From Terriglobia bacterium (GTDB taxonomy: Bacteria; Acidobacteriota; Vicinamibacteria; Vicinamibacterales; CAVVIG01), in the NCBI GenBank assembly GCA_020073005.1, contig JAIQFX010000002.1, forward strand, positions 1 to 64,000: DNA of 64,000 nucleotides, in the 5' to 3' direction. Positions 1 to 64,000 of this stretch are shown one piece after another. The stretch's first letter is position 1; every line of letters begins with the position of its first letter. Below the pieces are notes generated by a model. It saw only the letters and a list, made by a program, of their open reading frames with translations, had not been told where the DNA came from and made no database searches. Both the position numbers and the translations under genes were made by a program.

Positions 1-32
1 ATCTTCACGGTCGCATCGAGCGACATGGTCAT
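1..32 (-). CDS. 5' end of an unidentified gene downstream of the B2-like gene (PqqD-like chaperone suspected)
   Basis: Only about ten codons are visible (MTMSLDATVK). The ATG at 32 overlaps the TGA of the B2-like gene by the same ATGA junction used throughout this operon, so a translated gene clearly continues past the window edge. PqqD-type chaperones (lasso B1) are the usual partner of B2 proteins, and short N-termini of this kind are compatible with one. That identity is inferred from context only, because the visible residues cannot prove it. Confidence 0.35.
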   Translation of the reverse strand, partial: MTMSLDATVK

Positions 33-505
33 CTTTCTCCTCGCATGGGGCTGGGCGCCTGCAGGATCTGGTAGGCCGGCGCCGCATCTCCGCCCACGAC
101 GATGCGCCCGGCGTGCTCGAGCCATGCATGCGCGGCGATCGGCGCGGACGCTGACGACCGGGCGACACCGCCGCCGGAGCGCGCGACGCCGATGCGCAGA
201 GCGGCCGCGTGACCGGCCCGCCGAAGCAGGTATTGCGCGGTGAGCGCCTCGGTCAGACAGGACGGACCGATGTGGACACGCGCGGCGACGGTCCGCACCG
301 CCCACGCGACGCGCGCGATCTCGACCGCGACGGCATTCACGGGCGCCGGCGCGCGACGATAGACGGCATCCAGCCATCGCGTCAGGCGGCGGTGCGCGAT
401 CAGGCGCAGCAGCGCGGCAATCGCGACGTACAACACGAGCGCGTGCACGAGCAGCCGGCGATCCGCGCCCGGCCGTCTCAGGAACGTGCGTACCGTGTGC
501 GTCAT
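29..505 (-). CDS. Lasso-peptide B2-type transglutaminase-like protein
   Basis: A 158-residue protein of the transglutaminase-like superfamily that includes lasso peptide B2 leader proteases. The visible core is Cys83 in GPSCLTEALTAQYLLRRAG, followed by RIGV, then His126 in AAHAWLE and Asp140, giving a plausible Cys-His-Asp triad. Hydrophobic helices lie at about residues 18-37. The start was set at ATG 505, four bases past the preceding stop; a TTG at 520 would add five residues and overlap that gene. In lasso systems B2 cleaves the leader from a precursor peptide with the help of a PqqD-like B1. Here it ends a polysaccharide operon and no precursor gene is visible, so its substrate is unknown. 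B2-like proteins are also seen in exopolysaccharide loci with no proven lasso product. Confidence 0.75.
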   Translation of the reverse strand: MTHTVRTFLRRPGADRRLLVHALVLYVAIAALLRLIAHRRLTRWLDAVYRRAPAPVNAVAVEIARVAWAVRTVAARVHIGPSCLTEALTAQYLLRRAGHAAALRIGVARSGGGVARSSASAPIAAHAWLEHAGRIVVGGDAAPAYQILQAPSPMRGER

Positions 506-509
506 GCGG

Positions 510-1688
510 TCAGCCGACAAGGGCCTGGAACAGGATCCTGCGAGCCGGCGGATGCTTGAACAGCGCCCGGATCAGATGGCGGTGCTGGTTGAATTGCGCG
601 GTCTTCCGCACGAGCGGCATGATCCCGTCGGTCTGCGCGAGATCGAAGAGGCTGTCGATCTCGGCGTCGCTCAAGCGCGTGACCACGCTGCGCAGCGCGT
701 GCTGCGTGTCGAGCTCGTCGGCGAGCTGATCGCGCCACGCGCGCTCGTACGCCGACAGCGACGCCGCGTCCAGCCGATCGCGGCGCAGCGCGTCGATCGC
801 GACGTCCGCGGCGAGACCGCCGCTCAGGATGCTGTAATGAATACCGCCGCCGGTCGTCGGCTTGACGAGGCCGGCGGCGTCGCCGATGACCAGCAGCCGG
901 TCGCCGAACGTGCGCGCGATTTCGCCGAGCGGCAGCACTTTCTGGCGCGGCGGCACGCCGTCGGCGACGACGCCCCAGCGTTCGGCGACGCGGGCGAGCA
1001 TGCGCGCGTAGCAGCCGAGCGCGTCACCGGACGCCATCGCGCCGATGCGGACGTACTCGCCGTCGGGACGCACGACGGGCACGACCCACGCGAACCCGTC
1101 GGGCGCCACGATGCGGCCGAAATGCATCTCGACGTCGTGCAGCGTCCGCGCGCGCAGCTCGCGCTGCGCCGTGTGGAGATAGAGCCGCGGCAGGCCGAGG
1201 CCGAAGCGCCGCTGGAAGCTGTAGTTCGCGCCGCACGCCAGCACGACGAGGCGCGCGTCGATCACGTCGGCGCCGACGTTGGCGCGCACGCTCGAGGCGG
1301 CAGGCTGCAGGTCCAAGACGCGGGCGCCGCGGCGCAGCTCGGCGCCCGCGGCCTGCGCGCGAACCGCGAGCGCGGCATCGAACGCGACACGATCGATGAC
1401 GGTCGCCAGCGGCGCGCGCGGCGTGTATTCCACGACCAGGCCGGCCGGCGACACGAATCGCGCGGTCGTGAGGGCATTCAGCGTCGCCGTGCGCGGCAGG
1501 TCGAATTCGTCGACGCTCTCGGCCGCGAGCACGCCCGTGCAATGAACCGGACTGCCGACGGCCGCATGTTCCTCGCACACCAGGACGCGGACGCCGTGTC
1601 GCGCGAGTCGCTCGGCGGCGTAGAGCCCTCCCGGTCCGCCTCCCACGACCAGCACGTCAACGGATGCGATCGGCATGCGTGCCGTCAT
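510..1688 (-). CDS. Geranylgeranyl reductase family FAD-dependent oxidoreductase
   Basis: About 392 residues. An N-terminal Rossmann dinucleotide site (VVGGGPGGLYAAERL, roughly residues 12-26) is followed by an acidic ribose-binding end of strand 2 (VLVCEE). The second FAD motif RLLVIGDAAGLVKPTTGGG lies near residue 270. These are hallmarks of the geranylgeranyl reductase/digeranylglycerophospholipid reductase family, which reduces isoprenoid double bonds, although many bacterial members act on other substrates. In a polysaccharide operon it might saturate the undecaprenyl or another polyprenyl carrier; that is inference. ATG 1688 was chosen as the first good start after the upstream gene ends at 1711. 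ATGs at 1697 and 1676 are alternatives. Confidence 0.8.
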   Translation of the reverse strand: MTARMPIASVDVLVVGGGPGGLYAAERLARHGVRVLVCEEHAAVGSPVHCTGVLAAESVDEFDLPRTATLNALTTARFVSPAGLVVEYTPRAPLATVIDRVAFDAALAVRAQAAGAELRRGARVLDLQPAASSVRANVGADVIDARLVVLACGANYSFQRRFGLGLPRLYLHTAQRELRARTLHDVEMHFGRIVAPDGFAWVVPVVRPDGEYVRIGAMASGDALGCYARMLARVAERWGVVADGVPPRQKVLPLGEIARTFGDRLLVIGDAAGLVKPTTGGGIHYSILSGGLAADVAIDALRRDRLDAASLSAYERAWRDQLADELDTQHALRSVVTRLSDAEIDSLFDLAQTDGIMPLVRKTAQFNQHRHLIRALFKHPPARRILFQALVG

Positions 1689-1710
1689 TATATGCATCCC
1701 ATCTGGCGAG

Positions 1711-2312
1711 TCACACCTTGCGTTCACGCGTTTCCCACGCGCCGCGGCCCGTAATCCAGAACGACACGAGAATAAGTCTCAGGTCGAGCCAGAACCCGGC
1801 GCGCGTGATGTACAGACGATCGAGCCGGAACTTGCTCGCGCGGGAAATGTCACGCGGCGCGTACACCTGCGTCAGCCCGGTGAGGCCCGGCCGCACGCGG
1901 TGGCGCTCCGCGTAGCCGGGGATGTCGGCGAGCGGAATCAGCCGTCCGTCGCCGCGCACCTCCACCTCGCCCGGACGCAGCGGACGCGGGCCGACGAAGC
2001 TCATGTCGCCGATGAGAATGTTCCAGAGCTGCGGCAACTCGTCCATCGCCGTTCCGCGCAGCAGGCGCCCGACGCGCGTGACGCGCGGATCGTGCTCGGT
2101 CGCCTGCAGCGGCCCGAAGCGCGCCTCGGCGTCGGTCACCATCGACCGGAACTTCAGCGCCCTGAACACGCGGCCGCCCAGGCCGACGCGATCCTGCGGA
2201 AAGAAAACGGGGCCGCCGTCCTCGATCTTGATCGCGAGCGGAATCAGCAGCCACAGCGGCGACGAGACGATCACACCGATCGCCGAGAACAGCACGTCGA
2301 AGAGACGTTTCA

Positions 2313-2313
<1 letters not shown>
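1711..2313 (-). CDS. Phosphoglycosyl transferase (bacterial sugar transferase, WbaP/PglC type)
   Basis: A 200-residue protein that loads the first sugar-phosphate onto undecaprenyl phosphate at the inner membrane. It begins MKRLFDVLFSAIGVIVSSP, the re-entrant membrane helix typical of monotopic PglC-like enzymes. The catalytic region KIEDGGPVFFPQDRVG is followed by LKFRSM, DELPQLWNIL, MSFVGPRP and RPGLTGL, all classic family motifs. Its length matches the minimal PglC-type catalytic module, without the extra membrane domain of WbaP. The ATG shares one base with the TGA of the upstream glycosyltransferase (TGATG). It is likely the initiating enzyme for the repeat unit made by this locus. Confidence 0.93.
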
Positions 2314-5506
<3,193 letters not shown>

Positions 5507-5510
<4 letters not shown>

Positions 5511-7273
5511 GCGGCCGGCGCGCGCTCGAGCACGTGCGCACCCATCACCAGGACGTCCATGTGCGTGCGCAGGAAACAGTCGAGGGCCTCCCGGGGCTGC
5601 AGGACGATCGGCTCGTTCTCGTTGAACGACGTGTTGAGCAGCATCGGCACGCCGCTGATGCGCTCGAAGGCCTTGATGAGATTCCAGTAGCGCGGGTTCG
5701 ACCGCGGGCTGACGGTCTGCAGCCGCCCGGAGCCGTCGACGTGCGTGATCGCCGGCACGACGCCGCGCTTCTCCGGCCGCACGGGATAGACCTGCTGCAT
5801 GAACGGGTCGGCGGCGCCGCCGACGAAATATTCGTCGAGCGCGCTTTCGAGCACCGAAGGCGCGAACGGCCGGAAGCGCTCGCGAAACTTGATCCGCGTG
5901 TTGATGATCTCGCGCATGTCGGCGCGCCGCGGGTCGGCGAGGATGCTGCGGTTGCCGAGCGCCCGCGCGCCCCACTCCATGCGCCCCTGGAACCAGCCGA
6001 TGACGCGGCCGGCGGCGATCTGCGCGGCCGTCCACGTGTCGAGCGCGGCCGGATCGGTCCACGCGCGGCGCGTGCAGCCGTGCTGCGCGATGGACGCGCG
6101 CTCGGCGTCGAGCGTGGCGGCGATCTCATCGTCGGTGAACTCCGGCCCCCAGTAGCCGTGCTCCATCACGAAGTCGCGCGGGCGCGTGCCCGACGCGTGC
6201 CACGCGTGAAACGCGGCGCCGAGCGCCGTGCCGTTGTCGCCCGCCGCGGGCTGGATGAACACCTCGCGGAATTTCGTCCGCTCGCGGATCTTGCCGTTGG
6301 CCACGCTGTTCATCGCGCAGCCGCCGGCGAGGCAGACGCGCGTCGATCCCGTGGCGCGCTGCACGTGAGTGAGCACGTGCATCGCCGCCTGCTCGTAGAC
6401 GGCCTGCAGCGACGCGGCGATCGCCTCGTGCCGGTCGTCGAGCGGCTGGTCGGGCCGCCGCGCCGGACCGAGCAGCGCCTCGAGCTTCGGCGTGAACACG
6501 GGGCCGATCGTCGGCTCGCCCTCTTCCCACGTCATCGACACGCCGTCGGACCAGTGGCGGAAGTACGTCAGGTCGAGCGCGAAGCCGCCGTCCTCCGCCA
6601 GGTGCACCAGCGCGCCCAGCTCGCGGACGAAGCGCGGCTCGCCGTACGGCGCGAGGCCCATCACCTTGAATTCGTCGCCGTACTTCGGGAAGCCGAGGAA
6701 CTGCGTCACGGCCAGATACAGCAACCCGAGCGAGTGCGGGAAGAACACGCGCCGATCGGTGTGCAGCGCCGAGCCCTCGAGGCGTCCCCACGAGGTGCTG
6801 ACGAAATCGCCGAAGCCGTCGATCGTGCAGACCGCCGCCGACTCGAACGGGCTCACGAACGCGGCGCTCGCCGCGTGCGAGGGATGATGCTCGATGAAGC
6901 GCACGCGCGGGCGGACGAGGGACTCGTCGAGTCCGACCGAGGCCGCAATCGTCGCCGGCAGCGCGCCGATCCGCGCCATGTTGCGCGCGCGATCGGCGAC
7001 GGTGCCCTTCGGCCGGTGCCGCAGCAGGAAGAGCGCCTTGCGCCAGAGATGCGCCTTCGGATTCCTCGAGACGGCGAACAGATCGACGTCGGCCGCGCGG
7101 ACGCCGCCCATGCGCAGGCATTCGGCCAGCGCGCGATCGGGAAACCCCGCGTAGTGTTTCACGCGCCGGTACCGCTCCTCCTCCACCGCGGCCACGAGAC
7201 GGCCGTCGCGGACGAGGACCGCCGACACGTCGCCGTGATACGCGTTGAGGCCGACGATCAGACCGGTGTGCAC
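5507..7273 (-). CDS. NodU/CmcH-type O-carbamoyltransferase
   Basis: About 588 residues. The N-terminal Kae1-like domain starts LIVGLNAYHGDVSAVLVRDGRLVAAVEEER, contains the metal-binding HHPSHAASA block and CTIDGFGD, and has the nucleotide-binding LAGGCAMNSVANGKI. The C-terminal YrdC-like region has GRMEWGARALGNRSILADPR and LLNTSFNENEPIV. These enzymes carbamoylate hydroxyl groups using carbamoyl phosphate and ATP; NodU and polysaccharide relatives act on sugars. No ATG precedes the conserved start, so GTG 7273 was taken, 14 bases after the upstream stop. It likely adds carbamoyl groups to a sugar of this polymer. Confidence 0.92.
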
Positions 7274-7287
7274 GGCGTTGAATGAGG

Positions 7288-8715
7288 TCAGGCGGTGCGA
7301 ATGCGATCGTGCGCGGGGTCCGGCGGCGCCTGCAGCTCGTCCATCGCGTCGATGTTGCTGACGAGGAAGCGGTCGATCAGGATCGTGAAGCCGCCGAGGT
7401 AGACGATCATGGTCAGCGCGAGCCCGAGCAGCTTCGGCCACGACTTGTTCGCCTGGTAGAGCGACATCCAGAAGATGACGGTCACGACGGCGTTGCCGAG
7501 CTCGCGGTGGCGGATGACGCGGGTGAACGCGCGATAGGCCGCGCCCATGAAGACGGCGAACAGCAGGATGGGCAGGAACATGCCCGGGATGCCGTAGTCG
7601 ATGTAGCCCTGAATCGGGTAGCCGAACGAAATCGTCGTGCCCTGCTCGGGTCCGGCGACCCAGATGCCCGCATAGCGCCGCACCTGCAGGCTGTCCGACT
7701 CGAGGTCCACCTTGTCGGGCACCAGGATGCGCGGCGTCAGGACGTGCATCAGCGCCGTCATCATCATCGCGCCGTCGGTGTGCGGCAACAGGGCCGGAAC
7801 GCGCGCCAGCGCCAGCGCGGGATAGTAGACGTCCCACATGCGGTCGACGAAAGTGTCGACGGCGTCGAGCTTGTCGTTCGAGGATCCGGAGATCCACTGC
7901 TGCGCGAGCGCGGTCGTGAAGCTGAGTTTCTCGGTGATGCTCGTGCCTTCGCGCGCCTCCGAGGTCTCGCGCTGGGTCCCCCGGATGCCGATCCACAGCA
8001 CGCCAGCCAGGCCCATCACCAGACTGATCACGACCAGCGCGGCCCAGTGCTTCGATCGACGGTAGTCGAACTGCTCGACGAGCACGAGCACGGCGATGAA
8101 CATCGGTTCCTTGAATTCGGCGAAGAACCCGGTCATGCCGAGCGCCAGCTCGATGGCGATGAAGACCGCCGCGTACCGGAACCGTTGAGCGAGGACCAGC
8201 CGCCGCAGGATCAGGTAGAAGAGGCCGTAGCGAATGTAGGTCACCGCCAGGACGCCCTGCGTCAGCCCGGGACTCAGGTTCCAGGCGAAATCGCGCAGCG
8301 CGCCGCGGAAGATCAACAGCGCGAAATAGAAGATCAGCAGGTTGACCCACGCCAGGGACATTTCCCGCGTGCGCGCCACGGGGAACCGGTGAGCCATGAG
8401 GCGCTCGCCGATCACGAGGCCGACGACGAACACGGCCACGCACACCAGGCTGATGAGCGTCATCTGCGCCCACAGATCCGCCTGCATCGCCAGCGGCCGC
8501 CGGTCGGTCAGCGTGTAGTAATACACGCCGATGATCGTCTGGCTCCAGTGGAAGGTGAACGCAAACGCCAGTACCGGCGGGCCATCGTCGAATCGCAGGA
8601 ACCGCCACACGGCCCAGAGCACGGGGATCGACGCGCCGACAAGCCACTGCTCGGCGAGCGCGCCGATCAGGGCCGACACAAGAAGGACGATGGCCGTTTC
8701 GGTAAACAGCCTCAT
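7288..8715 (-). CDS. Polytopic membrane protein, O-antigen polymerase (Wzy)-like
   Basis: A 475-residue protein with about ten to twelve hydrophobic segments, starting MRLFTETAIVLLVSALIGAL. A large hydrophilic loop spans roughly residues 245-340 (KLSFTTALAQQW to QVRRYAGIW). The mid-length loop, overall size and position among glycosyltransferases fit Wzy/O-antigen ligase-like polymerases, which have little conserved sequence. I cannot name a motif that proves the family. A polymerase beside an ABC exporter is unusual, since Wzy normally works with Wzx flippases, so a ligase or another membrane role is possible. Confidence 0.55.
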   Translation of the reverse strand: MRLFTETAIVLLVSALIGALAEQWLVGASIPVLWAVWRFLRFDDGPPVLAFAFTFHWSQTIIGVYYYTLTDRRPLAMQADLWAQMTLISLVCVAVFVVGLVIGERLMAHRFPVARTREMSLAWVNLLIFYFALLIFRGALRDFAWNLSPGLTQGVLAVTYIRYGLFYLILRRLVLAQRFRYAAVFIAIELALGMTGFFAEFKEPMFIAVLVLVEQFDYRRSKHWAALVVISLVMGLAGVLWIGIRGTQRETSEAREGTSITEKLSFTTALAQQWISGSSNDKLDAVDTFVDRMWDVYYPALALARVPALLPHTDGAMMMTALMHVLTPRILVPDKVDLESDSLQVRRYAGIWVAGPEQGTTISFGYPIQGYIDYGIPGMFLPILLFAVFMGAAYRAFTRVIRHRELGNAVVTVIFWMSLYQANKSWPKLLGLALTMIVYLGGFTILIDRFLVSNIDAMDELQAPPDPAHDRIRTA

Positions 8716-8718
8716 GTC

Positions 8719-9771
8719 TCACCCAGCATACGGCAGAAGCGGCGCGAACCTTCCGCGAAAGCGGGCGTCCGTGAACTCCGCCGCGAACCGCGCCGCGCCC
8801 GCGCGCCCGAGCACGTCGCACGTCCGCGGATCGTCGAACAGACGCAGCAGGACGCCGATCAGATCGGCGGGCCGCGCCGGATTCACGACGAAGCCCGTGA
8901 CGCCGTCCTGGATGATTTCCGCGGCGGCGCCCGGCGCGCCGACGCACGCCTTCCCCGCGCGCATCGCTTCGAGGAAGACGAGGCCGAAGCCTTCGTGCAG
9001 GCTCGGCATGACGAAAAAGCGGCAACGCCGATACAGACGGTCCAGCTCCGCGTCCGACACACGGCCGGCGAACACGATCGCGTGGCCGAGGTCGAGGCGT
9101 TCGACCAGCGCTTCCAGGCGCGGACGATCGTCGCCGCCACCGACGATCCAGAGGCGCGCGTCGGGATGACGCGCGATCACGGCAGGCCACGCGTGAATCA
9201 GCGCCTCGTGTCCCTTGTAGCCCTCGTCGGCGGACATGCGACCGACGATCAGGGCGGCGGGTTCGCCCGGCAGATCGGCGGCGTCGGCGCCGCGCGGCGG
9301 CAGACCCGGATGACAGACGGCGATGGGCGTCGCCTCGAACGACGGATTCGCCGCCGTGAACCCGCGCGCGGTGTGATCAGAAATCGCCACGAGCGCGCCG
9401 GACGACAACGCCCAGCGCTCGGCGGCGCGCAGCGGCACCCATGCCTCGATGCCGCACAACACAAACGTCACCGGCGCGCCGCGCCACGCGACGAGCCGCG
9501 CGACCGGCGCCAGGTGCACGTGGCAACAGACGATCACCGTGCGCCGATCGCATCGAAGGCCGACGCGCAGGGCATCAGCGATGAACCGCAGTCGGCTCCC
9601 GCCCGCCGATCGGCGCAGGGGGTCGGCGCTCGTGGACGCGGGCGCGTCGTGCAGGCTGACGACCATCACCGGTGCGGGCAGCGCACTGGCGATCTGTCGC
9701 GACAGACAGGAGACACCGTCGGCGCCGAGCAGATTCGGCGTCAGCAGGACGGATCGGAATGCTGGCGTCAT
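8719..9771 (-). CDS. Glycosyltransferase family 4
   Basis: A 350-residue GT-B enzyme. The C-terminal donor domain carries ALIVGRMSADEGYKGHEALI and the EX7E-type block FFVMPSLHEGFGLVFLEAM, in which the two glutamates contact the nucleotide sugar. The N-terminal acceptor domain (MTPAFRSVLLTPNLLGADGVS) is variable, as expected. The ATG overlaps the stop of the upstream GT (ATGA), and only 3 bases separate its stop from the Wzy-like gene. Donor and acceptor sugars cannot be assigned. Confidence 0.9.
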   Translation of the reverse strand: MTPAFRSVLLTPNLLGADGVSCLSRQIASALPAPVMVVSLHDAPASTSADPLRRSAGGSRLRFIADALRVGLRCDRRTVIVCCHVHLAPVARLVAWRGAPVTFVLCGIEAWVPLRAAERWALSSGALVAISDHTARGFTAANPSFEATPIAVCHPGLPPRGADAADLPGEPAALIVGRMSADEGYKGHEALIHAWPAVIARHPDARLWIVGGGDDRPRLEALVERLDLGHAIVFAGRVSDAELDRLYRRCRFFVMPSLHEGFGLVFLEAMRAGKACVGAPGAAAEIIQDGVTGFVVNPARPADLIGVLLRLFDDPRTCDVLGRAGAARFAAEFTDARFRGRFAPLLPYAG

Positions 9772-10943
9772 CGCGCTGCCGCCGCCGCCGGACGATGTCC
9801 GGCGATCGATTCGTATTCACGCGCCATCGCGCGGCCGATGGCGTCCCACGCGAACGCGCGTCTGACCCACTCGCGGCCGCGTTGTCCCATCTCGCGCGCC
9901 GCGGCGGGACGCGCGAGCAGGCGTTCGAGCGCGTCGCCGATGGCCGCCGCCTCGTGCGCGACGACGTCGCCGCAGCCGGCCGCGGTCACGCCGGCCCAGG
10001 CGCCGCGGTCGGTCACGACGACGGGCACGCCGCACGCGAGCGCTTCGGCGACGCTGAGCCCGAAGCTCTCGGAGTCCGAGCACTGCACGAGCGCGCGGCT
10101 CGCCGCGAGGAGCGCCCACTTGTCGTCGCCGTCGATCGCGCCGGCCCAGCGCACGTTGTCCGCCACCTCGCGGAAGAGCGGCTCGACCCGCTGGCGGAAG
10201 CCGCCCTCGTCGGGCCCGGCGATCACCAGCCACGCGCGGCGGCCGGCGCGCCGCAGACGGGTGAACGCGCCCGCGAGGAGGTCGAGGCGCTTGATCGGAT
10301 GCAGCCGGCCGATGAACGCGATCACGTCCGCGTCGGCGGGAAGATCGAGTCGCCGCCGCAGGCGGGCGACGTGCTCGGGCGTCGCGGTCTTCCAGTCGAC
10401 GCCGTTGGCGATCGTCACGACGCGCGGTCCGAAGCCGGCGAGCCCGCGTGCCTCGTCCTCGGACGTCGCGTGCAGGAGCGCCGCCGCGCGCAGGTCGCCG
10501 CGCTGAACGGCCCACCAGGCGATCGCCTTCGACGCGGCGTGCCGCTCCCGCGCGCTGGACAGCAGCATGCCGCGCGGCGAGACGACGTAGGGCACGCCGG
10601 CCGCGCGCGCGGCGCGCGCGCCGGCCCACACCGTGAAGTTCCACAGTCCGTGCACGTGGATCAGATCGGCGCCCGCGGCCTCGCGCGCAATCGCGTTGGC
10701 AAGCGCGGCCGATCGCCAGAAGCGCTGCGGCCAGCTCAGTGGAAAGTACCGGACGCGCACGCCTTCGTACTCGACGCCGTCCGGCGCCGGCGGCAGCGGC
10801 GCATCGCCGTTCGCAGTCGTCGTGAAGACTTCGACGTCGACGCCAGCGCGCACCAGCGCCTGACAGAGGCCGAGGATGGTGCGCGGCGGACCGCCGTAGC
10901 GGAACGCGGGCGCGAAGTACGCCGAGACGTGAAGAACTCTCAC
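9768..10943 (-). CDS. Glycosyltransferase family 4
   Basis: A 391-residue GT-B enzyme starting MRVLHVSAYFAPAFRYGGPP, the glycine-rich N-terminal loop of GT4 proteins. It has HVHGLWN in the acceptor domain, then VIAFIGRLHPIKRLDLLAGAF and a donor-site block ALVQCSDSESFGLSVAEALACGVPVV. Start and stop both overlap neighbours by ATGA. The sequence shows a complete enzyme with intact donor glutamates (SESFGLSVAE). The sugar specificity is unknown. Confidence 0.92.
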   Translation of the reverse strand: MRVLHVSAYFAPAFRYGGPPRTILGLCQALVRAGVDVEVFTTTANGDAPLPPAPDGVEYEGVRVRYFPLSWPQRFWRSAALANAIAREAAGADLIHVHGLWNFTVWAGARAARAAGVPYVVSPRGMLLSSARERHAASKAIAWWAVQRGDLRAAALLHATSEDEARGLAGFGPRVVTIANGVDWKTATPEHVARLRRRLDLPADADVIAFIGRLHPIKRLDLLAGAFTRLRRAGRRAWLVIAGPDEGGFRQRVEPLFREVADNVRWAGAIDGDDKWALLAASRALVQCSDSESFGLSVAEALACGVPVVVTDRGAWAGVTAAGCGDVVAHEAAAIGDALERLLARPAAAREMGQRGREWVRRAFAWDAIGRAMAREYESIAGHRPAAAAAR

Positions 10944-12775
10944 TGGGACATCTCGAGGGCTGACGTCACGTCAGCCTTCCTGCTCCGCAGGTACGCGGGC
11001 AGGTCGCGGTGGTACGCCTCGTACGTGTACAGCGCGCCGATCGCCTGCACCGGGCCGATCCCGCGATCGAACAAGTCGGCGACCGTGCGCGCCACCCTGT
11101 CGCGGCCGAAGATGCCGGCCGCCAGGGACTCGGGCCGGAGGATGACGGCTTCGATCTGCCGCCGCATGGCGGGCACCGCCCACTGCCGGTCCTCGTCCTG
11201 ATAGGCGCGAATGCGCGGCGGAATCGGCACCGACAGCGCGCGCGCCACGCGCCGGATCTCGCGCATCCCGCCGCGCCGCAGGCGCTCCAGGGCGATCAGC
11301 CACTGCGGCGCCGTGATCGGCATGCCGGTCCGCTGATCAGGAATGCGCCGGAAGAAGGCCGGGTACTTTCTCGCCAGCCACGTCGTGTAGAGCGTGGCGC
11401 GCGCCTGACGCGATCGCGCGGCGAAGAAATCGAACAGCGCGTAGTCGGTGAAGGGCGCTCTCACCCGCACGTAGGGCGCATAGCTCTGGAAGATCAGGTG
11501 AATGGCTTGCGGGAACTTGTGCTCGTAGATGGAGTACTTCGCGTCCGAGGGCGCGAGCGCGCCAATCGTGGCCGCCGCCCACTCGATCGCCCGGTCCCAG
11601 GTCCAGCCGATCTCCACGCCGCTGAACGGCAGCTTGGCCAGGAGACTCGCCGCGTCGACGATGCTGTCGTAGGTGGTGCCGCAGACGACGTCGCCGATGT
11701 AGCCGGAGACGTTGACGTCCATCAACTCCGGCTGAAGGTGGAGTGCCTCGTAGTGCATGAGGTCCACCAGCTGGATCAGGCCGTCGGTTTCCTGGATGTA
11801 CGCGGTGCGGCGCGCGAGCCAGTCGGGCGCGTGGCCACTGTAGAGCGGATAGAAGATCCACTTCGCGCCGGCCGCGGCCGCCGCGCGCTTCGCGTACCGC
11901 GCATCGTCGCAGTCCGGCACGCCGTAGGTCAGCGCGGTCCACGCGGGCGCGCGCTGGGCGCCTTCAGCGAGAATCGCGCGACTGTCGAGGCCGCCGCTGA
12001 GCGTCTGCCCCGGACGGCGCGCGTCGGCGACCCGCACGCCGATCGCCCGCCGCCACAAGCCGGCGGCTTCTTCGATCAACGCCGTCACCGGACGGTCGGC
12101 CGCCGGCGCTTCGTGCGGCCAGGTCCAGTACGACCGGCAGGAGACGCGCGTGTCGATCGTCAGGACGGTTCCGCCGCGAACGCGCGTGACGCCGCGCACG
12201 TTCGTGCGCTCGCCGAGGCGGAATCCGCCGAAGGTCACGGCTTCGCGAATCGCGTCCGCGTCCGGCGCGGCGTCGACGCCGGGCGCCATCAGGACGCCCC
12301 GCACGCCGCCGGCGAACGCGGTTCCCTCCCGGGAGTGCGCCCAGAACAGCGGCAGGCCGCCGAAGCGATCGTTCATCACCGTCGCCACGCGATCGACGGC
12401 ATCGAACAGCGCGATGTGATAGCGGCCATCGAGGCCGGCAATCGCGTCCACGCCGCGCGCGAGCAGGGCGTCGAGCAGCGTCTGTCTGAACGCGAGCGTG
12501 CGACTCTGCTGCGCCGATCGCACGTCGCAGAGCGCGCCGCCGTCGTACGCTTCGCCGGACATCCAGAGCCAGTAGCGCTGATTCGCCGAGACGGCCGGTT
12601 CCCCGAAGTCGCCCGCGGCGGGATCGTCCAGATCGATCACCGCCACGGCGAGCCCGCCGGGCGCTTCGCGAATGACGACGCGCTGTCCGGCGTGGACCCG
12701 TGCCGCCCGCGCCATCGACGCCGCCACGCGCCCGCCATCGCGGGCGCCCAGCGGACCGAGCCAGCCGCAGATCAT
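10940..12775 (-). CDS. Asparagine synthetase-like protein with atypical N-terminus (lasso-cyclase-like architecture)
   Basis: A 611-residue homologue of class II glutaminase plus ATP-pyrophosphatase proteins. The N-terminal half resembles the glutaminase fold (GRYHIALFDAV, FGGLPLFWAHSREG), but the protein begins MICGW. Canonical enzymes begin MCG, so that Met removal frees Cys; here Cys is residue 3, so glutaminase activity is doubtful. The synthetase half has the PPi-loop TLSGGLDSRAIL. Beta-lactam synthetases and lasso-peptide cyclases are built this way. The start overlaps the upstream methyltransferase by ATGA. It may form an amide on a sugar or peptide; with the B2-like protease in the same operon a RiPP role is possible but unproven. 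Confidence 0.8.
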   Translation of the reverse strand: MICGWLGPLGARDGGRVAASMARAARVHAGQRVVIREAPGGLAVAVIDLDDPAAGDFGEPAVSANQRYWLWMSGEAYDGGALCDVRSAQQSRTLAFRQTLLDALLARGVDAIAGLDGRYHIALFDAVDRVATVMNDRFGGLPLFWAHSREGTAFAGGVRGVLMAPGVDAAPDADAIREAVTFGGFRLGERTNVRGVTRVRGGTVLTIDTRVSCRSYWTWPHEAPAADRPVTALIEEAAGLWRRAIGVRVADARRPGQTLSGGLDSRAILAEGAQRAPAWTALTYGVPDCDDARYAKRAAAAAGAKWIFYPLYSGHAPDWLARRTAYIQETDGLIQLVDLMHYEALHLQPELMDVNVSGYIGDVVCGTTYDSIVDAASLLAKLPFSGVEIGWTWDRAIEWAAATIGALAPSDAKYSIYEHKFPQAIHLIFQSYAPYVRVRAPFTDYALFDFFAARSRQARATLYTTWLARKYPAFFRRIPDQRTGMPITAPQWLIALERLRRGGMREIRRVARALSVPIPPRIRAYQDEDRQWAVPAMRRQIEAVILRPESLAAGIFGRDRVARTVADLFDRGIGPVQAIGALYTYEAYHRDLPAYLRSRKADVTSALEMSQ

Positions 12776-13539
12776 GGCGCCGTTTTTTCCGCCACGACGA
12801 TTTGCATCATGAAGAGCCGCGGCCGCAGGCGCAGCCACGACAGCGCGTTCACGCCCGCGTAAATGGACAGCACGTTGCACACGAAGCGGAAGACGGGCAC
12901 GCGCGCGAACACCGGCGGGCGCCAGAAGTACGCCTCCGGCGCCGCCACGGGCACCACGCTGTCGTGCGAGAGCACGCGCCACCCCGCGCCGAACAGCTGA
13001 ATGAACTCGCCCGGAAACCACTCCTGGACGTGATTGGGATCGTCGGGGAACTCCGTCAGCCGGATGGGCGTCGTGACGACGAGGCGGCCGCCGGGCCTCA
13101 GCACGCGGCCGAGCGTGCGCAACAGATCGAGGGGCGCCGACGCGTGCTCGATCACCTCGGTGCAGATCGCCGTGTCGAAATATCCGAGGGGCAGCGCGTC
13201 GACGGATCCGTGCAGGGTCGCCCGCACGCCGTGCGCGGCGAGCGCGGCGCCCGCCAGATCCACCGCCAGCGGATTGGGATCGAAGCCATGGAGCTCGCAC
13301 GCGCGGCCGGACCAGCGCGGCAGGACCCCGAGCAGCGCGCCGTCGCCGCAGCCATAGTCGAGCACGCGCTGGCCGTCGCGCAGCGACGCGCTCGCGATGA
13401 CGCGCCGGTAGCGCTCGGCCGTGAACGCGTTGTGCGCGAGGAGGCCGCGCCCGACTTCGCTCCAGTGGTACGCGCCGCGTTCGGCGTACTTCGCGAACGC
13501 GGCGTCCTCGTGCACGACGGCGCGCGTGTCCCTGCTCAT
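12772..13539 (-). CDS. Class I SAM-dependent methyltransferase
   Basis: A 255-residue methyltransferase. The SAM-binding motif I is VLDYGCGDGALLGVLP (about residues 58-73), followed by LHGFDPNPLAV for the ribose-binding acidic strand and TAICTEVIEHASAPLDLL for motif IV. RPGGRLVVTTP is the usual post-motif strand. The last 60 residues are hydrophobic and basic (FRFVCNVLSIYAGVNALSW), suggesting membrane association. It overlaps both neighbours by ATGA. The likely target is a sugar or lipid-linked intermediate; the exact acceptor is unknown. Confidence 0.88.
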   Translation of the reverse strand: MSRDTRAVVHEDAAFAKYAERGAYHWSEVGRGLLAHNAFTAERYRRVIASASLRDGQRVLDYGCGDGALLGVLPRWSGRACELHGFDPNPLAVDLAGAALAAHGVRATLHGSVDALPLGYFDTAICTEVIEHASAPLDLLRTLGRVLRPGGRLVVTTPIRLTEFPDDPNHVQEWFPGEFIQLFGAGWRVLSHDSVVPVAAPEAYFWRPPVFARVPVFRFVCNVLSIYAGVNALSWLRLRPRLFMMQIVVAEKTAP

Positions 13540-14681
13540 TCGGCCCGCGCTCCAGAACTGAAGATGAATGGCGACAGGAAGTCCGCGACGATCTCCGCAG
13601 TAGCGGCGTAGCCGGCGCGCGTGGGATGCCAGTCGCCTTCCGTGAGAAAGAAACGCTGCGCGCTCACCGCCGCGCGATCGCGGAGGGTGGACGTCGCGTC
13701 CAGGAACGGAATGCCGTGCTCGGCGCAGACACGCGCGACCGACGCGGCCATCGCCTCGGATTGCCAGCGATCTTCGGCCGCCCCATCCAGGCCGGAATAG
13801 ATCTCGCCCCGCGCAGGCAGGAACACGACGATCAACCGAGCGCCGCGGCTGGCCGCGCGATCCTTCAAGTACACGATCTCGCCGGCCTGGAGCGCGAGCG
13901 CGTCCGCGCGAAAGCGATCCCCGTCGGTACCTGCGGGGGCCGCAGACGCCGGCGCCGGCCCTCGCTGGAGCGCCCGCTCCACGCGCGCGCCCACGATCCG
14001 GATCGCCGCGACGAGGTGTGAATGCTGGACCAGCCACGCATACGCGGGGACGCGCCGCGCGAGCCGGCGCAGGCGGCTTCCGGGCGGCACGTCGGCCGCC
14101 GGGCGTGGGACCGCCGCGCCGTCCGCGCCGAGCGTGAAAAGCCGTCGAGCGCCATCGTCGCCGATGTCGTTGTGAAACACGTTCAGGACCACGAGCGACG
14201 GGCCGAAGGCGCTGACCCACCGTTCGTACCACAGCGCTTCTTCCCCGGTGCCGGTGCCGATGACGGCCGCGTTGAGAACCTCGACGCGCGTGCCGGCGGG
14301 CGCGGCGACGTTCAGGCGCCGCTCGACGATCGCCGGATACGTCTCGTCATCGTTGACGCCGTAGCCGAACGTGTGGCTGTCGCCGAGCATCGCGAGGCGC
14401 AGCGTGCCGCGCGGCGCGACGGCGCTCACTTCGGCGGGGCCGCGAAACCGCTGATGATTGATCGTCAGCCAGCTATCAATCTCGCCGGGCATCGTGAAGC
14501 GGCCGCGGGCGCCGGGCTGCGGGCCGATGAGGCCCAGCACCTCTTCGTGAAACGGCACGACGAGCGTCTGCGGCGCACACTCCCGCACGACGAGCTCCAT
14601 CGCGCCGGCGGCGATGAGTGTCGACGCGACGACGACACCGAATCGCCACGCCAGCCGCCGCGCCGAACGATCGGGGCGCAA
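13536..14681 (-). CDS. Membrane-anchored SGNH/GDSL hydrolase-like protein
   Basis: A 381-residue protein with an N-terminal signal-anchor (WRFGVVVASTLIAAGAMELVV). Block I is LAMLGDSHTFGYGVND with the nucleophile Ser. An internal block VVLNVFHNDIGDD supplies Asn, and the C-terminal EGDWHPTRAGYAATAEIV supplies the Asp-x-x-His pair, so the catalytic set appears complete. Such anchored SGNH proteins often add or remove acyl groups on exported polysaccharides. It abuts the double GT (next base) and overlaps the methyltransferase by ATGA. Two further proteins of similar layout lie at 38665 and 61574. Confidence 0.85.
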   Translation of the reverse strand: MRPDRSARRLAWRFGVVVASTLIAAGAMELVVRECAPQTLVVPFHEEVLGLIGPQPGARGRFTMPGEIDSWLTINHQRFRGPAEVSAVAPRGTLRLAMLGDSHTFGYGVNDDETYPAIVERRLNVAAPAGTRVEVLNAAVIGTGTGEEALWYERWVSAFGPSLVVLNVFHNDIGDDGARRLFTLGADGAAVPRPAADVPPGSRLRRLARRVPAYAWLVQHSHLVAAIRIVGARVERALQRGPAPASAAPAGTDGDRFRADALALQAGEIVYLKDRAASRGARLIVVFLPARGEIYSGLDGAAEDRWQSEAMAASVARVCAEHGIPFLDATSTLRDRAAVSAQRFFLTEGDWHPTRAGYAATAEIVADFLSPFIFSSGARAE

Positions 14682-17051
14682 TCAGCTCGCCCGCTCGAAG
14701 ATCGCCCACCAGCGCCGCGCGAATTCGCCGGCGGTGCAATCGTTCTCGGGAGACTCCGTCATCGCGAGGCTGTTGGCGCCGGCCCGCGCGCGCTCCGCCG
14801 GCTGCGTGATGAAGTACCGCAGTCCCTCCAGCAGGCCCTCGAGATCGGCCGTCGGACAGAGGTAGCCCGTCTCGCGGTGGCGCACCAGCTCGGTCAGGCC
14901 GCCGCGCGCGAAGGTGACCGCCGGCAGCCCGGCGCTCCGCGCTTCGAGCACGACGTTGCCGAAGGATTCCTCGCCGACGATGGGGGCCGACAGCACGTAG
15001 CTCGCCTTCATGATGGCGGCGACGTTCTCGCGCTTGCCGGCGAAGACGACGCGATCGGTCGCGCTGGCGCGGGCGATTTCGTCCTGCAGGCCGTGGACGT
15101 AGTCGACAAGATCGGGCGGCCACACCGGCAGCTCGCCGAGGATGATCGCCTGCACGTCGTGGCCGTCGGCCAGCAGCCGCAGCGCGGCCCGGACCGCGAG
15201 ATGGGTGCCCTTGAACGGCAGGATCTGGCCGACCGTCAGCAGCGTCGGCCGCTTCCGCGCGAGCCGCACCACGTCTTCGTCGGTGTGCGCGAACACGGCG
15301 CGGCGGCTCAGCGCGTTGCGAATCAACGTCATCTTGCCCGGCGGCACGCCGGTCTCGCGCAGGCGGCCGTAGCTGAAGCGCGAATTGGGCACGAAGATCG
15401 ACACCAGCGGCGGCAGCACGCGCCGCCACAGCAGGTCGTGCACGCCGCCGCGATCGGGCGCGTTGGCCATGCGGAAGACGATCCGGACGCCGCACGCGCG
15501 CAGGAGCAGGAGCGCCGGCGCGTTGCGCAGGACGGCCGCGTGGTCGGGCAGGAGCACGTGCGTCGGACGGAAGCGCGCGGCGTCCGTCAGCAGGCCGGTA
15601 CTCGTGCGCGCGACGTCCCACAGGGCTTCGAGATGGCGCATCGGGTTGAGCGTCTTCGTCGTGAACACGCTGCGATAGAAACCCGTGGACCAGCTCGCGC
15701 CGATGCGCTCGGCGAGCGGCACGATGCGGTGGTTCTGCCAGTCGTTCACGATGCAGTGCACGGTCGCGCCGTGCTCGCGCGTGACCCGCAGGACCTCGAA
15801 CGTCATCCGCTCGAGCCCCGACACGATGACCATGCCGCCGCAACAGGCGATGATGCGAGGCGCGGTACGGCGAGGCGCCACGGCCTGACTCGCCGCGACG
15901 AGTCCCCTCGCCGCCGTCGCGTAGCTGTACTCGGCGACGCGCGTGCGGCACGCGGCGCCCATCGCGGCCCGTCCCCCGCGCGCGCGCACGCGCTCCAGCG
16001 CATCGGCGAGCGCCGCGACGTCGCCGCACGGAAAGCGCTCGCCGGTCTCGCCCGGCGCGACGAGGTCCGGCGCGCAGCCGATCGCATCGCTGACGACGGC
16101 CGGCAACCCCGTGGCCATCGCCTCGTTGACGACGAGGCCCCACGATTCGGATTGACTCGGCAGGACCAGGCAGTCGGCAACGGCGTACGCGCGCCCGATG
16201 TCGCGCTGGTTGAGGAATCCGGCCCAGGTCACGCGTGTCCCCAAGCGCGCCGCGTCGACGCGGCGCTCGGCCACGCCATCCCCGTCGCCCACGACGAGCA
16301 GGGCCGCCGACGGTCCGAGGCGCGCGACGGCTTCGATGGCGTCGCTCAGCCGCTTGGGCGCGGCGATCTTGCCGGCGAACAGCACGACGAAGTCGGCCGG
16401 CCCGAACCCGTACGCCCGGCGGGCGTCGGCGCGCCCGGCGTCGGTCAGGTGCCTGGCCGCCGCGTCCGCGAAGAACTCGTTGTCGACGCTGTGCGGCGAG
16501 GCATAGATGCGCGTCGGCGCCACGCCGTGCGCGCGCAGGTACTCGCGCGAGCGCTGCCCGACCGCGAGATGCGCCGCGTAGCGGTGCAGCAGCACCCACG
16601 TCCTGGCACGCCACAGCGGGCGGCGGACGCCGGACGGCCCCCCGCCAAGATGCGTGTCACCTCTATAGATGAGCGGGATCCGGCGCCGGCGGCAGGCCGC
16701 GATGGCCCTGACCTGGCTGATCGAGTGCCAGCCCGCCACCATCGCGACGTCCGGTTTCGTGGCGAGCACGGCGTCGCCGATCTCCGGCACGTCCAATCCC
16801 GTAAACGACTCGCTCGTGAACGAATCGCCAGGGCGGCCTTCACGCACCACGCGCGAGGCGTAGCCCTGCAGCAGCGGGCGATCCCATTCGAAGGCCTGGC
16901 TGAAACCGATCGCCTGCTGCTCCGCGGTCGGGCGCGAGGCATAGACGACCGTCACGTCGAGCTCGGGACAGTGCCGCGTCACGTAGCGGAACCACGGCGC
17001 GTTGTACTGCACCGGATGGGTCTCCACGATCGTCAGCCGGATTGGCGTCAT
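14682..17051 (-). CDS. Tandem double glycosyltransferase (GT4-GT4 fusion)
   Basis: A 789-residue single reading frame holding two complete GT-B enzymes. Unit 1 (about residues 1-395) starts MTPIRLTIVETHPVQYNAPW and has the donor block DCLVLPSQSESWGLVVNEAMATG. Unit 2 (about 400-789) starts IIACCGGMVIVSGLERMTFEVLR and has TLLTVGQILPFKGTHLAV and APIVGEESFGNVVLEARSAGLP. No stop codon separates them. Two adjacent sugars could be added processively by one polypeptide. ATG 17051 overlaps the upstream stop by ATGA. The fusion could be natural or, less likely, an assembly join of two genes; the tight junction favours a natural fusion. Confidence 0.88.
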   Translation of the reverse strand: MTPIRLTIVETHPVQYNAPWFRYVTRHCPELDVTVVYASRPTAEQQAIGFSQAFEWDRPLLQGYASRVVREGRPGDSFTSESFTGLDVPEIGDAVLATKPDVAMVAGWHSISQVRAIAACRRRRIPLIYRGDTHLGGGPSGVRRPLWRARTWVLLHRYAAHLAVGQRSREYLRAHGVAPTRIYASPHSVDNEFFADAAARHLTDAGRADARRAYGFGPADFVVLFAGKIAAPKRLSDAIEAVARLGPSAALLVVGDGDGVAERRVDAARLGTRVTWAGFLNQRDIGRAYAVADCLVLPSQSESWGLVVNEAMATGLPAVVSDAIGCAPDLVAPGETGERFPCGDVAALADALERVRARGGRAAMGAACRTRVAEYSYATAARGLVAASQAVAPRRTAPRIIACCGGMVIVSGLERMTFEVLRVTREHGATVHCIVNDWQNHRIVPLAERIGASWSTGFYRSVFTTKTLNPMRHLEALWDVARTSTGLLTDAARFRPTHVLLPDHAAVLRNAPALLLLRACGVRIVFRMANAPDRGGVHDLLWRRVLPPLVSIFVPNSRFSYGRLRETGVPPGKMTLIRNALSRRAVFAHTDEDVVRLARKRPTLLTVGQILPFKGTHLAVRAALRLLADGHDVQAIILGELPVWPPDLVDYVHGLQDEIARASATDRVVFAGKRENVAAIMKASYVLSAPIVGEESFGNVVLEARSAGLPAVTFARGGLTELVRHRETGYLCPTADLEGLLEGLRYFITQPAERARAGANSLAMTESPENDCTAGEFARRWWAIFERAS

Positions 17052-18376
17052 GCGTCGCGTCGCGCCGAGACGCGGTCGAAGATGCCGGCGAGCCGGCCCG
17101 CGAGGACCGTCGCCGAGGCCGGCGCGAGCACGCCGCGATCGACCTGGGCCGGGCCGTACGCCGGCCGCGACGCGAGCGCGGCAAGGGCGTCGAATATCTC
17201 GTCGACACATCCGGACGCCGGCCGATCGTTGTCGAAGCCGATCAAGTAGACCGCCGGCGGCCCGCCGAACCGGCGCAGCAGCGCGGTGGCCGGGCTCGCC
17301 GCGTGATAGATCGCCAGCAGCGGCCGGCCGCTCAGCATCGCCGTGAACATCCGGCTGGGCGTGTAATGCGCTTCGGTGGTGCCGAGCAGCAGCAGCGCCG
17401 TCGCTTCGTCGAGCGCGCGCAGGGCGTCGAAGTAATTCAGGCGGGCCGGCGCCTCGGTCACGAGACCCTCGACGCCGAGTTCGCGCGCCACCGGCAGCGC
17501 GCCGAGCGGCGCGCGATCCGAGCGCAGGCTGCTCGTCCCGAAAAAGTGCACGCGGATCGCGCCGGCGCGCGCGGGGTCGCGGTCGCGCAGTCGGGCGAGC
17601 GCCGTCAGGAACGCGCGCAGGCTGGCGTGCATGGTCGGGGGCAGCGTCCCGATACAGGCGAGGTGCACAAGGCCGTCGCCCGTCGGGATCAGCCGCGCCG
17701 TCGCGGGATGCGCGCGCAGGAACTCGAAGTCGCGCTCGTCCCAGCCAATCGGCAGTTCGGCGGTCGCGACCGGCCGCGCGCGCGGATTGCGCTGCAGCGC
17801 GGGCTCGTAGGTGCCGCGCGACACCGCGGTCACGGCGTCGGCGGCGCGGAGCGCGACGGGCTCCAGGTAACCGGCGACGGCGCGCGCGAGGCGGCTGCGC
17901 AGGTCCGGCTGTCCGTTCGCGCCGGGCCCGACTGTCAGACCCCACTCGCCCACCCAGGGATCCTGGTAGTCGAGCACGAACGGCACGCCGAACCGCTTCT
18001 TGAGGAGCGGCCCGAGGAGCGCGGTGTACGCCGGATAGATGGTGATGAAGAGCGCGTCGAACCGTTCGTGCGAGAGCAGGTGCGAGGCCTCCCGCCACAG
18101 GCCATCGAACGCGCGCAGCCCCAGATCGCCGACGCCGAAGGGACGCGTCAGCCGGACGGGCCACGCGCGCGCGCGGATCACGCGCAGGTCGGCGGGCACG
18201 CTCTGGCCGAGGACGGGATCGAGGTCGCCCTCGTAATCGCGCGGGTCGACGGTCAGCACCGTCGGCTCCCAGCCGTGCTCGCGCAGGCGCGGCGCGATGA
18301 GGCGCGCGCGGTGCGTGCCCGCCGTGCTGTCCGGCGGAAAATGCGGCGACACGATCAATACGCGCGGCACGGTCAC
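17048..18376 (-). CDS. Glycosyltransferase, GT4-like
   Basis: About 442 residues, start MTVPRVLIVSPHFPPDSTAGTHR, a typical GT4 N-terminus with the glycine-rich acceptor loop. FVLDYQDPW and the hydrophilic helix around VTAVSRGTYE lie in the acceptor domain. The donor domain has LACIGTLPPTMHASLRAFL and a late block TPSRMFTAMLSGRPLLAIYH. GTG 18376 overlaps the upstream TGA as GTGA, matching the operon's junction style; a second GTG six bases on is less likely. The donor glutamate motif is weaker than in neighbouring GTs, so the exact family is less sure. Confidence 0.82.
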   Translation of the reverse strand: MTVPRVLIVSPHFPPDSTAGTHRARLIAPRLREHGWEPTVLTVDPRDYEGDLDPVLGQSVPADLRVIRARAWPVRLTRPFGVGDLGLRAFDGLWREASHLLSHERFDALFITIYPAYTALLGPLLKKRFGVPFVLDYQDPWVGEWGLTVGPGANGQPDLRSRLARAVAGYLEPVALRAADAVTAVSRGTYEPALQRNPRARPVATAELPIGWDERDFEFLRAHPATARLIPTGDGLVHLACIGTLPPTMHASLRAFLTALARLRDRDPARAGAIRVHFFGTSSLRSDRAPLGALPVARELGVEGLVTEAPARLNYFDALRALDEATALLLLGTTEAHYTPSRMFTAMLSGRPLLAIYHAASPATALLRRFGGPPAVYLIGFDNDRPASGCVDEIFDALAALASRPAYGPAQVDRGVLAPASATVLAGRLAGIFDRVSARRDA

Positions 18377-20013
18377 CGGCCCGCGTGGAGATCGGCGGTC
18401 CACAGCCGGTAATCGCTGCCGGCGATCGTCGTCGACGCCCACGCGTCCGCCTGCGGAAACGACGCGCGCACGATCGGCCCTTTGCCGTTCGATTCGAAGC
18501 GCGACGGCAGCAGCGCGTGCACCCGCACGGGCCGCGACGTGAAGAACCGGTCGGCCCGCAGGTCGTCGGGATCCCGGAAATCCGCGCCGCTGATGACGGA
18601 GCGGACCGGCAGGTCGAGCGCGGAGATCGGTTCCATCAGGTACCACACGTCGTCCGGGCGCCCCAGCGCGAGCAGCGTGTCGCGGACGGCCCTGATGTTC
18701 GTTTCCGAGAGCTGCGGGTTGTAGATGCGCGCCGGACCGGGTTGATAGTCCGGCGGAAAGCGCCGCACCTTTTGCACCACCGAGGTCACGCCGTATGCCA
18801 GGGGCACGCACAAATAGAAAACGCCTGCCGCGGCAAACGCCGCCCGCGCGAGCGGCGCCGATCGCGTCCAGCGCGCGCGCGCGTCCGCGAGCGCGAGCGG
18901 CAGCACGGCGAACGCCGCCGACGCGAGATGACGCCACTCGTGGGTCACGACCGAGATCGCCCAGATGCCGGCGAGCAGTCCGACGCTCGCCAGGAACACG
19001 CCGCGCGCCAGCGTGGCGGCGGCGCCGCCGACGGAAGGACGGCACACCAGCCACCACAGCAAGAGGCCGCCCGGCAATCCGATCAGGCCGAGCCATGCCG
19101 CGTCGCGCACGACCGGGTGCGCAGGGTGCATCAAGAGGTATTGCCACAGCGCGCCCGCGTCGGTCAGCTGCAGGGCAGGCAGCGCAATCGCGTCGAGCAC
19201 CGTGCGCCAGCCGGGCGCCTGCCAGCGGAACGTATCGGTCACCTGATTCGTGGATTCACCGCCCGCCAGCCGGTTGAGCACCGTCAGCACCAGAAACGGA
19301 ATCGCGGTGCCGGCCGCCGCCGCGCCGGCGGTCACCCACCAGCGGTTGGAGCCTGAGCGACGGCGCCACTCGCAGAACGCGATCGCCGCCAGCGCGCCGA
19401 CCGCGACGAAGGCGAGCGATCCTTTCAGCCAGTACGCCGCGCCGAGGAGCGCGCCGACGCCCAGCGCGCGCGCCGCGCCGCCGGACGGCGACTCGGTCCG
19501 GCGATCGAGGTACGCGCGCGCGGTCATCAGCAGCCACGGCGCGGACGCGAACGCCAGCATCTCGGCCGAGTAGAGAAACAGGCCATTGCTGACGTACCGG
19601 ACGAAGGGAAACGTCGCGGCGAGCGCGAGGAGCATCCAGTCCGGCAGCGCGAACAGACTGAACCACGTCACCCAGCCGACCGCTCCGATGACCAGGCACG
19701 TGGCGGCGATGACACGCACCGACGCGCCCATCGTCAGGCCGGCGCGCATCAGCGGATAGGCGAACAGCTCGGTCCCCGGCGTCCACAAGATGATCCACTG
19801 GCCGACATCGCGCGAGACGTCGGCGCTGTCGGGATGCACCCATCGGTTCATGGACGTCGACTCGCCGTTGACGCGCTGCTGCACGGCCCGGAGCTGCTGC
19901 GCGGGATCCGTGTAGAGCCCCTGGACGATCCGCGACGTGGCAAGAACGACCAGCAGCGCCGCGCAGGCCGCGACGAACTGCGCGTGACGCCGGCGTCGTC
20001 CTGACGGGTTCAT
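18373..20013 (-). CDS. Polytopic membrane protein, GT-C-like
   Basis: A 546-residue protein with an N-terminal basic stretch (MNPSGRRRRH), then roughly eleven hydrophobic helices and a soluble C-terminal tail of about 130 residues (from VVQKVRRFPPDYQPG on). An early extracytoplasmic loop contains acidic residues (GLYTDPAQQL, HPDSADVSRD). Many helices plus an acidic first loop and a soluble tail resemble GT-C enzymes that use polyprenyl-phosphate sugars, but no diagnostic motif is certain. It sits between two cytosolic GTs. A scaffold or flippase-like role cannot be excluded. Confidence 0.6.
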   Translation of the reverse strand: MNPSGRRRRHAQFVAACAALLVVLATSRIVQGLYTDPAQQLRAVQQRVNGESTSMNRWVHPDSADVSRDVGQWIILWTPGTELFAYPLMRAGLTMGASVRVIAATCLVIGAVGWVTWFSLFALPDWMLLALAATFPFVRYVSNGLFLYSAEMLAFASAPWLLMTARAYLDRRTESPSGGAARALGVGALLGAAYWLKGSLAFVAVGALAAIAFCEWRRRSGSNRWWVTAGAAAAGTAIPFLVLTVLNRLAGGESTNQVTDTFRWQAPGWRTVLDAIALPALQLTDAGALWQYLLMHPAHPVVRDAAWLGLIGLPGGLLLWWLVCRPSVGGAAATLARGVFLASVGLLAGIWAISVVTHEWRHLASAAFAVLPLALADARARWTRSAPLARAAFAAAGVFYLCVPLAYGVTSVVQKVRRFPPDYQPGPARIYNPQLSETNIRAVRDTLLALGRPDDVWYLMEPISALDLPVRSVISGADFRDPDDLRADRFFTSRPVRVHALLPSRFESNGKGPIVRASFPQADAWASTTIAGSDYRLWTADLHAGR

Positions 20014-20029
20014 GTCCGTGGTCCGCCGA

Positions 20030-21262
20030 TCACGCGAGCGCCCGGCTGAATGCCTCGAGCAGAGCCCCGCGGTCGAGCGGGTGCTCCCAGTGCCAGCGGT
20101 CCTGCGCCGCCTGACGCGCGGCGCGCCGCGCGCGGCATCGCCGCTCCGGATCGCCGGCCAGCGCGCGCAGAAGATCCGCGAGGTCGTTCACGCCGTCATA
20201 GAGGAACGCGGCGTCGCCGAGCTCGCGCGCGAGCGCGGCCTGGGCCGGCGTGCGGCTCATGATCACGGGCACGCCCGCCGCCAGGTACGTGAAGATCTTG
20301 TTGCCGAGACACCACTGACGATTGAGCGTCCGCGGTTCCTCGCCCGACAGCCCCGCGTCGAAGCCGCGCGCGAGCCGCACCATCTCCGCCGGCGGCGCGG
20401 GCTCGTTGAGCGTGAGCGTCAGCGCCGGGGCGATCTCGCGCTGGAGGCGCTGCAGGAACTCCAGGTACGAAGGCACGGCCCGCCCGCGCAGATGCAGCTC
20501 GCCGGTCACGGCCGCGCGCCCGAACGCGTGCACGAGCCCTTCGATCCCGCGCGCCGGTCCGAGCGTCTGCGAAAACCAGTACACCCGCAGCGGGCCCTTC
20601 GCTGGCGGCGACTCGGGCGGTTCGGCCTCGAGCGAGAACGTGTTGTGGATCGTGACGGGCCGCACGCCGTATTTGTCGGCGTAGCCCCGCGCGATCAGGG
20701 GGCTGCTCGCGGTCAGAAACCTGGCGGCCGGCAGCACGGCCCGCTCGATGCGCTCCATGAGCGCGTCGTGCACGTGGCCGCCGGGACCGGCGTCTTCCCC
20801 CGAGTGAAAGTCTTCGAGGTCCAGCCCGTACGGCACGCGCAGGCGCGCGGCCGATTCAGCGACCGCCGCGAGCGCGCCGGTCGATCCGCCGTACACGAAG
20901 TCGGCGGGCGCCTGCGCCACGGCGCGCACGAGCTCGGCATGCGCGCGGCCGCAGGCGCGGGCGGCGATGGCGAACGGCACGCGCGCGCGCGCGGCCCGCG
21001 AGAAGGCCCACGCGGCGCGCAGCCGGGCGCCGGTCGTGATCTGCGTCACGCGCGCCGTCGTCCGCGCGTAGTCCACGGCGGTCCACGCCCAGCGGCGCGA
21101 ACTCATGATGTCGCGGTCGGCCGCGGTCGCCCACGCCGTGTGGTTCACGCTGACGACGCGGACCTGGTAGCCGGCGCCGTGCAGGGCGTCGGCGGCCTTG
21201 AGCATGCGCGGGCAGGTCGAGAGGTGACCCGCCGTCAGCACGCAAATCCTCCTCGAAGTCAC
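20030..21262 (-). CDS. Glycosyltransferase, GT-B fold
   Basis: About 410 residues, start (V/M)TSRRICVLTAGHLSTCPRMLK, a GT4-like N-terminus. LDLEDFHSGED and FLTASSPLIARGYADKYG belong to the acceptor domain. The donor domain has PLRVYWFSQTLGPARGIEGLV and LGNKIFTYLAAGVPVIMSRTPA. GTG 21262 overlaps the deacetylase TGA (GTGA). A 16-base gap follows before the next gene. The donor-site Glu motif is replaced by a GNKIFTYLAAG block, as seen in related capsule GTs. The sugar is unknown. Confidence 0.83.
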   Translation of the reverse strand: MTSRRICVLTAGHLSTCPRMLKAADALHGAGYQVRVVSVNHTAWATAADRDIMSSRRWAWTAVDYARTTARVTQITTGARLRAAWAFSRAARARVPFAIAARACGRAHAELVRAVAQAPADFVYGGSTGALAAVAESAARLRVPYGLDLEDFHSGEDAGPGGHVHDALMERIERAVLPAARFLTASSPLIARGYADKYGVRPVTIHNTFSLEAEPPESPPAKGPLRVYWFSQTLGPARGIEGLVHAFGRAAVTGELHLRGRAVPSYLEFLQRLQREIAPALTLTLNEPAPPAEMVRLARGFDAGLSGEEPRTLNRQWCLGNKIFTYLAAGVPVIMSRTPAQAALARELGDAAFLYDGVNDLADLLRALAGDPERRCRARRAARQAAQDRWHWEHPLDRGALLEAFSRALA

Positions 21263-22155
21263 CGGGGCCACGCGTACGCGAGCCGGTGCGCGAGCTCCGG
21301 CGCCATCACTTCCGCGAGCATCAGAAAACGCGAGCGCTCGAGCGGCGGCTCGTCGGGCGTGGCGAACGCGCGCCGCGTCGTGAACGCGCTGTCGAAGCCG
21401 AGCTCGTCGAGCAGGGATGACGTCGTCGCGGTGTAATCGACGCGCGGCCGGCCGTTCGGGTAGGCGAACGCGCGCACCGGACGTCCGGTCCACCGCGCGA
21501 TCGCGGCGCGGCTGTCTTCGATCTCCGCGCGCTGCTCGGCCGCGGTCGCCTGGGAAAGGATCGCGTGCCGCGCCGTGTGCGAGCCGATCTCGATTCCCGG
21601 TTGCCGGCTGAGCTGTCCGACTTCGTCCGGCCGCAACAGCGCGCGCGGATCGTCGTCGGCGACGGCGTGTGTGTTCGCCGCGCAGGTCTTCAGCCAGTCG
21701 CCGTAGGGATGCGCCTTCCACGCTTCGACGGCGTCCTCGCCTTCGCGCGCCGCGAGATCGTCGAACCACACCAGGCGCCGGCGCTCGGCCGGTTCGGAAC
21801 ACACGAACACGACGGCCGGCAGCCCGTGCGCCTTCAGCACGGGCGCGCCGAGCGTCAGCACGCTCCGGTAGCCATCGTCGAACGTGAGGAGGACGGGACG
21901 CGGCGGCAGCGGCGCCCGGCCCGCCATCGACGCGCGCCAGTCGTCGAGCGAGATGGGATCGCACATGTCGCGCAGAACGCGGCAGTGCGCGTCGAACGTC
22001 GACTCGCGCACGTGCAGATTCTCGAACGCCATCGCGCCCGCGGGAGTGTCGTCGCCGCGCAGGCCGTGATAACAGAGCACGACGACGCCCGGAAACCGCG
22101 ACCGTCTGAGCGTGCGGCGATAGTGGCCCGCGGCCAGCAAGCCACGCTTGACCAT
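21259..22155 (-). CDS. Polysaccharide deacetylase (NodB/CE4 family)
   Basis: A 298-residue CE4 enzyme. Motif 1 is LLTFDDGYRS, with the catalytic base and metal Asp; motif 2 is IEIGSHTARHAIL (SH-x3-H), giving the two metal His residues. Motif 3 is reflected in VRAFAYPNGRP. The protein starts MVKRGLLAAGHYRRTLR with VVLCYHGL near residue 25. CE4 enzymes remove N- or O-acetyl groups from glycans using a divalent metal. No signal peptide is obvious, so it may act in the cytosol or at the membrane face. ATG 22155 was chosen; GTG 22191 would overlap the previous gene by 19 bases. Confidence 0.9.
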   Translation of the reverse strand: MVKRGLLAAGHYRRTLRRSRFPGVVVLCYHGLRGDDTPAGAMAFENLHVRESTFDAHCRVLRDMCDPISLDDWRASMAGRAPLPPRPVLLTFDDGYRSVLTLGAPVLKAHGLPAVVFVCSEPAERRRLVWFDDLAAREGEDAVEAWKAHPYGDWLKTCAANTHAVADDDPRALLRPDEVGQLSRQPGIEIGSHTARHAILSQATAAEQRAEIEDSRAAIARWTGRPVRAFAYPNGRPRVDYTATTSSLLDELGFDSAFTTRRAFATPDEPPLERSRFLMLAEVMAPELAHRLAYAWPR

Positions 22156-22172
22156 CTGGCCGGCGGCGAAGC

Positions 22173-22889
22173 TCAGCGATGTTTGCGGCACAGGATCGTC
22201 GTCAGCACGGGATAACGCGGATCGTCGGCATCGAGTTCGGCCGTTGTCAGTTCCTCGGTGGCCAGTCCCATCTGAGCGGCGGTCGCCGCCAGGCAGTTGC
22301 CGTGGCCCGTCACGACAATGTCGGACCCGGGCCACAGCGCGGGCAGCTTCTCGCGCCAGCCCGCCGGCGTGAGGCGCCAGTAATCGGGCGCGTCGCCGGG
22401 AAGCGGCAGGAGTCCCGCCGCGCTGGCGAGGATCACGCCCCCCGGCCGCACCACGCGAAACGCCTGGCGCAGGCAGAGATCGAGCTCGCGCAGATGCTGC
22501 AGCGTGTTGGGGAGCAGGAGGCAGTCGTACGCGTCGCCTGGCAGCACGCCCTCGGAGTGCGCGAGATCGCAGAGGTACGTGGGCGAGAACTGCGGGACGA
22601 TGTCGAACGTATCCGTCCGCGCGAGATCGTGGCCGAACCGGCGCGCGTGCGACGCGTTCTGCACCTCGAGAACGGCGCCCGTAATCAGGTCGCGATGCGC
22701 GTGCAGAAACGCGTGCAGGTAATGGCGGTCGATCGGCGTGCCGCGTTCGAAGCCGTAGACCGACGAGAACGGCGTCGTCCGGCGGAAATTGCCCCAGCGC
22801 GGCAACGGGTACCCGCGCACCAGACAGCGCAGCGTCGTCGTCATCCGCGGACCGAACATCCGCTTCGCCAGGCTGGTGACGATGCTCAT
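22173..22889 (-). CDS. SAM methyltransferase-like protein
   Basis: A 238-residue protein. VLEVQNASHARRFGHDL occupies the place of SAM motif I but lacks the canonical E/DxGxGxG. YDCLLLPNTLQHLRELDLCLRQAFRVVRPGGVIL is a clear motif IV/post-motif region of the class I fold. The TPAGWREKLPALWPG block is shared by polysaccharide-cluster methyltransferases. The degenerate glycine loop leaves SAM binding uncertain. ATG 22889 overlaps the upstream GT stop (ATGA). Confidence 0.75.
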   Translation of the reverse strand: MSIVTSLAKRMFGPRMTTTLRCLVRGYPLPRWGNFRRTTPFSSVYGFERGTPIDRHYLHAFLHAHRDLITGAVLEVQNASHARRFGHDLARTDTFDIVPQFSPTYLCDLAHSEGVLPGDAYDCLLLPNTLQHLRELDLCLRQAFRVVRPGGVILASAAGLLPLPGDAPDYWRLTPAGWREKLPALWPGSDIVVTGHGNCLAATAAQMGLATEELTTAELDADDPRYPVLTTILCRKHR

Positions 22890-24211
22890 GCGGAGTACAG
22901 CGCGAGATAGTCGCGCGTCACGTCGTCGAACGTCCGCGCCGGCGGCAGGACACGGCGCCAGGCGTCGACGGTGCCGCGCGGATCCACGACCATCGCGCGG
23001 ATCACCTCGGCGAGCGCGCGCCAGTCGCCGGGCACGACCAGCCGTCCGTTGAAACCGTCGGTGACGAGCTCGGCGAGACCCCCGATGCGCGATCCGATGA
23101 CCGGCGTGCCGACCGCATGCGCCTCGATCGCGACCGTCGGTCCGCCTTCGGCGACGAGCGAGGGACAGCACAGCACGTCGAGATCGGCCAGCAGCTTCGG
23201 GACGCCGGCGTGCGGAATCGCGGCGCCGATGGTGATGCGCGCATCACGGCCGATCAGCGCGCGGAGGTCGTCGACCACGCGCTGCTCGCCGGTCGTGAAG
23301 ACCGGACCGACGAGCTCGGCGCGGAACTGCAGGTCGGCGGGCAGACTCGTCAGCGCGCGCACGAGGCCGTCGATGCCTTTGATCGGATCGAACCGGCCCA
23401 CGTACGCGAGGCGCAGCGGCAGCGTCGTCGGACGCGCGTCGGGGCCGGGTTTGGGCGCCGGCAGGCGCGTGGCGATGCCGAGGCGGTTGACTGCGACCTT
23501 CGCGGGCGGCGCGCCGTTGGCGATCACGGTCCGGCCGGCCCACTCCGTGAGCAGGACGAATCGATCGACCGACGCCAGCAGCCGCCGCTGCCTCGCCTGC
23601 TGATCGCGGACGAAGGCGGGCAGCGCGAACGTCGCGCCCAGTCGGCCTGGAAGGCGTCGCAGCAGGTCGGCCGCGCGGCGGGGCGTGCGCGCCACGAGGG
23701 CGGCGGCGCCGCGCGGCGCGCCGCGGTGCTGCAGCATGCAGGCCGCGCACTTCCGCTCTTCGGTCAGGCCGTCGCACGGCTCCGTTCCCCACCGCATCAT
23801 CGTGCCGCGGGCGCAGATGAATCCCAGCGTCGCGGCATGCGTCGTGGCGATGACGCGCGCGCCCGCCCGCCGCGCGGCGTCGACTTCGGCGAGGCCGAGG
23901 CCGGTGACGAACGTGTGGAAGTGCGCGACATCGGGCCGGAACGCTTCGAGCCAGCGATGAAACCGCTCCGCGCCGCGCACGAACGTGCTGCCCTGCGCTT
24001 CGGCGCGGGTGGGACTCGCCGGAATCGGATAGCGATACACCGGGATGCCGTCGTGCTCGTAGCGTCGCTCGTGCCGCTGCGACGGATCGGGCGCCGCGAC
24101 CGCCACCTCATGCCCGGCCGCGTGCAGACGATGGGCCAGCGCGGCCACGTAGACCTCGGTCCCGCCCCAGCTGTCGGGGTAGTACCAGCCGACGCCCTGG
24201 ACGATTCTCAC
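22886..24211 (-). CDS. Glycosyltransferase family 4
   Basis: About 441 residues. The start VRIVQGVGWYYPDSWGGTEVYVAAL has the GT4 glycine-rich loop (GGTEVYV). FHTFVTGLGL lies in the acceptor domain. A cysteine set, CARG, CDG and CAACM (about residues 150-180), is a metal-binding-like insertion found in some GT4 members. The donor domain has LRLAYVGRFDPIKGIDGLVRAL and VLCCPSLVAEGGPTVAIEAHAVGTPVI. GTG 24211 is 13 bases after the upstream stop. The donor sugar is unknown. Confidence 0.9.
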   Translation of the reverse strand: MRIVQGVGWYYPDSWGGTEVYVAALAHRLHAAGHEVAVAAPDPSQRHERRYEHDGIPVYRYPIPASPTRAEAQGSTFVRGAERFHRWLEAFRPDVAHFHTFVTGLGLAEVDAARRAGARVIATTHAATLGFICARGTMMRWGTEPCDGLTEERKCAACMLQHRGAPRGAAALVARTPRRAADLLRRLPGRLGATFALPAFVRDQQARQRRLLASVDRFVLLTEWAGRTVIANGAPPAKVAVNRLGIATRLPAPKPGPDARPTTLPLRLAYVGRFDPIKGIDGLVRALTSLPADLQFRAELVGPVFTTGEQRVVDDLRALIGRDARITIGAAIPHAGVPKLLADLDVLCCPSLVAEGGPTVAIEAHAVGTPVIGSRIGGLAELVTDGFNGRLVVPGDWRALAEVIRAMVVDPRGTVDAWRRVLPPARTFDDVTRDYLALYSA

Positions 24212-24224
24212 AGCCTGAGGGATC

Positions 24225-25373
24225 TCACGACTTGATCGCGACGCAGAACACGAGGTCGCCGAGATCGCGCTCGGCGAGCAGCCGGCGGAACCGCGCATCC
24301 GCGGCCCACCAGTCGCGCAGCGTATGGTGCGTCGGATCGGCGCTGCGATCCCACAGGAGCCGCGTCCGGCGCTCGACGACCCGCCAGCCGAGCGCCTCGA
24401 GCCACGCCGGCACGGTCCGCACGCTCACCGAGTCGACGCTCATGTGCGTGCGATCGAAGTAGCCCTCCCAGTCGCTGCCGAAGATGCGGTGCGACAGGCT
24501 GTCGGCGTTGGTCGTTTCGAGCAGCAGCAGCGTCCCTCTCGCGGAGAGCCTGGTCAGCGCCGCGAGCGACGCCTGCGGATCCCGCAGATGCTCGAGCACC
24601 GAGAACATGATGATGGTGCCGAACGGTCCGGCGCGCTGAACGGTCTCGGGCATCGGGTCGCGCTCGAGATCGATCGCCCACACGCGATTCGGCCCGAGCT
24701 TCTTCGTCGCCTCGCCGACGGCCCACTCGGAGACGTCGAGTCCGAGCCCGGCGATGCCGTACCGCGCCTCGATGTCGACGAGCAGGCTGCCGGTCGCACA
24801 CCCGACCTCCAGCAGCGGCCCGCCGGCGCGCCACTTCTCCATCAAGTCGAGGATCTGGACGCGCTGCCCGCTCGACTCGTCCTCGTAATCGAGGTAGTTG
24901 TCACCCGAGTAGTAGGCCTCGCCGTGATCCTCGGGCCGATTGGCCCGATAGTGACTCGTCAGACGGGTCGCCGTGCCCTGCGGACCGGTGCGCGTGAAGC
25001 GCCAGCAGAAGCGCGCACGAATACCGCTGACGTCGGCCCGGCCCCAGTTGGCGCCGTCGAGCGTCACGTCGCCGGTCGCCAGGTTGAACTGGAACCGGCA
25101 CGGGCCGTCGTAAGAGTGCGGCGCGCTCGTCCACAGCGTGCGCGAGGGAAACGGGCCGACGTAGCCGAGCAGCGTCGCGCGCAGCTTGCCGCCTTCGGGC
25201 TCCAGCAGGTCGATCGTGAGCACGTCGTCGGCCACGCGGTACGGCGCACGGAGATCGAGGATCAGGCGCTCGTCGCGCGCTTCCCGCGCGAGTACGGAAA
25301 CGTGGCGGCCGCTCACGGCGCCCGCCACCCGGCTGAAGAGCTGTTTCACGAACGGCCCGACGGGTCCCATCAT
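24225..25373 (-). CDS. SAM-dependent methyltransferase with N-terminal extra domain
   Basis: A 382-residue protein. Residues 1-160 form an unidentified region (LDLRAPYRVADDVLTIDLLEP, then GYVGPFPSRTLWTSAP). The class I methyltransferase domain follows, with motif I LLEVGCATGSLLVDIEARYG, LGLDVSEWAVGEA and motif IV GTIIMFSVLEHLRDPQASL. The downstream TTNADSLSHRIFGSDWEGYFD block is typical of capsule methyltransferases. The double ATG at 25373/25370 overlaps the GT2 stop. The target is presumably a sugar or lipid-linked sugar. Confidence 0.87.
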   Translation of the reverse strand: MMGPVGPFVKQLFSRVAGAVSGRHVSVLAREARDERLILDLRAPYRVADDVLTIDLLEPEGGKLRATLLGYVGPFPSRTLWTSAPHSYDGPCRFQFNLATGDVTLDGANWGRADVSGIRARFCWRFTRTGPQGTATRLTSHYRANRPEDHGEAYYSGDNYLDYEDESSGQRVQILDLMEKWRAGGPLLEVGCATGSLLVDIEARYGIAGLGLDVSEWAVGEATKKLGPNRVWAIDLERDPMPETVQRAGPFGTIIMFSVLEHLRDPQASLAALTRLSARGTLLLLETTNADSLSHRIFGSDWEGYFDRTHMSVDSVSVRTVPAWLEALGWRVVERRTRLLWDRSADPTHHTLRDWWAADARFRRLLAERDLGDLVFCVAIKS

Positions 25374-26329
25374 GCGCGCGTATCTCCTTCGAGGACCGGC
25401 AGGTCGCGCGGCAGGACGTACTCGCCCTGCGCGTCCAACGGCGTTCCTGCCCATTTGTCTCGGCGCGGACGCCGGAGGTACCGCAGCCATTCGCCCGCGG
25501 TCGGGCCGGCGGCGAGGCGCGCCCGCGCCAGCGAACACTGCCCCGCGCCCAGGTCGCGCCGGAGCGCTTTCAGCTGCGTCCACAACACGTTGCGCCGCGC
25601 CTGCTCGCGCTCTTCTGGCGTGAGGGGGCACGCGGCATCCGCCAGCGCGGCCCACGTGTCGCGCACGGTCTCGGCGTAGCGACGCGCGGCGTCGGGCCGC
25701 TGGATCTCCTGCCCCGCATGCTCGCGGTACCAGAACGTGTCGGCCGGCAGCAGCAGCACGGGCATGCGCGCGCACGCGCGCAACCAGAACAGGTAATCGG
25801 ACGCCGGACCCGCCGTCGGAAATCCGCCGAGCGCGCGAAACGCGTCGGCACGGAAGATGGCGCCGCTCGGACCTGCGTTGAACATCGACGATCCGAGAAA
25901 CTCGCGCTGGTACGCCATCCGCGGCGTCAGCAGCATCGGACACGGCCCGCCGGGCCAGTACTTTCCGCTCGAGAGGCCCAGCGCGGCCTCCGGGTACGCC
26001 ACCATGGGCGGCGCCATCGCCGCGAGGCAATGCCGGTACATCAGATCGTCCGAGTCGTGGTACTTGAGCAGCGCGCCGCGCGCCAGCTCCGCGGCGCGGT
26101 TCCTGTTCGCGTAGTCGCCCAGATTGCGCTCGTTGGCGACGACGCGGACGCGGGAATCACGGCGCTCGCACGTGCGCGCGATCGTCAGGGTGGCGTCGGT
26201 CGAGCAGTCGTCGACGATCAGCAGCTCGAAGTCGCCGAGCGTCTGCGCGAGCACGCTCTCGATCGACGAGGCGATGTAGCGCTCGCGGTTGTAGGCCGTC
26301 ATCAGGACGCTGACGAGCGGCGCCGTCAT
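25370..26329 (-). CDS. Glycosyltransferase family 2
   Basis: A 319-residue GT-A fold enzyme. MTAPLVSVLMTAYNRERYIASSIESVLAQ is the GT2 nucleotide-binding start; LLIVDDCSTDAT carries the first Asp pair and KYHDSDDLMY the metal-binding DxD-like motif. YREHAGQEIQR near residue 220 matches the late acceptor region. It is the only GT-A glycosyltransferase seen in this cluster. It overlaps both neighbours by ATGA. It adds one sugar by inversion, identity unknown. Confidence 0.93.
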   Translation of the reverse strand: MTAPLVSVLMTAYNRERYIASSIESVLAQTLGDFELLIVDDCSTDATLTIARTCERRDSRVRVVANERNLGDYANRNRAAELARGALLKYHDSDDLMYRHCLAAMAPPMVAYPEAALGLSSGKYWPGGPCPMLLTPRMAYQREFLGSSMFNAGPSGAIFRADAFRALGGFPTAGPASDYLFWLRACARMPVLLLPADTFWYREHAGQEIQRPDAARRYAETVRDTWAALADAACPLTPEEREQARRNVLWTQLKALRRDLGAGQCSLARARLAAGPTAGEWLRYLRRPRRDKWAGTPLDAQGEYVLPRDLPVLEGDTRA

Positions 26330-27507
26330 CGCGCCATCCTGATCGCGGTGCGCAGGCCGCGCACGAGCAGGTTCGGAATCCACGGATGGTCGAGGCGGCT
26401 GCCGTACCGGAGCCTGGCCTGCGGCGACAGCGGCCGGTACAGATCCGCGTACCGCGCGAAGAGCGCTTCGTAATCGGCCGCGCGATCGCGGATGTCGAAT
26501 CGCGTTTCGATCACCCGCCGGCACTCCGCGCTCATCCGCTCCAGCGTCGGTCGATCCGCGGCCAGCGTCGCGATCGCCGCGGCGAACGCGTCGACGTCGC
26601 CGACGGGCGGCAGCAGTCCACTCACGCCGTGAGTGACGAGATCGGGGACTCCGCTCGCGATGTCGCTCACGACCGGCACGGTGCCGGCGCCCATCGTCTC
26701 GAGCAGCGCGAGCGGGAATCCTTCGTTGCGCGTCGGCAGCACGAAGACGTCGTGATCGGCGAGGAGATCGACGGTCGCGTCCTGCGCGAGCGTGCCCGCG
26801 AAGGTCACGCCCGGCGCGCCCGCCCACGCCGCGCGCAGCCGCGCCTCGTCCGGCCCGCCGCCGGCAATCGTCCACGTCCGGTCGACGCCGCGCGCGCGCA
26901 GTCCGGCGTCGATGGCAGGCAGATCCATCACGCCCTTCTGGCCGTGCTCGAGGCGTCCCGCGAAAATCAGCCGCAGCGGGCCCGGCGTCCTCGCGCGGAC
27001 GCGGGCCGGCAGCGGAATCCCGTACGGAAGATGAAAGATGGACGACGCCCGGTGCGGCAGGATCTCGAGCAGCCGCGTGTACATCCGGCGGCTGGCCGCG
27101 ACGTACGCGTGGACGACCGCATCGTGCTTCGCGGCCAGGTCGTAGTAATAGTCCGTGTCGCCGTGGAGAATCAGCACCACGGCCCGGCCGACGTCGTGCA
27201 CCGACAGCATGGCCAGATCGATCAGGTCGGCGGCGACGATGACGCCCGGACCGGGCGGGATCGCACGCGCCATCCGTCGCAGGACCGACCGCAGGTTTTC
27301 GAGCGGCAGCGAGTGCTCGAACGTCGACTGGCGATCGCAGTGCAGTCGTCCCGCGAAACGCGTGTCGGTGCTCAGGTGATTGTGGACGAGCAGCACTTCC
27401 GCGGCGAGGCCGTCCGGACCTCGCTGGTCGAGCAGGTTCGCGATGACCGTGATGATCCCGCCCATCTTGTCCGGCGCGAGGTACACGACGCTCGGATGCG
27501 GCGTCAT
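26326..27507 (-). CDS. Glycosyltransferase family 4
   Basis: A 393-residue GT-B enzyme, start MTPHPSVVYLAPDKMGGIIT with the glycine loop. LILHGDTDYYYDLA lies in the acceptor domain. The donor half has LRLIFAGRLEHGQKGVMDL and DVFVLPTRNEGFPLALLETMGAGTVPVV with intact EX7E glutamates. Both ends overlap neighbours by ATGA. The donor sugar cannot be assigned. Confidence 0.92.
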   Translation of the reverse strand: MTPHPSVVYLAPDKMGGIITVIANLLDQRGPDGLAAEVLLVHNHLSTDTRFAGRLHCDRQSTFEHSLPLENLRSVLRRMARAIPPGPGVIVAADLIDLAMLSVHDVGRAVVLILHGDTDYYYDLAAKHDAVVHAYVAASRRMYTRLLEILPHRASSIFHLPYGIPLPARVRARTPGPLRLIFAGRLEHGQKGVMDLPAIDAGLRARGVDRTWTIAGGGPDEARLRAAWAGAPGVTFAGTLAQDATVDLLADHDVFVLPTRNEGFPLALLETMGAGTVPVVSDIASGVPDLVTHGVSGLLPPVGDVDAFAAAIATLAADRPTLERMSAECRRVIETRFDIRDRAADYEALFARYADLYRPLSPQARLRYGSRLDHPWIPNLLVRGLRTAIRMAR

Positions 27508-28937
27508 TTCGCCGCCACCGCCCGCGGCGTCGACCGGCGCCCGTTGACGACGTCGGGCTGGCGCAGCGTCGTCTCGGGCGAGCCGGAGAGCAGGTGATCG
27601 ACGCACTCCACGCCCTGCGCGAAGCTGTGGTCCTGATTCGAGACCTCGTATTTCCACGCGCCGAACCGGCCGCGGCTGAACACGTCGCGCGCTTCGAATG
27701 CCGGCAGAATCGCGGCGAGCGCGGCGTCGCGGCCGAGTGACGGCGTCGGATAGCCTCGCGGCAGCCGGCGATGCCACGTGTGATGGAGGGACGCGCGCTC
27801 GGGAATCAGGCCGGTGTTCAGCAGGCCGTCGATCGTGCCGGTCACCACGCGCGTTTCATCCACGGGTTTGACCCGCGACTCGGACACCTCCGCCATCAGC
27901 GACCACTGCCGCGTGATGTCGGCCACGTTGTTGGGCGAGTAGTGCGAGAAGTGCGTCACGCGGTAGAACGGGCAGTCGTCCTCGGGAAAATACATCCAGC
28001 ACTTGCCGGTGAGATGCGGCGGCGCGCTCCCGTGCAGGCCGACGCCGATCACGTGCGTCGACGAGAACGCGAGATCGCGGGCCGCCGGCGTCAGCGCGGG
28101 CGCCAGGTCGCTCGCGGCCACGAGCGCGTCGAGCGGCATCGTCGACAGCAGGCGGTCGTAGTGCAGCTGCTGGCCGTTCGCGAACGTGACGACGCGGGCG
28201 GCGGTGTCGATGCAGTCGAGACGCCGGCCGAACTGCAGATGGCCGGGCGCGGCGTGATCGAGCCGCGCGGCCAGCGCGCGCCAGATCGCGCCGGTGCCGC
28301 CGTGACGCGGGAACCGGAACTGATTGTTCGGTCCCCAGGACACGTCGTCGCGATCGAGGCGGATGTTCTCGACGACGCGCGGCAGATTCACGAGCGCGAC
28401 GCGATCGCCGATCCACGACCACGACAATTGATCGAGGCGGTGCGCCCAGACTTTCCAGTTGTACGGACGCAGGAACACATCGCCGATGCCGGGGCCGAAC
28501 GCCGCGTCGATCCAGCGGCCGAAGCTGTCCGGCGGCGCCGCGTCATTCGCCGCGGCGACGGCCGCGGTGATCAGCCCGCGCACGCACTGCCACTGTTCGC
28601 GCTCGGGCAGCCGGTGGAGATTCAGCTGGAATGGGTACGGCACGAACCGCTGGCGCAGCCACACCCACGACTCGCGCTGGTGATACAGCCAGCCGTCCGG
28701 CCCGAGCAGCTCGTCCATCAGATCGTCGAAGTAGTCGTAGTGGCTGAACTGCACGTGGCCGCCGAGGTCCCACGTGAAGCCGTGCTCGTCGGTCACCGAT
28801 CCGGCGAGGCCGCCGGCGTGCGGCGCAGCGTCGCAGAGCTGCCAGTCGGTTTCGCCGCGCGCGACGAGACGCCACGCGGCGCCGAGGCCGGTGGGCCCGG
28901 CCCCGATGATCAGCAGTCCTGTGTGGGGAAGACTCAT
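27504..28937 (-). CDS. FAD-dependent protein, UDP-galactopyranose mutase/protoporphyrinogen-oxidase-like
   Basis: A 477-residue flavoprotein. The N-terminal FAD site is LLIIGAGPTGLGAAWRLVARG with an acidic ribose contact (LCDAAPHAGGLAGS). WDLGGHVQFSHYDYFDDLMDELLG resembles the UDP-galactopyranose mutase region that follows the GG doublet, and FLRPYNWKVWAHRLDQLSWSWIGDRV is shared with this wider family. Mutases of this type are about 370-400 residues, so this is longer. It may make a furanose sugar (such as UDP-Galf) for the polymer, or be an NAD(P)/FAD amine-oxidase-like enzyme of unknown reaction. It overlaps both neighbours by ATGA. Confidence 0.75.
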   Translation of the reverse strand: MSLPHTGLLIIGAGPTGLGAAWRLVARGETDWQLCDAAPHAGGLAGSVTDEHGFTWDLGGHVQFSHYDYFDDLMDELLGPDGWLYHQRESWVWLRQRFVPYPFQLNLHRLPEREQWQCVRGLITAAVAAANDAAPPDSFGRWIDAAFGPGIGDVFLRPYNWKVWAHRLDQLSWSWIGDRVALVNLPRVVENIRLDRDDVSWGPNNQFRFPRHGGTGAIWRALAARLDHAAPGHLQFGRRLDCIDTAARVVTFANGQQLHYDRLLSTMPLDALVAASDLAPALTPAARDLAFSSTHVIGVGLHGSAPPHLTGKCWMYFPEDDCPFYRVTHFSHYSPNNVADITRQWSLMAEVSESRVKPVDETRVVTGTIDGLLNTGLIPERASLHHTWHRRLPRGYPTPSLGRDAALAAILPAFEARDVFSRGRFGAWKYEVSNQDHSFAQGVECVDHLLSGSPETTLRQPDVVNGRRSTPRAVAAK

Positions 28938-30196
28938 GCGCGGGAGAAGGTGGCGGACGCGCGATCGTAGAGCGCAGTGTGCCCGCGCCAGAGGTGCTCG
29001 GGCGTCAGATGCCGCTCGTAGCAGCGGCGCGAGGCGTCGCCGAGCTCCGCGCGTCGCGCCTCGGTCATCGTGAAGAGATCGTGCAGCCCCGACGTGACGG
29101 TCGCGGTGTCGAGGCCGGGGAGCATCACGCAGCCGAGGCCGAGCTGCTGAAACCGGAGGTTGCCGCCCGTCGCGTGCAGCAGCATCGGGCGCCCGGCTTC
29201 GGCCGCTTCGATCGTCGAGAGATCGAACAGGTTGAACCGGTTCACGTTCACGACGAAATCGACGGCGTGGAGGAGATCGGCGACGTCGCGCACGGATCCA
29301 AGCGCGCGGACGCGCGCGTGTCCGCGCAGGCGCTCGCGCGACGGCCCGGCCACCGCGATGATGCCCGGCACTGATTGCGGAAGCCCGGCGACGGCGTCGA
29401 GCAGCACGTCCAGTCCGCGGTACGGCAGCGGCGCGCCGATGAAAAGGCCGACCGGCACGCCGGCCGGCAGGTGCCAGTGACGGCGGAGCTGCGCCTGCGT
29501 CTCGTGCGGGAACGACCGCGCCGGACCGGCGGCGCCGGTCAGCACGTAGTCGAAGTTCAACGCCGCGAATCGCGGATCCGCGCGCGCGATTTCCGCCGCG
29601 GCTTCCGGACACGGCGTGATCAACCGATCGACGGCCGAGCAGATGCCCAGCTCCCAGCGCATCCATCGATTCGTGTCGGGCAGCGCGGCGATGTCTTTCC
29701 AGTCCCACTCGGGGATGCCCCACGCCCACGCCAGGTCCAACCCGACGGGCATCGGCGCGTGCATCATCGACCAGACCTGCTGACCAGGACGCCGCAGCTC
29801 GAGCAGCCGCTCGGCGACGCCCGGGTCGTGCGCGAAGAACACGTCGACGTTCTCGGCGAGCGCGGCGTCGATGCTGTGCGCGGCGTCGGTGCACGTCGTC
29901 TGCATCGCCGCGGTGAGGAGCGCGTCGATCGCGCCGCCCGGCCGGCGCAGCTCGGCCTCGCTGGGACGATAGAACACGGGCGATCCGACGAGCGCGTGCT
30001 TGATCGGACGCAAGGCGGATCGGACGCGCGCGGCCACGCCCGGCGGACGCCGCGGCGCCGGCGCCTCCGGCCGCGGAAACGTCAGGGTGTGCGTCGCGTC
30101 CTTCGCATGCCGCTCGGCGACGGCCGACAGCTGCAGCAGGTAACCGGCCGGCCCGCCACGGCGGGCCAACGGCGGACCGATGTGGGCGATTTTCAT
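28934..30196 (-). CDS. Glycosyltransferase, GT4-like
   Basis: A 420-residue protein, start MKIAHIGPPLARRGGPAGYLLQL with the GT4 N-terminal loop. VGLFIGAPLPYRGLDVLLDAV opens the donor domain and VNRFNLFDLSTIEAAEAGRPML sits where the donor EX7E block lies. A tryptophan-rich segment (DLAWAWGIPEWDWKD) near residue 155 is unusual. ATGA overlaps at both ends. The sugar is unknown. Confidence 0.85.
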   Translation of the reverse strand: MKIAHIGPPLARRGGPAGYLLQLSAVAERHAKDATHTLTFPRPEAPAPRRPPGVAARVRSALRPIKHALVGSPVFYRPSEAELRRPGGAIDALLTAAMQTTCTDAAHSIDAALAENVDVFFAHDPGVAERLLELRRPGQQVWSMMHAPMPVGLDLAWAWGIPEWDWKDIAALPDTNRWMRWELGICSAVDRLITPCPEAAAEIARADPRFAALNFDYVLTGAAGPARSFPHETQAQLRRHWHLPAGVPVGLFIGAPLPYRGLDVLLDAVAGLPQSVPGIIAVAGPSRERLRGHARVRALGSVRDVADLLHAVDFVVNVNRFNLFDLSTIEAAEAGRPMLLHATGGNLRFQQLGLGCVMLPGLDTATVTSGLHDLFTMTEARRAELGDASRRCYERHLTPEHLWRGHTALYDRASATFSRA

Positions 30197-30921
30197 CGAC
30201 GGGAAAGAATGAAGGCCTGACAGAACGTCGCGTAGCCGCGGTACGGCACCGCCGTCCACTCCGCGTGCGAGCGCAGAAACTCCGACAGCGCCCGCGACTG
30301 TCCCTTCTGCGGATGGCTGCGGTAATGAAACCAGTCGTCGAACATCAGCATGACGCCGTCCTGCAGCGCGGGCGCGGCGAGCGTGAGCGCGTCGCGCGTC
30401 GACTCGTACAGATCGCAGTCGATGTGCATCAACGCGATCTGCGGGTAGACCGACGGCACCACGCGATGAACCGTCTCCGAGAACGGACCGATGTGCAGCG
30501 CGGGAGGCTGGAGGCCGCAGGCGGCGAAGAGATCCTGCGTCACCTGCGGCGTGACGCGGGCGCCGATCGGAATCAGCGGATGCCATCCGTGATTCACGGC
30601 GCAATCGGCCGGCTGCCACCGCGCGTGCGCTTCGGCGGACGGCGGCAGCCCTTCGAACGAATCGAAGCCGACGAACCGCCGCGTCATGCCCTTGGGATCG
30701 AACGCGTGGCCCTGCGCGAAGAGCGCGAGGCTCAGCCCGGTGAAGACGCCGAACTCCAGGACGTCGCCGGGAATCTTCTCGTAATTGATGTAGTCGAGCG
30801 CCGCGAAGAACGTCGCCGATCGCGAATCGCGCCTGATCATCTGCGTCATGATCGGCGGATCGGGCGCGCCGAACGCGAGATCGCGCACGGCGCGGGCCAC
30901 GCGATTCAGCGTCCTCTTCAC
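30193..30921 (-). CDS. TylF/MycF-type macrocin O-methyltransferase family protein
   Basis: A 242-residue methyltransferase. GDVLEFGVFTGLSLALFAQG is motif I of the TylF family, FVGFDSFEGLPP the family signature, and IALMHIDCDLYESTRDALTLAAP plus MLMFDDWFHY supply the metal-binding Asp residues. TylF/MycF methylate sugar hydroxyls using SAM and Mg2+. In this operon it probably O-methylates a sugar of the repeat unit or the chain end, which in ABC-export systems can stop chain growth. GTG 30921 overlaps the wzt TGA (GTGA). Confidence 0.9.
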   Translation of the reverse strand: MKRTLNRVARAVRDLAFGAPDPPIMTQMIRRDSRSATFFAALDYINYEKIPGDVLEFGVFTGLSLALFAQGHAFDPKGMTRRFVGFDSFEGLPPSAEAHARWQPADCAVNHGWHPLIPIGARVTPQVTQDLFAACGLQPPALHIGPFSETVHRVVPSVYPQIALMHIDCDLYESTRDALTLAAPALQDGVMLMFDDWFHYRSHPQKGQSRALSEFLRSHAEWTAVPYRGYATFCQAFILSRR

Positions 30922-32168
30922 GATCGACCGATCAGCGTCGGCACCGGCGACACCGACCAGGCGCACGGGATGTTGACGAAGCCCTTGCGCCCCTCGCCGC
31001 GGTTGTAGATCACGGAGGGTCCGTACTCGAGCGAGAAGGACAGCGCCGGCTCCTGCAGATCGAAGATGTCGCTCGAGCTCGAATCCCAGACGCACAGCGC
31101 GAGGTGATAGTCGCCGGCCAGCAGCGTGTCGCCCGGCACCATCACACGCGCGTCGAACTCGCCGGCCTCGGCCGGCACATCCAGCGAGACATCGTCGGTC
31201 CCGCTCGTGAAGACGACCGTGCCGTCGGCGGCGAGGACGCCGATGCCGACGCGGACGCCGGACCGCGCCTCGGGCAGCACGAACCGGATGTGGAAGCCGA
31301 ACGTGTCCGTGTTGAGCGGCCTGGCGACCGGCCGGCCCGCCTGATCGATCAGATAGCTTTCGAGCACCTGCGGTTTCCCGGTGCGGCGCGCCGCCGTGTA
31401 GCCGGCGTGCGAGTGGCCGCCAAGATAGCGCGCGACCATCGGCCGGACCGCGCCCGAGCCGATGAGCTTGCCCCGCTCGAGCAGAATGGCGGACGTGGCG
31501 AGCCGTTGCACGGCCGCCATGTTGTGCGTGACGAACAGCACCGTGCGCCCGCTCTTCGCGACGTCGTCCATCTTGCCGAGGCACTTCTGCTGGAACCGCG
31601 CGTCGCCGACCGACAGCACTTCGTCGACGATGAGAATCTCGGGCTCGAGATGGGCGGCGACCGCGAACGCGAGCCGGACGTACATCCCGCTCGAGTAGTA
31701 CTTCACCGCGGTGTCGATGAACCGGTCCACTTCCGCGAACGCGACGATGTCGTCGAACTTGCGGGCGATCTCGCGGCGCGTCATCCCGAGAATGGCGCCG
31801 TTGAGAAAAATGTTCTCGCGGCCGGTGAGCTCGGGATGGAACCCGGTGCCGACCTCCAGCAAGGATCCGACGCGACCGATGATCCGCGCGCGGCCCCGCG
31901 TGGGCGTCGTAATGCGCGACAGGATCTTGAGCAGCGTCGACTTGCCCGCGCCGTTGCCGCCGATGAGGCCGACGACCTCGCCGCGCGTGATCTCGCACGA
32001 GACGTCGTCGAGCGCCCAGATGTGCGCGCGCTGATCGGGCGGCGTGCGCGTGAACGACGAGCGGACGAAGCTCGCCATCGTGTCGCGCAGCGTGCGGTAC
32101 GGCACGACGGCTTCGCCGATGCTGTATCGCTTGGCGAGATGTTCGACGCGGATGGCGATGTCGGACAC
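30918..32168 (-). CDS. wzt: Polysaccharide ABC exporter ATP-binding subunit (Wzt)
   Basis: A 416-residue protein. Residues 1-250 form the ABC ATPase: Walker A GLIGGNGAGKSTLL, signature YYSSGMYVRLAFAVA, Walker B ILIVDEVLSVGD and switch His in FVTHNMA. The C-terminal 165 residues (from QVLESYLIDQAG) match the Wzt C-terminal carbohydrate-binding domain that recognises the finished or capped chain. It works with the permease encoded next to it to move the lipid-linked polymer across the inner membrane. A 42-base gap filled by a 7-base tandem repeat separates it from the permease gene. Confidence 0.95.
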   Translation of the reverse strand: MSDIAIRVEHLAKRYSIGEAVVPYRTLRDTMASFVRSSFTRTPPDQRAHIWALDDVSCEITRGEVVGLIGGNGAGKSTLLKILSRITTPTRGRARIIGRVGSLLEVGTGFHPELTGRENIFLNGAILGMTRREIARKFDDIVAFAEVDRFIDTAVKYYSSGMYVRLAFAVAAHLEPEILIVDEVLSVGDARFQQKCLGKMDDVAKSGRTVLFVTHNMAAVQRLATSAILLERGKLIGSGAVRPMVARYLGGHSHAGYTAARRTGKPQVLESYLIDQAGRPVARPLNTDTFGFHIRFVLPEARSGVRVGIGVLAADGTVVFTSGTDDVSLDVPAEAGEFDARVMVPGDTLLAGDYHLALCVWDSSSSDIFDLQEPALSFSLEYGPSVIYNRGEGRKGFVNIPCAWSVSPVPTLIGRS

Positions 32169-32171
32169 GGT

Positions 32172-32213
32172 GAGTCGCGAGTCGGGAGTCGGGAGTCGGG
32201 AGTCGGGAGTCTA
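32172..32213. repeat. 7-base tandem repeat between wzm and wzt
   Basis: Six units of GAGTCGG or close variants (GAGTCGC, four GAGTCGG, GAGTCTA) occupy the only sizeable gap in this part of the operon. The last unit runs into the wzm stop codon (TAG, 32211-32213). The unit shares the 9-mer GGGAGTCGG with the arms of the palindromes found further right. Confidence 0.9.
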
Positions 32214-33056
32214 AATAAGGTCGGCGAAGGTGCCTTCGGCGCGGCGGAAGAACATCAGGCCCGTGACGAGCAGCACGGCCACCACCGCCGTCGACGCGAA
32301 GATGATCGGTCCAGGCGCCGGACCGCCGACGAGCGCCCAGCGGAATCCTTCGACGACGCCGGCCATCGGGTTCAGACCGTAGAGCGCGCGCCACTGTGAG
32401 GGCACGAGCGACGCGGGATACGCGACGGGCGTCGCGAACATCCAGAACTGCATGAAGAACGGCACGATGTGGCGGACGTCACGATAGGACACCGTCAGCG
32501 TCGACAGCCACAGCGAGACCGCGAACGCGGTCGCGAGCGCGAGCAGCACGAGCAGCGGCATCCACACGATCGCCGCGCCAGGCACGACGTGGTACCACCA
32601 CAGCAGCGCCACGAGCGTGACCATCGAGATCGCGAAATCGACGAGCGGCGTCACGGCGGCCGCGAGCGGAATCAGCAGCCGCGGAAAGTACACCTTCGAG
32701 ATCAGCTGCTGGCTGCCGACGATCGACAGCGCGCCGCCCGTGACGGCGGTCGCGAAGTACGTCCACGGCACGAGCCCCGCGAACGAAAACAGCGGGTACG
32801 GCAAGCCGTCGGACGGCACGTGCGCGAGCCGCCCGAGGAAGATCGCGAAGATGCCCATCGTCATGACCGGCTGCAGGATCGCCCACGCGGCGCCGAGCAC
32901 GGTCTGCTTGTAGCGCACCTTCACGTCGCGCCACGCGAGGAAGTACAGCAGCTCGCGGTACACCCAGACTTCGCGGAGGTTGAGCCGCCGCAGTCCGCTC
33001 TGCGCCTCGATGTCGACGACGAGGTCCGCCGCGGCGGGATGGACGTCGGCGCTCAT
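32211..33056 (-). CDS. wzm: Polysaccharide ABC exporter permease (Wzm)
   Basis: A 281-residue integral membrane protein of the ABC-2 type. After a soluble N-terminus it has YRELLYFLAWRDVKVRYKQTVLGAAWAILQP, the highly conserved start of Wzm-family permeases. Six hydrophobic helices follow, with FAGLVPWTYFATAV and MFATPVAYPASLVP. It forms the transmembrane channel for the Wzt ATPase. Its stop lies inside a 7-base tandem repeat. ATG 33056 overlaps the asparagine synthetase stop (ATGA). Confidence 0.95.
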   Translation of the reverse strand: MSADVHPAAADLVVDIEAQSGLRRLNLREVWVYRELLYFLAWRDVKVRYKQTVLGAAWAILQPVMTMGIFAIFLGRLAHVPSDGLPYPLFSFAGLVPWTYFATAVTGGALSIVGSQQLISKVYFPRLLIPLAAAVTPLVDFAISMVTLVALLWWYHVVPGAAIVWMPLLVLLALATAFAVSLWLSTLTVSYRDVRHIVPFFMQFWMFATPVAYPASLVPSQWRALYGLNPMAGVVEGFRWALVGGPAPGPIIFASTAVVAVLLVTGLMFFRRAEGTFADLI

Positions 33057-34966
33057 GCGCGCGCTCCGTCGAGGAAGTGGCCGAGGACGGCGAGGCCCCA
33101 GGGCCGCGACCAGTGCACGCGGCCCGACACCCACGCGGTCCACACGCGCGCCGGCGCGTCGGGGGCGATCCACCGGCGGTCGGCGAGCCGCGCCAGTCCG
33201 TCGCGCACGACGGGCGCCAGCTCGCCCCCGATCCACCGTCCGAACGGCAGCGTGAAGCCCTGCTTGGGCCGGCGGACGATCGCGTCGGGCAGCGGGCGCT
33301 CGAGCGTGCTGTATAAGAGCCGCTTGTGCCGCAGCAGCGCCGGACGCCAGCCGAGCTCGGGCCAGACCGCGCCGAGCAATTCGTGGTCGACGAACGGCAC
33401 GCGCACTTCGAGACCGTGCGCCATCGCCATCACGTCGATGTCGCGCAGCAGCTGCGACTCGAGGAACAACCGCGACTCGAGGCGCGCGATCGACGCCGAC
33501 GGCGCTTCCGCGCCGGACGGATCGAGGAGCGCGTGCTCCGCTGCGTCCAGCTCGCCGTGCGCGTCGCGCCACACGCCGGCGTCACGCAGCGCCGGACCGG
33601 CGAGATCGTCGAGCTCCTCGGGAAGAAGAAAGCCGCGCTGCACGCGATAAGAGTCCACGACGGATCCGTCGGCGGCGGCAAAGTGGCGCCACCGGGCCTG
33701 CAGCCGCGGCGGCATGAAGGCGCCGGCAATCGGCGCGACCAGCGGCCAGAGCGGGCCGCACGCGCGCTTGGCGGACATCGCGCGCGGGATCCGCGTGAAG
33801 GACGCGTAGCCGCCGAACATCTCGTCGCCGCCGGTCCCCGAGAGCACAGCCTTGATGCCGGTGGCGGCGACCGCCTTCGCCACGTAGTACGAGTTGACGG
33901 CGTCGATGGTCGGCTGATCCAGCCGCGCCAGAATCTTCGGAAAATCCGCCGCGACGTGCGAGGCGTCGACCCGCAGCTCGTGATGCCGCGCGCCGAAATG
34001 CGTCGCGACCATGCGCGCCGCGTCCGCTTCCGAAGACGCGTCATCGAAGCCGACGGTGAAGGTCTGCAGGTTCGTCGCACCCGCCGACGTCGCGGCCGAG
34101 ACGATGGCGCCCGAGTCGAGGCCGCCGGAGAGGAACACGCCGACGGGCACGTCGGCGACCAGATGCGCGCGCACGCTGTCGCGCACGGCCTCGCCGACGG
34201 CGGCGCGATAGTCGCGCTCGGATGTCCGCGCCCCGGTTGACGCCGATCGATACGCGTCGCGCGCGTCGGCGAAGACGCCGCTGTCGAATGCGCCGTCGCG
34301 CCAGCGCCGCCACGATCCCGGCGCGAGCATCTCGACGCCGCGCTGCCACGTCAGCGGCGGAATGACGCTGCCCCACGACAGAAAGCCGAGGACGCCCGCG
34401 GGCGACGGCTCGCCGTCGAGGAGGCGCGCCGCCTGCAGCGCGGTCAGCTCCGACGCGAACGCGATCTGGCGCGCGCCGGCCGCATCGGGGCCGCCCGATG
34501 CGACATACAGCGGCTTGATGCCGAACCGATCGCGCGCCAGCAGCAGCGAGCGCTCGGCGTCGTCCCAGCAGGCGAGCGCGAACATGCCGCGCACGCGCGC
34601 CAGCGACGGCGCGCCGTCGCGCGCGAGCAGCCGCAGCAGCACTTCCGTGTCGCTCTGCGTGAAGAACCGCTCGCCGCGCGCCTCGAGATCGCGCCGCAGC
34701 TCGCGGTAGTTGTAGACCTCGCCGTTGAACACGATGTGATGGCGGCCGTCAGGCGTCGCCATCGGCTGCGCGCCGTCCGGTCCAGGATCGATGATCGCGA
34801 GACGCCGGTGGACGAGCAGGACGTCGGCCGCTGACATCGATGCCGGCGACCACACGCCCCCGCCGTCCGGCCCGCGATGCGCGAGCGCGTCGGACAGAAG
34901 GCGCGCCACGCCCGTTCGATCGGCGATGGGCCGACCGAGCGAGACGACGCCCGCGATGCCGCACAT
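33053..34966 (-). CDS. asnB: Glutamine-hydrolysing asparagine synthetase
   Basis: A 637-residue canonical class B enzyme. Cys2 follows the start Met (MCGIAGVVSLG), with LAHRGPDGGG and HIVFNGEVYNYRELR completing the glutaminase domain. The ATP-pyrophosphatase domain has VFLSGGLDSGAIV and LSGTGGDEMFGGYASF. It makes asparagine from aspartate, glutamine and ATP; copies in polysaccharide loci may instead amidate uronic acids. Its ATG shares one base with the wza-like stop (TGATG). Compare the second homologue at 10940, where Cys is displaced. Confidence 0.92.
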   Translation of the reverse strand: MCGIAGVVSLGRPIADRTGVARLLSDALAHRGPDGGGVWSPASMSAADVLLVHRRLAIIDPGPDGAQPMATPDGRHHIVFNGEVYNYRELRRDLEARGERFFTQSDTEVLLRLLARDGAPSLARVRGMFALACWDDAERSLLLARDRFGIKPLYVASGGPDAAGARQIAFASELTALQAARLLDGEPSPAGVLGFLSWGSVIPPLTWQRGVEMLAPGSWRRWRDGAFDSGVFADARDAYRSASTGARTSERDYRAAVGEAVRDSVRAHLVADVPVGVFLSGGLDSGAIVSAATSAGATNLQTFTVGFDDASSEADAARMVATHFGARHHELRVDASHVAADFPKILARLDQPTIDAVNSYYVAKAVAATGIKAVLSGTGGDEMFGGYASFTRIPRAMSAKRACGPLWPLVAPIAGAFMPPRLQARWRHFAAADGSVVDSYRVQRGFLLPEELDDLAGPALRDAGVWRDAHGELDAAEHALLDPSGAEAPSASIARLESRLFLESQLLRDIDVMAMAHGLEVRVPFVDHELLGAVWPELGWRPALLRHKRLLYSTLERPLPDAIVRRPKQGFTLPFGRWIGGELAPVVRDGLARLADRRWIAPDAPARVWTAWVSGRVHWSRPWGLAVLGHFLDGARA

Positions 34967-35868
34967 CAGAAGATTTTCGGGGGGACCTTGATGATGTCGT
35001 TCGGCAGGACCTTGTCGTTGAGGCCCAGGCTCACTTCCTCGACCTTGCCGTTCGGCATGATGCGGTCGGCCTTGATCCGCCGGTCCGATCCGCGCTCGTT
35101 GAGCCCGCCGGCGAGCGCGATCGCCTGTTGCACGGTCATCCCCGGCTCCCAGACGAGCGACCCGGAGTTGCGCACGTAGCCCGTGACGATGAACGTCTGC
35201 GCCTTCGGCACATTAATAAGGTCGCCGTCCTGCAGCACGATGTCCCGGCCGGCCGTGCCGAGCTGAAGCTCTTTCAGGTTCACGCGGATGATGTCCACCG
35301 CGTTGCCGGCGGCCGGCGTCCCGTCCGCGTTCTTCTTCTGTCGCGAGACGGAAATCTCGTTGCTCGCCGACGAGGTCGGCGATCCGGCGGCCGCGAGCGC
35401 CTCGACCAGCGTCATCGTGCCGGTCATCGGTACTTTCCCCGGCGAGCGCACTTCACCGCTGACGATCACGCTCTGGCTCTTGTAGCCCTCGACCTCGACG
35501 CGCACCTGCGGGTTGCGGATGTAGCCGGCGGCGAGCATCGTCTTGATGCGTTCCTGGAGCTCGGCGGGGGTGATGCCCGCGGCCGCGACTTTATTGATCA
35601 TCGGGAACGTGATGAAACCGTCAGAATCCACGCGATAGACGTTGGACAGGTCGGGTTCGTCGAACACCGTGATCTTGAGCTGGTCGTTCGCGCCGAGGAG
35701 ATAGCGCGCGCTCTGGTCGAGCTTCGCGGGATCCACCCTGGGCACGTTGGGATCCGCAGGCGGCACGGGCGTCTGCGGGGTCTGGACGGTGGCGGGCGGT
35801 TGAACCGGAGGCGTCTGCGCCGGCGATCCAAGCGCAAGGACGAGGAAGAGCGAAGCAATCAGCGACAT
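34966..35868 (-). CDS. Outer-membrane polysaccharide export protein (OPX, Wza-like)
   Basis: A 300-residue exported protein with an N-terminal signal peptide (MSLIASLFLVLALGSPAQ) and no lipobox Cys. A proline-rich linker is followed by the poly_export domain YLLGANDQLKITVFDEPDLSNVYRVDSDGFITFPMI. Two SLBB-type domains come next (SVIVSGEVRSPGKVPMTGTMTLVEALAAAG and FIVTGYVRNSGSLVWEPGMTVQQAIALAGG). It forms the outer-membrane exit for the polymer. It is the first structural gene, 22 bases after the regulator. No Wzc-type co-polymerase kinase is seen in the window. Confidence 0.93.
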   Translation of the reverse strand: MSLIASLFLVLALGSPAQTPPVQPPATVQTPQTPVPPADPNVPRVDPAKLDQSARYLLGANDQLKITVFDEPDLSNVYRVDSDGFITFPMINKVAAAGITPAELQERIKTMLAAGYIRNPQVRVEVEGYKSQSVIVSGEVRSPGKVPMTGTMTLVEALAAAGSPTSSASNEISVSRQKKNADGTPAAGNAVDIIRVNLKELQLGTAGRDIVLQDGDLINVPKAQTFIVTGYVRNSGSLVWEPGMTVQQAIALAGGLNERGSDRRIKADRIMPNGKVEEVSLGLNDKVLPNDIIKVPPKIF

Positions 35869-35890
35869 ACCAGTCTTTCCTTCACAGATG

Positions 35891-36898
35891 CTACTCGGAG
35901 TTCCGGGTCAGCGGAATCCCCAGTTGCCTGGCTTTTCTGTACAGATTTGGACGCTGAATTCCCAGCGTCTGGGCGGCATCGGTCATCCGCCAGCCGTGGT
36001 GCTGAAGGACGGCCGCGATGTAGTCGTGCTCGAACCGGAGCCGCGCTTCGCGCAGCGTGCCGGAGGGCTCGAACGGCGCCGGCGCGCGGTTGAGTTGCAG
36101 CGTCGGCAATAAATGCTCGATCTGAATCGCCTCTTCGTCGGTGGACGCGGCGGCGCGTTCGACGGTCTCGCGAAGTTCGGCGAGATTTCCGGGCCATGTC
36201 ATCGCGCCCAGCAACGCGAGGGCGGCTTGCGTGAACGTCCGCGGCGGCGTGTCGTGCGCCACGCAGAACTCTTCGAGCAGTCGCTCGGCCAGCGCCGGAA
36301 CGTCTTCGAGCCGCTCGCTGAGCGGCGGCAGCTCGATGCGCGACGCGGACACGCGGCGGTACAAATCGGCGCGGAAGCGGTGCTCGCGGACGTCGGCGTC
36401 GATGCCCGGCGCCGCGCTGGCGACGAATCGGATGGCGAGCGTCGTTAATTCGCCGTCCACGCGCGCCTCGCCGTCACGCGCCAGGCGCGCGAGCCGCGCC
36501 TGCACCGCGGCGGGCAGCTCGGTCACCTCGTCTAGAAACAGCGTCCCGCCGCGCGCGGCTGCGATGCGGCTGTCGGCGGACACCGTCTCGAGATCGGGCG
36601 GCGCGTGGCCGGCCGGATTGCCGAAGAGCGCGTGGTCGACACCGGTCGCGCCGCACGCGACTTTCACGAAGGGCGCAGACGCGCGCGCGCTTCGGCCGTG
36701 GATGTCGCGCGCGAGGCCGTCGGCGTCCGATCCGCGGCGCGCGAGCAGCAGCACGCCGGTGTCGAGCGCGGCGGCGCGTCGGAGGAGTTCCTGCACGCGC
36801 GCGATCACGGCGGACCCTCCAGTGAGTTCGAGAGCGAGGGGGCTGGGCCAGGCGAGGCGCTTGGCGCGCGCGCCGGAGAGCATGACGGGGTCTGGCAT
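35891..36898 (-). CDS. NtrC-like AAA+ regulator lacking Walker A lysine and GAFTGA
   Basis: A 335-residue protein: an AAA+ domain then a Fis-type helix-turn-helix (DAAQTLGIQRPNLYRKARQLG). There is no receiver domain. Walker B is intact (GGTLFLDEVTELP) and an Arg-finger region is visible (FRADLYRRV). The Walker A position reads LLLARRGSDADGLARDIH with no GK. The GAFTGA loop that contacts sigma-54 is replaced by FGNPAGHAPPDL. It therefore probably does not activate sigma-54 RNA polymerase and may act as a DNA-binding repressor or a sigma-70 regulator. ATG 36898 has a GAAGAGAG purine stretch upstream. It leads the polysaccharide operon and likely controls it. Confidence 0.85.
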   Translation of the reverse strand: MPDPVMLSGARAKRLAWPSPLALELTGGSAVIARVQELLRRAAALDTGVLLLARRGSDADGLARDIHGRSARASAPFVKVACGATGVDHALFGNPAGHAPPDLETVSADSRIAAARGGTLFLDEVTELPAAVQARLARLARDGEARVDGELTTLAIRFVASAAPGIDADVREHRFRADLYRRVSASRIELPPLSERLEDVPALAERLLEEFCVAHDTPPRTFTQAALALLGAMTWPGNLAELRETVERAAASTDEEAIQIEHLLPTLQLNRAPAPFEPSGTLREARLRFEHDYIAAVLQHHGWRMTDAAQTLGIQRPNLYRKARQLGIPLTRNSE

Positions 36899-36911
36899 GG
36901 TGACTCTCTTC

Positions 36912-36939
36912 GTTGCTGGTGACTGGTGGCTGGCGCTAC
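36912..36939. repeat. 7-base tandem repeat in the leader of the regulator gene
   Basis: Units GTTGCTG GTGACTG GTGGCTG GCGCTAC, period 7 with drift, lie just upstream of the regulator start. The array near 60510 uses almost the same unit (TGGCTGG/TGACTGG). Confidence 0.7.
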
Positions 36940-37006
36940 CGACTGATACAGCTCCGCCCCGTCGCTTACAGGAAGGGCGCCGATGAGGTCGCCAGCATTG
37001 CCGCCA

Positions 37007-37046
37007 AATTAGCGACAATTAGCGACTTAATATGACTTAATAGACT
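37007..37046. promoter_or_regulatory. Candidate operator: four 10-base direct repeats over the operon promoter
   Basis: Plus-strand units AATTAGCGAC AATTAGCGAC TTAATATGAC TTAATAGACT follow each other with exact 10-base period. Two are perfect copies. They cover the -10 box and the start region of the promoter that fires toward the regulator and polysaccharide genes. One helical turn per unit would place a protein on one face of the DNA. Binding by the adjacent Fis-type regulator is inference. Confidence 0.55.
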
Positions 37047-37057
37047 ACTGGTGTCAA
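37029..37057 (-). promoter_or_regulatory. Sigma-70-type promoter for the regulator/polysaccharide operon
   Basis: On the minus strand TTGACA (37052-37057) is followed after exactly 17 bases by CATATT (37029-37034), an excellent -35/-10 pair in an AT-richer island. It faces the regulator gene whose ATG is at 36898, leaving a leader of about 120 bases. No other intergenic space in the following 36 kb is large enough for an obvious second promoter. Confidence 0.65.
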
Positions 37058-37060
37058 CTG

Positions 37061-37198
37061 AGATACGCCTCAGAAGCCAACCAGATACAGCCGGACGAAC
37101 CCGCTACGACGCGGAATCAGCGCCATAAAGCTTTCTGAATCAATGATTTGTGCGCAGACTCCAGGTCTGGCCGTCCATCCTTACTTATCGGCGGGACG
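37061..37198. other. Remainder of the divergent intergenic region
   Basis: This stretch between the minus-strand promoter and the dam start contains no convincing ORF. A weak GGCGGGA purine stretch precedes the dam ATG. No clear plus-strand -35/-10 pair could be identified and no GATC site was noticed here. Confidence 0.5.
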
Positions 37199-38215
37199 AT
37201 GTGTATCGGTATGGAGGCTCAAACTGTATCGGTGGGGAAACGCGGTGCTCTGAATCGCGCCGGGGAAATCGCCGACAATTACACAATCACACCTGTTCTG
37301 ACGCCCTCGATTCGTCCGCTGCTCAAGTGGGCCGGCGGGAAGCGGCAATTGCTGCCGCACCTGCGCCGCTTCTATCCGCCCGTCTTCAATCGTTATGTCG
37401 AGCCGTTCTTCGGCAGCGGAGCCGTGTTCTTCGATCTCCACAATCAAGGCCGGCTCGAGAATCACGATGTCGTGCTGATGGATTCCAACGCGGATCTCAT
37501 CGGCTGCTACGAGGCCGTGCGCGATCAGCCGCACGACGTCGCCGATGCGCTCGAGCGGCACGCGGCGGCGCACGCGCGCGACGGCCGCGCGCACTATTAC
37601 GCGGTGCGCGACGATCGCTTCAACCCGCTGCGCGACCGTCTTCGGCAGCCGGACGGCCGCATCGCCTACACGGCCGAGCTCGCGGCGATGTTGATTTACC
37701 TGAATCGCACCGGTTTCAACGGCCTGTTCCGGCTGAACGCGAGCGGCGCGTTCAACGTCCCGGCGGGCCGCTACGAGCGCCCGACGATCGCGGATCGGGC
37801 GCGGCTCGCGGGCGTGGCCGAGGCGCTGGCCGGCCCGCAGGTGCAGCTGCGCTTCGGCTCGTTCGAGTCGTCGCTCGACGTCGCGTGCGCCGGCGACTTT
37901 CTCTACTTCGATCCGCCGTACGCCCCGGTGAGCCGCACGGCCAATTTCACCTCGTACACGACGCCGCGGTTCGATCTCGACGACCAGGCGCGGCTGCAGC
38001 GCGTCGTCTGCGCGCTGGCGGCGCGCGGCTGCCACGTGCTGGCGAGCAACTCCACGGCTGACGAAATCGCGGCGCTGTACGAAGGGAGCCCGGATGCGCG
38101 CGCGGCACGCCTGCGCGTGCTGCGCGTGCCGGCGCGGCGCGCGATCAATCGCGACGCGTCACGGCGCGGCGTCGTCGAGGAATTTCTGATTACGAATATC
38201 GAAGCACGGCCCTAA
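37199..38215 (+). CDS. dam: DNA adenine methylase, D12 class (Dam-like)
   Basis: About 338 residues. Motif X/I region: PLLKWAGGKRQLLPHL and VEPFFGSGAVFFDLHN (SAM binding). Motif IV is FLYFDPPYAPVSRTANFTSY, the N6-adenine catalytic DPPY. LIYLNRTGFNGLFRLNASGAFNVPAG is the D12-family middle block. It methylates adenine, classically in GATC, but the site is not proven by sequence. No partner restriction enzyme is visible, so it looks solitary. It is divergent from the polysaccharide regulator, with about 300 bases between. ATG 37199 was chosen; ATG 37211 or an upstream TTG are alternatives. Confidence 0.9.
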   Translation: MCIGMEAQTVSVGKRGALNRAGEIADNYTITPVLTPSIRPLLKWAGGKRQLLPHLRRFYPPVFNRYVEPFFGSGAVFFDLHNQGRLENHDVVLMDSNADLIGCYEAVRDQPHDVADALERHAAAHARDGRAHYYAVRDDRFNPLRDRLRQPDGRIAYTAELAAMLIYLNRTGFNGLFRLNASGAFNVPAGRYERPTIADRARLAGVAEALAGPQVQLRFGSFESSLDVACAGDFLYFDPPYAPVSRTANFTSYTTPRFDLDDQARLQRVVCALAARGCHVLASNSTADEIAALYEGSPDARAARLRVLRVPARRAINRDASRRGVVEEFLITNIEARP

Positions 38216-38499
38216 GCGCCGGCGAGCCAGACGAGCTCGCGGCACTGCGGACAGGCGTACGCCATGCGGAGATCGCCGACGAACGAGACGAAACCGCCCT
38301 CGCCCGGCGCGGCGCACGAGGGACAAATCGCCGACGCCTCGGCCTCGATCGTCGCGACGCGCAGGGAACGGCCGGTCGTCGGGCACGGGATGGCCGCCGG
38401 GCTCGTCTCGTGACGCGAGACGCGCGGCCGGCCGTCGCGTCCGGTGTGCCAGCGGAATAGGCCATGATAGAGATCGGAGCGGTCAGTGGTCTGCGGCAT
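38212..38499 (-). CDS. Small protein with two CxxC zinc-ribbon knuckles
   Basis: A 95-residue protein with CPSCAAPGEGGF and YACPQCRELVW, a four-cysteine zinc-ribbon at residues 59-87. The N-terminal half (SDLYHGLFRWHTGRDGRPRVSRHE) is unidentified. It converges on dam and the two stop regions overlap by four bases. The codon pattern and cysteine spacing make it credible as a real gene. Function unknown. Confidence 0.6.
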   Translation of the reverse strand: MPQTTDRSDLYHGLFRWHTGRDGRPRVSRHETSPAAIPCPTTGRSLRVATIEAEASAICPSCAAPGEGGFVSFVGDLRMAYACPQCRELVWLAGA

Positions 38500-38540
38500 G
38501 CGGCGGCGGATGGTACCATAACGAACCGGACACCATCATG

Positions 38541-38628
38541 CGAAAGTGGCGGAACTGGCAGACGCGCCGGACTTAGGATCCGGTAGCCGTAACGGGCTAT
38601 GGGGGTTCGAGTCCCCCCTTTCGCACCA
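38541..38628 (+). tRNA. tRNA-Leu (anticodon UAG)
   Basis: The acceptor stem GCGAAAG pairs with CTTTCGC before the encoded ACCA. The anticodon loop CTTAGGA is closed by CCGGA/TCCGG and reads TAG (tRNA-Leu for CUA/CUN). A long variable arm (TAGCCGTAACGGGCTA) confirms a class II tRNA, and GGTTCGAGTCC is the T arm. CCA is genomically encoded. Confidence 0.97.
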
Positions 38629-38664
38629 CGCCTCGCCCCCGATCGATCCTGCGAACGTGATCCT

Positions 38665-39777
38665 GTGAATCCGCACCGCGCACGGCTGCGCCTTCTCACG
38701 CTGATTGCCGCCGCGGCCGTGTCGCTGGCGCTGAGCGAAGCCGGGTTGCGCGTGGCGGGCCCGCCCTGGTTGCGCGCCCACATGGACGAGCTCGCCGCGG
38801 GCCATCAGATTCTCGGCGAAGCCTCCACGGCGCTGGCGTACGTCGAGCACCGCGGCGACGGCGCGTTCGTGCGCTTTCGGCCGGGGGGCAGCTTCTCGCT
38901 GCTGGATCCCGAGTTCCGGACCGCGGTCCAGATCACGCGATGGGGCACGCGGGCCACGGGAACCGACGCGGCCGGTCCGGATACCGTCGTCTTTGTCGGC
39001 GATTCGTTCACGTTCGGCATGGGCGTCAACGACGGCGAGACGTTCGTCAGCCTCGTCTGCGACACGCGTCACCTGTCGTGCCTCAACGCGGGGTTCCCGG
39101 CGAGCGCGCTTCCGAACCAGCTCGACGTCGTGGAGCAGAACTTCGCCGCCTGGGGGCGGCCGCGACGGATCGTGTTCGTCTTCTTCGCGGGCAACGATCT
39201 CCCAGAAATGATCGCGTTCGATCAGGCCGCGCGGGGCGAGCCGCAACCCAGGGCGTCGCGCACGGCGCGAGTGGCGGGAATCGTGAACTCGGCCTTGAAC
39301 GCGACTCCAGCCTTGAACCGTTCTTATCTCCTTCAGCTGATGAAGGCGACGAGCCGCGCGTGGATCGCGCCGCAAGGGATGGACTTGATGTTCGTCACCG
39401 CTGCGGGCGCTCGCGGCGACTTCGGCCGTCAGGCGGAAGCCGCGCTGGACCGGTCGCTCGACCGTCTCGAGCGCGTGTCGTCGGCGCTCGGCTTCTCGCC
39501 CGTCTTCGTGATAATCCCGGATCGCTATCAGGTCTACGCGAGCGCCGCGGCCGATAAGGCCCGGTATTACCGCCTCGACCCGGGCGACCTCGACATGCGG
39601 TTCCCGCAGCAGGCGCTCGGGCGCGCGCTGGATCGGCGCGGCATCCCGTATCTCGACCTGCTTTCGTGCGCGGAGGCGCAGGCCCAGGGGCTCTACTACC
39701 GGTCCGACAATCACTTGACGCCCGCGGGGCACGCGGCCGTCGGACGGTGCCTCCTGCGCGCGCGCGGCATCCTCTGA
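38665..39777 (+). CDS. Membrane-anchored SGNH/GDSL hydrolase-like protein
   Basis: About 370 residues. The N-terminal segment RLRLLTLIAAAAVSLALSEAGLRV is a signal-anchor. Block I is TVVFVGDSFTFGMGVNDGET with the Ser nucleophile; VFFAGNDLPEM carries the Asn; SDNHLTPAGHAAVGRCL gives the C-terminal Asp/His. The architecture closely matches the protein encoded at 13536 (GDSHTFGYGVND, DWHPTRAGY). GTG 38665 was chosen because earlier in-frame starts fall inside the tRNA. It may be an esterase or O-acyl transferase for envelope glycans. Confidence 0.85.
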   Translation: MNPHRARLRLLTLIAAAAVSLALSEAGLRVAGPPWLRAHMDELAAGHQILGEASTALAYVEHRGDGAFVRFRPGGSFSLLDPEFRTAVQITRWGTRATGTDAAGPDTVVFVGDSFTFGMGVNDGETFVSLVCDTRHLSCLNAGFPASALPNQLDVVEQNFAAWGRPRRIVFVFFAGNDLPEMIAFDQAARGEPQPRASRTARVAGIVNSALNATPALNRSYLLQLMKATSRAWIAPQGMDLMFVTAAGARGDFGRQAEAALDRSLDRLERVSSALGFSPVFVIIPDRYQVYASAAADKARYYRLDPGDLDMRFPQQALGRALDRRGIPYLDLLSCAEAQAQGLYYRSDNHLTPAGHAAVGRCLLRARGIL

Positions 39778-39827
39778 CGGTTCGGAAACGGAGGGAGCCG
39801 CCGCGTGGTATATCCTGAAGGACTGAC

Positions 39828-41126
39828 ATGAAGGCTGAATTCGTAGACGTCAACGCGACGCGCAAGAACGTGCGCGTCGAAATCCCGAGCGACGCCGTCG
39901 ACGCTGAAATCAATCGCGTCGCGGCCGATTACTCCCGCAAGGCGCGCGTGCCCGGCTTCCGGCCGGGCAAGGCGCCGGCGAAAGTCATCAAGCAGCGGTA
40001 CAAGGAGCAGATCCTGCACGACGTCGCGCACGATCTGATTCCACGCGCCGTGAACGACGCGCTGCGCGAAAAAGGTTTCGAGCCGGTCGATACGCCGGAC
40101 GTGCGCGACGTGACCCTCGACGAGGGCCACCCGCTGACGTTCACGGCCTCGTTCGACACCGTGCCGGAGTTCGATCCGGGCGATCTGTCGACGATCGCGC
40201 TGGTGCGGCCGTCGAGCAAGATCGAGGACGAGGCCGTCAGCCTGGCGCTTCAGCGGCTGCGTGATCGCGCGGCGCGGTTCGAGCCGGTGGAAGGCCGCGG
40301 CGTCGATCACGGCGATACCGTCGTGCTCGATCTGGAACGGGGACGGGAGTCGAGTCACACTGGCGCCGACTCCCGTCCCCCCGACACGCACAACGACGTC
40401 AGCATCGAGATGGGCGCGAAAGCGAATCCGCCCGGATTCGACGAGCAGCTGCTGGGCCTGGAGGTCGGGGCGACGAAGACGTTCTCGATCCACTACCCGG
40501 CGGACTACACGATCGGGGAGCTCGCGAACACGGACGTCTCGTATACAGTGCGGGTGAAGGGGCTGAAGCGCCGCGTGCTGCCCGAGCTGGACGATGAGTT
40601 CGCGAAGGACCTGGGCGAGTTCGAGACGCTCGACGCGCTCACGGCGCGCGTGCGCGAGGATCTGGAGCACGAGGCGAAGCACGCCGCGGAACGCGAGCTG
40701 CGCGCCGAGCTCATGAAGCAGCTGGCCACGCGCGTGCCGTTCGAAGTGCCCGCGTCGATGATCGAGCGCGAGCTCGACCGGCGGCTCGAGGATTTCGCGC
40801 ACCGCTTGATGGACCAGCGCGTCGATCCGCGCCAGGCCGGGATCGACTGGAACGCGTTCCGCGAAAGCCAGCGGGACGTCGCGCGCGACAACGTCGCCGC
40901 CGCGCTGGCGCTCGACGAAGTCACGCGCCGCGAGAAGCTCGAGGCGACCGACGAAGAAATCGCCCGCGAAGTGGATCGTTACGCGGAGCGCACGGGACGG
41001 ACGCCGGCGGCGGTGCGCGCGGCGCTGGAGAAAGAGGACGGAATCTCGCGCGTGGCGTCGGGTTTGCGGCGGGAGAAGTCGATTGACTTCGTCCTCGCGC
41101 GTGCTAAGATTACGGGAGACACGTAA
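39828..41126 (+). CDS. tig: Trigger factor (ribosome-associated chaperone and prolyl isomerase)
   Basis: A 432-residue protein. The N-terminal ribosome-binding domain includes [18 protein letters not shown], the signature loop that docks on L23. The PPIase domain spans about 155-245 and contains [16 protein letters not shown]; the helical C-terminal domain follows to residue 432. A stop-free palindrome (40339-40380) adds about 14 residues in the PPIase domain ([16 protein letters not shown]). Purines GAAGGA precede ATG 39828. It heads the tig-clpP-clpX-lon set, the common bacterial order. It folds nascent chains and assists delivery to Clp proteases. Confidence 0.97.
40339..40380. repeat. In-frame palindromic element inside tig
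   Basis: Perfect 14-base inverted arms GGGGACGGGAGTCG / CGACTCCCGTCCCC flank a 14-base loop, 42 bases in all (14 codons). The element is read in frame and maps to the trigger-factor PPIase domain. The same arms recur in the aldo/keto reductase and mrfA. Confidence 0.9.
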
Positions 41127-41188
41127 GACAATCCCCGTCAGAAGCCGTCAGAACTCATTCCCCGACAACCTATGCACCACAATCGGCT

Positions 41189-41815
41189 ATGCAGCGAGAT
41201 TCGCATTCAGTGACTCACAACGCGCACATGCAGCTCGTCCCGATGGTCGTCGAGCAGACCAACCGCGGCGAGCGCGCTTACGACATCTACTCCCGGCTGC
41301 TGAAGGACAGCATCATCTTCATCGGCACGCCGATTGACGACGGCATCGCCAACCTGGTCATCGCGCAAATGCTGTTCCTGGAGGCCGAGGACCCGGACAA
41401 AGACATCATGCTGTACATCAACAGCCCGGGCGGGTCGATTACCTCCGGGATGGCGATCTACGACACGATGCAGTTCATCAAACCGGATGTCCAGACGATC
41501 TGCATCGGGCAGGCGGCGTCGATGGCCGCGGTGCTGCTCGCGGCGGGGGCGAAGGGGAAGCGATTCTCCCTCCCGAATTCACGGATTGTCATCCACCAGC
41601 CGCTGATGTCTGGTTTGGCGGGCCAAGCGACCGATATTGATATTGCAGCCCGCGAGATCCTGCGCATGCGCGAACGCATCAATGAAATCCTGGTCCACCA
41701 TACCGGACAACCGGTCAAGCGTATCCAGGACGATACGGAACGCGACTACATCATGTCGGCCGACCAGGGCAAGGAATACGGTATTATTGATGACGTCATC
41801 CGCAAAAGAGCCTAG
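41189..41815 (+). CDS. clpP: ATP-dependent Clp protease proteolytic subunit
   Basis: 208 residues from ATG 41189; the conserved start [27 protein letters not shown] begins at ATG 41228, which may be the real or processed start. The catalytic Ser lies in [14 protein letters not shown], the His in [17 protein letters not shown], and the Asp in the [13 protein letters not shown] region. It forms the barrel-shaped protease that works with ClpX, encoded next. It sits about 60 bases after tig and 39 bases before clpX. Confidence 0.97.
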
Positions 41816-41822
41816 CGGCTCA

Positions 41823-41850
41823 AGGGCTTAGGGCGAAGGGCAAAGGCTGG
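41823..41850. repeat. 7-base tandem repeat between clpP and clpX
   Basis: Units AGGGCTT AGGGCGA AGGGCAA AGGCTGG, period 7 with drift, fill the clpP-clpX gap and run up to the clpX start. Its purine-rich end may also serve as ribosome-binding site. Confidence 0.8.
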
Positions 41851-41854
41851 GGGC

Positions 41855-43102
<1,248 letters not shown>

Positions 43103-43145
43103 CGATCAGCCGTCAGCTGTCCGCTGACAGCTGAAAGCCGAAAGC
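43103..43145. repeat. 7-base tandem repeat between clpX and lon
   Basis: From the clpX stop to five bases before the lon ATG: GTCAGCT GTCCGCT GACAGCT GAAAGCC GAAAGCT, period 7 with drift. The run shows local complementarity (CAGCTG). No separate ribosome-binding site is obvious. Confidence 0.75.
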
Positions 43146-43150
43146 TCCCT

Positions 43151-45549
<2,399 letters not shown>

Positions 45550-45553
<4 letters not shown>

Positions 45554-46149
45554 AGATTGCTGCTGAGTTCGTAACGAGCGCCGCGTCCGCGGCGGACTTT
45601 CCCGGCGGCGGGCTGCCGGAAGTCGCCATGGTCGGACGCTCGAACGTTGGCAAATCGAGCCTGATCAACGCGCTCGTGCGGGCGCGCGTCGCGCGCGCGA
45701 GCGCCGCGCCTGGAAAAACCCGGCTGGCCAATGTCTATCGGGTGACGCGCGGCGGCAGCGACGCGATGTACCTCGTGGATCTGCCCGGGTACGGTTTCGC
45801 GAAGGGCGAGCGGCGCGAGCTCGACGAGGTGACGCGCGAGTACTTTGTGCGGGTAGGGCAGGTGAGGCAGGTAGGGCACCCACCTGCCTTAGCGGCGCTT
45901 CTGATCATCGACGCGCGGCATCCGGGCCTGGAAAACGACCTCGAGGCGTGGCGCTGGCTGCGATCGACCGTCGAGCGTTTCGGCATCGTGGCGACCAAGA
46001 TCGACAAGCTCGCGCGCGGCGAACGGATCCGCGCGATGAGAGAACTTGAATCCGTATTTGAAGACGCCGTCCTGCCGGTTTCGGCGGAGACGGGCGAAGG
46101 ACTGGACGAACTGTGGAAACTGATCGAACGACTGACGAAATCCGGGTGA
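45550..46149 (+). CDS. engB: Ribosome-biogenesis GTPase EngB/YsxC, likely starting at CTG
   Basis: Reading from CTG 45550 gives about 199 residues, starting (M)[37 protein letters not shown]. This matches the usual EngB start (Kxxx[20 protein letters not shown]). No ATG, GTG or TTG exists in frame between the upstream stop at 45517 and the ATG at 45628, which would delete 26 conserved residues. CTG overlaps the lon TGA as CTGA, mirroring the ATGA junctions elsewhere. G1 is [10 protein letters not shown]3 DLPGYGF, G4 TKID, G5 VSAETGEG. A short repeat (45848-45892) inserts about ten residues before the [10 protein letters not shown] strand. It helps 50S assembly. Confidence 0.85.
45848..45892. 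repeat. Repeat insert within engB
   Basis: An inverted repeat with 8-base arms AGGCAGGT / ACCTGCCT around a 9-base loop, plus preceding GTAGGGCAGGTGAGG copies. It is translated as [17 protein letters not shown] and gives extra residues compared with usual EngB. It is a different family from the GGGGACGGG elements. Confidence 0.65.
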
Positions 46150-47534
46150 AGCCGGCGGCCACGACCACCGAGACCGCGCAAGCGCCGGCGGCGACGGCCG
46201 CGACGGCCCCGGCATCATCAACAGGGGCGGCGCCGGCCAAGCCCGCCGGTGACGCCGCGGCGCCCTCCCCGGAAAAACTCGAGCTCTCGACGCTGAAGGA
46301 CATGAGCGTCGGCGCGCTCACGAAGATCGCCAAGCAGCTGGACGTGCCGGGCGCGACCGGCATGCGCAAGCAGGAGCTGATCTTCGAAATCCTGAAGGCG
46401 CGCGCCGAAAAGAGCGGGCTCATCTTCTCCGAGGGCGTGCTCGAAGTGCTGCCCGACGGCTTCGGCTTCCTGCGGGCGCCCGACTACAACTACCTGCCCG
46501 GGCCGGACGACATCTACGTCTCGCCGTCGCAGATTCGCAAGTTCGACCTGCACACGGGCGACACGGTGTCGGGCCAGATTCGGCCGCCCAAGGACGGCGA
46601 GCGGTACTTCGCGCTCATCAAGGTGGAAGCCGTCAACTTCGAGCCGCCGGAGCGCGCGCGCGAGAAAGTGTTCTTCGAGAACCTGACGCCGCTCTACCCG
46701 CAGGCGAAGATCGGTCTCGAGACCGAGGCCGAGAATCTGTCGGCCCGCGTGCTGGACCTCATGGTCCCGATCGGCAAGGGCCAGCGCGGCCTCATCGTCG
46801 CGCCGCCGCGCACCGGCAAGACGATGCTGCTGCAGAACATCGCGAACAGCATCACGCACAACCATCCCGAGGTGTACCTGATCGTGCTGCTCATCGACGA
46901 GCGGCCGGAAGAGGTCACCGACATGCAGCGCTCGGTGCGCGGCGAAGTCATCTCGTCGACGTTCGACGAGCCCGCGCAACGACATGTCCAGGTCGCCGAG
47001 ATGGTGATCGAGAAAGCGAAGCGGCTCGTCGAGCACAAGAAAGACGTCGTCATCCTGCTCGACTCGATCACGCGGCTCGCGCGCGCCTACAACACGATCG
47101 TGCCGCCGTCTGGCAAAGTGCTGTCGGGCGGCGTGGACAGCAACGCGCTCCAGCGCCCGAAGCGCTTCTTCGGCGCCGCACGCAACATCGAAGAGGGCGG
47201 ATCGCTGACGATCATCTCGACCGCGCTCATCGACACCGGCTCGCGCATGGACGAAGTGATCTTCGAGGAGTTCAAGGGCACGGGCAACCTCGAGATCCAT
47301 CTCGACCGCAAGCTGACCGACCGCCGCGTCTTCCCGTCGATTGACATTCAGAAGAGCGGGACGCGGAAGGAAGAGCTGCTGATTCCGAAGGAAGATCTCA
47401 GCCGCGTGTGGGTGCTGCGGAAGGTGCTGACTCCCCTGTCGCCGGTCGAGGCGATGGAGCTGCTGCTGTCACGGATGGCGAAGACGAAGACCAATCAGGA
47501 TTTCCTCGCCGCGATGTCCAACGGCAAGTCCTAG
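46146..47534 (+). CDS. rho: Transcription termination factor Rho
   Basis: About 462 residues. After an alanine/threonine-rich N-terminal extension ([16 protein letters not shown]) comes the Rho-N helix ([20 protein letters not shown]) and the cold-shock RNA-binding domain ([23 protein letters not shown]). The ATPase has Walker [27 protein letters not shown], Walker [17 protein letters not shown] and the Q/R loop region [18 protein letters not shown] 46146 overlaps the engB TGA (GTGA); GTG 46113 would add 11 residues inside engB. It is an RNA/DNA helicase that ends transcription. Confidence 0.95.
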
Positions 47535-47569
47535 TCCCAGCCCGAGCGCCGCCCCGCACCGCACGCGCC

Positions 47570-48550
47570 ATGCGTACACGACGATTCGGCCGGACGGGAT
47601 GGCAGGTCTCGGAGATCGGCTACGGCCTCTGGGGCATGGGCGGCTGGACCGGCTCTGACGATCAGGAATCGCTGCAAGCGCTCGACCGCGCGATCGCGCT
47701 CGGCTGCACGTTCTTCGACACCGCGTGGGTCTACGGCCTCGGCAAGAGCGAGACGCTGCTCGGCCAGGCGCTGCGAGCCAAGGGGACGGGTCTCGGAGTT
47801 TCTGCCGGCCGAGACCCGTCCCCGTTGATCATCGCCACCAAGATCCCGCCGAAGAACATGAAGTGGCCCGCGCTGGACGAGTACGCGGTCGCCGACACAT
47901 ATCCGCCCGGCCACATTCGCGAGTACACCGAAAAGAGCCTGACGAATCTCGGCGTGCCCGCGATCGACCTGCAGCAGTTCCACGTGTGGAGCGACACGTG
48001 GGCGGCGGACGCTGGCTGGCAGCGCGCGGTCGACGATCTGAAGCGCGAGAAGCTCGTGCGCGCGGTCGGCATCAGCGTGAATCGCTGGCAGGCGACCAAC
48101 GTCCTGCGCGCGCTCGAGACCGGGCTCATCGACAGCGTGCAGGTGGTCTACAACATCTTCGACCAGACGCCCGAGGACGAGCTGTTGCCGTACTGCCAGG
48201 CGCATGACATCGCGGTCATCGCGCGCGTGCCGTTCGACGAAGGCAGCCTGACCGGCACGTTGACGCCGGACTCGAAGTGGCCCGACGGCGACTGGCGGAA
48301 CACGTACTTCAACCCGGTCCACCTCGCCGCGACATTGGCGCGGGTCGATCGCCTGCAGCCGCTCGTGCCCGAGGGCATGGATCTGCCGGAGCTGGCCTTG
48401 CGTTTCATCCTCGAACACCCGGCCGTCAGCACGACGATTCCGGGGATGCGGCGTCCCCGGCACGTGGAGCGGAACCTGGCCGCCAGCGACGGCGTTCCGC
48501 TGCCCCCTCGGCTCCGCGATGCACTGAAAGCGCATCGCTGGAACCGATAG
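47570..48550 (+). CDS. Aldo/keto reductase
   Basis: A 326-residue TIM-barrel oxidoreductase. It starts MRTRRFGRTGWQVSEIGYGLWGMGG, then DTAWVYGLGKSE carries the catalytic Asp/Tyr. The Lys region is IIATKIPPKN, and His is in LQQFHVWSDTW; NADPH contacts lie near the C-terminal STTIPGMRRP. A palindrome (47782-47823) inserts about 14 residues (GTGLGVSAGRDPSP) between the barrel strands near residues 70-85. The enzyme reduces or oxidises small carbonyl substrates; the physiological one is unknown. It lies 35 bases after rho. Confidence 0.92.
   Translation: MRTRRFGRTGWQVSEIGYGLWGMGGWTGSDDQESLQALDRAIALGCTFFDTAWVYGLGKSETLLGQALRAKGTGLGVSAGRDPSPLIIATKIPPKNMKWPALDEYAVADTYPPGHIREYTEKSLTNLGVPAIDLQQFHVWSDTWAADAGWQRAVDDLKREKLVRAVGISVNRWQATNVLRALETGLIDSVQVVYNIFDQTPEDELLPYCQAHDIAVIARVPFDEGSLTGTLTPDSKWPDGDWRNTYFNPVHLAATLARVDRLQPLVPEGMDLPELALRFILEHPAVSTTIPGMRRPRHVERNLAASDGVPLPPRLRDALKAHRWNR
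47782..47823. repeat. In-frame palindromic element inside the aldo/keto reductase
   Basis: Perfect 15-base arms GGGGACGGGTCTCGG / CCGAGACCCGTCCCC around a 12-base loop, 42 bases in all. It is read as GTGLG...RDPSP, in frame. It is the TCTC variant of the element in tig. Confidence 0.92.
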
Positions 48551-48567
48551 GCCGCCCACGATATAAT
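48538..48567 (+). promoter_or_regulatory. Sigma-70-type promoter for rpmE
   Basis: TATAAT at 48562-48567 is a perfect -10 box, with a weak -35 (CTGGAA, 48538-48543) 18 bases upstream. The leader then has a T-run (48570-48575) and an AAGGAG ribosome-binding site just before the GTG of rpmE. The -35 lies in the last codons of the aldo/keto reductase. Confidence 0.6.
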
Positions 48568-48599
48568 CTCTTTTTGGCCCTAGCCCCAAGGAGCACGCT

Positions 48600-48875
48600 G
48601 TGAAGGAAGGCATTCATCCCAAGTACCACGACGTCGAGGCGCGCTGCGCCTGCGGCCACACGTGGAAGACCCGGTCGACCAAGCCGGAGCTGCACCTCGA
48701 AATCTGCTCGAATTGCCACCCGTTCTTCACGGGCCGGCAGAAGCTGATCGATACCGAAGGCCGCGTCGAGCGGTTTACGAAGAAGTTCGGGGCCCAGACG
48801 TCGGAGAGCCGGAAGACGGCCGCGAAGAGCGCGAAGACGGCGAAGGCCAAGAAAGCGACGGCTGCCGCGCGGTAG
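48600..48875 (+). CDS. rpmE: Ribosomal protein L31
   Basis: A 91-residue protein, GTG start with AAGGAG upstream. [44 protein letters not shown] is the L31 core with CAC and CSNC zinc ligands. An alanine/lysine-rich tail ([20 protein letters not shown]) extends it by about 20 residues. The tail region overlaps the opposite-strand mrfB 3' end by about 100 bases. Confidence 0.96.
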
Positions 48876-50103
48876 CCGTCTCGAGTTTCCGGTCCAACCT
48901 CGCGAGGCGGTGCCGCACCGCCTCGTTCAATCCCGCCGTTCCAATCCTCAACGCAAACGTCCGGGCCGCCGCGAGATCGCGCGCGCGATGCTCGTGGTGT
49001 ATCGCGAGCGCCTCGGCGGCGTCTTTCGCGAACAGCGGCGGACATCCCGGCGTGTCGAGAATCTCCCGCCAGCAGAGGGCCGCGCGCGCGTACTCCCGCG
49101 CGCGGCGCAGCGACAGCGCGAACGCGCGCAGGGCGTCGAGCCGGACATCGTCTCCATGGCGGTCGCGATGAGCGCGGCTGTGCTCGACGGCGTGCTGAAA
49201 CGCGGCGCGGGCGCAGTCGTCGCGGCCCGCGCGGGCGTACACGCGGCCGAGCGCGAGCGCTTCGCGCGCGCTGCGCGCCTCGCGCGGCCCGACCCGTGAC
49301 AGGTGCAGCAGGCGCGACGTCAGCGCGGCGAGCGACACGAGATCGAGCCGGTTGTGTTCGAGGACCGCGGCCAGCGGCCGCGCGTCGCCGCAGCGCACGA
49401 ACTGGAAGTACCGCTCCGGGATGTCGAAGCCGGGCACGTCGCCGATGCGATGGAACCCGAGCACGTCGCGCTCGAGCGCGACGAGCGAACAGTCATCACC
49501 CTTCCAGAACTGCCGCGCGGGATGCAGGACGTCCACGTGCGGCACGTCCGCGCCGATCCACGCGAGGCGGTGGAACAGATAGCGCGTCTCGAGCACCGGC
49601 GCGTCGAACGACTTGCCGTTGAAGCTGACGAGCGCGCCCGCGCGCGTCAGCTCGCCCGCCACGCGCTCGAGCAGCGGCCGCTCGTCGGCGTAGCGCGTCA
49701 GCACGTACTGCCGCGTGACGAACACGTCGTCCTCGCACCACGCGAAGCCGACGAGAAACGCCTGCGTGCCGGCGCCGCCGCTCAGCCCAGTCGTCTCGAG
49801 ATCGAAGAACACGAACGGCGCGCGCGCCGGCGTTCCATTGGCGAACAGCGGCGCGCCGGCGGCGGATTCGTCGAGGCGCTCCGCCATCGCGCCGATCTCG
49901 TCACGGCCGTGCCGCGCGCAAGGCTCCCAGCGTCGCTCGACGATGAAGCAGCCGTCGGACCAGCGACCGTCGAGAATGGCTTCAAGGTCAGGTGAGGCAG
50001 GCTCGCCCGCCGAAGCGCGAAGTGCGAAGGCGGGTGGGGCGGGCAGGGACGTGCGTTGTCCCGGCCCGACAATGCCACGAATCCGATCGGAGAGAGAACT
50101 CAA
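48775..50103 (-). CDS. mrfB: MrfB/YprB-like 3'-5' exonuclease with RNase H-like fold
   Basis: About 442 residues. The nuclease domain starts [32 protein letters not shown] (DxE metal ligands), with [18 protein letters not shown] as the second Asp block and HNRLDLVSL the third: a DEDD-type RNase H fold. The C-terminal half is rich in helical, TPR-like segments ([25 protein letters not shown]). This is the architecture of B. subtilis YprB (MrfB), which pairs with helicase MrfA in mitomycin repair. TTG 50103 overlaps the helicase TGA as TTGA; no better start exists nearby. A repeat insert ([16 protein letters not shown]) lies near residue 25. The 3' end overlaps rpmE antisense. Confidence 0.85.
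49986..50046. repeat. Repeat insert in the N-terminal part of mrfB
   Basis: GCTCGCCCGCC and GGCGGGTGGGGCGGGC flank GAAGCGCGAAGTGCGAA, an imperfect inverted repeat that is in frame ([15 protein letters not shown]). It precedes the nuclease domain. I recognise this pattern as recurrent in Acidobacteriota proteins; that is memory, not a search result. Confidence 0.6.
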
Positions 50104-52742
50104 AGGACTTCCATCTCCGTGTCCTCCGTGGTGGCGATCTTCGTCTGTCCCATCAGATTGAGGATCCGCAGCGCCGCGGCCTTCGCCAGCGGACCGGTGT
50201 TCCCCGCCGGCCCCACGCAGCCCGGGCATCCGTTCTCGCACTCGCAGTCGGCGATCAGCTGGCGCGTCTTCGCGAGCAGCTCGCCGTGCATCTCGTACAG
50301 CGGCGCGCTGAAGCCGATGCCGCCGGGATAGTTGTCGTAGATGTAGATGGAGGGGACGGGAGTCGGAAATGGGGGGACGGGAGTCGGCATTGACGGCGTA
50401 CCGACTCCCGTCCCCCCTCTCCCGACTCCCGTCCCCTCGTCATTAATCGCGATGCCGATGTCGTGGCCGTCGCACATCAGCAGCAGCTGCGCGATCTGCT
50501 TCAGCGCGTACGCCAGGCCGACGATCCCGTCGCGGCGATCGTCGGGTGCGAACGGCAGCGCGCCCATGACGCTCGCCGGCACCGTCAGCCAGTACGACGT
50601 CGTGTGCATCTGCTGCTCGGGCAGATCGAGCTCGCCCGACCCGACGTTCTCGTTCGTGTAGAACTTGATCTTCTTGAAGCCGACGACGCGCGAGACAACG
50701 TGGACCTCGCCGTGCGATCGTACGGGGACGGGAGTCGGCTGGCCGGACTCGCCGACTCCCGTCCCCGTCTGAAACGTATCAATCGGCGTGACCTTGTTGT
50801 ACGTGATCGCGTCCGTGTAGTAATCGCAATCGATCTCGCGGACGTACGCCTTGCGCCCTTCGAAGTCGAGCTTCTCGACCTGATACAGCGTGCCTTCGAC
50901 GATGTAGATCGCCTTCGGGTGTAGCGTGGCCGGGCCGCTCGTGAAATCGGTCTCGCCGATCACGCGCGTTTCGTGCGTCGTATCGACGATCACGAAGTTG
51001 TCCGACGACACCGACCGCAGGCTGACGGCGTCCGCGGGATACGACTCGCTGGTCCAATGCCACAGGGGACGGGAGTCGGCGTCCGACCCTTCCGACTCCC
51101 GTCCCCTTGACACGAGCCCCTGCTCGGCGAGGACGCCGAGGATCTCCTGCACGTCGTGCCTGCCGAACGCCTCGTCCGTCGTCATCGGCAGCTCGAACGC
51201 CGCGCACTTCAGGTGATCGACGAGGATGTGCAGGTTGTCCGGATCGATCAGCGCGTGCTCCGGCGACGCGTCGAAGAAGTACGACGGGTTCCTGACGACG
51301 AACTGATCGAGCGGCGCGCTGCTCGCCACCATGACCGCCGCGGAGCGGCTCGCCCGCCGTCCCGCGCGCCCGGCGCGCTGCCACGTCGACGCAATCGTGC
51401 CCGGATAGCCCGCCATCACGCTGACGTCGAGCGCGCCGATGTCGATGCCGAGCTCGAGCGCGTTCGTCGAGACCACCGCGCGGACGACGCCGTCGCGCAG
51501 GCCCTTCTCGATCTCGCGCCGCCGCAGCGGCAGATAGCCGCCGCGATAGCCGCGGATCGATGGGGACGGGTCTCCGTTCGCCGCTCCACCGGAGACCCGT
51601 CCCCATACGTTCTCGAAATCTTCCTTCAAGTACGTGGTCAGGATTTCCGTCGTCAGGCGGCTGCGCGCGAACACGATCAGCTGCAGATTGCGCTTGAGAA
51701 ATTCCGCCGCGATGCGGCGCGTCTCGCTCAGGTACGACCGGCGGATGCCGAGCTGCTGGTTGACGACCGGCGGGTTCACGAAGACGAAGAACTTCTCGCC
51801 GCGCGGCGCGCCGCTCTTCTCCACCAGCTCGAACGGCTGCCCGGTCAGCCGCTCGGCGAGCTCGCGCGGGTTCGCGATCGTCGCCGATGAGCAGAGGAAG
51901 ACGGGATTCGATCCGTAGTGCCGGCAGATGCGGCGCAGCCGCCGCAGCACGTTGGCGAGATGGCTGCCGAAGACACCGCGGTACGCGTGCAGCTCGTCGA
52001 TGACGACGTACTTCAGGTTCTCGAAGAGCTTCGCCCAGCGCGGATGGTGCGGCAGGATGCCGGAGTGCACCATGTCCGGATTGCTGAGGACGAGATGCGC
52101 GCGCGATCGGATCGTGCGGCGCGCGTCCTGCGGCGTGTCGCCGTCGTAGGTGAAGACGCCGATCTGGGGGGACGGGTTATCCGGGGACGGGTCTCGGTTG
52201 GTGTTGGCTCCGAGACCCGTCCCCGGCGTCCCCGTCCCCCCAATCTGCTCGCACATCGCCTGCAGCTCGGCGAGCTGATCCTGCGCGAGCGCTTTCGTCG
52301 GAAACAGGTACAGCGCGCGGCTCGACGGATCCTGGAGAATCGCATGCAGGATCGGCGCGTTGTAGCAGAGCGTCTTGCCCGACGCCGTCGGCGTGATGAC
52401 GACGACGTTGCGTCCGGCGAGCGCGTGATCGATCGCTTCGGCCTGATGCGTGTAGAGCTGCGGGACGCCGCGCGCGGCCAGCGCGTCCTTGAGGCGCGCG
52501 TCGAGCGCGTCCGGGAACGGCGCGTACCGCGCGGTGACCGCTTCGAGCCGGCGCACGGCGGTGACGTGAAGGTCGGGAGTGTCGGGGCGAGGGGGACGGG
52601 TCTCGGCGTCTATCTGCTCCGAGACCCGTCCCCCTAACCGGCCGAGCGCCTGGTCGAGGGCGCTGTCGCGAGAGGGGGACGGGTCTCGGGTCGGGAGATC
52701 GCCGAGACCCGTCCCCCTTTTCACGAGATTGCCCCCAGCCAT
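50100..52742 (-). CDS. mrfA: MrfA/YprA-like DEAD/DEAH-box DNA repair helicase carrying seven repeat insertions
   Basis: 880 residues. Helicase motifs: LYTHQAEAI (Q), VVVITPTASGKTLCYN (I), VVIDELHAYRG (II, DELH), LCSSATIANP (III), FARSRLTTEIL, TNALELGIDIGALDVSVMAG and QRAGRAGRR (VI). The C-terminal DUF1998 zinc cluster is CECENGCPGCVGPAG. MrfA of B. subtilis is about 750 residues; the seven palindromic insertions add roughly 125, explaining the excess. It unwinds DNA 3'-5' for crosslink repair with MrfB, encoded just downstream. The first two palindromes lie near the N-terminus, so a later start (GTG before RRLEAV) would put them in the leader. Confidence 0.9.
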   Translation of the reverse strand: MAGGNLVKRGTGLGDLPTRDPSPSRDSALDQALGRLGGRVSEQIDAETRPPRPDTPDLHVTAVRRLEAVTARYAPFPDALDARLKDALAARGVPQLYTHQAEAIDHALAGRNVVVITPTASGKTLCYNAPILHAILQDPSSRALYLFPTKALAQDQLAELQAMCEQIGGTGTPGTGLGANTNRDPSPDNPSPQIGVFTYDGDTPQDARRTIRSRAHLVLSNPDMVHSGILPHHPRWAKLFENLKYVVIDELHAYRGVFGSHLANVLRRLRRICRHYGSNPVFLCSSATIANPRELAERLTGQPFELVEKSGAPRGEKFFVFVNPPVVNQQLGIRRSYLSETRRIAAEFLKRNLQLIVFARSRLTTEILTTYLKEDFENVWGRVSGGAANGDPSPSIRGYRGGYLPLRRREIEKGLRDGVVRAVVSTNALELGIDIGALDVSVMAGYPGTIASTWQRAGRAGRRASRSAAVMVASSAPLDQFVVRNPSYFFDASPEHALIDPDNLHILVDHLKCAAFELPMTTDEAFGRHDVQEILGVLAEQGLVSRGRESEGSDADSRPLWHWTSESYPADAVSLRSVSSDNFVIVDTTHETRVIGETDFTSGPATLHPKAIYIVEGTLYQVEKLDFEGRKAYVREIDCDYYTDAITYNKVTPIDTFQTGTGVGESGQPTPVPVRSHGEVHVVSRVVGFKKIKFYTNENVGSGELDLPEQQMHTTSYWLTVPASVMGALPFAPDDRRDGIVGLAYALKQIAQLLLMCDGHDIGIAINDEGTGVGRGGTGVGTPSMPTPVPPFPTPVPSIYIYDNYPGGIGFSAPLYEMHGELLAKTRQLIADCECENGCPGCVGPAGNTGPLAKAAALRILNLMGQTKIATTEDTEMEVL
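50352..50436. repeat. Nested double palindrome inside mrfA
   Basis: Two left arms GGGGACGGGAGTCGG (50352-50366 and 50373-50387) are answered by two right arms CCGACTCCCGTCCCC (50401-50415 and 50422-50436). One hairpin sits inside the other, as if an element had inserted into or duplicated within another. It is read in frame as GTGVGRGGTGVG and PTPVPPFPTPVPS. Confidence 0.92.
50724..50766. repeat. Palindromic element inside mrfA
   Basis: Perfect 16-base arms GGGGACGGGAGTCGGC / GCCGACTCCCGTCCCC with an 11-base loop. Translated GTGVGESGQPTPVPV in the helicase frame. Confidence 0.92.
51065..51106. repeat. Palindromic element inside mrfA
   Basis: 15-base arms GGGGACGGGAGTCGG / CCGACTCCCGTCCCC, 42 bases in all. 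Translated GRESEGSDADSRPL, a different frame from its neighbours. Confidence 0.92.
51562..51604. repeat. Palindromic element inside mrfA
   Basis: 14-base arms GGGGACGGGTCTCC / GGAGACCCGTCCCC (TCTC variant). Translated GRVSGGAANGDPSPS; left and right arms are read in different frames of the arm. Confidence 0.9.
52166..52241. repeat. Nested palindrome inside mrfA
   Basis: An inner hairpin with arms GGGGACGGGTCTCGG / CCGAGACCCGTCCCC (52183-52224) is enclosed by outer arms GGGGGGACGGG / CCCGTCCCCCC. Translated GTGTPGTGLG and NRDPSPDNPSPQ, in frame between helicase motifs I and II. Confidence 0.9.
52591..52634. repeat. Palindromic element near the mrfA 5' end
   Basis: 16-base arms GGGGGACGGGTCTCGG / CCGAGACCCGTCCCCC, 44 bases. 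Translated GRVSEQIDAETRPPR if the upstream ATG is used. Confidence 0.9.
52674..52717. repeat. Palindromic element at the mrfA start
   Basis: 16-base arms GGGGGACGGGTCTCGG / CCGAGACCCGTCCCCC, 44 bases, only 25 bases after the ATG. Translated GTGLGDLPTRDPSP. It could instead form a hairpin in the mRNA leader if translation starts later. Confidence 0.9.
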
Positions 52743-52796
52743 GAGGCCGGATCGTACCAGCCAAGCCGGGGGCGATCAAGAGGTGAAAGTGTCTTT

Positions 52797-53282
52797 CTAG
52801 GGCGTGCAGATCGCGCCGAGGTAGTCGCCGCTCGTCGTCCCGGCGACCGGATCGAACTCGCCGCGCAAGCGGATCTGGCCGCTCGCGTTCGCCATCGCGC
52901 CCGTGCCGCCGGTGAACGTGATCAACGACGAGAACCCGCCCTGACCCGGCGGCAGGTCGATCGTGCCGGTGTCGGTGCCGAAGACCTGGTCGCCGCTCTT
53001 CAAGCTCACGGTGCTGTGCCCCGTGAAGAAGAGAATGGTCGGCACTTCCGGCTCGCCGTTCGGCATCAGGTTGTGCATCGTGAACGCGTAGTTCCCCTGA
53101 ATGCCGCCCCAGACGCGGCCGGCGGTGCACAGCGGACCGGCGCAGCCTTCCGGCGGCTGCACCTTCGCCTCGAAGCTTCCGACGACGGGCTTGCAGTGAT
53201 CGTCAGCGGAGGCACGCGCGGCCTGCGCGCAGACGATCGCCGTCGCCAACACGACGAACCCGAGGGGATGATGCTTTCTCAT
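52797..53282 (-). CDS. Secreted protein of unknown function
   Basis: 161 residues with a clear signal peptide (MRKHHPLGFVVLATAIVCAQAARASA, cut near residue 26). The mature part is predicted beta-rich with HSTVSLKSGDQVFGTDTGTIDLPPGQGGF and FTGGTGAMANASGQIRLRGEFDPVAGTTSGDY. That glycine pattern resembles the barrel of allene-oxide-cyclase-like or dirigent-like secreted proteins; the resemblance is weak. Four Cys in the mature chain may form disulfides. It is monocistronic. Confidence 0.65.
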   Translation of the reverse strand: MRKHHPLGFVVLATAIVCAQAARASADDHCKPVVGSFEAKVQPPEGCAGPLCTAGRVWGGIQGNYAFTMHNLMPNGEPEVPTILFFTGHSTVSLKSGDQVFGTDTGTIDLPPGQGGFSSLITFTGGTGAMANASGQIRLRGEFDPVAGTTSGDYLGAICTP

Positions 53283-53427
53283 GTCGCCTCTCCTTCGATT
53301 GATCGGCTGGGAGCCATGTCGATCGGCGGGAGTCTAGTCGCACTCGCTCGCCGAAAACGCTCGTAAAGGCGCGGGCTCGAAGGAATCTGTGCACGTCCCG
53401 TGTGCTAGGCTTCCGCGACCGCCGCCC

Positions 53428-54780
53428 ATGCCACCTCCCGAGGCCCGATCCGAACGACTGCCGCGCACGCTCGGCCTCTGGAGCTCGGTCGCGCTGGTCA
53501 TCGGCATCACCATCGGCTCCGGCATCTTCCGGTCGCCGGCCGGCATCGCCCAGAAAGTTCCCAACCCGATGGCGATGCTGCTCCTCTGGGTCGCCGGCGG
53601 CGCCATCACACTCTGCGGGGCGCTCTCGCTGGCGGAACTGGCGGCGGCGCTCCCGGAGACGGGCGGCCTCTACGCCTACTTGCGCGAAGGGTGGGGACGG
53701 CTGGCGGGATTCCTGTTCGGCTGGTCCGAGCTGGTCCTCATCCGCGCGAACGCCCTCGGCGGAATCGCGGTCGTCTTCGGCGAGTACCTGCTCAGGAGCC
53801 TCGGCGTCGACCCGATCGAGCACTACATCGTCGCCCGCAGCCTCTCGGCCGGCGCGATTGCCTTCGCCGCGTTCGCCAACATCAGAGGCGCGAACGTGGG
53901 CGCGATGATCGTCGGCGTCGCGACGTGGGCCAAGTTTCTCGCGCTGGCCGTGCTCGTGCTCTCCGCCTTCGCGCTCGGCGCCGGCCACGGCGCCGTCGTG
54001 TCGAACCTGACGACCGGGACCGGCGCGCCGCTCGCCGTCGGCAGCATGGGTCTCGCGCTCGTCAGCATCCTGTGGGCCTACGACGGCTGGGCCGACCTGT
54101 CGTTCGCGTCGGGCGAAGTGAAAGACCCGGGCCGCAACCTGCCGCGCGCGATCATCCTCGGCACGATCGCGATCATCGTGCTCTACGTGGCGACCAACGT
54201 CGCGTATCTCTACGTCAACCCGATCGCGACGGTCGCGCAGTCGCGGCTCGTCGCCGCCGACACGATGCTCGCGCTCTTCGGCCGCGTCGGCGTCGTGTTG
54301 GTGTCAATTTTTGTCATGATCTCGTCGTTCAGCTCGCTCAACGGCAGCATGCTCGCGTCGCCGCGCGTGTTCTTCGCGATGGCCGACGACGGGTTGTTCT
54401 TCGAGACGATCGCGAAGGTCCATCCGCGTTACAAGACGCCGTACGTCGCGATCATTCTCGCGGCGTTGCTCGGTATGGCACTCGTCCTCAGCCGCAGCTT
54501 CGAAGCGCTCACCGACACGTTCGTGCTCGCGATCTGGCCCTTCTACGCGCTCGGCGTCGCCGCGATCTACAGGCTGCGGCGGTCGAGACCGGATCTCGCG
54601 CGTCCGTATCGTGCGATCGGCTATCCGATCGTCCCCGCCATCTTCGTCCTCGCCGTCGTCGCGTTCGTCGTCAACGCGCTCATCAACGAGCCGGTGCCGA
54701 CGTCGATCACGTTTGCGCTGATCTTCGCGGGCGCGCCCGTCTACTGGTTCGTCTTCAGCGCGCGACGCGTTACACGCTGA
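53428..54780 (+). CDS. APC-family amino acid permease
   Basis: About 450 residues and twelve hydrophobic helices. The first helix TLGLWSSVALVIGITIGSGIFRSPAGIAQ carries the GSGIF substrate motif of LAT/APC transporters. ILWAYDGWADLSFASGEVKDPGRNLPRAI is the conserved helix 6 with the following loop, and MLASPRVFFAMADDGLFF is typical helix 8. ATG 53428 was chosen over an upstream GTG at 53389. It imports or exchanges an amino acid; the substrate is unknown. A second paralogue lies at 59122. Confidence 0.9.
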   Translation: MPPPEARSERLPRTLGLWSSVALVIGITIGSGIFRSPAGIAQKVPNPMAMLLLWVAGGAITLCGALSLAELAAALPETGGLYAYLREGWGRLAGFLFGWSELVLIRANALGGIAVVFGEYLLRSLGVDPIEHYIVARSLSAGAIAFAAFANIRGANVGAMIVGVATWAKFLALAVLVLSAFALGAGHGAVVSNLTTGTGAPLAVGSMGLALVSILWAYDGWADLSFASGEVKDPGRNLPRAIILGTIAIIVLYVATNVAYLYVNPIATVAQSRLVAADTMLALFGRVGVVLVSIFVMISSFSSLNGSMLASPRVFFAMADDGLFFETIAKVHPRYKTPYVAIILAALLGMALVLSRSFEALTDTFVLAIWPFYALGVAAIYRLRRSRPDLARPYRAIGYPIVPAIFVLAVVAFVVNALINEPVPTSITFALIFAGAPVYWFVFSARRVTR

Positions 54781-55129
54781 GCGCGGAGCGTTGCACGACG
54801 AGCCCGCTGATCGATGTCGCGCGCGAACTTTTTTTCAATTTGTGTGCTTTTTTTCTTGACGAGGTACACGGTACTGTTACCCTGAAACGTGACAGCCGAT
54901 AACTCTTCTTAAGGAGCTGAAGAGATGGATGCAGGCGAGCCGCGAGCGCGGCACAGAGGTTTCTTCCTTCACTCGACCGATGCGGAAGGACCGGAGAGCG
55001 GCGAACTCGAGAACCCCGAAGGCTTCGTCGTTCGCGTGAGAATCTCCAAACCATCAGCCAGGCGTCAGGTCGCGTCGAGCGGCCGCTCCCGCGCGATACG
55101 CGCGGAGAATACCAACGCCAATCCCGAGA
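54781..55129. other. Intergenic region between permease and SDR genes
   Basis: Holds two T-runs (54830-54857) in an AT-rich patch, a candidate promoter at 54856 and a small ORF from 54925. Nothing else was recognised. Confidence 0.5.
54856..54883 (+). promoter_or_regulatory. Candidate promoter upstream of a small ORF
   Basis: TTGACG (54856-54861) and TACCCT (54878-54883) are spaced by 16 bases in an AT-rich tract, followed by TAAGGAG (54909-54915) before the ATG at 54925. The -10 is weak. Confidence 0.35.
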
Positions 55130-55182
55130 TTAGATCAGGGAGCGTGACTGGCAGCCGTCAACGGGCACACTTGCCCCGCTGA
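54925..55182 (+). CDS. Possible small ORF, unknown function
   Basis: 85 residues, rich in Arg, Gly and Ser (MDAGEPRARHRGFFLHSTDAEG), no recognised domain. A promoter-like pair and an AAGGAG ribosome-binding site nine bases before the ATG argue for expression. Against it, the 3' end overlaps the SDR gene on the other strand by 53 bases. It may be a leader or regulatory ORF. Confidence 0.3.
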   Translation: MDAGEPRARHRGFFLHSTDAEGPESGELENPEGFVVRVRISKPSARRQVASSGRSRAIRAENTNANPEIRSGSVTGSRQRAHLPR

Positions 55183-55909
55183 TCCAGCTGGCGCGCGGCG
55201 ACACGAGGAACGCGACTGCCGCTCCGACCTCTTCGGGGCGGCCGAACCTCCCAAACGGCAATTCCCGGCGGACCCACTCCGCCATTCCCTCCGGATCGGC
55301 GTGTACGCGCCGATCCCACGAGCCCCCAGGAAAACGAATCGACCCCGGCGCCACGCTGTTGACGCGGATGTTGTCCTTCGCCAGCTGCTGAGCCATCGAC
55401 TTCGCCAGGCTGATCTCCGCGGCCTTGACGGCGTTGTACGTCATCCGTCCGCCTGATTCGCGGCCCCAGATCGACGCGATCATGACGATGGCCCCGCCGC
55501 CGCGCTTGCGCATGTGGGGGACGGCCATCCGCGAGGCCCGGATGGCGGGGAACAGAGTCTGATCGAGGGCTTCCTGCCACTGGGCGTCCGGGGTGTCCAC
55601 GATGCCGGCCCCCTGGGCCAGCCCGACATTATTAATAAGGATGTCCAGCCCGCCGAAGGTCTCGAGCGTCCGGATGACCACGTCGGCAACCCCTTTATCC
55701 GTGGCCAAATCGGCCTGGATGGCCAGCAGGCGGTCCGAGGCCCCCGGAATCTCCCGCAACTGGGTCACGGCCGTGACGATGCCCTCTTCCCCTCGGGCGC
55801 AGATGGTGACGTTGCAGCCCTCCTGAAGCAGGGCCGACGCGCAGGCGAGACCAAGGCCCTTCGTCGAGCCCGTCACGATCGCAATCTTTCCCGTCAGTTC
55901 TAAGTCCAT
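55130..55909 (-). CDS. Short-chain dehydrogenase/reductase
   Basis: 259 residues. The cofactor motif is IVTGSTKGLGLACASAL, then DILINNVGLAQG (NNxG). The catalytic Ser-Tyr-Lys is in IASIWGRESGGRMTYNAVKAA, and RVNSVAPGSI follows as usual. The C-terminus ISGASVPVDGCQSRSLI is standard. An SD-like GAGGA lies about 8 bases before ATG 55909. It is 11 bases after the alpha/beta hydrolase gene, likely the last of a three-gene operon. Substrate unknown. Confidence 0.93.
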   Translation of the reverse strand: MDLELTGKIAIVTGSTKGLGLACASALLQEGCNVTICARGEEGIVTAVTQLREIPGASDRLLAIQADLATDKGVADVVIRTLETFGGLDILINNVGLAQGAGIVDTPDAQWQEALDQTLFPAIRASRMAVPHMRKRGGGAIVMIASIWGRESGGRMTYNAVKAAEISLAKSMAQQLAKDNIRVNSVAPGSIRFPGGSWDRRVHADPEGMAEWVRRELPFGRFGRPEEVGAAVAFLVSPRASWISGASVPVDGCQSRSLI

Positions 55910-55920
55910 AGGAAATGTCC

Positions 55921-56757
55921 TCAGACGCGGTGATCGAGGAAGCTCGCGAGGGCCTCGTTGAACGCGTCCGGCCTCTCCATGTTCGGCATGTGGCCCGCGC
56001 CGGCGATGACCTCGAGCTGGGACCCGGCGATCTCACGGTGCAGGTCCTCGGCCATCGACGGCGGCGTCAGCGCATCTTCAGCGCCGACGACGACCAGCGT
56101 CGGCACGTGGATGGACGCCAGCAGCGGCGTCGCATCCGGCCGCGTCATCAGCGCGTTGATGGCGCCGCCGATCACCTCGGCTGAATTCGCCATGATGATC
56201 GCGCGCAGCTGGTCGGCGACTCCCGGTCTCGTGCGCCTGCTCGTTTCGCCGATCAGCTTCGGAATCATCTGGTCGGCGATCGCCGCCGGTCCCTGATCTT
56301 TCAACAACTGCAGCATCTTCTTCCGGCCTTCGACGCCCTCGGGCGTGTCGGCCTGCGACCGCGTGTCCGCGAGGATCAGTCCGCGCACGTAGCGCGCGGC
56401 GTGACGGCAGACGGCGAACGTCACGTAGCCGCCCATCGAGACGCCGCCGACGACCGCGCCCTCGATGTGCAACCCGTCGAGGAGATCGATCACCTCGGCG
56501 GCGTAATCGTCGATGGTCGGGTCCGGCTGAAGCCGGACACCACTGTTTCCAGACGTGGCGTCCGCCTTCAGGCGGACCAGACTCGTTCCGAGGTCCGGCG
56601 CGATGACGCGCCAGCCGCGCGCGGCGGCGAACTCGAGCTGCCCTTCCCACATCCGCGAGTTGAGCGGGAAGCCGTGAATCAACAGGAGCGTCCCGCGAGG
56701 ACGCGCGTTCGCGCCCGGAAGCGCGTCGAGGTAGCGGAGTCGGCCGAGTGTGGGCAC
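55921..56757 (-). CDS. Alpha/beta hydrolase with an in-frame repeat insertion
   Basis: 278 residues. LLLIHGFPLNSRMWEGQ is the oxyanion region, the nucleophile elbow is GGVSMGGYVTF, the acid is in VVGAEDALTPP and the His in IAGAGHMPNMERP. It resembles lactonase/esterase members such as 3-oxoadipate enol-lactonase; the substrate is unknown. Between DLGT and IDDY, where a lid loop normally sits, the segment SLVRLKADATSGNSGVRLQPDPT is encoded by a double hairpin repeat. Its stop lies 11 bases before the SDR start. Confidence 0.88.
   Translation of the reverse strand: MPTLGRLRYLDALPGANARPRGTLLLIHGFPLNSRMWEGQLEFAAARGWRVIAPDLGTSLVRLKADATSGNSGVRLQPDPTIDDYAAEVIDLLDGLHIEGAVVGGVSMGGYVTFAVCRHAARYVRGLILADTRSQADTPEGVEGRKKMLQLLKDQGPAAIADQMIPKLIGETSRRTRPGVADQLRAIIMANSAEVIGGAINALMTRPDATPLLASIHVPTLVVVGAEDALTPPSMAEDLHREIAGSQLEVIAGAGHMPNMERPDAFNEALASFLDHRV
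56521..56577. repeat. Double hairpin repeat inside the alpha/beta hydrolase gene
   Basis: Two hairpins GTCCGGCTGAAGCCGGAC (56521-56538) and GTCCGCCTTCAGGCGGAC (56560-56577) are separated by 21 bases. Translated VRLKADAT...VRLQPDPT, in frame. The peptide VRLKAD is one I recall as widespread in Acidobacteriota proteins; this was not searched. Confidence 0.85.
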
Positions 56758-56760
56758 GGC

Positions 56761-57969
56761 TTATTGTCTGCGAAGCGCGGCCGCGAGCGCCATGCTGCCC
56801 GTCACGTTCGCCGTCGTGCGGAACATGTCGGGGATGGTGTCGACGGCGAGCAGGATGCCGATGCCGTCGATGGGCAGGTTCACCGCGGCGAGCACCGGCA
56901 CCATCGCGATGACGCTGCCGCCGGGAATGCCCGGCACGGCGAACGTCGCGAGGATCGCCGTGAAGTACATCGTCGCGAGCATCGCGGGCGGGAGCGTGAC
57001 GCCGTACAGCCGCGCGAGAAACAGCACGCCGACCGTCTGCGCGACCGCCGCGCCGGCACGGAACACGGACGCCGCGAGCGGCAGGACGAAGCCGGACACC
57101 ACTTGCGGCATGTCCGCGCGCTCGGCGCTTTCCACCATCGCCGGCAGCGCCGCGAGCGAGGATCGCGAGGCGAACGCGACGGCCTGCGCCGGCGCGCAGA
57201 ACGCGACGAACGCCGAGGGCGGCATGCGTCCCGCGAGAACGCCGAACGGATACAGCAGCAGGACGCCGACCGCGACGGTCAGCGACACGACGAGCACGAT
57301 ATAGACGAGGACCGCGCCCGCCGCGCCGAGGCCGAGCTTCGATGCGAGCGGCACGGCGAGCGCGAAGACGCCGACGGGCGCGAGCTCCAGAATCCACGCG
57401 ACGAGCCGCTGCATCGCGTCGGCCACGCCCTGGACCGCGCGCAGCACGGCGTCACGCCGCTGCTCCGCCACGCGTGCCAGCGCGAGGCCGAAGAGCACCG
57501 AGAACAGGATGATGGGCAGCATCGCGCCGTCCACGCCCGCCTTGACGATGTTCTGCGGGACGAGGTCCACGAACCACTGCGCGAGCGTCGGCGCGCTGGA
57601 CGAAACGCCGGCGACCGGACCGCGCAGTGCCAGCGCCGCCGCTTGATCGATCTGCACGCGCGCGAGCACCGGCACGGCGACGGCGACGCTGATGGCGCCG
57701 GCGATCGCGAGCAGCACAACGGCGATTCCGACGGCGCGCGCGCCGACGCGGCCGAGCGCACCGGACGCACCGAGCGATCCTGCGCTGGCGATCAGCATCG
57801 ACGCGACGAGCGGAATCACCGTCATCCGGATCAGGTTGACGAAGATCGTCCCGACCGGCGCGAGAAACGCGTTGATGGGCGCCGAGACGGAAGGTGAAGC
57901 GCCGGCCAGTGCCAGGCCGAGCAGAAAGCCCGCAACGAGGCCGATGAGCACGCGGGTGGTGAGCGACAT
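56761..57969 (-). CDS. Dicarboxylate/amino acid:cation symporter (DAACS family)
   Basis: 402 residues, about eight hydrophobic helices plus two hairpins. It opens TTRVLIGLVAGFLLGLAL and FVNLIRMTVIPLVASMLI, the DctA/GltP signature. SSLAALPAMVE (serine-rich motif) and GIPGGSVIAMVPVLAAVNLPIDGIGILLAVDTIPDMFRTTANVTG are the substrate and cation sites. It likely drives uptake of glutamate or C4-dicarboxylate with Na+ or H+. It is three bases from the hydrolase, first gene of the minus-strand operon. Confidence 0.94.
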   Translation of the reverse strand: MSLTTRVLIGLVAGFLLGLALAGASPSVSAPINAFLAPVGTIFVNLIRMTVIPLVASMLIASAGSLGASGALGRVGARAVGIAVVLLAIAGAISVAVAVPVLARVQIDQAAALALRGPVAGVSSSAPTLAQWFVDLVPQNIVKAGVDGAMLPIILFSVLFGLALARVAEQRRDAVLRAVQGVADAMQRLVAWILELAPVGVFALAVPLASKLGLGAAGAVLVYIVLVVSLTVAVGVLLLYPFGVLAGRMPPSAFVAFCAPAQAVAFASRSSLAALPAMVESAERADMPQVVSGFVLPLAASVFRAGAAVAQTVGVLFLARLYGVTLPPAMLATMYFTAILATFAVPGIPGGSVIAMVPVLAAVNLPIDGIGILLAVDTIPDMFRTTANVTGSMALAAALRRQ

Positions 57970-57983
57970 ACACTGAAAACTTG

Positions 57984-58004
57984 GAAGTTAGAACTTAGAA
58001 CTTC
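57984..58004. repeat. 7-base tandem repeat upstream of the symporter gene
   Basis: GAAGTTA GAACTTA GAACTTC, period 7. It starts 14 bases from the symporter ATG, in its leader. Confidence 0.7.
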
Positions 58005-58041
58005 AGAGCGGAAACGCCAAGCGCAAAGTTCAGACGGGTTC

Positions 58042-58069
58042 CAGTTCTCAGTTTTCAGTTTTCTCTTTC
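58042..58069. repeat. 7-base tandem repeat covering a remnant gene's end
   Basis: CAGTTCT CAGTTTT CAGTTTT CTCTTTC, period 7. The stop of the remnant gene (58048-58050) lies inside it, so its last residues (VKEKTEN) are encoded by the array. Confidence 0.75.
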
Positions 58070-58334
58070 ACGTTTATCAACAACCAGATCGAAGCGATCA
58101 GGAGCAACGGCGCCGTCGTCGCGCCTGGCGCCCAGCGGCCGAGATACACGGAGCCCGCGAGGTGCCCGATCCCGTTGAGCAGCATGATCGCGGCGAACGG
58201 GTACGCGACGATGCGCGTGAAGAGGGCGCCGCGGTACGCGAGCGGCGCCAGCAGCAGAAGGACGATCACACGTGCGCCGCGAGCACCAGCGTGAGCGCGA
58301 CCCAGGCGTGTCCGAACGATCGCGGCTGCGTCAT
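58048..58334 (-). pseudogene. Frameshifted small membrane protein remnant
   Basis: Reading from ATG 58334 gives MTQPRSFGHAWVALTLVLAAHV then TGA. Reading from GTG 58269 gives a 73-residue part (IVLLLLAPLAYRG... GHLAGSVYLGRWAPG). The two halves meet at GTGTGATC, and deletion of one GT would join them into about 95 residues with two or three membrane helices. The C-terminal part resembles acidobacterial HXXEE-type membrane proteins, but the HxxEE centre is absent, so an internal deletion is also likely. Confidence 0.5.
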
Positions 58335-58341
58335 GGGCGTG

Positions 58342-58378
58342 AAAAACAAACGGGCCGGACGACGAAGCGCCCGGCCCG
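58342..58378 (-). terminator. Rho-independent terminator downstream of the DinB-like gene
   Basis: Minus-strand stem CGGGCCGG/CCGGCCCG with a 12-base loop followed by TTTGTTTTT. It sits two bases beyond the tandem repeat that follows the DinB-like stop. Its design nearly repeats in the terminator at 63685. Confidence 0.85.
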
Positions 58379-58380
58379 AC

Positions 58381-58410
58381 TCATGACTAACGACCAATGA
58401 CCAACGACTA
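58381..58410. repeat. 7-base tandem repeat flush with the DinB-like stop
   Basis: TCATGAC TAACGAC CAATGAC CAACGAC TA, period 7, on the plus strand. The last bases form the complement of the stop codon (58408-58410). The same unit family recurs at 63717. Confidence 0.85.
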
Positions 58411-58989
58411 TCCGCGGCCTCTCATGCCCCTGCCCATGTTCTCGGTCGACGGCGGGACGATGTTCTTCGAGCGGAGGTAGACGTAGGCGGTGCCGGCCAT
58501 CTCGTTGCCGTGCACGAGGACGCCGTAGAGCGCCGCCGCGCGCGTCACTTCGTTCATCCCCTGCTTGACCATCTCGGTCGCGTTCGCGTCGGTCACGCCG
58601 GCGAAGAGGTCGTCGCACAGCGCGAACGAATCCGCGAGCGCCTTGGTGATCTCCGCTTTCGTCTTCAGCTCGTTCTCGAGGTTCTTACCCTGCATCGGGT
58701 TCGGCACGCCCTTGAGGCTCGAGCACTGGCCGAACTGCGACTGCGCGATGTGCGCGATGGCGGCGCCGAACGTGCGCGCCTCGGGCGTCGAGCCGGGCTT
58801 GAAGTTGTAGTCGGCGTCTGGCATCTTCGCCGCGGCCGCCGTGAAGTTCGTCTTGAACGTGGCGTACCCGCGCTGCAGGCTGGTGGCGAGCCCGATCTTC
58901 TGGCCCTGCATCTGCCCTCCCTGCGCGAAAGCAAATCCGGCGGCGAGCATGAGAGCGACGGCCGACACGGCGAACGTAAAGCGCTTCAT
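58408..58989 (-). CDS. Secreted DinB-like protein
   Basis: 193 residues with a signal peptide (MKRFTFAVSAVALMLAAGFAFAQ). The mature helical part (LQRGYATFKTNFTAAAAKMPDADYNFKPG, then ARTFGAAIAHIAQSQFGQC and ALYGVLVHGNEMAGTAYVYLRSKNIVPPSTE) follows the DinB/YfiT four-helix layout. DinB His ligands are only partly present: a His in IAHIAQ and one in VHGNEM. An SD-like GGAGTCTCAG precedes ATG 58989. Function unknown; exported DinB proteins are common in Acidobacteriota. Confidence 0.82.
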   Translation of the reverse strand: MKRFTFAVSAVALMLAAGFAFAQGGQMQGQKIGLATSLQRGYATFKTNFTAAAAKMPDADYNFKPGSTPEARTFGAAIAHIAQSQFGQCSSLKGVPNPMQGKNLENELKTKAEITKALADSFALCDDLFAGVTDANATEMVKQGMNEVTRAAALYGVLVHGNEMAGTAYVYLRSKNIVPPSTENMGRGMRGRG

Positions 58990-59082
58990 CTGAGACTCCT
59001 TGAAGAGGACCAACTGCAGCCGGGAATTATACTCCCTTGACCCTCACGCTACGTCAGGCCCGAGGACACCCCAGTGGACGAA

Positions 59083-59114
59083 TTGGGTAGTTGGGTAATT
59101 GGGTAGTTGGGTAA
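59083..59114. repeat. 8-base tandem repeat after an APC permease gene
   Basis: TTGGGTAG TTGGGTAA TTGGGTAG TTGGGTAA, four units of period 8, lying 8 bases beyond the permease stop. Confidence 0.85.
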
Positions 59115-59121
59115 TGGCGAT

Positions 59122-60471
59122 TCACACGCTCGGGGTTGCGTGCGCTGCTCGTGGCGTTGCTGGCCGCGGCCGCGCCGCAGCCCAGAGGTAGTACGCCGGC
59201 ACGCCGAGCGCGACCAGCGCGAGGCCGGCGGCGCTGTCGAGCGGTTCGGAGACGAGCCGGTTGACGACGATCGTCGCCGACGCGACGACGAAGATCGCCG
59301 GCACCCACGGGTAGCCCCACACGCGATACGCCGGCGCGTAGCCCGGCCGCTTGCGCAGCAGGAAGATCCCGCCGGCCATCATCGCGAAGAAGATCCACTC
59401 GGTGAAGATCACGCGCGTGAAGAGCTGCCGGTACGTGCCCGACCAGACGAGCACGGACGCCCAGACGGCCTGCAGCATGATCGCGCGGTGCGGCGTGTGG
59501 AAGCGCGGATGCGTCTCGCTCACCCACCGGAACAGCAGGCCGTCCTTCGCCATCGCGAAGTAGACGCGCGGCGCCGCGAGAATGCTGCCGGTCATCGCGC
59601 CGAACACCGAGAACATCACGAGTCCTGAAATCGCCGCTCCGCCCGGCGCGCCAAGGATCATCGTCGCCGCATCCGCGGCCACGCGCGTCGACTTCTCCAC
59701 GTGGGCGAGCGGCAGGATGTAGAAGTACACGGCGTTCAGCGCGACGTAGCACGCTGTGACGATGACGATGCCGAGCGCGAGCGCGCGGGGAATCGTCCGC
59801 TCGGGATTGATGGTCTCCTCGGCGGTGTACGTGACGACGTGCCAGCCGCCGAACGCGAAGAGTCCGGCGATGAGCGCGAGCAGAAAGTTCTGCGGCTGGA
59901 TCGCCGCTTCGGCGGCGCCCTGCTGAAAGTGCTCGGGCAGACGCGCGCCGACGGTGAAGCCGACGATCACGATCAGCCCGACGGCGAGCACCTTCCCGAT
60001 CGTGAAGGCGGTCTGCACCGTGCTGCTCCGCTTCACGCCGACGTAGTTCAGCGCCGAGATGCCGAGAATCGCGGACACGGCGACGGCGCGGATCCCGCGA
60101 TCGCCGAGCGGGACGAAGAACGCGGCATAGCGGCCGAAGACGGTCGCCATCGCGGCGATGATGCCCGAGTGCATCACCCAGAACATCGCCCAGCCCCACA
60201 GGAATCCGGCGACGGGCGAGTACGTTTCCTTCAGGAAGACGTAGACGCCGCCGGTCTTTGGAAACGCGGACGAGAGCTCGGCGCACGCGAGCGCGCCGAA
60301 GAGCGTGAGGACGCCGGAGACCGTCCACGCGAGGAGCACGGCCCAGATGCGCGGGACGTGCTCGGTCAGCTCCGACGCCTGGACGAAGACCGACGCGCCG
60401 AGAATCGTCCCCACGACGAGCGCGGTGGCATGGGGCAGACGAAGCGAGCGCGACAGGCCGGCATCAGCCAC
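59122..60471 (-). CDS. APC-family amino acid permease
   Basis: 449 residues, twelve hydrophobic helices. LPHATALVVGTILGASVFVQASELTEH is helix 1 in the LAT/APC group, LFAFGGWHVVTYTAEETINPERTIPRAL is helix 6 and its loop, and ILAAPRVYFAMAKDGLLFRW matches the paralogue at 53428. An Ala/Arg-Pro tail ends the protein. The substrate is unknown. Confidence 0.92.
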   Translation of the reverse strand: MADAGLSRSLRLPHATALVVGTILGASVFVQASELTEHVPRIWAVLLAWTVSGVLTLFGALACAELSSAFPKTGGVYVFLKETYSPVAGFLWGWAMFWVMHSGIIAAMATVFGRYAAFFVPLGDRGIRAVAVSAILGISALNYVGVKRSSTVQTAFTIGKVLAVGLIVIVGFTVGARLPEHFQQGAAEAAIQPQNFLLALIAGLFAFGGWHVVTYTAEETINPERTIPRALALGIVIVTACYVALNAVYFYILPLAHVEKSTRVAADAATMILGAPGGAAISGLVMFSVFGAMTGSILAAPRVYFAMAKDGLLFRWVSETHPRFHTPHRAIMLQAVWASVLVWSGTYRQLFTRVIFTEWIFFAMMAGGIFLLRKRPGYAPAYRVWGYPWVPAIFVVASATIVVNRLVSEPLDSAAGLALVALGVPAYYLWAAARPRPATPRAAHATPSV

Positions 60472-60502
60472 GGCGAGATGCTAGCAGAAGTGTGAAAGTC
60501 TG

Positions 60503-60530
60503 TGGCTGGTGGCTGGTGACTGGTGGCTGA
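60503..60530. repeat. 7-base tandem repeat between permease and amidohydrolase genes
   Basis: TGGCTGG TGGCTGG TGACTGG TGGCTGA, period 7. It lies in the leader of two divergent genes and shares its unit with the array at 36912. Confidence 0.85.
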
Positions 60531-60557
60531 CGGGCGCAGGCTGCGGAGCGCAGTAAA

Positions 60558-61574
60558 ATGCCCGCCATGAAGATCGACGTATTCAGCCACGTACTTCCGC
60601 CGCGCTACCTGGCGGAGCGCAACAAGCGCGCAGGCGAGCGGCTCTCGACGCAGTACGGCAAGTACTACCATGCCAATCCCGGCCTCACGGATCTCGACGT
60701 CCGCTTTCGCGCGATGGACAAATTCCCCGACGCCGTCCAGCTGCTGACGATCGCCGGCCCGAATCTCGAGAGCGTGCTCAAACCAAAGGATGCGGTGGAG
60801 TGCGCGAAGATCGCCAACGACGAGATGGCGGAGCTGGTCGCGAAGCATCCCGGCCGGTTCTGCGGCGCGTGCGCGAGTCTGCCGATGAACGACATCGACG
60901 CGGCACTGAAGGAAACCGACCGCGCGATCACGGATCTCCGTTTCCGCGGCGTCGAGATCTTCACCGATCACGACGGCCGGCCGGTCGACGCGCCCGAGAT
61001 CTTTCCGCTCTACGAGAAGATGGCGGCGTACAACCTGCCGATCCTGCTGCACCCGCGCCGGACGAACACGACCGCGGACTACGAAGGCGAGTCGACGTCG
61101 AAGTTTCTCATCTACACGAACTTCGGCTGGCCGTACGAAACGTCGATGGCGATGGCGCGTCTGGCGTTCGGCGGGCCGCTCGAGAAGTACCCGGCGCTGA
61201 AGATCGTCACGCATCATGCCGGCGGGATGATTCCCTACTTCCACAAGCGCGTGCAGTTCTCGTGGGACTTCAACGAGATGCGGATGGGCTACCGGTTCGA
61301 CGGCCACACGCTGACGAAGTCGCCGGTCGAGTATTACAAAATGTTCTACTGCGACACCGCGATCCAGGGGAACACGCCGGCACTGATGTGCGCCTACGAG
61401 TTCTTCGGCGGGGATCATATGGTGTTCGCGACCGACACGCCGTACGACAACCAGCTCGGCGAGCGCGTGATCCGCGAAACGATCGACGGCGTCGAGGCGA
61501 TGCCGATTGACGCGGCCGCGAAGAAGAAGATCTACGCCGACAACGCGCGCCGGTTGTTCCGGCTCCCAGTCTGA
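60558..61574 (+). CDS. Amidohydrolase-2 (ACMSD-like) family protein
   Basis: 338 residues, TIM-barrel metal-dependent family of aminocarboxymuconate-semialdehyde decarboxylase. It starts KIDVFSHVLPPRYLAER: the usual HxH has Phe for the first His. LPILLHPRRTN gives a His ligand, IVTHHAGGMIPYF a His pair, FATDTPYDNQLG the metal Asp. The missing first His suggests an altered metal site, as in other IDxFxH members. ATG 60558 or 60567 may be the start. It ends in a TGATG overlap with the next gene, so the two may form an operon. Reaction unknown. Confidence 0.88.
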   Translation: MPAMKIDVFSHVLPPRYLAERNKRAGERLSTQYGKYYHANPGLTDLDVRFRAMDKFPDAVQLLTIAGPNLESVLKPKDAVECAKIANDEMAELVAKHPGRFCGACASLPMNDIDAALKETDRAITDLRFRGVEIFTDHDGRPVDAPEIFPLYEKMAAYNLPILLHPRRTNTTADYEGESTSKFLIYTNFGWPYETSMAMARLAFGGPLEKYPALKIVTHHAGGMIPYFHKRVQFSWDFNEMRMGYRFDGHTLTKSPVEYYKMFYCDTAIQGNTPALMCAYEFFGGDHMVFATDTPYDNQLGERVIRETIDGVEAMPIDAAAKKKIYADNARRLFRLPV

Positions 61575-62830
61575 TGACGGCCAGCCCGAGCCGGCTCACA
61601 CGCGTGGCCTTCGGCCTCATCCCCGTGGCCGCCCTGCTCCTGTCTGCAGAGGCGGTCGTGCGGGTGAAGTATTTCGTGCAACACCACTACGAAACCGACT
61701 ACCTGACGACCCCGTTGTTGTTCCATGAATTCGGCACCGTCAGAGAGGACATCCGGAAGGTCCGCGGCGTCAGGGCGGAGACCACTCCCAAACCGTCATC
61801 GTCCTCGACGGCGGGCGCGAATGAAGCCGGCCCGGCGGCTGGCGGCGGAAGCGCCGCGCCGCAGGTCGGCGCCGGCGCCGCCGTCGAACCGATGGTCTTT
61901 CGCTGGCCGACGCCGTGCGTCAGCGGGCAGGTGTTCAGCGCCGAGCTGAACAGGCTGATGCCGAGGACCTGGGATGCCAATTGCTTCCGCGGCGATCGCG
62001 TGAGCCGGTCGAAGGAGGACGGCGAATTCCGGATCGTCTTCATCGGAGGCTCCACGGTGCAGGATTTCCAGTCCGACGACGAGATGATGACGGCGCAGTT
62101 CGGGAACGTCGTGAAGTCCGGCCGAACCGGGCGAGTCACGGTGCTGAACGCCGGCCGGAGCGGATTCAACAGCGCGAACATTCTCGAGGACTACACGAGC
62201 CGCGTCGGCGCGTTCCGGCCGGACGCGGTCCTCTACTACGAGGCGTGGAACGAACAGCCGCACGACCTCAAGCCGATGGCGAGAGCCGACGCAATGGTCC
62301 GCGCCTTCGGGAGCGCCGCGCACAAGGCCTTGCGCTACCGATCGATGCTCTACACCTATCTGATCGAGAAGTACGCCTTCCTGCAGGCCTCGAAGACCAA
62401 CTTCTTCAGGCTCGACGCGACGCAGGTGCGGCGGCCCTTTGCAGCGCTCGCGCAGACCGCGCGCGGCCAGGACGCCCGATTCGTGTTCGTGACGCAGGTG
62501 GTCAACTTTCCGCGGATGTGGAAGGGCGTCGACACGTACGATTACGAGGCGGTCGATCGCCTGCTCGTCCGCATGCAGGCGGACCCGCAATACGACTACG
62601 ACGTCCAGGAAATCAGCGCGCTGAACCAGCGTCTGACCGTGGCCTACACCGTCGCCTTGTGCCGCGAACTGGACGTGCCGGTCATCAACATCCTCGAGGC
62701 GGTGGAGGGCCTCGGCGCCGCGCAGCGCGCGGAGATGTTCATGGATCTGGGACATCTCACGGCCAAGGGCGATCGGATCGTCGGGAAGCTCATCGCCGAC
62801 GAATTCCTGGCCTTGCCGTCGCCGCGCTGA
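61574..62830 (+). CDS. SGNH-hydrolase-like membrane-anchored protein
   Basis: 418 residues. The N-terminus (RVAFGLIPVAALLLSAEAVVRVKYF) is a signal-anchor. A low-complexity Ala/Gly/Ser/Pro linker (about 78-108) follows. RIVFIGGSTVQDFQSDDEMM is block I with GGST in place of GDS. VLYYEAWNEQPHDL carries Asn, and the C-terminal MDLGHLTAKGDRIVGKLI supplies Asp/His. Related to the proteins at 13536 and 38665. The ATG shares one base with the amidohydrolase stop. Confidence 0.82.
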   Translation: MTASPSRLTRVAFGLIPVAALLLSAEAVVRVKYFVQHHYETDYLTTPLLFHEFGTVREDIRKVRGVRAETTPKPSSSSTAGANEAGPAAGGGSAAPQVGAGAAVEPMVFRWPTPCVSGQVFSAELNRLMPRTWDANCFRGDRVSRSKEDGEFRIVFIGGSTVQDFQSDDEMMTAQFGNVVKSGRTGRVTVLNAGRSGFNSANILEDYTSRVGAFRPDAVLYYEAWNEQPHDLKPMARADAMVRAFGSAAHKALRYRSMLYTYLIEKYAFLQASKTNFFRLDATQVRRPFAALAQTARGQDARFVFVTQVVNFPRMWKGVDTYDYEAVDRLLVRMQADPQYDYDVQEISALNQRLTVAYTVALCRELDVPVINILEAVEGLGAAQRAEMFMDLGHLTAKGDRIVGKLIADEFLALPSPR

Positions 62831-62837
62831 CGCGGCG

Positions 62838-63003
62838 CCTACGGCGCCCAGGCTTCGCGCGCGACGCGTGCGTCGTAGCTCTCGCCGTAGATCGACGGCA
62901 CCTTCGCGCCCATCGGACGGAGGTACATCGACAGCTGTCCGCGGTGATGGATCGAATGGTTCAACCCGAGTGACGCGTAGATGACCGCGGGGAACTGGAA
63001 GCG
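62838..63003 (-). pseudogene. C-terminal fragment of a DinB-family protein
   Basis: Minus-strand reading from about 63003 gives RFQFPAVIYASLGLNHSIHHRGQLSMYLRPMGAKVPSIYGESYD and ends EAWAP with TAG. NHSIHHRGQLSMYLR is the C-terminal metal-binding helix of DinB proteins. The 5' three quarters is missing; the reading runs into a repeat at 63001-63085. Confidence 0.75.
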
Positions 63004-63085
63004 CGAGGCTTTAGCCGAGCGTTTTCCCGCGACAGCGGTATCGCTCGCGGCGCCGCCATTCGGGCGCCGGGAAAGCGCGCTCCGG
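63001..63085. repeat. Inverted-repeat element at the junction of two gene fragments
   Basis: Contains GGCTTTAGCC (63007-63016) and imperfect long arms around AGCGTTTTCCCG and CGGGAAAGCGCGCT with a GC-rich centre. It translates as RENARLKPRASS, a peptide pattern I recall from Acidobacteriota repeat inserts. It separates two truncated genes. Confidence 0.65.
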
Positions 63086-63674
63086 GCTCCTGCTCAAGGA
63101 CCAGATGAATGAATTCTTCGCACTGCACGGGCACGCTTGCATCGAGTAGCGGGGCCGCGAAGGCGTCGCGATATCGCCTGTACGCATGATCGAGATCTCC
63201 CTCGTACGCACAGAGAAAGGCCTCGCCATACCGCCACGACCCGTCGTCGATATGTCTGCAGGCGTCATACTCTCTCCGCGCTTGGACCACGTCGCGGCGT
63301 AAGACCGTAGATGACGAAGTGGCAGTTCGTCTTGGCAGCCAGCCAGGAGACTTGGCCCTCTACGAACCGGCGGGCTAGTCGCGCGTCGAACTCCACAAAA
63401 TGAAACGTGTGCCTGAGTCTCTCTGAACCTTGGACAAGTTCGCGGAGCCGTGCCACAAAATACGCGGCAATGCCGTGAACCACCAGAGGCCTACGACAAC
63501 CGCCATCGAGGCAACGAAGAGAATCCACTGTCCAGTCGAAATCTTCGACAAATCAACGGACGTAAAAAGCCAAATCAGGAGGGCTGCAACAGTAGCGAGG
63601 ACCAGCAGGAGACCTTTCTTGGTACTCCATTGCGCCTCGACATCGGCGAACAGCTTTGCCAGGTCTTGTGCCAT
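63086..63674 (-). pseudogene. Frameshifted remnant of a one-helix-anchored protein
   Basis: Three reading frames succeed each other: MAQDLAKLFADVEAQWSTKKG with a two-helix hydrophobic part (LLLVLATVAALLIWLF, GQWILFVASMAVVVGLWWF) from ATG 63674; then YFVARLRELVQGSERLRHTFHFVEF to HFVIYGL; then REYDACRHIDDGSWRYGEAFLCAYEGD to FIHLVLEQEP. Each joins smoothly to the next if one or two bases are added or lost. The 5' part is less GC-rich than the surroundings. No function can be assigned. Confidence 0.65.
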
Positions 63675-63684
63675 GAGATTAATG

Positions 63685-63716
63685 AAAAAGGGCCGGACGC
63701 TGACGCGCCCGGCCCT
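63685..63716 (-). terminator. Rho-independent terminator of the ribonucleotide reductase gene
   Basis: Minus-strand stem AGGGCCGG/CCGGCCCT followed by TTTTT. It lies directly after the tandem repeat that follows the nrdJ stop. Its stem core (GGGCCGG) is the same as that of the terminator at 58342. Confidence 0.88.
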
Positions 63717-63757
63717 GACTAACGACTAAAGACCAACGACTAACGACTAACGACTAC
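63717..63757. repeat. 7-base tandem repeat between the nrdJ stop and its terminator
   Basis: Plus-strand GACTAAC GACTAAA GACCAAC GACTAAC GACTAAC GACTACT, period 7. It begins where the terminator stem ends and finishes at the nrdJ stop codon. Confidence 0.88.
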
Positions 63758-64000
63758 TTAGGCGCAACCCGACGTATTCCCGCAGTTCACGCACTTGTAG
63801 CACGCGCCGCTGCGGATCATGATCGCGCCGCAGGTCGAGCACGGCGGCGCGTCTTCCTGATTCTGAATCGTCGAATGCGGGTTCGCGTCGGTCGGCCTGA
63901 CCGCCGAAGCTGCCTGCTCAGATGCGGCAGCGGAGGCGGACGCAGGGCCGGCCGCGGAGGCGGTGGGCGTCAGCGTGTGCCCGTGCCCGTGCTCGTCCAG
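63758..64000 (-). CDS. nrdJ: C-terminus of adenosylcobalamin-dependent ribonucleotide reductase (partial)
   Basis: The last 80 codons are visible, ending CVNCGNTSGCA with TAA at 63758. CSTCGAIMIRSGACYKCVNCG is the zinc-ribbon/redox tail of class II (B12-dependent) ribonucleotide reductases, whose cysteines re-reduce the active site. An Ala/Ser/Gln-rich linker and a His/Gly stretch (DEHGHGHTLTPTAS) precede it. The catalytic barrel lies beyond the window. The enzyme makes deoxyribonucleotides without oxygen dependence. Confidence 0.85.
   Translation of the reverse strand: MDEHGHGHTLTPTASAAGPASASAAASEQAASAVRPTDANPHSTIQNQEDAPPCSTCGAIMIRSGACYKCVNCGNTSGCA

Follow-up and report, generated by a model that had tools for sequence, protein, structure and literature searches.

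Heterocystous cyanobacteria carry short tandemly repeated repetitive (STRR) sequences, several heptanucleotide families of which are dispersed in each genome. Calothrix is mentioned in connection with STRR heptad repeats (PMC4692102), and the same paper describes the GGGAATC / GGGGA(C/T)T repeats of Xanthomonas and Nostoc, which are mostly intergenic, lie near the ends of ORFs, are sparse between divergent genes and in some instances form inverted pairs at convergent genes, with similar positions and a length and sequence that vary among species (PMC4692102). The TAACTGA repeats of Beggiatoaceae, Cyanobacteria and Bacteroidetes are intergenic heptads in direct orientation that close every reading frame with a stop codon and may run into the 3' end of the preceding gene (PMC4679880). 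As summarized in the latter paper, Mrazek et al. 2007 found heptamers to be over-represented among the long simple sequence repeats of bacteria, and slippage was proposed as their source. Most earlier descriptions of bacterial heptameric repeats concern families built on a single unit, and a literature search for heptad repeats in Acidobacteriota found no paper that combined all the search terms.

The window analysed here is a stretch of 64,000 nucleotides from the genome of an uncultured acidobacterium (G000), and it contains two gene ends at which a heptad array separates the stop codon from a terminator-like hairpin. These ends were compared with the rest of the genome, with the sister species (G001), with a third congeneric genome (G002) and with a further relative (G012).

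Two gene ends with a common layout

The first of the two ends belongs to a gene for a DinB_2-superfamily protein (58411-58989, minus strand; 193 aa with an apparent signal peptide; PF12867, E=3.5e-9); this DinB-like gene is not that of DNA polymerase IV. Homologs are found in 37 of the 40 genomes searched, its own genome counted. The TAG stop codon (58408-58410, minus strand) provides the first three bases of a heptad array, TAGTCGTTGGTCATTGGTCGTTAGTCATGAGT (58379-58410), which is predicted to be unstructured (fold z = +0.56) and is followed on the same strand by a predicted intrinsic-terminator hairpin, CGGGCCGGGCGCTTCGTCGTCCGGCCCG (58351-58378; 11 pairs and a 6-nt loop by terminator scan and folding), and by a T-run, TTTGTTTTT (58342-58350). 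The module, which on the minus strand has the order stop codon, (TTRGTCG)n array, GGGCCGGGCG hairpin and T-run, folds at -25.1 kcal/mol (z -2.8 versus shuffles). An initial annotation had placed a stop codon, a TAACGAC-type array and a GGGCCGG-stem hairpin at 58342-58410, and these coordinates are correct, with the minus strand now made explicit.

The same order of stop codon, (TTRGTCG)n array, GGGCCGGGCG hairpin and T-run is found, again on the minus strand, after nrdJ, which encodes an adenosylcobalamin-dependent ribonucleotide reductase. The 3' end of nrdJ occupies 63758-64000 of the window, and the gene crosses the window end to reach 66721 on contig C119 (63758-66721); the matches that identify it (NF005122, 1388 bits, and TIGR02504) were scored on the part of the gene past the window end. 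Immediately 3' of the TAA stop codon (63758-63760) lies the array GTAGTCGTTAGTCGTTAGTCGTTGGTCTTTAGTCGTTAGTC (63717-63757), also predicted to be unstructured, followed by the predicted terminator hairpin AGGGCCGGGCGCGTCAGCGTCCGGCCCT (63689-63716; 12 pairs and a 4-nt loop by terminator scan and folding) and by the remainder (63685-63688) of a TTTTT T-run, and the module folds at -28.5 kcal/mol (z -5.5 versus shuffles). The likeness in order, unit and stem that had been pointed out between this end, at 63685-63760, and that of the DinB-like gene is borne out, and from GGGCCGG to CCGGCCC the two hairpins are identical at 23 of 26 bases, with mismatches in the loop region only, a common 10-nt arm and an identical G-U position. 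In 1.33 Mb of the genome there are 24 terminator-like hairpins in intergenic DNA, and no other two of these are as alike as this pair. Both hairpins are stable, GC-rich and short-looped, with a U-run right behind the stem (TTTGTTTTT at the DinB-like gene and TTTTT at nrdJ), and both would be expected to act as terminators. A search of 56000-64000 against Rfam gave nothing above gathering score.

Between the DinB terminator and the neighboring SDF symporter gene lies a small membrane-protein-like reading frame (58078-58336) that is apparently split by a frameshift and whose TGA stop sits inside a GAAAACT array; the sister species has no gene at this place. Two more heptad arrays, AACTTAG and CAGTTTT, are found upstream of the symporter gene (57981-58068). 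Positions 59081-59115 carry period-8 and period-16 arrays (TTGGGTAG/TTGGGTAA), of a kind also present elsewhere in intergenic DNA.

A genome-wide population of heptad arrays

Array statistics were gathered from 1.33 Mb of the 5.86 Mb of G000, partly picked for TAACGAC arrays, and from 0.98 Mb of G001. Genes were called with a home-made caller, and some of the arrays scored as coding probably lie within falsely called ORFs. A de novo scan of these 2.3 Mb identified 7 as the dominant period, with 156 intergenic period-7 arrays versus 0 in Markov-1 randomisations; periods 8 and 9 contributed 50 and 41 intergenic arrays, respectively, and periods 4-6 and 10 next to none. Tandem 7-nt units occur well beyond chance, and they are mostly non-coding (in G000, 0.028 per kb of coding versus 0.39-1.11 per kb of intergenic DNA). 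Two successive TAACGAC units, at a tolerance of 2 mismatches, match at 424 places over the whole G000 genome versus 34 for the reversed pattern, CAGCAAT, which is not a neutral control because the relatives G011, G016 and G017 use it abundantly as a heptad unit of their own (up to 275 matches). The units are many, and include TTRGTCG, GTGGCTG, AAAACTG, AAGGCAG, GAGTCGG, AATTAGG, AACCCTG, AAATCTG, CAATCCG and others, with ACCAGCC the commonest in both G000 and G001. The abundance of a given unit ranges across the family from 0 to several hundred matches; TAACGAC triplets number 328 in G000, 18 in G001 and 85 in G002, and CAGCCAC triplets number 288, 529 and 193, respectively.

Arrays are denser in convergent (1.35 per kb) and tandem (1.23 per kb) gaps than in divergent gaps (0.48 per kb; convergent versus divergent, p=0.0007). 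In tandem gaps, 39 of 85 arrays have their start between -18 and +12 relative to the stop of the preceding gene, where random placement would give 21.5 (p=0.0005), and at ends whose array starts no more than 40 nt from the stop, the stop codon lies inside the array in 35 of 85 instances in G000 and 16 of 47 in G001. One GAGTCGG array in the window (32170-32213) exactly fills the gap from a stop codon (32211) to the start of the next gene, both genes lying on the minus strand. Neighboring related arrays are arranged as 31 inverted versus 4 direct pairs, and many of the inverted pairs could, from their sequence, form hairpins, some of them around a terminator (for instance, G000:C106:48679-48797). 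The strand of the unit relative to the gene shows only a modest purine bias in tandem gaps (40:29 in G000 and 28:13 in G001), and was not used.

Unit turnover beside an inherited hairpin

At the ends of the DinB-like orthologs, the hairpin is recognisably alike in G000, G001, G002 and G012, and the two stem changes in G001 preserve pairing on a reading of the sequence. The arrays at these ends consist of TTRGTCG in G000, AAGTCTG in G001, TAGTCGG/TTAGTCG in G002 and TTGGAAT in G012. Judged by this comparison of orthologous ends, the DinB hairpin is inherited vertically at its own locus while the adjoining array changes unit. At nrdJ, the array of G001 is built of GTGGCTG and its hairpin is not that of G000; in other relatives the nrdJ ends have yet other units or no array. 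A side observation at the G001 gene (C12, 1857-1960) is that nrdJ is followed by two copies of a REP-like palindrome, GTAGGGCGGGTCCTTTCGGACCCGCC; because the second copy carries a T-run, the palindrome may serve as the nrdJ terminator in that species.

Turnover of the unit is also seen at other gene ends. In 135 G000-G001 ortholog pairs, nine ends in each genome bear an array and four are in common, versus about 0.6 expected by independent placement (p=0.001). The units were scored as different at all four shared ends by an automatic comparison of consensus heptamers that counts any non-exact match as different, and one of the four (G000:C171 gene 5 / G001:C1 gene 37) is a weaker case, with related AAAACTG/AAAAGTG-type units on inspection. 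An array can also be present in one species only where the adjoining flanks match closely (G000:C165 gene 38 versus G001:C3 gene 36). One of the four shared ends lies in the window, where the 48 nt separating clpX from lon (43103-43150) are filled by an inverted array pair, TCAGCTG / CAGCTGA (43106-43145); G001 has a TTTCAGA-type inverted pair there instead, with upstream proteins that are 99.5% identical between the two species. Turnover is not universal, as the AAGTTCT array adjoining the symporter start codon is retained between G000 and G001.

Where a G000 gene end has a recognisable terminator, an array is more often present (7 of 15) than where it has none (90 of 475; p=0.016), and the corresponding figures in G001 (2 of 9 versus 50 of 411) are not significantly different (p=0.31). 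Nine ends of the two genomes combined have both features; in seven of them the array lies ahead of the hairpin, and in the other two it forms part of the hairpin. Such enrichment could signal a functional link between array and terminator, and counts against a neutral account of the arrays. The GGGCCGGGCG stem with T5 is found at four places genome-wide, every one behind a heptad array, which likewise counts against such an account, and terminators with other stems also sit behind arrays of several units. The initial annotation had proposed a genome search for TAACGAC arrays beside GGGCCGG stems; a third locus, on C158 (8199-8363), has a TTRGTCG array as at the DinB-like gene and nrdJ, and the fourth GGGCCGGGCG hairpin, on C175, has a short GGGTTC-type array. 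Because the GGGCCGGGCG hairpins pair with three TTRGTCG arrays and one of GGGTTC type, the layout, as read from these sequences, is one that recurs while its parts combine freely. The GGGCCGG..CCGGCCC hairpin is not enriched, being found at 9 places genome-wide versus 8 for a reversed control, and the GGGCCGG stem was dropped as a repeat family.

Origin of the layout and its relation to known systems

Comparison of the sequences establishes the layout itself, the genome-wide arrays with their 3' bias and inverted pairing, the turnover of units at orthologous stops, and a DinB hairpin that is inherited with its locus. The probable explanation for this pattern is that two independent layers meet at the gene end, an ordinary inherited terminator and a slippage-grown, sequence-indifferent array whose presence in the 3' untranslated region does no harm. 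The first layer would be an intrinsic (Rho-independent) terminator, a GC-rich hairpin with a U-run, that passes down with its gene. The second would be a heptameric tandem array between stop codon and hairpin, one of the 7-bp arrays of various units found across the genome, that grows, shrinks and mutates, most likely by slippage, as has been proposed for heptamers elsewhere. Arrays would be nearly neutral and would persist where constraint is least, in 3' untranslated DNA from the stop codon or just past it, and, if their sequence is indifferent, an array of another unit could take over while the neighboring terminator stays.

The initial annotation had favored a mobile or homogenised transcript-end cassette, in which stop codon, array and hairpin are copied between genes as one piece. 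The close resemblance of the DinB and nrdJ hairpins, both behind (TTRGTCG)n, and the third locus with the same combination (C158:8199-8363) are consistent with such copying, which could have been local, as in several relatives a single contig carries nrdJ and the DinB-like gene no more than about 2 kb apart. Joint movement of array and hairpin is not what is seen, however, either at the DinB orthologs, where the hairpin is vertical and the array changes, or at C175, where a GGGCCGGGCG-type hairpin has a different unit; nrdJ of G001 differs in both parts, GGGCCGG..CCGGCCC hairpins are no commoner than their reversed control, and the outer flanks of the DinB and nrdJ modules have no similarity visible by eye. 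The orthologous hairpin with a swapped array and the nrdJ end of G001 largely refute cassette mobility as a general account, and we consider it quite unlikely. One event of local copying, from the DinB hairpin to nrdJ, is possible, because the two hairpins are similar and the genes are close neighbors in several relatives. A transposition origin of another kind, in which the arrays are REP-like elements mobilised by REP-associated tyrosine transposases (RAYT, Y1_Tnp), is suggested by their inverted pairing and 3' location, which recall REP/BIME elements, and by the presence of four Y1_Tnp genes in the genome (G000 C124, C106, C114 and C118). Those genes are flanked by REP-like palindromes of their own, such as TGTAGCGCGAGCCTTTCAGGCGAGCG and GGGGACGGGAGTCGG, and at none of the four loci by heptad arrays, on which ground RAYT mobilisation was rejected as exceedingly improbable. 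Copies of GGGGACGGGAGTCGG near 50347-50431 of the window may belong to the Y1_Tnp gene on C106.

Selection for a function could instead maintain the arrays. As a 3' untranslated spacer, an array of any unit might hold the last ribosome off the hairpin and add back-up stops in all frames, and the position of arrays between stop and hairpin, their predicted lack of structure, and a conservation of position but not of unit that exceeds chance (p=0.001) agree with such a role, as does the closure of all three frames within 28 nt by 21 of 84 arrays, versus 2.9 in composition shuffles. Any 7-nt unit with a stop in it will, however, yield stops in several frames as a matter of course, 25 of the 84 arrays (about 30%) have no stop in any frame, ACCAGCC contains none despite being the commonest unit in both genomes, and no recognisable terminator lies downstream of most TTRGTCG arrays in the genome or at 90 of the 97 G000 ends with an array of any unit. 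Back-up stop codons were rejected as the cause of the arrays, as many arrays contain none. Because most arrays lack a recognisable terminator and about 30% lack a stop in any frame, the arrays allow for a spacer role without calling for one, and as the main explanation it appears unlikely. It is far less likely still that the arrays have one sequence-specific role as binding sites or structural elements (protein-bound repeats or quadruplexes), as proposed for single-unit families of other bacteria (PMC4679880, PMC4692102), given that many different units fill like positions, in either orientation, both inside a single genome and across sister species. The reading in terms of two layers has a gap of its own, in that local slippage alone does not account for a species-specific vocabulary of units shared between loci, nor for inverted pairing. 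A tentative alternative, to which we assign a low probability, is that an active process writes 7-nt tandem arrays at gene 3' ends, often as inverted pairs round a short spacer and from a species-specific vocabulary, overwriting old units while the terminator stays.

Recurrence of the position with a change of unit beside an inherited terminator speaks against a role tied to any one unit, and the origin of 7-nt arrays, the reason for seven and the spread of a vocabulary become questions that comparisons of strains and relatives can test. The hairpins at the two gene ends match the intrinsic terminators of other bacteria in their GC-rich stem and following U-run, and the sole difference is the heptad array that separates stop codon from hairpin. 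STRR sequences resemble the arrays described here in having several heptad families per genome, in a different phylum. An over-represented 7-nt unit is shared with the heptamers of Mrazek et al. 2007, and relative to that work, as it is summarized in PMC4679880, the present genomes add many units per genome, a 3' bias, inverted pairing and turnover between sister species. The TAACTGA repeats are likewise intergenic heptads with stop codons and overlap with upstream gene ends (PMC4679880), but they have one unit and lie mostly just 5' of start codons, whereas here many units are biased toward stop codons. The GGGAATC / GGGGA(C/T)T repeats (PMC4692102) share the 7-nt unit, the intergenic location, the depletion in divergent gaps, the inverted pairs and the variation between species, but consist of one G-rich, quadruplex-capable unit, in contrast to the many units found here, mostly without G-tracts, and to their replacement as whole units. 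Against a background of mainly single-unit families, one genome here holds many units, and in two sister species the position recurs with a change of unit beside an inherited terminator.
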